Part shown: positions 1 to 38,003 of the stretch, one piece after another
How the letters are laid out: every line of letters starts with the position of its first letter
Position numbering within the stretch: the stretch's first letter is position 1
From: Spirochaetales bacterium
GTDB lineage: Bacteria; Spirochaetota; Spirochaetia; DSM-2461
Length of the DNA: 38,003 nucleotides
NCBI GenBank assembly: GCA_016936115.1
Contig: JAFGPQ010000313.1
Span: 1 to 38,003, forward strand
Direction: 5' to 3'
Position numbers and translations under genes: made by a program
The notes under the pieces: generated by a model
The model's database searches: none
What the model saw: only the letters and a program-made list of their open reading frames with translations
Told to the model about the DNA's origin: nothing

Positions 1-2
1 CC

Positions 3-686
3 AACGGCTGCGGGAAATCCACCCTGCTCAAGGGCCTTTCCCGGACCCTGCCCCTGCGGTCGGGGGAGGTGACCGTAAAGGGAAGGCCGCTTAAGCATAG
101 GGACGGTAAAAACCTGGCCCGCACTCTGGCTTTTCTGCCCCAGTCTCCCCATATCCCCGATCAGTTTTCGGTCCGGGAGCTGGTCTGCTACGGCCGTTTT
201 CCCCATACCCGCTGGTCCGGAACCCTGTCGAAGCGGGATCATCGCATGATCGACTGGGCCATGGAACAGACCGGGACCGCGAAGTATGCCGACAGGGAAC
301 TGATCCATCTTTCCGGGGGGGAGCGGCAGCGCGTCTGGATAGCCCTGGCCCTGGCACAGGAGGCGGCGATTCTCCTGTTGGACGAGCCGACCACCTACCT
401 GGATATGAGCCATCAGTTTTTGACCCTGGAACTTATAAAGCGGCTGAACCGGGAGATGGGACGGACAGTTCTTATGGTGCTTCACGATCTGAATCAGGCC
501 GCCCGTTATTCGGACATCCTTTTTGTCATGGACCGGGGCCGCCTCATTGCCCGGGGAAGCGCCGAGGAGATCCTGACTGAAGAGCTGCTGCGTTCGGTAT
601 TTTCCCTGAAAACGCGGATTATCCGGGATGAGGAGAACGGCTGTCCCTTCGTGATACCCCTGACAGGTCTGGAGACTAGAGACTGA
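3..686 (+). CDS. Iron-siderophore/cobalamin-type ABC transporter ATP-binding protein (FecE/FepC-like), 5' truncated by window edge
   Basis: Reading frame open from base 3: NGCGKSTLLK (Walker A), LSGGERQRVWIALALAQEAAILLLDEPTTYLD (signature + Walker B), H-loop VLHDLNQAARYSD. Confidence 0.9.
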   Translation, partial: NGCGKSTLLKGLSRTLPLRSGEVTVKGRPLKHRDGKNLARTLAFLPQSPHIPDQFSVRELVCYGRFPHTRWSGTLSKRDHRMIDWAMEQTGTAKYADRELIHLSGGERQRVWIALALAQEAAILLLDEPTTYLDMSHQFLTLELIKRLNREMGRTVLMVLHDLNQAARYSDILFVMDRGRLIARGSAEEILTEELLRSVFSLKTRIIRDEENGCPFVIPLTGLETRD

Positions 687-2514
687 ACGTGATCTGAAGT
701 GAGCCTTTCAGGGGAAAGGGTTCTCCGCCCTGCAGCTTAAGCCGCCAGATGCCGTCTCTCTTCCAGGCTCTCTGTTTCTTGTCCCCTTCGGGAAAGGGGC
801 GGTACTCCTTCTCCCATGAGGGGATGATGCCCTTTACGGTTATGGTCAGTTCTTCTCCGGCCCCGTTGGTAATCCTTACACGACCTTTCTCAATCCGCGG
901 TTCGGCCAGGGACAGTAAATTCCAGATGATCTCCCTTCCCTTTTCGTGGAAGAGCCAGGCGTCGCGCAGGGTCAGAGATTCATCGGTCCAGGTGAAGAAA
1001 CGCTGCCAGGAGATGAGCCGGGCCTCTCCGGGATAGGCTTTCGCGAGATCCAGATGACAGCCCTCGTCTGTGAAATCAAAGCGGCTGCAGCGGTATTCCC
1101 CACCCGGGGACTGGTCGCAGCCGTTGATACGGGGCAGATTGTGCCAGCCGCTCTGCATGGTCCAGATAGTATACCTCTTGTTGTTGAAGGTCTCCCGGGT
1201 ATAGTCGCCCACGCCGGGATCGACCAGGAAGGGAGCCTTTTTCCCGTAGAGAATGAACTGGCCCACATCGTTGTGGTTGTGGCTTTCGTCGTTATGGCCC
1301 CCCTTGCAGGAGAAGGTATAGAGGGGGGTGCGGACTATACCCACCTGAATCAGGGGAAAGTGATCCCGGGAGGGAACATCGGTGGTTTCGGATTCCTCCG
1401 GCCAGTTTATGGTGAGATCCCGGATCTGCCGCTGGGTGGAGAAGGCGTCCAATTCGGGAAAGGAGTCAACCTGGGCTGCTTGATGAAACTTTGTTGCCAG
1501 GGCTTTCATCATCCCATCCCCCATGGCCTCGCCCATGCGGAACATCAGCCCTTCGGGCATGGGATTCAGACGGCCCACGCAGTCGGCGTAATTGATGAAG
1601 TAGTCATCGCAGATATGCATGCGGTAGATGTAGGAACCGGCCTTTTTCAGGAAGTCATCGGTCAGGAGACCGGTTTTGCCGCCTCCCGCCCGGTTAAGGA
1701 TATCCAGGCAGTCGAACAGGGAGCCCACCGCGTGGTCCCAGTAGGAGGGGCCCTCGTCGCAGCCCCCGTCGGCGGGCAGGGCGTCCAGATAGTTGTTCAG
1801 AACCGCCGCCGCTCGGGATACACTCCGTTTCAGAAGGGATTCCTCCTCCTCTATGAGAAATAGGGTATGCAGGTAGTTGTCCGTAATCCAGGGGTTCCAG
1901 TTGTTCAGATGTCTCCCCTGGGGATCGTCGGAAAAGCCCATCCACCAGTGGTCGTCTATTTCCCTGAAGGGATCAAGACAGCGTCGGCGGCATTCGGCCT
2001 TTACCCTTTCCACCAGCAGGGAAGATTCCCTTTCCAGGGGTTCCCTGAGAAGATGAACGGTCAGGGCGAGCAGGGCCGATGTGTTGGCCGCGAAAAGGTC
2101 CACGCTGGTCGGTTCCAGAGGGGGAAAGGAGTTGCCGTGGGGCCAGTTGTGGGCGGGAACCACCCAGCTCCATTCGCCGCACAGGGCGTCCAGGTAATCG
2201 ATGATGCGGTCAAGATAGGCGTCGTCCGGAGCAAGGCAGTAGGCTTTCACCAGATGGATCAGGTTGCTCCGGCGGGCGAAATAGAATTTCTCGAAACGGG
2301 TTCGGTTGCCGGTCCGGTTGAAATCGGCATAGAGGGTGATCGGCAGGGCGGGGAGGGGAGCCCGGAAGGCCGATTCCCCCTCGCGGCGCACCTTTTCGGC
2401 GGCCGCCGGGGGCAGTTCAGTCCAGAGCCTTTCCCCGGCGGGGGGCAGATACTCCCTTCCGGGAAAGGGAAGAACCAGCTGTTCCGATATTCCGGAGAGG
2501 AGTGTCTGCAGCAT
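676..2514 (-). CDS. Heparinase II/III family protein
   Basis: 612 aa ORF; alpha/alpha-barrel N-terminal style plus C-terminal GGHNDESHNHNDVGQFILYGKKAPFLVDPGVGDYTRETF typical of the heparinase II/III domain; downstream of sugar ABC genes. Confidence 0.85.
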   Translation of the reverse strand: MLQTLLSGISEQLVLPFPGREYLPPAGERLWTELPPAAAEKVRREGESAFRAPLPALPITLYADFNRTGNRTRFEKFYFARRSNLIHLVKAYCLAPDDAYLDRIIDYLDALCGEWSWVVPAHNWPHGNSFPPLEPTSVDLFAANTSALLALTVHLLREPLERESSLLVERVKAECRRRCLDPFREIDDHWWMGFSDDPQGRHLNNWNPWITDNYLHTLFLIEEEESLLKRSVSRAAAVLNNYLDALPADGGCDEGPSYWDHAVGSLFDCLDILNRAGGGKTGLLTDDFLKKAGSYIYRMHICDDYFINYADCVGRLNPMPEGLMFRMGEAMGDGMMKALATKFHQAAQVDSFPELDAFSTQRQIRDLTINWPEESETTDVPSRDHFPLIQVGIVRTPLYTFSCKGGHNDESHNHNDVGQFILYGKKAPFLVDPGVGDYTRETFNNKRYTIWTMQSGWHNLPRINGCDQSPGGEYRCSRFDFTDEGCHLDLAKAYPGEARLISWQRFFTWTDESLTLRDAWLFHEKGREIIWNLLSLAEPRIEKGRVRITNGAGEELTITVKGIIPSWEKEYRPFPEGDKKQRAWKRDGIWRLKLQGGEPFPLKGSLQITFSL

Positions 2515-2520
2515 GAGAAA

Positions 2521-3339
2521 TTATCCTTTGATTCCGCTGGAGGTGATACCCTGTATGAAGAAGCGCTGCAGGGAAATGAAAAGGATCATAACCGGGATGA
2601 TGGAGATCATGGCCGCCGCCATCTGGGGGCCGTAGTAGACCATGTACTCGGTGACGAAATCGGTCATTCCCAGGGGCAGGGTCTTGAGCTCCGGACTGGT
2701 CAGATAGATCAGGGCCGAGAAAAACTCGTTCCAGAACCAGCGGAAGGAGAAGATCAGGACCGTGGCGAGCACCGTTTTGGCCAGGGGCATCACTATTTTC
2801 CAGTAAATGAGCCATTCATGGGCTCCGTCGATGCGGGCCGACTCCAGGAGGGAATCGGGAATGGTCATGAAGAACTGCTTGATGAGGAAAGTTCCGAAGA
2901 CCGTAAAGGAAGCCACCATGATCAGAGCCAGGTGGGTGTCGTAGAGACCGAAGGAACGGATGATCATGAACTGGGGAATGATGATGACCTGGATGGGAAT
3001 CATCATGGACATGAGATAGAGAAGGAAGATGGAATCCCGGCCCTTCCATTTGAGTTTTGAGAAGGCGTAGGCTCCGGTGGAGGCCGTTCCCAGCTGAATG
3101 ACCGTACAGAAAAAGGTCACCTTGATGGAGTTCCAGATATAGAGGGGGAACATCTCCAGCTGCTTGAAGTTGAAGAGCCCCGAATTCTCCGTTAAGATGG
3201 CGATAGGTCTATCGAAGATATCAACTTCGTTCTTGAAGGCCGCCGTCACGATGATGTAGATAGGCAGGAGCACGGCCAGGGAGGTGAGGAAGATGATGAC
3301 GGAGGAAATGAGATTGCCGATTTTGAATCTAGATGTCAT
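2521..3339 (-). CDS. Carbohydrate ABC transporter permease (MalG-like, CUT1)
   Basis: 272 aa membrane protein; EAA-type loop ESARIDGAHEWLIYWKIVMPLAKTVLATVLIFSF; operonic. Confidence 0.9.
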   Translation of the reverse strand: MTSRFKIGNLISSVIIFLTSLAVLLPIYIIVTAAFKNEVDIFDRPIAILTENSGLFNFKQLEMFPLYIWNSIKVTFFCTVIQLGTASTGAYAFSKLKWKGRDSIFLLYLMSMMIPIQVIIIPQFMIIRSFGLYDTHLALIMVASFTVFGTFLIKQFFMTIPDSLLESARIDGAHEWLIYWKIVMPLAKTVLATVLIFSFRWFWNEFFSALIYLTSPELKTLPLGMTDFVTEYMVYYGPQMAAAMISIIPVMILFISLQRFFIQGITSSGIKG

Positions 3340-4228
3340 AGGTCACCCACTTTTTCTGATTGTTGAACTGTATGACCGTAATCACAAGTATGATAATGAG
3401 CAGGATAAGAGATTCCGCCGAAGCATAGCCGAAGCGGAAGTTTCTGAAGGAGTTCTGATAGATGTCGTAAACCACCACGTTGGTGCTCCCCGCTGGGCCT
3501 CCCCCGTCGGTGCCGCCGGTCATCATGAAGATCTGGTCGAACACCTTGAAGCTGTTGATGATGCACATGGTCAGGGCGAAGAACATGGTGGGGCTGAGCA
3601 TGGGCAGGGTAACCCGGAAAAACTTCTGAACCCCGTTGGCCCCGTCTATGTCGGCCGCCTCGTAGAGTGAGGAGTTGATGGACTGGAGCCCCCCCAGGAA
3701 GATGATCATATAGTATCCGAAGGACATCCACAGGACCACCATGATAATGGACAGCAAGGCTGTGCTGGGATCGGTCAGCCAGGGCGAGTCGGGCAGGCCG
3801 AAGTACTCCAGTATCTGGTTAGCGACACCCTTTGTGGGGTGGAATATGAGAGAAAAGGCCAGAGAGATACCTACCGAAGAGAGCACGTTGGGCATGAAGA
3901 AGAGACTCCGGAAGAAGGTCTGACCGAGAATATTCCTGTTTAGCAGCATGGCGAAAAGAAGCCCCATGATGATCTGGAGCGACACGCCGATGAGGACGAA
4001 TTTCACAGTGACCACCAGGGACTGGAGAAAGTGCTTGTCCTTGGCGATGGTCAGGTAGTTGTCAATGCCGACGATTTTCCAGTTGGGGCCGCCGGAATAG
4101 TTGGTAAATGAAATAAGAAAAGTTGACAGCATGGGAAAGAAAACGAAGAGAATAAACCCGATAAAGCCGGGCAGCAGAAAGCTGAGCACCGTGGGCCAGG
4201 GGGTTTTCTCCAGGGATTTGGTATTCAT
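3329..4228 (-). CDS. Sugar ABC transporter permease (MalF/UgpA-like, CUT1)
   Basis: 299 aa; EAADIDGANGVQKFFRVTLPMLSPTMFF EAA loop; overlaps the next permease by 11 nt. Confidence 0.9.
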   Translation of the reverse strand: MNTKSLEKTPWPTVLSFLLPGFIGFILFVFFPMLSTFLISFTNYSGGPNWKIVGIDNYLTIAKDKHFLQSLVVTVKFVLIGVSLQIIMGLLFAMLLNRNILGQTFFRSLFFMPNVLSSVGISLAFSLIFHPTKGVANQILEYFGLPDSPWLTDPSTALLSIIMVVLWMSFGYYMIIFLGGLQSINSSLYEAADIDGANGVQKFFRVTLPMLSPTMFFALTMCIINSFKVFDQIFMMTGGTDGGGPAGSTNVVVYDIYQNSFRNFRFGYASAESLILLIIILVITVIQFNNQKKWVTYDI

Positions 4229-4246
4229 TATGTTTTACTCCGAAAA

Positions 4247-4267
4247 GGGGGAGGATGATCCTCCCCC
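4247..4267 (-). terminator. Intercistronic hairpin between SBP and permease genes
   Basis: GGGGGAGGA-TGA-TCCTCCCCC (9-bp perfect stem, 3-nt loop); on the minus strand followed by TTTT. Confidence 0.7.
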
Positions 4268-4279
4268 CGTTTAGGTTTA

Positions 4280-5578
4280 TTAGTTGGTCGTATCTACGAT
4301 AGTCTGCATCTCCGCCTTGAAAGCGGGAATCAGGTCGCTGTCGCCGATTTCACCGAGCAGGTACTTCTCTACGTACTGGCTGATGATCTGTTCGACCTTG
4401 CTGCCGTATTTGGTGTAGTAAAAGGGCTTGACGGGAACGTCTTCGGTGAAGTACTCAAGGGACTTCTTGTCGGGAACGTTGGTGGCGAGAACCTCCATCA
4501 CCTTATCGTCTACCATGGGGGGCAGGAAGCCCATCTTGGCTTCTACCAGTGCGCCGGCGGGGCTGGCCATCCAGGCGAGGACCTCGAAGGCGGCGTCTTT
4601 CTTCTTGGACTTGGCATGAACGTGGCCGAAGGTCGGTGCGCCGATGGAGTTATAGTCGGCGGAATCGCAGGGCAGCCGGGTGATCCTGAAATCATCCAGG
4701 GTGTAATCCTTGATCAGATCCTTGCTGAAGCCGTTCTGAACTGTTCCGGGGAACCATTCGCCGATGAGAAGCATGGGTGCCATGCCGGTGTAGAATACCT
4801 GGGAGTAGTGGGTCTTGGTTACTTTCAGGTCAACCAGTTTGGGAATATCCAGGCCGTCTTCCAGAGTTTTTCTGATCTGGAAAGATTTCAACAGGGAGTT
4901 GTCCACGTCCAGGGAACCGTCTGCATTGATGAAATTCATGCCCTCCTGGGCGGCGGGGTAAACGGAACAGCTGCCCCAGGTATAGAGACAGGAGCCGAAG
5001 GTCTTCTCGTCGTTTTCGGACATCATCTGGGAAATCTCCACGAACTTGTCCCAGGTCCATTCGCCCTTTTCTACCAGTTCGGTGGGAGTGGGAACGCCCT
5101 TGGCTTCGAAGGCCTTGTTGTTATAGTAGGTGTAGTACTTGCCTCCCCGGTGGGGCAGGGCTACTACTTTGCCGTCGATGGCGATGGAAGCGTTCCAGGA
5201 TTTTACCTGATTGTAATCATAGTTGTGGGAAGCGATGAGATCGTCCAGGGGTTCGATATAACCGTTGTTATACTGGGGGAACATATCGGTCTGGGACTTT
5301 TGCATGTAGGCATCCATGGAAATACCGCCGGCGAGCAGAGTAGTGAGCTTTGAACCGTAATCGGCGGGCACGATGTACTTGGGATTGATCTTGACGTTAA
5401 GATCCTGTTCGTTGAAGGTATCGAAAAATCTTGAGTATTCATCGTTACCGTCGGACCAGACATAGAAGTCCACCTTGGTTACTCCGTCTGCGGAAGAGGC
5501 GGGAGCATCTGACTTTCCATTGGCAAAAAGGGAAAGACAGGCAGAAGCCGCAAGAAAAAGGGCGACCCATTTCTTCAT
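4280..5578 (-). CDS. Extracellular solute-binding protein family 1 (CUT1 sugar SBP)
   Basis: Start refined from 5611 to MKKWVALFLAASACLSLFANGKSD, preceded by AAAAGGAGATTTTT RBS; typical SBP sequence; adjacent permeases. Confidence 0.9.
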   Translation of the reverse strand: MKKWVALFLAASACLSLFANGKSDAPASSADGVTKVDFYVWSDGNDEYSRFFDTFNEQDLNVKINPKYIVPADYGSKLTTLLAGGISMDAYMQKSQTDMFPQYNNGYIEPLDDLIASHNYDYNQVKSWNASIAIDGKVVALPHRGGKYYTYYNNKAFEAKGVPTPTELVEKGEWTWDKFVEISQMMSENDEKTFGSCLYTWGSCSVYPAAQEGMNFINADGSLDVDNSLLKSFQIRKTLEDGLDIPKLVDLKVTKTHYSQVFYTGMAPMLLIGEWFPGTVQNGFSKDLIKDYTLDDFRITRLPCDSADYNSIGAPTFGHVHAKSKKKDAAFEVLAWMASPAGALVEAKMGFLPPMVDDKVMEVLATNVPDKKSLEYFTEDVPVKPFYYTKYGSKVEQIISQYVEKYLLGEIGDSDLIPAFKAEMQTIVDTTN

Positions 5579-5667
5579 AAAAATCTCCTTTTGGGTGTGA
5601 TCTGTTGACACATCCGTTTTATGTTTGAACTCATTCTCCCGCCGGATAGGGCTTCCGTCTATTCACC

Positions 5668-5722
5668 GTTTTAACGAAAACTCGGGAATTTGCTCTTTTA
5701 GACTTGTTATTTTAACGAAAAT
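5668..5722. promoter_or_regulatory. Two copies of TTTTAACGAAAA upstream of the SBP operon (putative regulator boxes)
   Basis: GTTTTAACGAAAAC at 5668-5681 and ATTTTAACGAAAAT at 5709-5722, 41 bp apart, same orientation. Confidence 0.55.
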
Positions 5723-7991
5723 TCTGAGGTTTTACCGTGGCGCCGGTACAGGGCGGGAGTCTGGCCGGTTCCCTTTTTGAAGGAGGTGAAAAAGGAGTTG
5801 TAGTTGATATAGCCCGCTTTTTCATAGATCTCCTTTACCGGGAAGTCGGTTTCCTGCAGCAGGCGGCAGGCTTCTTTAAGGCGCAGTTCATTGATTCTAT
5901 CGGAAAGGGAAAGGTGGGAGAACTCCCGGTAGATTTTTCTCAAATGGTTGGCGGACAGTCCCGTATGTTCCGAAAGGCTCTGCACGCAGAAGGAAGGATC
6001 CAGGTAGTGCTTATTGAGATCTTCTTCAATCATCCGGTAATTGATGAGAGTCTTCTGGCCTGAGCGGTTTTTTTCATTGAGGATTTCCGTGAAGATGTCC
6101 GAGAAGAACCGGGAGAAGCTGTCCAGAGTTTCCAGGGTCTGCGGGTTGTTTCTCACCTGGATAAGCAGGGGAAGAACGGGGGAATCCTTTTCGTCCTTGA
6201 GAAGGATGATGAAACGGTAGGCGAAGATGCTGATGAACTGCTGGTAATTGGTGAAGGTTCCCCCCTTGAGATAGGAGAGGATCCCGTTGAATTTGATGCC
6301 GCACCGATCCCTGTCACCCTGACGCAGGCAGGAAAAGAAGTTGTCAATGAAACGGGTGGGCAGGATAGGCTCCGACGGTACAGGGGTTTTCTCCCGGTGG
6401 ATTTTGCCGTAGCCAGTAAGGAATTTGTCCCCGATCCGCTCCTCCGCCTCTTTATAAAGCTGGGGCAGATTCAGGGGCTGGTTCCCTTCCCCGTAGGTGC
6501 AGGCGCATCCCAGGCTGAGAGAGAGGGGCTGGGCAGGTTCAGTTTCCTGTGGAGATTTTCCATGCGTTCCCGGGAGTCCTCTTTCCGGGGAACCAGACAT
6601 ACGAGGTTGCGGCCTGTCATATCGATGAGCAGTTCGTTATTTTCATCCAACTCCTTTTTGATCGCCTCGGTGAGATCCTTACGAAGCCGGCGGAAGCGGC
6701 CGCTCTCCATTTTGGCGCAGCCGTCGAAGAAGTCGTCAATCTGAAAAAGGTAAAGATCGAGCCGGCCCTTCAGAAGATCCTGATCGGCGGGGCGCAACTC
6801 GTCAAGCCAGAAGTGGTACTGATGCCCTTCGAGGAGGGAGTGGAATATCTCCACCCGGTAATCGTCGTTCAGATTGTTCAGGGAATCCTCCAGGCCGTCC
6901 TTTTCGGAAAGGAGATGGAGATACTGTTCCTGTATAAGGGAGATCTCGTTATGTCCTCCCACGGGGGGGGTGTCGCTCTTTTCCCCGGAAGAGACGAAAT
7001 GGAGAAGCCGGTTGATAGGCCTGTAGATAAAGCGGGCGCTGAAATAGGAGAAAAGGAAGGCCAGAAGCATGAAGAACAGCATAACCAGGGTGATGGCTTT
7101 GATAACCTGAAAGATCTCCCGGTTGATTTTTTCCAGGGGCATGATATCAATGAAATACCATCCCAGGCGAAAGTTATACTGATAGGTTATGATGCGGCCC
7201 TCTTCGAAAATGACCCCCTGTTCCTTGTCAATCTCCCTGATTTTCCGGTAGATTCGCTCCGTTTCGCCGAGGGGCATATCCCCGTAACGGGTAATGAATT
7301 GTCCGTACTGGTTGTAGACGAAGACCTCGTCCTCCGAATCGGTCAGCCCCCCCGAGAGAAGGGATTTCACCTCGTCCATATCCAGATTGGCGATAATGGC
7401 GCCCTTGAGGTGGGTGTTCTGGGTGGGGGGCGTTCCCAGGAAGAGGGTGAGGGTGGGTTTTTCCACAAATAGTTCCGACTGGTAGGGGGACAGGGTGAAA
7501 CAGGCCGTTCGGGGCCAGTAGTAATCCACGAATCCCCGGTCGAAATTGGTGAGCATGTCCAGGACTTCCTTGTCATAGAAGGTCTCCGCCGGTTCCAGTC
7601 CCGAGGTGGTGGTCAGAAAGAAATTCATCTGCCCATTATAAAGATAGATGGAGTGAATGAGGGGGTAGGAGAGGAGCAGGTCGTCCAGGGCATCCATTCC
7701 CAGCATGATCTGATAGCGGCTCAGATTCCGGGAGTACATGAGGTTGGTGTAGAAGAAGGTGTTGCTGCTGGCTTCCTTGAGTCCCGGGATAAGTTGGGCG
7801 TGGAGATTATCGAAGAGGTAACTGATCTGGTTGATGGACCTCTGATTATTCCGGGCGAAGGCGTCCGTCATTATATGGGTCGTTTCGTTGGTAAAATAAG
7901 CCGTGGAAATAATAATGAGAAAAAGACAGACAAAGGAGAAGATAAGAAAGATGCTGAAAAAGTACCTTTTGGTGTTTTTGCCGCGGCCCAT
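5707..7991 (-). pseudogene. Membrane-bound AraC-family regulator (TM + extracellular sensor + cytoplasmic domain + HTH_AraC), split by an apparent frameshift at a GA/TC repeat
   Basis: ORF 6471..7991 (TM/extracellular sensor, ends ...NLPSPSLSAWDAPAPTGKGTSP*) and ORF 5707..6600 (C-terminal HTH ...YINYNSFFTSFKKGTGQTPALYRR). Removing one TC unit at about 6517-6525 joins them as ...NLPSPSLSLGCACTYGEGNQ..., about 760 aa. Confidence 0.75.
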
Positions 7992-8053
7992 GGGCAGAGT
8001 ATACCATTAACAGCCCCCTTTCACCAATGGGGTTATTTCGGGCCCCGCCCATT

Positions 8054-8416
8054 CTATCTCATGGAGAGAGCAATTCCCTGAAGGGCGTAATTTTCTTCCA
8101 GAACGACAGTGGCCTCTTCGCTGCTTGTCACATCCGCCCAGCGGGAACAGCTGCTCCCGTCGGTAAAGCGGATATCCAGAGTGTAAACGGACTTCCGGTT
8201 TACCCGGTAGGCCTGGGATTCGGCGGGCTTCAGGTTATTCGTATCCACGGTGCGCACTTCCGTGCCCAGGAGCACTTCCACGCTGGCGATCTCCCGTACG
8301 GTATCGTTTTTTATGGTTATTGTCGCCGGAGACTTGAAAAGTCCGTCGAACATATCACACCCGTTGAAGGTGAGGAAAAGAGCTAATAATAGGTAATGAC
8401 CTGCTTTCATTTTCAT
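8054..8416 (-). CDS. Small putative lipoprotein
   Basis: Start refined to MKMKAGHYLLLALFLTFNGCDMFDG (lipobox-like FNGC); upstream part of the 309 aa ORF is antisense to the NUDIX gene. Confidence 0.65.
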   Translation of the reverse strand: MKMKAGHYLLLALFLTFNGCDMFDGLFKSPATITIKNDTVREIASVEVLLGTEVRTVDTNNLKPAESQAYRVNRKSVYTLDIRFTDGSSCSRWADVTSSEEATVVLEENYALQGIALSMR

Positions 8417-8539
8417 GGAGCCTAATATATCCCTCTCTTTGGAAAAATCATGGTGATTTTGAAGATTATGTGAGGGGGAATAAAAAAGTGCAAATTTGCG
8501 GCCTTTCTCAACCGGGCCCGGCCGTGTTAAGGTAGGGCC

Positions 8540-8995
8540 ATGGGATTTATCTTGAGAAGTCTTTATCTCGGAGCGAAGGTCTACTGGAAGCTGGTGCATC
8601 CGAAGACATCGGGAAGCCGGGTCATGCTCATTCGCGAGGACCGGGTTCTTCTGGTGAAGCACTCCTATCAGGATCTCTGGTTTTTTCCCGGGGGCGGTGT
8701 CAAATGGGGCGAAACCTATGAGGAGACCGCCTACCGGGAAGTGAGAGAAGAGACCGGGGGAGAAGCGTCGGATCTTCGTTTTCTGGGTATCTATAACGAT
8801 TATTGCGACGATAAAAACGACTCCATCGCCCTTTTTATGGGTACGGATTTCACCTTTGCTCCCCGGGGGGACCGGGAGATAGAAGAGGTACGCCTCTTTG
8901 AGGTAAATGAACTTCCCCCAAACCTTTCCCCCGGCTGCCGGCGCCGCCTGGAAGAGTATCTCGCCGGGACTGTTCCATCTCACGGACTCTGGTAA
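8540..8995 (+). CDS. NUDIX hydrolase
   Basis: FFPGGGVKWGETYEETAYREVREETGG matches the Nudix box GX5EX7REUXEEXGU. Confidence 0.92.
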   Translation: MGFILRSLYLGAKVYWKLVHPKTSGSRVMLIREDRVLLVKHSYQDLWFFPGGGVKWGETYEETAYREVREETGGEASDLRFLGIYNDYCDDKNDSIALFMGTDFTFAPRGDREIEEVRLFEVNELPPNLSPGCRRRLEEYLAGTVPSHGLW

Positions 8996-9040
8996 TATTC
9001 AGAATTCACAAAAACAGGTTCAATCTCTCTAAATACGGCT

Positions 9041-9058
9041 GATAAAAGCGGGTTTATC
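9041..9058. promoter_or_regulatory. Inverted repeat upstream of the ytfQ-like gene (putative operator)
   Basis: GATAAA-AGCGGG-TTTATC, 33 bp before the start codon. Confidence 0.4.
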
Positions 9059-9091
9059 CTGAATTCATTCACATTTCAGGAGGAATAGATC

Positions 9092-10063
9092 ATGAAAAAG
9101 ATTATTGGTGTTCTTTTGTGTCTCGCCCTGGCAGCTGGCTTCGCCTTTGCCAACGGTTCGTCCGATACGGCGGACAGCGGAAGCGACAAACTGGTGGTGG
9201 GCTTTGCCCAGATAGGACAGGAATCGGGCTGGCGCGATGCGGAGACCGCTTCCCTTCAGTGGTATGCCAGCCGCAACCTGGATACGATCGAACTGCATTT
9301 CGCCGATGCCCAGCAGAAACAGGAGAATCAGATTAAGGCCATTCGCTCATTCATAGATATGGGCGTTGATGTCATCGGACTGGCTCCGGTGGTGGAAACC
9401 GGCTGGGACGCGGTTCTTATGGAAGTGAAAGAAGCGGGTATCCCCGTTATCTTCCTGGACAGGGAAGCCGACGTGGACGACTCTCTTTACTCCACCTTCA
9501 TCGGATCCGACTTTATCCTGGAAGGGCAGAACGCCGCCGTGGAGATGGGCCGCCTGCTGAACGGCAAGGGCAAAATCGTTGAGCTTGAAGGTACCGTGGG
9601 CGCTTCCGTTGCCAACGACAGAAAAGCCGGTTTCGACGATACCATCGCTTCCCAGTTCCCCGGAATCGAAATACTCGGTTCCCAGACCGGCGATTTCAAC
9701 AGAGCCAAGGGTAAGGAAGTCATGGAGTCTTTCCTGAAGACCTACGGTTCGGAAATCAAGGGTGTTTACGGACACAACGACGATATGGTCCTCGGTGCGA
9801 TCGAAGCTATCAAGGAAGCCGGACTCAAGCCGGGCATGGATATCGTAACCGTTTCCATCGACGGGGTCAAAGGCGTTTTCCAGGCCATGGCCGCCGGGGA
9901 AGCCAACGTTACCGTTGAGTGTAACCCCCTCCTGGCTCCCCAGTTCTTTCAGGCCGCCGCAGACCTTAAGGCCGGCAAGACCCTTCCCCGCTGGATCAAA
10001 TCGGACGAGGGCATCTTCCGGGCCGAAACGGCCGCCAAAGACCTTCCCACCAGACAGTATTGA
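9092..10063 (+). CDS. ytfQ: CUT2 sugar ABC transporter substrate-binding protein, YtfQ-like (galactofuranose-type)
   Basis: Signal peptide; GFAQIGQESGWRDAETASLQ, NQIKAIRSFIDMGVDVIGLAPVVETGWD, GHNDDMVLGAIEAIKEAGLKPG; SD AGGAGG. Confidence 0.85.
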   Translation: MKKIIGVLLCLALAAGFAFANGSSDTADSGSDKLVVGFAQIGQESGWRDAETASLQWYASRNLDTIELHFADAQQKQENQIKAIRSFIDMGVDVIGLAPVVETGWDAVLMEVKEAGIPVIFLDREADVDDSLYSTFIGSDFILEGQNAAVEMGRLLNGKGKIVELEGTVGASVANDRKAGFDDTIASQFPGIEILGSQTGDFNRAKGKEVMESFLKTYGSEIKGVYGHNDDMVLGAIEAIKEAGLKPGMDIVTVSIDGVKGVFQAMAAGEANVTVECNPLLAPQFFQAAADLKAGKTLPRWIKSDEGIFRAETAAKDLPTRQY

Positions 10064-10073
10064 CCTTAACCAT

Positions 10074-10096
10074 ACCGGCTCTTCGGGGCCGGTTTT
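10074..10096 (+). terminator. Intercistronic hairpin with UUCG tetraloop after the SBP gene
   Basis: ACCGGCTC-TTCG-GGGCCGGT (8-bp stem incl. one G-U) followed by TTT. Confidence 0.7.
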
Positions 10097-10108
10097 CAGG
10101 AGAGAGCT

Positions 10109-11617
10109 ATGAAATCCGGAATACTTCTGGATATGAAAAACATCTGTAAGGAGTACCCCGGCGTCCAGGCCCTGGACAATGTTCCCTTCCAGCTGGAAGC
10201 CGGGGAAATCCACGCCCTTCTGGGCGAGAACGGGGCGGGCAAATCCACCCTGATCAAGGTTTTGACCGGGGCGGAGTCTCTGACCTCGGGCGCGGTGTTT
10301 CTTAACGGAAAGAGCGTCAGGGTGAAGAACCCCCTGCAGGCCCAGCACATGGGCATCAGCACGGTTTACCAGGAAGTAAACCTGTGCCCCAACCTGTCCG
10401 TATCGGAAAACATCCACATAGGCCGGGAACCCCGGACACGTTACGGACTGATCGACTGGAAGACAATGGAAAGCCGGTCAAGGGAGCTCCTGGCGGGCTT
10501 CGACCTGGATATAGACGTGATCCGGGCTCTGGACAACTACTCCGTGGCGGTGCAGCAAATGGTGGCTATCGCCCGCTCCTGCGACATATCCGCCCGTATT
10601 CTGATACTGGATGAGCCCACCTCCTCCCTGACCGACACGGAGGTGGACAAGCTCTTCTCGGTCATGCGCCGCCTGCGGGACGAGGGCATGGGTATCATCT
10701 TCGTCACCCATTTTCTGGACCAGGTCTACCAGGTCTGCGACAGGATCACCGTTCTCAGGAACGGCCGCTACATCTGCACCGAAAACACTAAGGCCCTGGA
10801 TAAGGTGAGCCTGGTAGGGCGGATGATCGGCAAGGACTACAGCGAACTGTCAGGCAGCCGGACCAGCCGGGAAGAGACCGGCGACAAGGACATTCTCATG
10901 GACGTGAGAGGCCTGTACAAATCGGGTACCATCAGCCCTTTGAATCTGTCCCTGCGGCAGGGAGAGATCCTGGGATTCGGCGGTTTGCTGGGATCGGGGC
11001 GGAGCGAAGCGGCCCGGGTCATCTTCGGAGCAGACCGGCCCGACGGGGGAGACCTGTCCCTGGAAGGGGAACCGGCCCTGTTCAAAACGCCTCTGGAAGG
11101 AATCCGGGCGGGGCTGGCCTTCTGCCCGGAGGAGCGTAAGGTGGAGGGCATCGTGGGGGAACTGTCCATCCGGGACAATATCATGCTGGCCCTGCAGGCT
11201 AAAAAGGGCATGACCAAACCCCTCGATCCGGATGAGGTGGACCGGCTGACGCGAAAGTACATAGAGCTTCTGCAGATCAAGACCCCGGACGAACACCAGA
11301 CGGTGAAGAATCTGAGCGGGGGAAACCAGCAGAAAGTGATCCTGGCCCGCTGGCTGGCCACGGACCCCCGAATCCTGATTCTGGACGAACCCACCCGGGG
11401 TATCGACGTGGGCACCAAGGCGGAGATTCAGAAAATCATGATCAGCCTGGCCGACGGGGGGATGTCGGTTGTCTTCATTTCCTCGGAAATAGATGAAATG
11501 ATGCGCTGCTGCGAGAGAATGGTGGTCCTCAAAGACCGCGCCGTGGTCTGCGAGCTCTCCGGGGAGACGCTGACCGAATCCCGGGTGATGCAGTCCATCG
11601 CGGGAAAGGGAGAATAG
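10109..11617 (+). CDS. ytfR: CUT2 sugar ABC transporter ATP-binding protein (tandem ABC domains), YtfR-like
   Basis: GENGAGKSTLIK Walker A; RILILDEPTSSL and RILILDEPTRGIDVGTKAEI; two ABC modules. Confidence 0.9.
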   Translation: MKSGILLDMKNICKEYPGVQALDNVPFQLEAGEIHALLGENGAGKSTLIKVLTGAESLTSGAVFLNGKSVRVKNPLQAQHMGISTVYQEVNLCPNLSVSENIHIGREPRTRYGLIDWKTMESRSRELLAGFDLDIDVIRALDNYSVAVQQMVAIARSCDISARILILDEPTSSLTDTEVDKLFSVMRRLRDEGMGIIFVTHFLDQVYQVCDRITVLRNGRYICTENTKALDKVSLVGRMIGKDYSELSGSRTSREETGDKDILMDVRGLYKSGTISPLNLSLRQGEILGFGGLLGSGRSEAARVIFGADRPDGGDLSLEGEPALFKTPLEGIRAGLAFCPEERKVEGIVGELSIRDNIMLALQAKKGMTKPLDPDEVDRLTRKYIELLQIKTPDEHQTVKNLSGGNQQKVILARWLATDPRILILDEPTRGIDVGTKAEIQKIMISLADGGMSVVFISSEIDEMMRCCERMVVLKDRAVVCELSGETLTESRVMQSIAGKGE

Positions 11618-11621
11618 AAAA

Positions 11622-12638
11622 ATGGAAATCCTACAGAAATACCGGAGGGCGCGTATCTTCTGGCCTTCGGTTATTTTCCTGGGCATACTGCTCTTCAATA
11701 CGATTATATCAAAGGGAGAATTCCTGAGCATCACCATGATGGACGGCCACTTCTACGGCCGTCTGGTGGATATCTTTCGGAACGGGAGCAAACTGATGCT
11801 GCTGGCCATGGGAATGACCTTCGTCATCGCCTCGGGGGGCATCGACATCTCCGTCGGATCGGTCATGGCTATCTCCGGGGCCATCGCCTGCAGCGTGATA
11901 CGTGGCAATCTGTTTCCCTTTTTTCAGGGAAGCGTCTTCTTCGCCCTGGTTCTAGCCGTCGCGGCGGGAGCCCTGTGCGGCGCCTGGAACGGATTTCTGG
12001 TCTCCCGGGTGAGAATTCAGCCCATGGTGGCCACCCTGATTCTCATGGTGGCGGGACGGGGCATCGCTCAGCTGATAACCAACGGCAAGATCATCACGGT
12101 GAACTCCCCCTCCTACTACTTCATCAACGGGGGGTACATCCTGGGGCTGCCCTTTCCCCTCTATCTGGTGATCATCCTCTTTGCGGGGCTGCTCTTTTTC
12201 ACGAAGAAGACCGCCTTCGGCCTTTTCCTGGCCTCCTCGGGGATCAACGACAAATCAAGCCGCCTCGCGGGCATACGGGTAGAGAACATCAAACTTTTAG
12301 TCTACGTCTTCTGCGGTGCCGCGGCGGCCGGGGCCGGGCTGATCGAAAGCTCCGGCATCAAGGGAGCGGACTGCAACAACGCGGGGCTTATGATCGAGCT
12401 GGACGCGATCCTCTCCGTAGCTATCGGGGGGAATCTCCTGACCGGGGGCCGGTTCTCTTTGGGAGCCAGCATCTGCGGGGCCCTGATCATTCAGAGCATC
12501 ACCACCACCATCTACGCCATGGGCGTTCCGCCGGAGGTCATCCAGCTGGTCAAAGCGCTCCTGGTCATCACCATATCACTCATCCAGTCGGAGAAACTCA
12601 GTATAAAACTTCTTCCGGCGAAGGCGGCAGCCCAATGA
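11622..12638 (+). CDS. ytfT: CUT2 sugar ABC transporter permease, YtfT-like
   Basis: SGGIDISVGSVMAISGAIA, GIRVENIKLLVYVFCGAAAAGAGLIESS; 4 bp after ytfR-like gene. Confidence 0.85.
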   Translation: MEILQKYRRARIFWPSVIFLGILLFNTIISKGEFLSITMMDGHFYGRLVDIFRNGSKLMLLAMGMTFVIASGGIDISVGSVMAISGAIACSVIRGNLFPFFQGSVFFALVLAVAAGALCGAWNGFLVSRVRIQPMVATLILMVAGRGIAQLITNGKIITVNSPSYYFINGGYILGLPFPLYLVIILFAGLLFFTKKTAFGLFLASSGINDKSSRLAGIRVENIKLLVYVFCGAAAAGAGLIESSGIKGADCNNAGLMIELDAILSVAIGGNLLTGGRFSLGASICGALIIQSITTTIYAMGVPPEVIQLVKALLVITISLIQSEKLSIKLLPAKAAAQ

Positions 12639-13630
12639 AGCTCAAACGGACCTTTTCGGAGATCTCCCTCCTGACTATCACCCTGGCTCTGTTCGTCATC
12701 ATGTACGGTGCGGGGGTTCTCTTTTACGGATTCCGGATCTCCACCTTCCTGAATCTCTTCAATGACAACGCCTACCTCATCGTGGCTACCACGGGCATCT
12801 TCTTTGTTCTGCTCACCGGGGGAATCGATATTTCCATCGGCTCGGTGGTGGCCTTCACCTGCGTTTTTTCGGCCTGGCTGTTAGAGAAGGGATTCTCCGC
12901 CGGCTTCGTCATTCCCCTTGTGCTTCTGATCGGCCTGGCCTTCGGGTCGCTACAGGGATTCCTCATCGTCAAATTCGATCTGCAGCCCTTCATCGTGACC
13001 CTGGCGGGACTCTTTTTCATGCGGGCCCTCTGCTCGGTCATCAGCAAGGCGGCCATTGCCATAAAGAATCCCTTCTACCTGAAGGTGGCTCTGGCTAAAA
13101 TCCGCTTCACCCTGGGACGGCAGCATCCCAAGATCTACTTCTACGCCCTCTTCGCCGTGGCAGTGGTTCTGGGGACAGCTTTTATCCTCAAGTTCACCAA
13201 GTTCGGCCGCACGGTCTACGCGGTGGGGGGATCGGAACAGTCCGCCTCCCTTATGGGACTCCCGGTCAAACGGACCCGGGTCATGGTGTACGGTCTCTCC
13301 GGCTTCTGCGCCTCCCTGGGCGGAGTGATCTACAGCCTGTACACTCTGGCGGGATACTCCCTGCAGAACGTGGGCATGGAACTGGACGCCATCTCATCGG
13401 CGGTCATCGGGGGAACCCTGCTTACGGGAGGTGTGGGATCCATCTTCGGCGCGGCTATCGGTGTATTGATACAGGGGCTTATCCAGACGGTGGTCACCTA
13501 TCAGAATCTGAACACCTGGTGGACCAAGGTTACCGTGGCGGCTCTTCTGTGTCTTTTCATCATCATACAGCGGGCCATGTCGGTGAACGGGGAAAAGGCG
13601 AGAAAAAACCGGCTCATCAAGGCGGCATAA
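12635..13630 (+). CDS. yjfF: CUT2 sugar ABC transporter permease, YjfF-like
   Basis: Start refined to MKLKRTFSEI (ATGA overlap with previous gene); TGGIDISIGSVVAFTCVFSAW; 331 aa. Confidence 0.85.
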   Translation: MKLKRTFSEISLLTITLALFVIMYGAGVLFYGFRISTFLNLFNDNAYLIVATTGIFFVLLTGGIDISIGSVVAFTCVFSAWLLEKGFSAGFVIPLVLLIGLAFGSLQGFLIVKFDLQPFIVTLAGLFFMRALCSVISKAAIAIKNPFYLKVALAKIRFTLGRQHPKIYFYALFAVAVVLGTAFILKFTKFGRTVYAVGGSEQSASLMGLPVKRTRVMVYGLSGFCASLGGVIYSLYTLAGYSLQNVGMELDAISSAVIGGTLLTGGVGSIFGAAIGVLIQGLIQTVVTYQNLNTWWTKVTVAALLCLFIIIQRAMSVNGEKARKNRLIKAA

Positions 13631-13650
13631 GCGTGTTACAATAGGGGAAT

Positions 13651-15420
13651 ATGACAAGGCTGTTTCGGCGGTTTCTGAATCAGAAACTGAGGACAAAATT
13701 ACTGCTCTCTTTCATCGTGGCGGCGATCATCCCCCTGGCCGTCTACACCCTGGCGGCCAGCTCCTACTATCTGAAGCAGGCCGGGGAGTCGGCCCGAACC
13801 TATACCAGGCAGCTGACTTCCCAGGTAAGCAGCAGCATTCGTATTTACATGGGGGCCATAGAAAACCTGGCCTCCTATATGGCCCGGAAGGAGGAGGTCC
13901 GCGCCTTCCTGGCGAACGGGGATTTCCCTCCCGAAGAGGAGGAGATGATCCACCGGGACTTCGCCAGCCTTTTGGTCTCCCAGCCGGAAATCGCGGGCCT
14001 GCTCCTGATCGGTCCGGACGACCGTTGGATCTCTGCGGGGATCTCCCGTGTCAGCCGGGACAGCGTGGTCCTTGAGGAGTGGTTCGTCCGGGCCCGAACA
14101 GAGAATCAGGACAGTTTTATCTACAGCACCGCCGTGGGGCGGGAAGTCTTTCAGAACGACTCCTCCAGCGGGGACGATCTGTTTTTTCTCGTTCAGACTG
14201 TCCGTGACGGGGAGGGCCGCTTTCTGGGTGTGCTGCTATTGGATATCGCCCATTCCGTCATAGAGCAGGCCATTGAGAATATCTCCATCCTGGAAAAGGG
14301 GTTCCTCTTTGTCTACGATCAGGCGTCGCGCATTGTCTACGCCCCGGTGAATCCCGTGGTTTACCGGGTCAATCCCCGGTGGTTCACCGGGGCGGAGGAT
14401 TCGATCCGGGTTAACGTGCTGGATGAAACCTATCAGATCGAAAGCCTGCCCGTGGGAAATCCGGACTGGAAGGCGGTGGGTGTCTTTTCTGTGGACGAGA
14501 TCCAGGGGAAGCTGATTCGCACCTATTACATGGTCATTCTCCTGAGCCTGGCCATCCTTCTTTTTCTGTACGTGCTTTTCCATTTTCTCACCAAGACCCT
14601 GGTCCATCCCCTCATCGATCTGAAATCACTCATGAGCCGTGCGGCGGAAGGGGATTTCTCCATCACCTTTCAGAGGCAGTACGCCGACGAAGTGGGGGAA
14701 CTGGGGGAGAACTTCAACTTCATGATCGGAGAGATCAACAATCTTATTCAAATGGTCTACAAGGAGCAGCACGACAAACAGGAGGCCCAGCTCAAATCCC
14801 TGCAGGAGCAGATCAAGCCCCATTTCCTCTACAACACCCTGGACACGATCAACTGGATGGCCCGGGATTACGGGGCCGACGACATCGTCAAGCTCATCGA
14901 TGCGCTCACTACTATGTTTCGGGTGGGCCTGAGCCACGGTAAGGATATCATCTCCCTGGGGGAGGAGCTTTCACACGCCTCCAACTATCTTTACATCCAG
15001 GGCATACGCTACCGTGAGAAGATCGATTACAAAATCGACGTGGATAACCAGCTGCACCACTACCTGATCCCCAAGCTGATTCTGCAGCCCCTGATAGAAA
15101 ACGCGATCTACCATGGATTGAAAACGAGGGAGGGAAAGGGGCTGATTGCCATCGCCGGGGAAACCCGGGGTAAGAACCTTATCCTCTCCGTCACCGATAA
15201 CGGCAGCGGCATGGACGGGGAAACCCTGGCCCGGCTGAATCGTACCCTGACCGAGGATGCCCCCCGGGAGAGCTTCGGCCTGTTCTATGTGAACGACCGG
15301 ATCCGCCTCTACTGCGGCAGGGATTACGGGTTGTCCCTGATGAGCGAGCCCTGCGTGGAAACGAAGGTGATCCTTCACCTTCCCCTGATTTACAAAAGAG
15401 AGGACTTTAAAAATGTATAG
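13651..15420 (+). CDS. Sensor histidine kinase, YesM-like (extracellular sensor region, HAMP, His_kinase family)
   Basis: N-terminal TM, second TM, HAMP-like region, LKSLQEQIKPHFLYNTLDTINWMA (phosphoacceptor), VTDNGSGMD (N/G box). Confidence 0.92.
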   Translation: MTRLFRRFLNQKLRTKLLLSFIVAAIIPLAVYTLAASSYYLKQAGESARTYTRQLTSQVSSSIRIYMGAIENLASYMARKEEVRAFLANGDFPPEEEEMIHRDFASLLVSQPEIAGLLLIGPDDRWISAGISRVSRDSVVLEEWFVRARTENQDSFIYSTAVGREVFQNDSSSGDDLFFLVQTVRDGEGRFLGVLLLDIAHSVIEQAIENISILEKGFLFVYDQASRIVYAPVNPVVYRVNPRWFTGAEDSIRVNVLDETYQIESLPVGNPDWKAVGVFSVDEIQGKLIRTYYMVILLSLAILLFLYVLFHFLTKTLVHPLIDLKSLMSRAAEGDFSITFQRQYADEVGELGENFNFMIGEINNLIQMVYKEQHDKQEAQLKSLQEQIKPHFLYNTLDTINWMARDYGADDIVKLIDALTTMFRVGLSHGKDIISLGEELSHASNYLYIQGIRYREKIDYKIDVDNQLHHYLIPKLILQPLIENAIYHGLKTREGKGLIAIAGETRGKNLILSVTDNGSGMDGETLARLNRTLTEDAPRESFGLFYVNDRIRLYCGRDYGLSLMSEPCVETKVILHLPLIYKREDFKNV

Positions 15421-16588
15421 TGTCATGGTAGCCGACGATGAGGAAATCATCAGAAACGGTCTCTCCCGTTTTCTCCGCTCCGACGAATCGATAGAACTGG
15501 CGGGGAGTGCGGAGAACGGACTGGATGCTTTTGAGAAAGCGGCGGCTCTTCTGCCGGACATTATTTTCGTTGATATCAACATGCCCTACATGAACGGGCT
15601 GGAACTGATCGAAAATCTCGCCTCCCTGGAGAAGGAGATTCTTGTGATCGTGGTGACGGGCTATTCCGATTTCGTCTATGCCCAGAAGGCTCTGCGCCTG
15701 GGAGTCTTCGACTATTTTCTCAAACCCATCATGGAAGAGCCCTTCTTCGCCCTTCTGGATCGGGCTAAATCCTTTGTCGATGAACAGCGGAGCCTTAACA
15801 ATATACAGGAACAGCTGAGGGATACCCTGGAGTACGCCGTGGAACGCTGCCTGAATCAGCTGGCCCTGAATCTCATAGTCGAGGGGGACTGCGCCTCCCG
15901 GCTTGGATTCCTGGAAAAGCAGCGGGCCTTCCCCGCCGATCTTCTGGTAATATCCCGGCGCAAGGACCTGCCCGGGGAAGAGGGGGAGGGGCGCTTCTCT
16001 GAAAATTCGGAGATCCCCTTTGAGATAAAAAGGCTGGCCGACCGTATCCTCACCGGGGAGAGGATCGTACCGGGCTTCGTCAATCAGGCGGGGCACGTGG
16101 TGTATCTCCTGCCCGCCGGTGAGGAAAATCCCGCCGGACGGATTCAGGCCGAGGTGCCCCTTCCCGTGGATATCGACACAAGGCGGGTCGGAGGAGTGGC
16201 CGATCTCTGCCGCCGTTACCGGGAGCTGATGGAGGGGATCCGCCGGGAAACCCGCTACTCCCCCCAGGTCAGGAGCGCCGTGGATTTTGTGAAGGAGAAC
16301 TATGCCGATCCGGGCCTCTCCCTTTCCATGCTCAGCGAGAGCGCCCATGTGAGCCCGGGCCACCTGGGAAGGCTCTTTCGGCAGGAACTCTACCGTTCCC
16401 CCATGGATTTTCTCAACGGATACCGGATCGAGCGGTCCATGGAGATGCTCACCCGGGAGAACTGGAAGATTTATGAGATCGCCGAAAAGACCGGCTTTAC
16501 CAGCCAGCACTACTTCAGTAACGCCTTCAAAAAAACCGTGGGCCAGTCACCTCTGGCCTACCGGAAGATGAGGGAGGAGAGATGTTGA
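15413..16588 (+). CDS. Response regulator with AraC-type HTH (YesN-like)
   Basis: MYSVMVADDEEIIRNGL...IIFVDINMPYMNGLEL receiver; C-terminal EIAEKTGFTSQHYFSNAFKKTVGQSPLAYRK; ATGTATAG overlap with kinase gene. Confidence 0.92.
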   Translation: MYSVMVADDEEIIRNGLSRFLRSDESIELAGSAENGLDAFEKAAALLPDIIFVDINMPYMNGLELIENLASLEKEILVIVVTGYSDFVYAQKALRLGVFDYFLKPIMEEPFFALLDRAKSFVDEQRSLNNIQEQLRDTLEYAVERCLNQLALNLIVEGDCASRLGFLEKQRAFPADLLVISRRKDLPGEEGEGRFSENSEIPFEIKRLADRILTGERIVPGFVNQAGHVVYLLPAGEENPAGRIQAEVPLPVDIDTRRVGGVADLCRRYRELMEGIRRETRYSPQVRSAVDFVKENYADPGLSLSMLSESAHVSPGHLGRLFRQELYRSPMDFLNGYRIERSMEMLTRENWKIYEIAEKTGFTSQHYFSNAFKKTVGQSPLAYRKMREERC

Positions 16589-18420
16589 GAAAGGGACTCC
16601 TGCCGGCTATGGCCCTGCTGTTACTCCTGGCGTCCTGCCGGGTCAGTCCTCCTGAGAAAATCGACTACGTCATCGGGGTTTCCAACTCCAGCATGCTCGA
16701 AGAGTGGCGCATCCAGTTGAACCGGGAGCTCAAGGAGGAGGCGGACCGCTATCCCTTCCTTTCGGTCATCTTCACCGATGCCGCCTCCCGTTCGGACAAG
16801 CAGATACGGGATATCGAAAAACTGATGGGCTACGGCATCGACCTGCTCATCATTTCTCCCTGCGACGTGGAGAGAATGACCCCCATTATCAGCGCCATTT
16901 ACGAAACGATTCCCGTGATAATCCTGGACCGGGTGGTGGACGGTTATGACTACACCCTCTTTATCGGCCCGGATAATGACAACATCGGACGCCTGGGCGC
17001 GCTGGCCCTTCATCGGTTGCTGGGTGAGGAGGGGGGCCGTGTCCTGGAGATCTCCGGCCCCATGGACCAGCTCTCCTCGCGCAGCCGCAGCCGGGGACTG
17101 CATCGGGAAGTGGAGGAGAGCTACCCCTCCATCGTCATGAAGGATCCCCTTATCGTCAGTCCCCAGAACCGGGACCGGGCGGAGGATCTGCTGTTGGAGG
17201 AACCTGGCCGGCTGGAGGGGATCGACGCGATCTACACCCATACGGACGGGCTGGCCCTAGGGGTTTCCCGGGCTCTGGAAAAGCTGGACCGTGCAGACAT
17301 TCCCATCGTGGGAACGGACAATCCCTCCGGGGAGAACGGGGGATTTGATTTAGTGGACCGGGGGCTTATCCACAGCACGGTGGAGAGCAGCACCGGGGGA
17401 CGGGAGGCGGTGCGCTACGCCCTGGATATTCTGAACCGCCGCACCGGGGTTCCCAAGCAGATCATCCTGCGCAGCCGCATTGTCACCCGGGATAACCGCA
17501 GCAACTACACCCCGATGCCGGTGGGGGGCGGAGCGGAAGACGGCATTACCCTGGGGTACGCCCAGGTGGGGACGGAGAGCCAGTGGCGGGTAAGCAATAC
17601 CAAATCCATCATCCAGGCGGCCAAGGATTTCGACATCGACCTGATCTACCGGGACGCGGACCAGAATCAGGAGGCCCAGATAGGGTATCTGCGGGAGTTC
17701 ATAGAGAAGAAGGTGGATGCGATTCTCCTCTCCCCCATCGTGGAAGAGGGTTACGAGGAGGTTCTGGGAGAAGCGAAGGAGGCGGGAATTCCCGTGCTTC
17801 TGTCGGACCGGAAAATCGATTCCCCCGACGAGGAGCTCTATATGACCTTTATCGGGGGGGATTTCAAGGAGGAGGGACGCCGGGCGGCCCGCTGGATAAG
17901 CCGGCAGTATCCGGGACAGTCCGTCCGGATTCTGGAGCTCTGGGGAACCAACGGGGCTACCCCCACCGAAGAGAGGCACGAGGGTTTCGCTGAAATCATC
18001 GACGGGATCGCCGCCTACGATATCGTCTATGCGGGAACGGGTAACTTTACTCGGGACGGGGGTTATGCCATCGTATCCGACTACCTGGAAACCCATGCCC
18101 CTCCCATGGTGGATGTGATCTTCGCCCACAACGATGACATGATCCTGGGGGCCATCGACGCGATTCGGGAGCGGGGCCTCAAGCCCGGTGTTGATATCAA
18201 GCTGATTTCGGTGGACGGGACCAGGGCGGCCCTTAACGCCCTGAAGAAGGGAGATATGAATTTCGTGGTGGAGTGCACCCCCTTGCTGGGTGACCAGGTG
18301 ATGAAGGCCGTCCTCGATCTGATGCAGGGAAAGGATCTGCCCATGAGAATCGTTACCGATGAGAGAACCTTCGAGGCGGATCAGGTTGACGACGGATTTA
18401 TCCGGAGGCGGAGTTATTGA
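16582..18420 (+). CDS. Lipoprotein with two tandem type-I periplasmic sugar-binding domains
   Basis: Signal peptide with lipobox LLLLLASC; domain 1 YVIGVSNSSMLEEWRIQLNRELKEEA...; domain 2 ITLGYAQVGTESQWRVSNTKSI...FAHNDDMILGAIDAIRERGLKPGVDIKLISVDG, closely resembling the YtfQ-like SBP upstream; 7-nt overlap with RR gene. Confidence 0.9.
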   Translation: MLRKGLLPAMALLLLLASCRVSPPEKIDYVIGVSNSSMLEEWRIQLNRELKEEADRYPFLSVIFTDAASRSDKQIRDIEKLMGYGIDLLIISPCDVERMTPIISAIYETIPVIILDRVVDGYDYTLFIGPDNDNIGRLGALALHRLLGEEGGRVLEISGPMDQLSSRSRSRGLHREVEESYPSIVMKDPLIVSPQNRDRAEDLLLEEPGRLEGIDAIYTHTDGLALGVSRALEKLDRADIPIVGTDNPSGENGGFDLVDRGLIHSTVESSTGGREAVRYALDILNRRTGVPKQIILRSRIVTRDNRSNYTPMPVGGGAEDGITLGYAQVGTESQWRVSNTKSIIQAAKDFDIDLIYRDADQNQEAQIGYLREFIEKKVDAILLSPIVEEGYEEVLGEAKEAGIPVLLSDRKIDSPDEELYMTFIGGDFKEEGRRAARWISRQYPGQSVRILELWGTNGATPTEERHEGFAEIIDGIAAYDIVYAGTGNFTRDGGYAIVSDYLETHAPPMVDVIFAHNDDMILGAIDAIRERGLKPGVDIKLISVDGTRAALNALKKGDMNFVVECTPLLGDQVMKAVLDLMQGKDLPMRIVTDERTFEADQVDDGFIRRRSY

Positions 18421-19421
18421 TTCTGGCGGAGTGTGGTATCGCGCTGGACGATATCCGGGGTGATGAGAATTTTCCGTGGTTCCGTATCTGTTCCGTTTAT
18501 AGCATAATCCATCAGGTCAAGGGCGGCATGGGCGACGCTGGATATTTTCATATCAACAGAACTCAGCCTGTTGCTGACAGCCATGATTGTATTGTCGTGG
18601 CTGAGAATGGCGATCTCATCGGGAACCCGGTAACCGAAGTGGCGGACGGCATATAGGGCGCCGACGCCCATGATGTCGTTGCAAGTAAAAATCGCGGATG
18701 GCTTTTTTCCTGTGGCCAGGATCCTCGATACGGCTTCGTAGGTAAGCTCAATTCCCTTCTCCACGTTAACATCGGCCAGAGTAAGTACATCGTCCTCTTC
18801 GGGCGTAATTCCCCTGTCGCATAATTCTTCCTTCCAGACTTTTTCCTTAAGATCAAAGGAATAACCGGTATTTCCCCTGATGAAGAGTTGCTTCGTGTAG
18901 CCTCCATCGAGCAGATATCGGGCCGCTCTCCTCATACCGGCGGCCTGATCGACCATGACCGAATTCATCCCGTAAAAATCTTCATAGGAATGGACTAACA
19001 CCAGCGGAATCCTCTGAGACAGGGTGGAAAGAAAATCAGGCTCGAATTCCTTGACGGAGAGATCGTGGAGTATAATCCCTTCCACGCCTCTGGAAAGAAG
19101 GTCGGAGATGCATTTGTACTGGGAATCATAGCGGTCGCTGCGGTTCAAATAAACGATGGTTCCTTCCGCTTCGCACCTGTCAATGGCTGTCTCCGCAAAT
19201 TCCATTGCGTAATAATTCGTTACACTTTGCGTTACAATGGCAAAGGCTTTCTGTTGCGTGCCAAGAGTCCTTTTTGTCAAATCATCGGGCATATGGTTTA
19301 ATTTTCTTATGGCTTCTTCTACCTTTTCACGGGTTTCCTTTCTTACGGGCCCATTATTCAACACCCGGGAGACGGTAGCGGTTGATACACCTGAAGCTTT
19401 TGCTATTTCATTTACAGTCAT
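18414..19421 (-). CDS. LacI family transcriptional regulator
   Basis: MTVNEIAKASGVSTATVSRVLNNGPVRKETREKVEEAIRKLNHMPDDLTKR HTH + sugar-binding C-domain. Confidence 0.95.
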   Translation of the reverse strand: MTVNEIAKASGVSTATVSRVLNNGPVRKETREKVEEAIRKLNHMPDDLTKRTLGTQQKAFAIVTQSVTNYYAMEFAETAIDRCEAEGTIVYLNRSDRYDSQYKCISDLLSRGVEGIILHDLSVKEFEPDFLSTLSQRIPLVLVHSYEDFYGMNSVMVDQAAGMRRAARYLLDGGYTKQLFIRGNTGYSFDLKEKVWKEELCDRGITPEEDDVLTLADVNVEKGIELTYEAVSRILATGKKPSAIFTCNDIMGVGALYAVRHFGYRVPDEIAILSHDNTIMAVSNRLSSVDMKISSVAHAALDLMDYAINGTDTEPRKILITPDIVQRDTTLRQNQ

Positions 19422-19429
19422 GAAAATAC

Positions 19430-19459
19430 TCTCAATAAGTCTATAATCGTTCTCAATAA
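19430..19459 (-). repeat. Two TCTCAATAA direct repeats at 21-bp spacing just upstream of the lacI-type start
   Basis: TCTCAATAA at 19430-19438 and 19451-19459. Confidence 0.5.
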
Positions 19460-19510
19460 TTTGTCTACTCTCATATTATCGTAATATATGGAATATCTGT
19501 CAAGAAGAGA

Positions 19511-19567
19511 ATGTAATAAAATCCAATATATATGTAAAACGTTACAAAAATTATGTAAATTCATACA
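19511..19567 (+). promoter_or_regulatory. Operator-like array: three ATGTAA boxes at exact 21-bp period
   Basis: ATGTAA at 19511, 19532, 19553; middle site TGTAA-AACG-TTACA is a perfect inverted repeat, third TGTAA-ATTC-ATACA is nearly so. Confidence 0.65.
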
Positions 19568-19575
19568 ATATTTGC

Positions 19576-19605
19576 TTTACAAATCTGAGAATCTGCTCTT
19601 ATACT
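19576..19605 (+). promoter_or_regulatory. Sigma70-type promoter of the alpha-galactoside operon
   Basis: TTTACA - 18 bp - TATACT, upstream of the start at 19628. Confidence 0.55.
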
Positions 19606-19627
19606 GATAAAGAAAATGGAGATATTT

Positions 19628-20527
19628 ATGAGAGAAACCCCGAATAAGCGCAAAAGAAAAAGTCTGGATAAACAGGGGGCGGGAGCTTTATTGTTTCTGC
19701 TTCCCAGTCTTATCGGTTTTGCCGCTTTTTTCATCGTTCCCGCCCTGCGGGGGATTTTTCTGAGTCTTACCGATTGGGATCTGCTGGGGAAGCCGGGCTT
19801 TGTGGGGCTGGAGAATTACGGGAAGCTTTTGACCGACGAGGAATTCTGGAACTCCATGCTGGTGACAGTAAAGTATGTTTTCTGGAATATTCCCCTGCAG
19901 ACGGTGCTGGCCCTGGGAATCGCCCTGGTCATGGACCGGGTGACGAAATCCAGTGTCTTCCGGGGGATAATCCTGATACCCTGGCTGCTTCCCAATGTCG
20001 TCGTAGCCCTGTTATGGCTCTGGCTTCTTGATCCGGCTGTCGGCGTTATCAACAGCACGGTTCAGAGCTGGGGAATGAAACCGATAAACTTTCTGACCTC
20101 AACCGAGCTGGCCCTGCCTTCTATCGCCGGCATCAACATCTGGCGCCACATGGGATATACCGCGCTCATTGTTTTTGCCGGGCTTCAGGGTATCCCCCGT
20201 GAGGTGGAAGAGGCCGCCCTGATAGACGGCGCTTCCCCCTGGACGCGATTCATACGGATCATCCTACCCTATCTGCGCCCCGTTCTCGCCTTTGTAATCA
20301 TCACATCGGTCATCGGCTCCTTTCAGATTTACGATACCGTAGCCATCACGACAAGGGGAGGCCCCATCACCGCAACCTACGTCATCTACCTTTTTATTTT
20401 TAAGAACGGTTTTGAAAGCTATCTGATGGGTTATGCCACAGCGGCCTCAATGATCCTGTTTCTCATATTGATGGGAGTCAGCTTTCTTCAGATGAGAATC
20501 ATGAGAGCCAGCGAGAGCGATTTCTAG
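19628..20527 (+). CDS. Sugar ABC transporter permease (MalF-like, CUT1)
   Basis: Start refined to MRETPNKRKRK (GGAG 5-8 nt upstream); EAALIDGASPWTRFIRIILPYLRPVLAF EAA loop. Confidence 0.9.
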   Translation: MRETPNKRKRKSLDKQGAGALLFLLPSLIGFAAFFIVPALRGIFLSLTDWDLLGKPGFVGLENYGKLLTDEEFWNSMLVTVKYVFWNIPLQTVLALGIALVMDRVTKSSVFRGIILIPWLLPNVVVALLWLWLLDPAVGVINSTVQSWGMKPINFLTSTELALPSIAGINIWRHMGYTALIVFAGLQGIPREVEEAALIDGASPWTRFIRIILPYLRPVLAFVIITSVIGSFQIYDTVAITTRGGPITATYVIYLFIFKNGFESYLMGYATAASMILFLILMGVSFLQMRIMRASESDF

Positions 20528-20550
20528 ATAGGGAACATCAGGAGATAATT

Positions 20551-21453
20551 ATGAGTAATTCCAATAGTGCATTGAATAAGAAAACCGGACTGACAAAGGG
20601 AATCCTATGGGCGCTGACAGCGCTCCTTCTCTTCGTGACGCTTTTCCCCTTTTTCTGGGTATTCCGAACGTCTCTGACTCCCAAGAGTCTGATTTTCACA
20701 GAGCCCACGGCCATCATGCCGTCGGTTAGGACGTGGACCCATTACGGCCGCGTTCTGGGATTGATCGACAGAGCAAGGGCCATCGAACTGGGGGGAACGG
20801 GACAATCGGTGAACTTCGGCCTGAACATTCTGAATTCCTTCATCGTTTCCATCGGGGTAACCATCTTTCAGGTCCTCTTTTCTTCAATGGCCGCCTTCGC
20901 CTTCGCCAGATTGAAATTCCGTTTCAGGGAAATGCTGTTCGCGCTTTACGTTTCGACCCTGATGATTCCCAGTATCGTCATGATGCTGCCCAACTTCGTT
21001 TTCGTGAAGGATCTGCACCTGCTGAATACTTATCTTGGCATAATGGCGCCGACTCTGCTTATGACGCCCTTCGCCGTATTCTTCCTCAGGCAGTTCATGC
21101 TGGGAATCAACAGAGAGTTGGAAGAAGCCGCTTTTCTAGACGGCGCCGGGCTGGGGGTTGTGTTCTGGGAGATAATAATCCCCCTATGCGCCAATGCGAT
21201 GATGACTTTAGCTGTCATCACCTTCATTAATACATGGAATGATTACATGTGGCCTTTGATCGTAGGGAAGAAGGAAGAAATCAGAACTCTGACAGTAGCG
21301 CTGGGCATTTTCAGGCTGCAGACTCCCCAGGGACAGCCTGACTGGGGCGGAATGATGGCCGGGGCCACACTCGCCATGGTTCCCACCTTGGGCATTCTTA
21401 TACTTTTCGGAAGGCGAATTGTGAATTCCATTGGGTTTTCCGGCTTCCGCTAG
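20551..21453 (+). CDS. Carbohydrate ABC transporter permease (MalG-like, CUT1)
   Basis: EEAAFLDGAGLGVVFWEIIIPLCANAMMTLAVITFINTWNDYMWPLIV. Confidence 0.92.
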   Translation: MSNSNSALNKKTGLTKGILWALTALLLFVTLFPFFWVFRTSLTPKSLIFTEPTAIMPSVRTWTHYGRVLGLIDRARAIELGGTGQSVNFGLNILNSFIVSIGVTIFQVLFSSMAAFAFARLKFRFREMLFALYVSTLMIPSIVMMLPNFVFVKDLHLLNTYLGIMAPTLLMTPFAVFFLRQFMLGINRELEEAAFLDGAGLGVVFWEIIIPLCANAMMTLAVITFINTWNDYMWPLIVGKKEEIRTLTVALGIFRLQTPQGQPDWGGMMAGATLAMVPTLGILILFGRRIVNSIGFSGFR

Positions 21454-21524
21454 AAAAACCATTTCAATCAGGTCAATTGTCCTCTTTGGGGAGGACTGAT
21501 AATTAAACTTAAAGGAGTTTATAA

Positions 21525-22850
21525 ATGAAGAAACAGATTTTTACCATTCTGTTAGCGGCTTGTCTGGTCCTGACCCTCTGGAGCAATGGAAAGGAAGATA
21601 AGACTTCCGGTCCCGTGACAGTTCAGTACATTCTCTGGGATGCCAATCAGCTGCCCGCCTATGAGAAGTGCGCAGAGGATTTTATGGCTGCCAATCCGGA
21701 CATCACAATCGAAATCACTCAGATGGGCTGGGGCGATTACTGGACCGGGCTTCAGACCGATATGGTCGGCGGTACGGCTGCCGACGTTTTTACGAACCAT
21801 CTGGCCAAGTACCCCGATTTCGCCTCCAAGGGCCAGCTGGTGGATATCGCGCCCATGGTCGCCCGCGACAAGGTGGATACTTCAGTGTACATGAACGGTC
21901 TGGACGGTCTCTGGGCGACAAAGGACGGCAAGCGCTTCGGCCTTCCCAAGGATTGGGACACCATTGCTATCGTTTATAACCAGGAGATGATTAATGCCGC
22001 CGGTTACTCCGCCGCTGAGGCCAACAGTCTGAACTGGAACGCAAAAGACGGCGGAACCTTTGAAAAGTTCATTGCTGCCCTTTCCGTGGATACCAGCGGA
22101 AGAAACGGTCTGGATCCCAATTTCGATTCGGAGAACGTAGCCTGCTACGGTCTTGCTCTGAACCATTTCGACGACCGGGGACAGGCTCAGTTCAGCCCCA
22201 TGGCCGTTAGTAATAACTGGATGTATACGGACGGTCTCTACAACGCCAATTACCACTTTGACGATCCCAAGTTCATCGCCACGATCCAGTGGTTCGTCGA
22301 TATGACCGAAAAGGGCTTCCTGGCTCCCTACGAAATGACCGCAAATAACGCCAACCCCCTCTTCACATCCCGCCAGGCCGCTACCGTCTTCGACGGTTCA
22401 TGGATGATCGGCTATTACTCCAGCAGTTCCGAATTCCCCGTGGGATTCGCAAAGCTGCCCGCCGGACCCGCCGGAGTGAAGAGTATGACAAATGGTCTGG
22501 CCGATTCCATCTGGGTAGGTTCCAAGCATAAGGAGCAGGCCTGGCTGTGGGTCAAATACCTCGCCTCCGCGGAAGCCCAGAATACCGTAGGTACCTTCGG
22601 CGTTGTTTTCCCCGCTATCGAATCGGGAGTAAAGAATGCTCTGGCCGCCTATGATGCGAAAGGGCTTGATGTTTCCGCCTTTACAGAAGAAGCCACTAAC
22701 CCCGGCGAAACCTTTGTATACCCCATTGTTGACAACGGCGTGAAAATCAGCGAGATTATGACTCAGACTTTCGATAGTATTTTCCTGGGTGTGACAGATG
22801 CCGAATCTTCCCTTAAGGAAGCGAACAAGAAGATACTGGATCTTTTCTAA
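21525..22850 (+). CDS. Extracellular solute-binding protein family 1 (CUT1 sugar SBP)
   Basis: Signal peptide MKKQIFTILLAACLVLTLWSNGKED; SBP_bac_1 style; operonic with permeases. Confidence 0.92.
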   Translation: MKKQIFTILLAACLVLTLWSNGKEDKTSGPVTVQYILWDANQLPAYEKCAEDFMAANPDITIEITQMGWGDYWTGLQTDMVGGTAADVFTNHLAKYPDFASKGQLVDIAPMVARDKVDTSVYMNGLDGLWATKDGKRFGLPKDWDTIAIVYNQEMINAAGYSAAEANSLNWNAKDGGTFEKFIAALSVDTSGRNGLDPNFDSENVACYGLALNHFDDRGQAQFSPMAVSNNWMYTDGLYNANYHFDDPKFIATIQWFVDMTEKGFLAPYEMTANNANPLFTSRQAATVFDGSWMIGYYSSSSEFPVGFAKLPAGPAGVKSMTNGLADSIWVGSKHKEQAWLWVKYLASAEAQNTVGTFGVVFPAIESGVKNALAAYDAKGLDVSAFTEEATNPGETFVYPIVDNGVKISEIMTQTFDSIFLGVTDAESSLKEANKKILDLF

Positions 22851-22872
22851 GAATTAATTAACAGAGTTTTTG

Positions 22873-22904
22873 GGACCAGCCTTGACGGGCTGGTCCGATT
22901 TTTT
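22873..22904 (+). terminator. Rho-independent-type hairpin between SBP and alpha-galactosidase genes
   Basis: GGACCAGCC-TTGACG-GGCTGGTCC (9-bp perfect stem) followed by GATTTTTT. Confidence 0.8.
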
Positions 22905-22922
22905 CTCTACCAAGGAGTTCCC

Positions 22923-25109
22923 ATGAGCATTGAATACATAGATTCCCAAAAGCTTTTCCACCTGAAAACCCCTTCGTCCAGCTACTTTATCCGTCTTGAG
23001 AAGGGAAAGCACCCTGTGCACCTCGGATGGCACGGCGCCATAAAAAACTGGGGCGGGAGCAATGACATTCAATGCTTCGACAGGGCCTTCTCGCCTAATC
23101 CCCGGACGGAGGAGCGCTCCTTTTCTCTGGATAACATTCCCCTGGAGTACAGTGCCTGGGGACGGACGGACCTTCGCACTCCCTCCCTGCAGGTGGAGGG
23201 AGCGGACGGCAGCATGTCCCTGGATCTGGAGTATCGGGAGCACTCCATCCTTCCGGGGAAGCCTTTACTGGATGGGCTCCCCTCGGTTTATCTGGAGGAT
23301 GACAGCGAGGCGGATACCCTTGTTCTGACCCTGGAAGATCCCCTGACCGGTCTGCTTTGCGACCTTTCCTATACGGTATTCGCGGAACGGGACGTCATTA
23401 CCAGAAGCGTCCGCCTGCGAAACGGCGGCAAAGAGGAGCTGACGGTCAAGCGGATTATGAGCCTCTCCCTGGATCTTGAGGATTCGGACTACACCCTGGT
23501 GCAGCTTTCCGGCGCCCACAACAGGGAGCGCCGTATCCACAGGCGGCCCCTGGCCTCGGGCATGCAGTCCGTAGAGAGCCGCCGCGGCACGAGCAGCCAT
23601 CAGCAGAATCCCTTTATTGCCCTCATGAAGGGGGATGCAGGGGAGGATCAGGGAATCGTTTACGGCTTCAGTCTGGTTTACAGCGGCAATTTCCTGGCTG
23701 CGGTGGACGTGGATCAGTTCGATTCCCCCCGGGTGATTATGGGTATCAACCCATTCGATTTCGCCTGGCGCCTTGAGCCGGGCAGCGAGTTCCAGACGCC
23801 CGAAGCGGTTATGGTGAGAAGCGGTAAAGGGCTGGGGGCAATGTCCCGCACCTACCATGATCTCTATCGCTCCCGCCTCTGCCGGGGCGCTTACCGGGAC
23901 AGGGAAAGGCCCGTTCTCATCAACAACTGGGAAGCCACCTACTTCGATTTCGACTCGAATACCATCCTGAACCTGGCCGACGAGGCGAGTCGCCTGGGCA
24001 TTGAGCTCTTCGTTCTGGACGACGGCTGGTTCGGGGAACGGGACAATGACCTCACCTCACTGGGCGACTGGTTCCCTCATAAGAAGAAACTACCCGGCGG
24101 CATAAGGTCCCTGGCGGAGGGCATTCTGGAAAAGGGTATGTCCTTCGGTATCTGGGTGGAGCCAGAAATGATTTCCGAGAAGAGCCGCCTTTACGAAGCC
24201 CATCCCGACTGGTGTATTCGGGTTAAACGGCGAAATCTTTCCACCGGCCGGTCCCAATTGGTTCTGGACTATTCCCGCAGGGATGTGCGTGACTACATAG
24301 TGGGGATCCTCTCAGACATCCTCCGTGACAATCCCGTCTCCTATGTGAAATGGGATATGAACCGCCACTTGACCGAAGTGGGCTCCGCCCTTCTGCCGGC
24401 GGAACGGCAGCGGGAAACGTCCCACCGCTTCGTTCTGGGTGTATACGACGTTTTGGAGCGCATTACTTCCGCCTTCCCGGAAGTGCTCTTCGAGAGCTGT
24501 TCCGGCGGAGGCGGGCGGTTTGATCCGGGCATGCTCTACTACATGCCCCAGACCTGGACCAGCGACAATACGGACGCCATATCAAGACTTTCCATACAGG
24601 CGGGAACCTCCCTGGTCTATCCCCCCCTGACTATGGGGGCCCATGTGTCGGCGGTACCCAATCACCAGACGGGACGCACGGTCTCCCTCAAGACCCGGGG
24701 CGCCGTTGCCATGGGGGCCAATTTCGGCTATGAGCTGAATCTCCTGAACCTGTCAGCCGATGAGAAGGATCAGATCAAGGAGCAGGTGGCGGAGTATAAA
24801 AAAAGGCGTCACCTGATCCTGGACGGTTCCCATTACCGCCTGATCGAACCGTGGAAGCAAACGGACCGTTACGCCTGGATGACCGTTTCCCCCGACAGGA
24901 GGGAAGCCCTGGCCGTCTTCGTATCGGTCCATACAGAGTCGAACCACCCCTACGGTTCCCTGAAGCTGAAAGGATTGGACAGGGATATGTCCTATTCTAT
25001 CAACGGGGAGGGATCCTACGGAGGGGACGAACTGATGGAATCGGGAATCAGGCTGCCCTATCCTCTTTTCGAAGCGGATGCCCATGAGTTTCACATCCGG
25101 GCGCTTTGA
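22923..25109 (+). CDS. Alpha-galactosidase, GH36 family
   Basis: 728 aa; FVLDDGWFGERDNDLTSLGDW, YVKWDMNRHLTEVGS, FESCSGGGGRFDPGML, TWTSDNTDAI. Confidence 0.95.
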   Translation: MSIEYIDSQKLFHLKTPSSSYFIRLEKGKHPVHLGWHGAIKNWGGSNDIQCFDRAFSPNPRTEERSFSLDNIPLEYSAWGRTDLRTPSLQVEGADGSMSLDLEYREHSILPGKPLLDGLPSVYLEDDSEADTLVLTLEDPLTGLLCDLSYTVFAERDVITRSVRLRNGGKEELTVKRIMSLSLDLEDSDYTLVQLSGAHNRERRIHRRPLASGMQSVESRRGTSSHQQNPFIALMKGDAGEDQGIVYGFSLVYSGNFLAAVDVDQFDSPRVIMGINPFDFAWRLEPGSEFQTPEAVMVRSGKGLGAMSRTYHDLYRSRLCRGAYRDRERPVLINNWEATYFDFDSNTILNLADEASRLGIELFVLDDGWFGERDNDLTSLGDWFPHKKKLPGGIRSLAEGILEKGMSFGIWVEPEMISEKSRLYEAHPDWCIRVKRRNLSTGRSQLVLDYSRRDVRDYIVGILSDILRDNPVSYVKWDMNRHLTEVGSALLPAERQRETSHRFVLGVYDVLERITSAFPEVLFESCSGGGGRFDPGMLYYMPQTWTSDNTDAISRLSIQAGTSLVYPPLTMGAHVSAVPNHQTGRTVSLKTRGAVAMGANFGYELNLLNLSADEKDQIKEQVAEYKKRRHLILDGSHYRLIEPWKQTDRYAWMTVSPDRREALAVFVSVHTESNHPYGSLKLKGLDRDMSYSINGEGSYGGDELMESGIRLPYPLFEADAHEFHIRAL

Positions 25110-25144
25110 CCAAAGCAGGCTTGCCTAAGCGGAAGGCTCCCTGT

Positions 25145-25173
25145 ATCATCGGGGTATGTTAATCCCCGATGAT
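25145..25173 (+). promoter_or_regulatory. Perfect 10-bp hairpin with start codon in its loop
   Basis: ATCATCGGGG-TATGTTAAT-CCCCGATGAT; ATG at 25156-25158. Confidence 0.55.
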
Positions 25174-26040
25174 CTGAAGCCTACTCCCGAACCCTCCCGT
25201 CTGCTGCACTGCCCCGGGGAGGGGAATATCGATTATTATCCACCCCTCGTCTTCGTGACCCTCTACCGGGAGTACTCCCGGGAAGAGCACCTTCGCATGG
25301 CGGAGAGGCTCGCGGAACTGTTTCCCGGCCACCCCCTGCTTATACAGGACCGGTCTGTAAGACCCTATGCGGCGGTGGCCCATCGGGGTGATATCCCCCG
25401 GGAGATGACCGTTACCGAGAATGGTCTTGATTACTACATCAATCCCCTGCGGGGGCAGAACCCGGGCTTTTTCATAGACATGCGGGAGGGCCGCCGCCGG
25501 GTAGGGGAGATCGTCCGGTCCTGGCCGGATTCGGAACCGGGCCGCGTGCTGAATCTCTTCGCCTATACCTGTTCCTTTTCCGTGGCCGCTCTGGCTGCCG
25601 GCGCTTCCCGGGTGGTGAATATCGATATGAACCGGAACTCCCTGGATATCGGGAAGCGGAATCACAGGCTGAATCACTCCCGCATCCCCGGGGGCTTCGG
25701 GACCCAGGCCCTGTTTCTGCCCCACGACATATTCAAATCCTTCGGCAAATTGCGAAAGGAGGGGCCCTACAGCCTCATAATCGCCGATCCGCCGCCCAGC
25801 CAGAAGGGAAGCTTCGATCTGAAAAGGGATTACCCCCGCCTTTTGCGCCGTCTGCCGGAGATGCTCACCCCCGACGGGCGTCTTTTATTAACCCTGAACG
25901 GTCCCGAGTGTAACTGGGAGGATTTCGAGGTTCTGGCAAAGGAGGAACTGCCCCTGTTTGATTTCAATAGAATAACTCCTCCCGAAGATTTTGCTCCCCG
26001 GGAAAAGGGCCGTGGGCTAAAGATTCTCCTGTCCCGGTGA
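25156..26040 (+). CDS. Class I SAM-dependent (rRNA-type, RlmI/PF10672-like) methyltransferase
   Basis: GRVLNLFAYTCSFSVAALAAGASRVVNIDMNRNSLDIGKRNHRLN SAM motif; YSLIIADPPPSQKGSFD motif IV. Confidence 0.8.
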   Translation: MLIPDDLKPTPEPSRLLHCPGEGNIDYYPPLVFVTLYREYSREEHLRMAERLAELFPGHPLLIQDRSVRPYAAVAHRGDIPREMTVTENGLDYYINPLRGQNPGFFIDMREGRRRVGEIVRSWPDSEPGRVLNLFAYTCSFSVAALAAGASRVVNIDMNRNSLDIGKRNHRLNHSRIPGGFGTQALFLPHDIFKSFGKLRKEGPYSLIIADPPPSQKGSFDLKRDYPRLLRRLPEMLTPDGRLLLTLNGPECNWEDFEVLAKEELPLFDFNRITPPEDFAPREKGRGLKILLSR

Positions 26041-26070
26041 TTCGTCCCGGGCCGTCCCATAGAAAGCGAT

Positions 26071-26679
26071 TTAGAACACGTCAGCCAATCGCGAATGATG
26101 GATCTTTTCTCCGGTTCCGTAGAATTCGCAAAAGTTCATAATGAGCGGCTTCCACTTATCGGAATCAACATGATGTCTTTTTTCGGAACTTAAAAGCTTT
26201 TCTTCCATATGGGTTCGGATTATCTCGAGCTCAATACTTACGAGCTGCGAATCTTCTGACCCGAAATGATGTTCCCCCCTGACCAGTGCTTCAAGATGTA
26301 CAGGGCACTCCCTGGCCCTCGGAGGTGCAACCAGCTCCGATTTCATTTTGTTTAAGCCGGCCCGCTCAAATTTATTCGGTTCATATGTGAAATTCATCCT
26401 GGCTTTGTATTCCGGCATGGAAGAGCTTCCGGTCGTTAAGGCCAGTCGATCGACAACGTCCGCCATATTCGCGGAGGGCAGATTTAGGACGCATTGTTCT
26501 TCCCTCCGTAAATTCTCAACCGTTTGGGAGTGGGTTCCCATACCGATCATGCAGCTTTGCCCCAGCCACCAGATACATGAAATTGGTGCGAGGTTCGCTG
26601 AACCGTCTTCATTCAAGGTACTGATCAAGACGACGGGCGTGCCGAAATAGAGTATTTTGGGCTGTATGGTTTTGTGCAT
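26071..26679 (-). CDS. Flavin reductase-like / flavoredoxin family protein
   Basis: YFGTPVVLISTLNEDGSANLAPISCIWWLGQSCMIGMGTHSQTVENLRREEQCVLNLPS. Confidence 0.75.
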   Translation of the reverse strand: MHKTIQPKILYFGTPVVLISTLNEDGSANLAPISCIWWLGQSCMIGMGTHSQTVENLRREEQCVLNLPSANMADVVDRLALTTGSSSMPEYKARMNFTYEPNKFERAGLNKMKSELVAPPRARECPVHLEALVRGEHHFGSEDSQLVSIELEIIRTHMEEKLLSSEKRHHVDSDKWKPLIMNFCEFYGTGEKIHHSRLADVF

Positions 26680-26750
26680 TTGGTTCCTCCTGTATGAGAA
26701 CGATGCTTAATGTGATCTGCCTGAGTTTAATTCCCAGAACCCTTCGGCAA

Positions 26751-26792
26751 CAACCCGATTCTTGCGGACATGATAGAGCAAGAATCGGGTTG
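26751..26792. repeat. Perfect inverted repeat, 15-bp arms, in a divergent intergenic region
   Basis: CAACCCGATTCTTGC - GGACATGATAGA - GCAAGAATCGGGTTG. Confidence 0.9.
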
Positions 26793-26838
26793 AAAGAGAT
26801 TCTGTTCACAATTACACTGGCAGGTATCGGGGGAGTAT

Positions 26839-27669
26839 ATGACTCAGGTGGAACTGGATTATGAAAGAGTGAAAAAGTCCATTGAATATATATCGGAGAA
26901 TTATAGAGCTCAACCGGACTTAAACGAAATCGCCGAGCATGTTCATGTCAGTCCCTATCATTTTCAGAGACTGTTCATTCGCTGGGCCGGCGTCAGTCCC
27001 AAAAAATTTCTGCAATATGTAACTCTGGAGAAATCGAAGAGAAAGCTCGAAGCAAGCGGAAACCTCCTGGATGTCGCCTATGAAGTAGGACTTTCCGGCT
27101 CCGGCAGGCTTCATGATCTATATGTCAATATCGAGGGTATGACCCCTGGCCAGTATAGAGAAAATGGAACCGGTATAACAATCTTCTATGGTTTTTTCTC
27201 CGGGCCTTTCGGCAGGTTTTTACTGGCCGTAACATCAAACAATAAAATCTGCTCCCTTCAATTCGCGGATAATGAATTGAAAGTTGAAGAGGAGTTGAAA
27301 AGTCAATGGCATAACTCTACACTTATTCGAAACAAAGAGAGGATTCGGTCCATTGCGGAGGGGGTGTTCGATTTAAATGCTATGGACAATTTACAGATTT
27401 TGGCTAGGGGAACTCCCTTTCAGATAAAAGTATGGGAAGCTTTGTTGAAAATACCCTTCGGACAACTCTGCCACTATCAGGGAATCGCGGAAGCTATTCA
27501 GCAACCTTCTGCCATACAGGCGGTCGGCAGTGCCGTCGGCCGCAATCCCGTCGCTTATTTGATCCCCTGCCACCGGGTCATCAGAAAATCCGGAAACATC
27601 AGCCAGTATCACTGGGGAGAGACCAGAAAAAGGGCGATGATCGCCTGGGAATCATCCCATGATGAGTAA
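26839..27669 (+). CDS. AraC-type HTH fused to methylated-DNA-protein cysteine methyltransferase (Ada-like, lacking the N-terminal Zn domain)
   Basis: NEIAEHVHVSPYHFQRLFIRWAGVSPKKFLQ HTH; IPFGQLCHYQGIAEAIQQPSAIQAVGSAVGRNPVAYLIPCHRVIRKSG with PCHRV active site. Confidence 0.92.
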   Translation: MTQVELDYERVKKSIEYISENYRAQPDLNEIAEHVHVSPYHFQRLFIRWAGVSPKKFLQYVTLEKSKRKLEASGNLLDVAYEVGLSGSGRLHDLYVNIEGMTPGQYRENGTGITIFYGFFSGPFGRFLLAVTSNNKICSLQFADNELKVEEELKSQWHNSTLIRNKERIRSIAEGVFDLNAMDNLQILARGTPFQIKVWEALLKIPFGQLCHYQGIAEAIQQPSAIQAVGSAVGRNPVAYLIPCHRVIRKSGNISQYHWGETRKRAMIAWESSHDE

Positions 27670-27691
27670 AGAGCCAGGCGCCGAAGTCTAT

Positions 27692-27720
27692 TTGTTATTC
27701 TCTGTAAAAATATGTATACT
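27692..27720 (+). promoter_or_regulatory. Sigma70-type promoter
   Basis: TTGTTA - 17 bp - TATACT, 26 bp before ATG at 27746. Confidence 0.55.
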
Positions 27721-27745
27721 CTGAAAAAATATCGAGAGGTTAACC

Positions 27746-28201
27746 ATGATCAAGGATACCATATCAAAAGGGCCGATTTATAGAAATCTGTCCCCCCGCA
27801 TCGCCCAGGCTCTGGAATTCCTGGCGGAGCAGAGTGTTGACGGCTTTGAAGAGAAGAGGGTCGAACTGGACAGTAAGAATCTTTTCGTTATGTACCAGAC
27901 CTATGATTCGGAAACCTTTCTGGCCCATCGCTACGAGAGCCACAAGAACTACATCGACATTCAGTATATTCTGGGTGGGACCGAAGTGATCCGGGTCGCC
28001 GATATCGAAGATCTCACGGTGGTTCAGGAGTATAATCCGGATAAGGATATCATGTTCTATGAAGCCACCGACGGCGGTGTGGATGTAAAGCTCAAGGCCG
28101 GTGATTTCGTCATCCTCTGGCCTCACGACGGGCATATGCCCAAGCTCGCCTGGAATACCCCGGAGACCGTTAGGAAAATCGTGGTGAAGATCAGGCTGTA
28201 G
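27746..28201 (+). CDS. YhcH/YjgK/YiaL family protein (DUF386)
   Basis: EAHRYESHKNYIDIQYILGGTEVI-like core (LAHRYESHKNYIDIQYILGGTE), DFVILWPHDGHMPKLAW, KIVVKI C-terminus. Confidence 0.9.
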   Translation: MIKDTISKGPIYRNLSPRIAQALEFLAEQSVDGFEEKRVELDSKNLFVMYQTYDSETFLAHRYESHKNYIDIQYILGGTEVIRVADIEDLTVVQEYNPDKDIMFYEATDGGVDVKLKAGDFVILWPHDGHMPKLAWNTPETVRKIVVKIRL

Positions 28202-29429
28202 CCGGTTTTCTGTCGAAGCGGTCGATAAGTCTCATTCCGAAGGCGGCGATGAGACAGACCGCCGCCGCCGTGTGCCATGTGACGGCGAAGGACGTGTTAT
28301 CGAGCAGATTGCCCAGCAGGACGGGTCCCGCCACATACCCCATACCCATGATGATGGGCAGGACAGAGCTCATTCTTCCCCGGTGGGAAGAGGGGGTTCG
28401 GCTCATGATGTAGGGCATGACGCTCACCGCTTCCATGATCTCTCCCAGAGTGAAAATCAGGACCGAAAGAAAGAAGGCCGCCCTGACGTCGATGAACCCC
28501 AGGAGGCCGAAGCCCAGGGTAAAGAGCAGTCCCGCATAGAAAATCTTTCTGATGTGGGTCTTCTTTCGGAAGAGATAGGTCAGGACGGGCGTCATGAGGA
28601 CTACGGTCAGGGCGTTGAAGCTTCCCAGCATGCCGTACAGGGCGGCGCCTTTACCGGGAAACCGGAACTCCGCGTGCAGGGGAATGAGGAATGTCCAGGA
28701 GGAGTAAAGAAAACGGTATCCCAGTGAAACCAGGGCGAAAACGAGAAGAAAGGGTCTTTCCAGAAGTATCTGAAAAATGGATTTGCTCGATTGGCCCTTT
28801 TCCCATTCGGCTCTTTTCTCCTCCTCTTCGCTGCTTTTGACCAGGAAAAGGGTTTCCGGGATCATAAAGAGGATTATCCCCACTCCCACAAGAGTGGTGA
28901 TCCCGTCTATGAGAAACATGAGGGAGAGGTGTTTTTCAAAAAGCAGCCCCGCCCAGATCTGGGCCACGGCGAAACCGAAATTAAAGCCCAGATAGTTCAG
29001 GGAGTAGGCGCCTTCCCTCTCGCCGTCATTGGTCAGATCCGCCGTCAGGGCGTCGTGGGAAGGTCCGGCCACGCCGTAACAGAAGCTGTTGAACATGATC
29101 AGGTACACCATTGTCATGGACGGCTCAAGGAACAGGCAGGCCAGGTAGCCAAAGGCGGCCAGTGTCTCTGAAAAGACGATAATGTTCTTTCTTCCTATTT
29201 TGTCGGAAAGTTTTCCCCCGATGAGGCTGGCCGGGGCCCACATGCTGCCGCTCAGGAAGATGTAGAAACCCGTTTCTCCCCCGGAAAGCCCGATTTTGCG
29301 GCTCAGCAGAAGTGTCAGGAAGGGATAAATCAGAGCTCCCATGGCATTGATTGTCTTGGAGATGACGATCAGGTATATCTCTTTGGGCAGATGCCGGTAG
29401 GGAAGCAACAGTTCCCTGGGGTGTTTCAT
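28191..29429 (-). CDS. MFS transporter
   Basis: 412 aa multi-TM; GGKLSDKIGRKNIIVFSETLAAFGYL MFS loop 2-3 motif. Confidence 0.9.
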   Translation of the reverse strand: MKHPRELLLPYRHLPKEIYLIVISKTINAMGALIYPFLTLLLSRKIGLSGGETGFYIFLSGSMWAPASLIGGKLSDKIGRKNIIVFSETLAAFGYLACLFLEPSMTMVYLIMFNSFCYGVAGPSHDALTADLTNDGEREGAYSLNYLGFNFGFAVAQIWAGLLFEKHLSLMFLIDGITTLVGVGIILFMIPETLFLVKSSEEEEKRAEWEKGQSSKSIFQILLERPFLLVFALVSLGYRFLYSSWTFLIPLHAEFRFPGKGAALYGMLGSFNALTVVLMTPVLTYLFRKKTHIRKIFYAGLLFTLGFGLLGFIDVRAAFFLSVLIFTLGEIMEAVSVMPYIMSRTPSSHRGRMSSVLPIIMGMGYVAGPVLLGNLLDNTSFAVTWHTAAAVCLIAAFGMRLIDRFDRKPATA

Positions 29430-29494
29430 TCCTTCAGGATAAGTGAACCGTCATACGCGGTCAAGGCGAATCTTCTTTTGGAAGAGAAGTTTCT

Positions 29495-30004
29495 CTATAG
29501 CCGTTTTTCATAACAGTGATATTCCCGGTGTCCTTCGGGCTTGTAGCCGAAATGGACAGCCCCCCGCATCACATAGCCCTTCTTTTCATAGAGGCCCACG
29601 GCGGCTCTGTTTTCGGGGAACGCATCAAGGCGCATAGCGGTGAATCCGTTTTTTCGGGCGTAATCCTCGCACTGGGCCAGGAGTATTTTTCCGTAGCCCC
29701 TGCCCTGGGTCAGGGGGGAGACGACGAGTCCGTGAATGACCAGAGGCTTCTCTTCGGTAAACAGCCAGGGGATGGCTTCCCACCCATCGGCCTGTACCGT
29801 ATTGAGCATGACAGCCCCGACCAGGGTTTCTTCGTCGTGAAAGAGAAACGTCTCCTCCCGGCCGATGCTGTCCACGAAGGTTTGCCTGTTGGGGTAAGCC
29901 TCGTTCCATTGAAAGATACCCCTCTCGTTCAGGGCATTGATACAGGACCGATAGAGATGCTCGATCTGCTCCAGATCCTGCGATGTCGCTTTTCGTAATC
30001 CCAT
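29495..30004 (-). CDS. GNAT family N-acetyltransferase
   Basis: Start refined to MGLRKATSQDLEQIEHLY; LVIHGLVVSPLTQGRGYGKILLAQCEDYARKNGFTAMRLDAFPENRAAVGLYEKKGY; upstream part of the 496 aa ORF is antisense to GH78. Confidence 0.9.
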   Translation of the reverse strand: MGLRKATSQDLEQIEHLYRSCINALNERGIFQWNEAYPNRQTFVDSIGREETFLFHDEETLVGAVMLNTVQADGWEAIPWLFTEEKPLVIHGLVVSPLTQGRGYGKILLAQCEDYARKNGFTAMRLDAFPENRAAVGLYEKKGYVMRGAVHFGYKPEGHREYHCYEKRL

Positions 30005-30097
30005 GGGTGATTCTCCCTCTGGAAAAGAGTATAGGAAGCTTTTATTTTTTAAACAACCCGGCTGAATATCTGCTAGACTGGAAGGGGAGGTGACCCT

Positions 30098-31855
30098 ATG
30101 AATTCTAACAGCGATATGACAGCTAAGGCGCTTGTCCGGGAGACGATCCCGCCGGTTGATATCAAACCCCTTTCCGATGAATGTTTTTTCATTGATTTCG
30201 GAAAAGCCGCTTTCGGAACAATCCTCCTGAAATTCCCCTCCGTTCGGGAAGAGCGGGAAGTACGGATCCACCTGGGAGAATCCCTGGACGGAGAGGGTCG
30301 GTTGGAGCGGCATCCCCGGGGATCGATACTGTACCGGAGCATGGACCTGACTCTGCAGCCCGGCATCTGTGAATACACCCTGATCATCCCCCCCGATGAA
30401 CGGAACACGGGCCCCATGGCGATACCCATGCCCCCGGAGATCGGTGAGGTCATGCCCTTCCGGTACTGCGAACTGGAGAACTGTCCTTCCTCTGATTTTG
30501 CTATTGAGCAGCTGGCCGTGCACTACCCCTTTGATGATGAGGCCGCCCGATTCGGCTCCTCCGAGGAAACCCTGAATGCGGTCTGGGATATTTGCAAATA
30601 TACGATCAAGGCGACCCTTTTCTGCGGGCTCTATGTGGACGGGGACCGGGAGCGGATCCCCTACGAGGGAGACGCCTATCTGAATCAGCTCAGCCACTAC
30701 TGTGTAGATTGTGAGTATGCCGCCGCTCGGCTTAGCCAGGAGTACCTCTTCGACTGGCCCACATGGCCCACGGAGTGGCAGTTTCACACGGTATTCATGG
30801 CCTGGGCCGACTGGATGTACACGGGGGATCGGAAATTCCTGGAGCGCCATTACCCCCTGCTCAGAAAAAAAACTCTCGTGGAACTGGCCCGGGAGGATGG
30901 ACTCATCAGTACGGACTCGCCTAAGAAGACCCGGGAGTTTGAAGAGAGCCTGAATTTTTACCATGACAAATATATCTACGAACACGGGATGAGGGATCTG
31001 GTGGACTGGCCCCCCGGGTCATTCAACGATTCCGGAGTGGGGGAGCGGGACAACCATGAGATGATGCCGGTGAATACGGTGATCAATGCCTTCCACTACC
31101 GGACCCTGGTTCTCCTGTCCCGCATTGCCGACGCCCTCGGAAAGGCAGAGGATTGTTGCTTTTTCCGGGATAGGGCGGATCAGGTGAAAGAGTCCTTTCG
31201 TCGGGCGTTCCTGAATCGGGACAGGCAGATTTATATCGACGGTGAGGGATCGAACCACTCCTCGCTCCACAGCAATATGTATGCTCTGGCCTTCGGACTG
31301 GTCGATGAGACAGAAAGGGCAAGTGTCCTGGAATTCGTAAAATCCCGGGGGATGGCCTGCAGTGTGTACGGAGCCCAGTATCTGCTGGAAGCTCTCTATC
31401 GTTACGGGGAAGGGGTGTATGCCCTGTCGCTGATGACGGCGAAACATGATCGCAGCTGGTGGAATATGATTGCCTGCGGATCCACCATGACCCTGGAGGC
31501 CTGGGACTGGAAGTACAAGAATAACCTGGACTGGAACCACGCCTGGGGGGCGGCGCCGGCCAATATCATTCCCCGCTATCTCATGGGAATCCGGCCCCTG
31601 GCTCCGGGATATGCAAAGGTGCTGATCAAACCGCAGCCCGGATCTCTGGATTGGGCGGAATGTACCTGCCCCACCATGAAGGGGTCGGTCCGCGTTCGAT
31701 ATGAAAGGGAGGGGGAATCCTCTTTTCTTGTAACTGTATATATTCCGGAAGGATCAACGGGTCTTGCCGATTTGAGAAATCTGACAGGGAATGAGGCGTC
31801 CGTTTATGATGGCCTGACCCCGGGGAAACACCGCTTTCCCGGCAGATTGAGTTAA
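30098..31855 (+). CDS. Alpha-L-rhamnosidase-like glycoside hydrolase (GH78-type)
   Basis: GLYVDGDRERIPYEGDAYLNQ, ACGSTMTLEAWDWKYKNNLDWNHAWGAAPANIIPRYLMGIRPLAPGY. Confidence 0.85.
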   Translation: MNSNSDMTAKALVRETIPPVDIKPLSDECFFIDFGKAAFGTILLKFPSVREEREVRIHLGESLDGEGRLERHPRGSILYRSMDLTLQPGICEYTLIIPPDERNTGPMAIPMPPEIGEVMPFRYCELENCPSSDFAIEQLAVHYPFDDEAARFGSSEETLNAVWDICKYTIKATLFCGLYVDGDRERIPYEGDAYLNQLSHYCVDCEYAAARLSQEYLFDWPTWPTEWQFHTVFMAWADWMYTGDRKFLERHYPLLRKKTLVELAREDGLISTDSPKKTREFEESLNFYHDKYIYEHGMRDLVDWPPGSFNDSGVGERDNHEMMPVNTVINAFHYRTLVLLSRIADALGKAEDCCFFRDRADQVKESFRRAFLNRDRQIYIDGEGSNHSSLHSNMYALAFGLVDETERASVLEFVKSRGMACSVYGAQYLLEALYRYGEGVYALSLMTAKHDRSWWNMIACGSTMTLEAWDWKYKNNLDWNHAWGAAPANIIPRYLMGIRPLAPGYAKVLIKPQPGSLDWAECTCPTMKGSVRVRYEREGESSFLVTVYIPEGSTGLADLRNLTGNEASVYDGLTPGKHRFPGRLS

Positions 31856-31871
31856 ATTCTCAGAGAGGATC

Positions 31872-31900
31872 TTGATCATAAATCACATTAATATTATCAT
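31872..31900 (+). promoter_or_regulatory. Putative promoter of the paaX-like gene
   Basis: TTGATC - 17 bp - TATCAT; lies within/overlaps the palindrome. Confidence 0.45.
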
Positions 31901-31918
31901 GATAAATATAGTGTGATT
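31881..31918. promoter_or_regulatory. 38-bp imperfect palindrome (putative operator) abutting the paaX-like start codon
   Basis: AATCACATTAATATTATCA|TGATAAATATAGTGTGATT, 15 of 19 half-site positions symmetric, central TTATCATGATAA perfect. Confidence 0.75.
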
Positions 31919-31920
31919 AT

Positions 31921-32709
31921 ATGAATGCCGGAGAACTGATTTTTGCTTTTTTCGCCTCCCTTCCCATCGGTGAGCTGACCTTTTCCCAAATTGCCAATCT
32001 CAGTCTGCCCTTCGGCGTAAAGGAGACATCTCTCAGGACCAGTCTGTCGAGAATGCATGAAAAAGGACTGCTTCAGATTGAAAAACGGGGACGCACCGCG
32101 GTTTACTCCTTTACAGAAAAGAGCCGGTCGGTCAGCGCCAACGTGTCCGCCGGATTCCGCTTAACCGCACCGGACGAATGGAACGGCCTTTTCTGGGGCA
32201 TCCTGTTCTCCCTTCCCGCTGCGGAAAAGGTAATCCGCCATAAGCTCAGAACGAAACTGGAAGCCTACCGCTACGCTCCCTGGATGCCGGGAATGTGGAT
32301 CCGGCCGGTGGGTGACAGGGAGAGGGATGGGCGGGACAGGGAAAGGATCCTTTATCCCGAATTCTGCCGTGTTATCGAATTCCGACCCGAAGGGGGATTT
32401 TCCGTCGAAGAAGCCGGCCGTCTCTGGAACCTGGGGGACAGGGCGTCTCACATGATCCGGGCTGCTTCCGGTCTGCAGGATGCCATGGATTCTCTTAGTC
32501 GCTTCTCCGCCGAAGAAGCCTTCGTCCAGAGGATGCTCAGGGGCGATGAACTGGTTAATGCCCTGGCCGCAGATCCCCTGCTTCCTGCTGGGCTACTGCC
32601 GCCTGACTGGCCGGCCGAACATCTCAAGCTGCTTTTCGGCAGGTGGAACAGATTGATCGAACCTAGAGCGAAAGAATTTTATGAGGATATCCTGAGAGAT
32701 TCGTCCTGA
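31921..32709 (+). CDS. PaaX-like transcriptional regulator
   Basis: LPFGVKETSLRTSLSRMHEKGLLQIEKRGRTAVYSFTEKS winged HTH; C-terminal DPLLPAGLLPPDWPAEHLKLLF. Confidence 0.8.
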   Translation: MNAGELIFAFFASLPIGELTFSQIANLSLPFGVKETSLRTSLSRMHEKGLLQIEKRGRTAVYSFTEKSRSVSANVSAGFRLTAPDEWNGLFWGILFSLPAAEKVIRHKLRTKLEAYRYAPWMPGMWIRPVGDRERDGRDRERILYPEFCRVIEFRPEGGFSVEEAGRLWNLGDRASHMIRAASGLQDAMDSLSRFSAEEAFVQRMLRGDELVNALAADPLLPAGLLPPDWPAEHLKLLFGRWNRLIEPRAKEFYEDILRDSS

Positions 32710-32731
32710 AATTATTTCCTGGGAGGAAACA

Positions 32732-33694
32732 ATGATAACCATACCGGAAACAACAAAATCATGGCTTATAGAGAGTCCCATTCCCTCCGTGAGATACGGA
32801 GCGGCGGAACTGTTCCGGCCCGGATCGGGAGATCGGGAGTTACTATTGACCGATCCCCTCGTCGCCGACAGTCTGGATTCCCTGAAAAACTGGAAAGGGG
32901 AAGTACTGAAACAGCATAATAAACCGGACCTGCTCATCCACCGGCTTGCTTTTCTGGCCGATGCGGGTGTGACCCGGGAAACACCGGGCATGGAGGAAAT
33001 CGGCCAGATAATCCTGGACAGTTTCGATACCAATCAGGTCCCCCGCATCATGGTGCTGATTCCGAAAGCTTTTAGGGGGAGCGGGGAAGTGGAGTCGGCC
33101 TGGATAATCTGCGACTACCCGCAGATTCTTTATGCTCTGCTCAAGATGGGCTTCGTGAATGACAGAACCCTGGCGTCGGTCCGTTTTCTGGCGGGTCTCT
33201 CCCGGGAAAACGGCATGCCCTGCCTCTCATCCCTTGAGGGATTCCGCGGACCGGGCCCGAAAAAGGATTTCTGTCCCATCGCCAGCCTCTACTCTCTCAA
33301 AGCCCTGAATCAAGTTGAGGAGACCCGGAGGGGAGAAGCCGCCCTCAGGGCTTCCGCCTCCCTGCTGAGCCACTGGAATAACCGGGATAAAAAGAAATAT
33401 TTCATGTTCGGAGTGGGAACCGATTACGGCAAGCTCAAATACCCCCTGGTCTGGTACAACCTTTTGCACGTACTGAATGTCTTAAGCGAATCCATGATAC
33501 CGGATAATCCGCCCGCTCTGGATGAGATGGCTAAGGTTCTGCTTTTGAAAGGGGATGAGGAGCTACGGTACACCCCTGAGAGCATGTATATGTTCTACAA
33601 GGGACAGGATTTCGCCAACAAGAAGGAACCTTCGCCTACCCTGACTCTTACCGTCCTGTCCATCCTCAAGCGCCTGGGAAAGATTGATCTGTAG
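32732..33694 (+). CDS. Uncharacterised protein, possible alpha/alpha-toroid (prenyltransferase/squalene-cyclase-like) fold
   Basis: 320 aa, helical repeats; ILYALLKMGFVNDRTLASVRFLAGLSRENGMPC; no recognised catalytic motif. Confidence 0.6.
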   Translation: MITIPETTKSWLIESPIPSVRYGAAELFRPGSGDRELLLTDPLVADSLDSLKNWKGEVLKQHNKPDLLIHRLAFLADAGVTRETPGMEEIGQIILDSFDTNQVPRIMVLIPKAFRGSGEVESAWIICDYPQILYALLKMGFVNDRTLASVRFLAGLSRENGMPCLSSLEGFRGPGPKKDFCPIASLYSLKALNQVEETRRGEAALRASASLLSHWNNRDKKKYFMFGVGTDYGKLKYPLVWYNLLHVLNVLSESMIPDNPPALDEMAKVLLLKGDEELRYTPESMYMFYKGQDFANKKEPSPTLTLTVLSILKRLGKIDL

Positions 33695-33755
33695 AGCGAG
33701 AAATCTGATAGTCCCGACAGGTTGATGGCCATGCTTGAATGGGCCGCGCATCCTC

Positions 33756-34436
33756 TCAGATCCTACTGAAAATCCTCTTCAGGTGCATCAGTGGCTTGCC
33801 CGCGGCAAACCAGGCCGTTCCGAAGGCAATCAGGGCCGTCGATTCGGCGTAGAAGAGAAGATTGATCCGGTTCAGGTCCTCCGGAGTAAGTGGAGTGAAT
33901 TTCACCAGCAGGGGAAAACTGAGCAGGCTGGCCGTCATAAGGCCTGAGCAAATAAGATAGATGACCCTCCGTGCATTGGAGAATCGGTCCTTTTTGAGTT
34001 TCGCCCTTCTGGCGAAGCAGAGACATAAAAAGATAAGCTGAGCGAAGAGCAGGATGGAAAAGAAATAGTGCAGGCTTTCATTCGAACGGATCAGCTTCTC
34101 CAGGCAATCCTTATACTCGGTGATCTCTATAGGTAAGCCGGTGGGCGCCAATGCCGTTCCTATAGCACAGATAGCGGCTATCTTGCTGATAAGGGCTTCG
34201 TAATAATAGCGGCCGTTGTAGATCAAAAGAAAAAATCCCGTAATAAACAGGAGTCCCACGAAAATATTCCGGCTGACCGTGTAGTAGTAGGCGCTGATGG
34301 ATGTGATGATCCTTTGATAGATGAGGGTAACCAGAAAGGGGAGGGAGATGGCCGTCAGGCCTATGATAAAGCGCTGGGTTTCGTAATCGTATACTTTTGC
34401 CGTTTCCTTAAAGAGCCAGGGGAATATTTTTTTCAT
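33756..34436 (-). CDS. Uncharacterised polytopic membrane protein
   Basis: 226 aa with several hydrophobic helices; ISAYYYTVSRNIFVGLLFITGFFLLIYNG. Confidence 0.75.
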   Translation of the reverse strand: MKKIFPWLFKETAKVYDYETQRFIIGLTAISLPFLVTLIYQRIITSISAYYYTVSRNIFVGLLFITGFFLLIYNGRYYYEALISKIAAICAIGTALAPTGLPIEITEYKDCLEKLIRSNESLHYFFSILLFAQLIFLCLCFARRAKLKKDRFSNARRVIYLICSGLMTASLLSFPLLVKFTPLTPEDLNRINLLFYAESTALIAFGTAWFAAGKPLMHLKRIFSRI

Positions 34437-34999
34437 CAGTACCGGGGTTTCCTTTCCGAAACGGTGCCGTCCGTGGCCGGCACTTCGATCGCCTCATTCA
34501 GCCGTTCCCCCGTTTTGCACCAGTGCAGTCTCAGAAAAGAGGCGATGAACAGATAGAGGATTTTACTGAAGAGGAACTGAAAGAAGAGAGAGATGGCCAG
34601 GCAGAGGGTGTCTGCCCCGGAAATCAACGGCAGGAGGGGATTCGGGCTTTTCAGTCCCGAGGAGGCCATCTCGTCGATCTGGGCATTCCAGAAGCAGGCT
34701 GTACCGTTGGCGTAGCCGCAGAAGTCGCAGTTCAGCCTGTCGAAGGCTCTCATCCCCGCTATGGATCCCCGATCCAGGAGAATATAGTCCCCGGTTTTCA
34801 GCTTGAAAGCAGGCACGAGCATCCAGCGATAGAGGATGGTAATAACCGTCAGATGAAGGAATAGGAATTCCAGAAAGCTGATGTACATCAACCCTCCTCC
34901 GAGGGCGGTCCGGATCCAGCCGATACGGCGGACATGGGTCATGAAAATGGATCCGGCGATAAGGGGCTTAATTTCTATCTCTTTTTCAATGCTGCTCAT
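34436..34999 (-). CDS. Uncharacterised membrane protein with a Cys-rich motif
   Basis: Start refined to MSSIEKEIEIKPLIAG; RLNCDFCGYANGTACFWNAQIDEM; ATGA overlap with the next gene. Confidence 0.7.
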   Translation of the reverse strand: MSSIEKEIEIKPLIAGSIFMTHVRRIGWIRTALGGGLMYISFLEFLFLHLTVITILYRWMLVPAFKLKTGDYILLDRGSIAGMRAFDRLNCDFCGYANGTACFWNAQIDEMASSGLKSPNPLLPLISGADTLCLAISLFFQFLFSKILYLFIASFLRLHWCKTGERLNEAIEVPATDGTVSERKPRY

Positions 35000-35075
35000 A
35001 ACCTCACTTTTATAAGTCAGAAATGAACGGAGGTCAAGCTTTTTTTCCCGGTCCGGGCTATACTGATGACAGCCT

Positions 35076-36005
35076 ATGAACGTTTTCAACCGATCCCTGG
35101 CAGCGTTTTTCCTCCCTTTCCTTTCGGCCTGCACAACCCTGGAATCGCCGGCACTTCCCTGGGTGGATGAGTCGGGATACTTTACCCTGTTCGGACTCGA
35201 CGCGCTTGCGGGGGAACGGGAATCGGGATATGCCCCCGGGGAAAAGGGAGATTTCTGGACCTGGTCCCTTACTCCCGCCGAACCTCGGGGAACAGTTGTT
35301 TTTATTCACGGTTTCCTTGATCACTCCGCCCTGAGCGGGCAGCTCTTCGAATTCCTCAATCGGCGGAATTACCGGATTATCGCCTATGATCTGCCCGGTC
35401 ACGGCCTGTCCGGGGGTGTGCGGGCCGGGCTGGAGGACTTTGAGGAGTACCTGACTAGCCTGGACAGGGTTATGGCTTATTGGGATCTGTCCTTTGAAGA
35501 GACCCTGTTCATAGGACATAGCACGGGTGCAGCCATTCTCCTTGACCGGCTTTTGTCGGGGCAGCAGCTGGGCGGAGCCGTTCTGGCCTCTCCCCTGATC
35601 CGCTTTCGCCACTACTCCGGGGCTGTCTTCATGACGGAGCATCTGTTTCACGGGAAAGGGAGTATTCGGGTCAGTAAGAAGCCAGTCACCTCGAATCCCG
35701 CCTTCAATGAGAAAAAACGGCAGGATCCCCTTGCCATCAAAAGAATGCCCCTGAACTGGCCCCTGGCGGTCAGGACGTGGGAAAAAAATCTGCCCGAGGG
35801 GGAAAGGCCCTGTTCTACGGATCTTCTTCTACTCCAGGGGGAGAGGGACTGGGTGGTTTCCTACGAGGAGAATATAACCCGCATCCTGGACTGGTTCCCC
35901 CGAACCCGGGTCAGATACTACCCCGGCCTGAAACACCATATACTTAATGAGGCGGAGACGGATGATGTCTACGGGGAGCTGGCTCTTTTTCTCGATACCC
36001 ATTAA
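35076..36005 (+). CDS. Alpha/beta hydrolase lipoprotein (monoacylglycerol lipase-like)
   Basis: Lipobox LPFLSAC; GTVVFIHGFLDHSALSG, FIGHSTGAAILL nucleophile elbow, GLKHHILNE catalytic His. Confidence 0.88.
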   Translation: MNVFNRSLAAFFLPFLSACTTLESPALPWVDESGYFTLFGLDALAGERESGYAPGEKGDFWTWSLTPAEPRGTVVFIHGFLDHSALSGQLFEFLNRRNYRIIAYDLPGHGLSGGVRAGLEDFEEYLTSLDRVMAYWDLSFEETLFIGHSTGAAILLDRLLSGQQLGGAVLASPLIRFRHYSGAVFMTEHLFHGKGSIRVSKKPVTSNPAFNEKKRQDPLAIKRMPLNWPLAVRTWEKNLPEGERPCSTDLLLLQGERDWVVSYEENITRILDWFPRTRVRYYPGLKHHILNEAETDDVYGELALFLDTH

Positions 36006-36871
36006 TGGCTGTTCTTATACTCCCGGGGAGTCAGGCCGGTTTTCTCTTTGAAAATGCGGTTGAAGTAAGCCGGTGAGGAGAAGCCGCAGGCCCAGGCCGT
36101 TTCCGAGCAGTTCAGCTTCGTCTCCGCAAGCAAGGTACGGGCTCGTACGATCCTCTCCCGGTTGATATAGGAACTGAGTTTTTCCCCCATCTCTTTGTGA
36201 AACAGATGGGACAGGTAGTCCGGGGAGCAGTTCAGCAGCCCCGACAGGTAGTGAACGGTCAGCCGGGGGTTATCCAGCTCCACCCTTATCTGGGAGCAGG
36301 CGGCCAGAACTTTCTCACTGTACTTTTCCCCGTCCTCCGAACCGGAGAGGAAGATATCCCCCAGATAGAAAACCAGGGTACGGAACAGATCTCCCAGTAA
36401 TGTCCTGTCGCCCCGGCGGCAGACGTCTATCATGATATTTCCCAGGGCGGCCAGCCGTTCCCCTTTTCTGGTAAATCGGAAGATAAGATCGCTGACCCGG
36501 GGACTCTCCCTGTTTCCCTCGGCTATTCCGATATGGCAGCTCACATTATGCCGGTCCATCCTCACCACCAGATTCCGGAACTCCTTTCTGTTCCCTCGAA
36601 TCATTTCAGGATGGCGTGTCAGGGGAGGGACGATCAGCACATGGCCGGGCTTGAGGACATACTCCCCCTCCCGAAAGGAGAAGAGGGATTCCTCGTTCAG
36701 CTGGATGAACAGTTCGGGAAACAGATGGACATGGCCCGTATATTCCCCCCTGCGGGTTGAAAATCCCCCCTCTCCCAGGCCGGGTGAGGGCACGTGAAGG
36801 GTTACGCTCTCTTCCTCCCAGCGGTTACCCAGGTTTGAGACAATCTGCAGAAGTTTTTGCTCCCGTTCCAT
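36002..36871 (-). CDS. AraC family transcriptional regulator (cupin + HTH)
   Basis: Start refined to MEREQKLLQIVSNLG (TAGGAG upstream); C-terminal ETAWACGFSSPAYFNRIFKEKTGLTPREYK. Confidence 0.92.
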   Translation of the reverse strand: MEREQKLLQIVSNLGNRWEEESVTLHVPSPGLGEGGFSTRRGEYTGHVHLFPELFIQLNEESLFSFREGEYVLKPGHVLIVPPLTRHPEMIRGNRKEFRNLVVRMDRHNVSCHIGIAEGNRESPRVSDLIFRFTRKGERLAALGNIMIDVCRRGDRTLLGDLFRTLVFYLGDIFLSGSEDGEKYSEKVLAACSQIRVELDNPRLTVHYLSGLLNCSPDYLSHLFHKEMGEKLSSYINRERIVRARTLLAETKLNCSETAWACGFSSPAYFNRIFKEKTGLTPREYKNSH

Positions 36872-36902
36872 CAGGGCTCCTAAGATTTGTATAACTTTTA
36901 GA

Positions 36903-36931
36903 AGTATAATGAAAGAAGATCCCGTTGCCAA
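36903..36931 (-). promoter_or_regulatory. Promoter of the araC-type gene
   Basis: Minus strand TTGGCA (36931-36926) - 17 bp - TATACT (36908-36903). Confidence 0.55.
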
Positions 36932-36953
36932 CCGGTGAGACGCCTCCTATAAT
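36925..36953 (+). promoter_or_regulatory. Promoter of the thuA-like operon
   Basis: TTGCCA - 17 bp - TATAAT. Confidence 0.65.
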
Positions 36954-36989
36954 GAATCTGTTAACATCAATATAACAGGAGGCGGGGTC

Positions 36990-37775
36990 ATGGGCGAAAC
37001 CATTAATGTAACCGTTTGGAACGAATACAGGCACGAGAAGGAACATGAGGAAGTGAGAAAGCTCTATCCCCATGGCATACATAGGGTAATAGCCGATTAT
37101 CTTAATTCTCAAGAAGGAATTAAGGCGGATACGGCCACTCTGGATGAACCGGAACACGGGCTGACCGAAGAAGTCCTTTCCCGGACCGATGTTCTGATCT
37201 GGTGGGGACATATGGCCCATGATCAGGTCGAGGATGCCGTTGTTGATCGTGTTCAGAAGAGAGTTCTCGAGGGAATGGGCCTTATCGTTCTTCACTCGGG
37301 GCATTTCTCTAAGATATTTAGAAGAATTCTGGGGACAAACTGTTCTCTCAAGTGGCGTGAAGAAGCGGAAAAGGAACGACTCTGGAACCTGGCCCCCACA
37401 CATCCCATCACCAGAGGTATCGGTGAATATATTGAACTGCCCAACACGGAGATGTACGGGGAGCGCTTCGATATTCCCGAACCGGACAGGCTGATTTTTG
37501 TCTCCTGGTTCGAAGGGGGCGAGGTCTTCCGCTCCGGCTGTGTCTGGGAGAGGGGCCACGGGCGGATTTTCTACTTCCGCCCCGGACACGAAACCTATCC
37601 CATTTTCTACAATGAACAGATTATGACGGTTATCACCAATGCGGCGAGATGGGCCCATACGGGTATGACCCTTCCCGACAACTGTCCCAACAGCAAGCCC
37701 CTGGAGAAACTGTCCCCCAAGTCGGTTGATTTCGGTTCGGCCGGGGTCGTTCAGAGCCGGGAGGACATAGGCTGA
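36990..37775 (+). CDS. ThuA-like domain protein (trehalose utilisation-type)
   Basis: [80 protein letters not shown]. Confidence 0.9.
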
Positions 37776-38003
37776 TGGAAAAACTCAGGGCGGCCGTCAT
37801 CGGCCTGGGAATGGGAAAGCAGCATATCAAGGGGTATCAGAGCCATCCTTCGGTGGACGTGGTCGCCGTGGCCGACCTGAATGAAGAGCTGTGCCATAGC
37901 GTGCAAAAGGAGTTCGGTATATCCGCCTCCTACCGGGATGCTCAGGAGATGATAAGCCGGGAAAAGCCGGACATCGTCTCCATCGCCACACCCAATAAAT
38001 TCC
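37775..38003 (+). CDS. Gfo/Idh/MocA family oxidoreductase, 3' truncated by window edge
   Basis: [39 protein letters not shown]...KPDIVSIATPNKF Rossmann N-terminus. Confidence 0.9.
   Translation, partial: MEKLRAAVIGLGMGKQHIKGYQSHPSVDVVAVADLNEELCHSVQKEFGISASYRDAQEMISREKPDIVSIATPNKF

Follow-up and report, generated by a model that had tools for sequence, protein, structure and literature searches.

A tandem-SBP lipoprotein encoded with a YesM/YesN pair and a furanose-type ABC transporter: a putative three-component sugar-sensing system of a Spirochaetales bacterium

Introduction

Does a lipoprotein with two fused SBP domains, encoded at the end of a furanose-type transporter operon, act as the receptor of the sensor kinase encoded beside it, and if so, which of its halves reads the sugar and which meets the kinase? 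Three-component systems composed of an SBP, a kinase and a regulator are already established. The kinase ectodomain of CuaDSR is bound by a dedicated SBP but not by the transport SBP (PMC10384115). The XylFII-LytS-YesN system senses xylose for a CUT2-type sugar transporter, as cited in PMC10384115 and PMC13068155, and SBP genes lie beside YesM-YesN genes in Parageobacillus (PMC13068155). Worked examples of SBP-kinase pairs are few, and the reading of the sugar is hard to part from the docking to the kinase in a single-domain SBP. The tandem lipoprotein described here is encoded in the window, namely the whole stretch of 38,003 nucleotides that was analysed, which is a contig (C87) of a 3.9 Mb genome in 368 contigs.

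Results

The seven forward-strand genes at 9092-18420 comprise those of an ABC transporter of furanose type (YtfQ/GafA), followed by genes for a YesM-type kinase, a YesN-type regulator and a tandem-SBP lipoprotein. Their features are as follows:

8996-9091, +: ytfQ leader, candidate target of the regulator, 88.5% identity to L009
9092-10063, +: ytfQ/gafA-like transport SBP; Peripla_BP_4 (Pfam), best NCBIfam model YtfQ, under the equivalog cutoff
10109-11617, +: ytfR-like ABC ATPase; two ABC_tran (Pfam), best NCBIfam model YtfR
11622-12638, +: ytfT-like permease; BPD_transp_2 (Pfam), best NCBIfam model YtfT
12635-13630, +: yjfF-like permease; BPD_transp_2 (Pfam), best NCBIfam model YjfF
13651-15420, +: YesM-type sensor kinase; dCache_1, HAMP, His_kinase and HATPase_c (Pfam)
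15413-16588, +: YesN-type response regulator (REC and AraC HTH); Response_reg and HTH_18 (Pfam)
16582-18420, +: tandem-SBP lipoprotein of 612 aa, the putative receptor; two Peripla_BP_4 stretches (Pfam)
16666-17505, +: N half of the putative receptor, kinase-partner SBP lineage; best solved sequence match 2x7x, and tree placement
17533-18417, +: C half of the putative receptor, GafA-like; top matches the furanose SBPs 6hbd, 6hbm, 5ocp and 2vk2

In NCBIfam, the transporter genes are nearest to YtfQ, YtfR, YtfT and YjfF, with scores under the equivalog cutoffs. The transport SBP has a signal peptide, lacks a lipobox and carries the pocket WRDRFRNDE. The ytfQ and ytfR genes are separated by 45 nt; from ytfR onward, the coordinates agree with the gaps given in the initial annotation, which are +4 nt (ytfR-ytfT), -4 nt (ytfT-yjfF, where yjfF starts at an ATGA) and +20 nt (yjfF-kinase). 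The last three open reading frames are likewise present on the forward strand as that annotation had them, together with the two overlaps it had reported, of 8 nt (ATGTATAG) between kinase and regulator and of 7 nt (ATGTTGA) between regulator and lipoprotein. Identical 8- and 7-nt overlaps are found in the nearest relative, a Spirochaetaceae MAG of the same genus (L009). Since the overlaps repeat there and the gene set repeats across phyla and gene orders, the arrangement is not due to chance.

The kinase combines His_kinase and HATPase_c with HAMP, and alignment revealed a HisKA-type H-box (QIKPHFLYNTLD), while the regulator joins REC to an AraC-type HTH, the composition of a YesM/YesN pair. 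The dCache ectodomain of the kinase spans residues ~36-294, and its AlphaFold2 model (pLDDT 83) has dCache chemoreceptors as fold matches.

Two further regulatory loci are present in the window. A LacI-type regulator gene (18414-19421, -) is convergent with the lipoprotein gene, overlapping it by 7 nt. On its other side, a CUT1 ABC operon that includes a GH36 alpha-galactosidase is transcribed divergently (18414-25109). At 5707-7991 (-), adjoining a CUT1-type ABC operon, the frames of an AraC-type protein (297 aa) and of a membrane protein (506 aa) overlap, possibly a single membrane-bound AraC-type regulator split by a frameshift.

Tandem receptors were gathered from GTDB genomes and from three groups, in which 5/395 genomes of Spirochaetota (where further ones were found with an N-half profile), 5/397 of the family of Mobilisporobacter and 15/106 of that of Paenibacillus aceris had them. 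One more is on a short contig that bears the label Anaerolineaceae (L010). A same-strand kinase accompanies the tandem-SBP gene in 39 of the 40 loci with enough flank (Spirochaetota, Clostridia and Paenibacillaceae), either directly next to it or separated by the regulator alone; these loci are kin to each other rather than independent, so the linkage is argued from its recurrence across phyla and gene orders. Left out of the 40 were L010 and L014, which begin at contig ends, and L012, where a regulator fragment alone is visible. The exception, L015/L090, shows an apparent deletion fusing ytfT to a regulator fragment. At L015:8046-9914, and equally in L090, a single 622-aa ORF consists of ytfT and the C-terminal part of the regulator, and yjfF and the kinase are absent, as if deleted or mis-assembled. 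By contrast, a dCache YesM-type kinase was found at none of the 26 single-domain YtfQ control loci (497 kb), which gave one weak regulator-type match. A conserved association with kinase/regulator neighbours, which the initial annotation had proposed as a check, is borne out by this comparison.

At least three gene orders occur: ytfQRT-yjfF-HK-RR-receptor in the window and most Paenibacillaceae, RR-ytfQRT-yjfF-HK-receptor in several Clostridia, and HK-RR-receptor-ytfQRT-yjfF in a second Spirochaetia lineage. Kinase and receptor are never parted, even where the regulator gene has been relocated, and the genomic pattern strongly suggests a receptor-kinase partnership. In two tandem receptors (L160:4588-6327 and L161:1741-3489), adjoined by the usual kinase and regulator, the N half is normal and the C half has diverged strongly, possibly for a different ligand. 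N-type single SBPs are also encoded at four Spirochaetia loci (L162, L163, L164 and L165). Their neighbours are ytfR/ytfT-like genes, a gene for a product of 440-460 aa that weakly resembles a receiver and one for a product of 520-640 aa that matches an ABC ATPase in part.

The AlphaFold2 model of the tandem lipoprotein comprises two SBP folds (pLDDT 87, pTM 0.81), preceded by a lipobox, LASC, that ends at residue 19. In many relatives, above all those of the Paenibacillaceae, the lipobox is replaced by a hydrophobic N-terminal stretch resembling a membrane anchor, and membrane tethering may therefore be a trait common to tandem receptors. The N half (residues 30-306) has the fructose-binding sensor domain of BT1754 (2x7x) as its best solved sequence match, and the C half matches, in both sequence and fold, SBPs solved with galactofuranose or arabinofuranose (6hbd, 6hbm, 5ocp and 2vk2).

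Domain trees unite the N halves in one clade (SH-aLRT 97), whose neighbours are Paenibacillaceae single-domain SBPs with genes immediately behind HK-RR, and place the C halves beside the transport YtfQ clade yet outside it. The putative sensing SBP and the transport SBP of the same operon thus belong to separate clades. The whole tandem protein scores 285 bits against the NCBIfam YtfQ equivalog, whose cutoff is 510. The simplest history compatible with these trees would be an old fusion between a kinase-partner SBP and a GafA-like SBP. A recent duplication of the operon's own ytfQ was considered and rejected, as the C halves lie apart from the YtfQ of the operon that encodes them.

The same genome encodes a counterpart with one SBP domain. 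On contig C248 (L178:4369-12851), a GafA-like single lipoprotein, a kinase and a regulator are followed by ytfQRT-yjfF, and the domain search gave no dCache match for this kinase. In 30/30 Spirochaetia loci, these being the loci fetched with full-length kinase relatives, the query's own included, the gene immediately upstream of the non-dCache kinase encodes a single GafA-like SBP. Of the 29 distinct sequences among these receptors, 28 carry the pocket WRDRSRNDE. The dCache kinases pair instead with receptors that contain an N domain, either tandem or, in six Paenibacillaceae loci (L041, L044 and L149-L152), a single N-type SBP without C half beside the same dCache kinase family. By this pairing, the N domain appears to belong with dCache, and we consider the chances evenly balanced that the N half contacts the dCache ectodomain.

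A chemoreceptor-like gene (748-2619) is present upstream of the L178 operon. The genome has 12 matches to the YesM-type His_kinase family. The eleven besides that of the window were retrieved with their loci, and contig C51 proved to carry another overlapping regulator-kinase-SBP trio (L182:8052-12455, -) with an SBP of 342 aa.

Nine pocket-region positions, a choice partly our own, were picked by conservation in an alignment to the GafA protein MSMEG_1712. The C-half pocket is WRDRFRNDE in 37 of 38 C halves, that of the window included, as in 37 of 40 single YtfQ-type rows. The N halves mostly have WRDRNRND followed by a variable last residue (WRDRNRTDE in the window), and every N half in the comparison has N in place of the F of the furanose pocket. 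According to PMC10191376, the binding-site residues are identical among GafA proteins, which bind galactofuranose and/or arabinofuranose. The C-half pocket points to furanose sensing, of D-galactofuranose and/or L-arabinofuranose, two sugars that pocket residues cannot separate because the identical site serves either or both. The sugar genes nearby, which encode a GH36 alpha-galactosidase (window and L088), a GH43 enzyme (L020) and a GH127 beta-L-arabinofuranosidase (L016), fit this reading loosely.

Among the Paenibacillaceae, 14 of 15 N halves retain the domain but have lost most of its pocket (RQGRNTSD), a decay that counts as one event because the 14 form one clade. Tentatively, and with some doubt, the tandem protein may be read as an adaptor-receptor fusion, in which an old SBP was reused as the docking adaptor for dCache and joined to a GafA-like domain that sets furanose specificity; the N pocket might then have been free to decay, as in the Paenibacillaceae. 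Most N halves outside this family keep WRDRNRND, and the fold match of the N half, 2x7x, binds fructose, both of which speak for a reading of the two halves as working receptors for different ligands, integrating two sugars, with either half touching the kinase. Such integration of two sugars is nevertheless unlikely in view of the pocket lost from so many Paenibacillaceae N domains and of the N-to-T change at one pocket position of the window N half.

Docking through the N half has counter-evidence in covariation. In a mirror-tree analysis with the transporter background removed, distances of the kinase ectodomain covaried with those of the C half at 0.72, of the N half at 0.37 and of YtfQ at -0.13, which is at most suggestive of contact; with rougher alignments and a shortened kinase, the ectodomain had given no signal. 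The cleaned mirror-tree favours the C half and the phylogenetic pairing favours the N half, and the two are in conflict. The C half might accordingly both read the sugar and contact the kinase, leaving the N half as a spacer or modulator, and a lone C-type receptor apparently suffices in the non-dCache systems. We regard this as quite unlikely, however, given the single N-type SBPs that accompany the same dCache kinase family with no C half at all.

Between the window and L009, the ytfQ leader is 88.5% identical, whereas the 300 nt of coding DNA next to it reach 73%. Upstream of ytfQ, nine Paenibacillaceae share a conserved block of ~45 nt amid diverged DNA; its commonest form is TATGACGGAATAAAGCAAAAAATGACTTTTGCGTGTAAAGAC, and it contains ATGAC twice, 20 nt apart. 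From their conservation, these leader blocks are candidate regulator sites. A search for a sigma-70-like promoter before ytfQ found none, and one for direct repeats in the leader gave one weak pair, 59 nt apart.

Discussion

Taken as a whole, the locus probably encodes an SBP-assisted three-component system that senses galacto-/arabinofuranose and is dedicated to its own furanose ABC transporter. As extracytoplasmic receptor, it would have the membrane-tethered tandem lipoprotein, whose GafA-like C half, with its intact pocket, would bind D-galactofuranose and/or L-arabinofuranose, and whose N half, of the kinase-partner lineage, would be the likelier one to meet the dCache ectodomain. Binding would be relayed through the receptor halves to the kinase, which would phosphorylate the YesN-type regulator, and the phosphorylated regulator would activate the ytfQRT-yjfF-kinase-regulator-receptor operon, a direction of signalling and an autoregulation that we infer. 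The model is weakened in that a dCache domain can bind ligands itself, and the LacI-type regulator could act on the operon too.

In amino-acid dCache motifs, an Arg is expected two residues ahead of a WY pair. A reading of the tandem protein as an additional transport SBP, with the kinase sensing directly through dCache and the linkage reflecting co-regulation only, would suit the GafA-like C half and a dCache fold shared with ligand-binding chemoreceptors, but is very improbable, as YtfQ is already present in the operon, kinase and receptor remain adjacent despite moves of the transporter and regulator genes, this Arg is missing from the kinase ectodomain in the alignment, and the CuaDSR ectodomain alone had no affinity for the sugars tried (PMC10384115).

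The proposed receptor-mediated system most resembles CuaDSR of Ruminiclostridium cellulolyticum. Both have a lipoprotein SBP dedicated to sensing, a YesN/AraC-type regulator (PMC10384115, PMC5663094), and a kinase with HAMP and an extracytoplasmic alpha/beta ectodomain, and in either case the linked ABC transporter has an SBP to itself. However, CuaD consists of one SBP, which belongs to a different family and is specific for cellobiose, compared to two fused Peripla_BP_4 domains whose ligand is probably a furanose, and the Cua sensor genes are set apart as a constitutive unit. In Clostridium beijerinckii, XylFII-LytS-YesN likewise unites a sugar SBP, a kinase and a YesN-type regulator, but with a single SBP (cited in PMC10384115 and PMC13068155). 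The LytS chain was absent from the PDB sequence matches of the window kinase and from the 50 fold matches listed for it, and neither kinase type led to the XylFII-LytS complex through PDB sequences or folds.

In C-half fold and the nine compared pocket-region positions, the tandem receptor resembles the GafA/YtfQ furanose SBPs (2vk2, 5ocp, 6hbd and 6hbm; PMC10191376), but those are single-domain transport SBPs, from whose YtfQ clade the C halves are set apart. The BT1754 hybrid two-component system (2x7x; PMC3404733) also has an SBP-fold periplasmic sensor domain, the best match of the N half; there it lies within the kinase polypeptide, whereas here kinase and SBPs are encoded by separate genes (13651-15420 and 16582-18420). 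The single-receptor Gaf system of Spirochaetia (L178 and 29 relatives) shares the GafA-like receptor SBP, the YesM-type kinase and the YesN-type regulator, but has one SBP domain and a kinase without dCache. In the literature searched, whose coverage leaves out most subscription journals, no description was found of a tandem-SBP YesM/YesN receptor, its spread, the decayed N pocket or the paired one-domain system.

One chain here carries an SBP with a conserved pocket and another whose pocket has decayed in one clade, and the same genome has a one-domain counterpart with a different kinase ectodomain, so docking and sensing could be told apart by domain deletions. If the adaptor-receptor fusion holds, a swap of the C half could retarget a dCache kinase to another sugar, and the tandem arrangement suggests a modular design for furanose biosensors.
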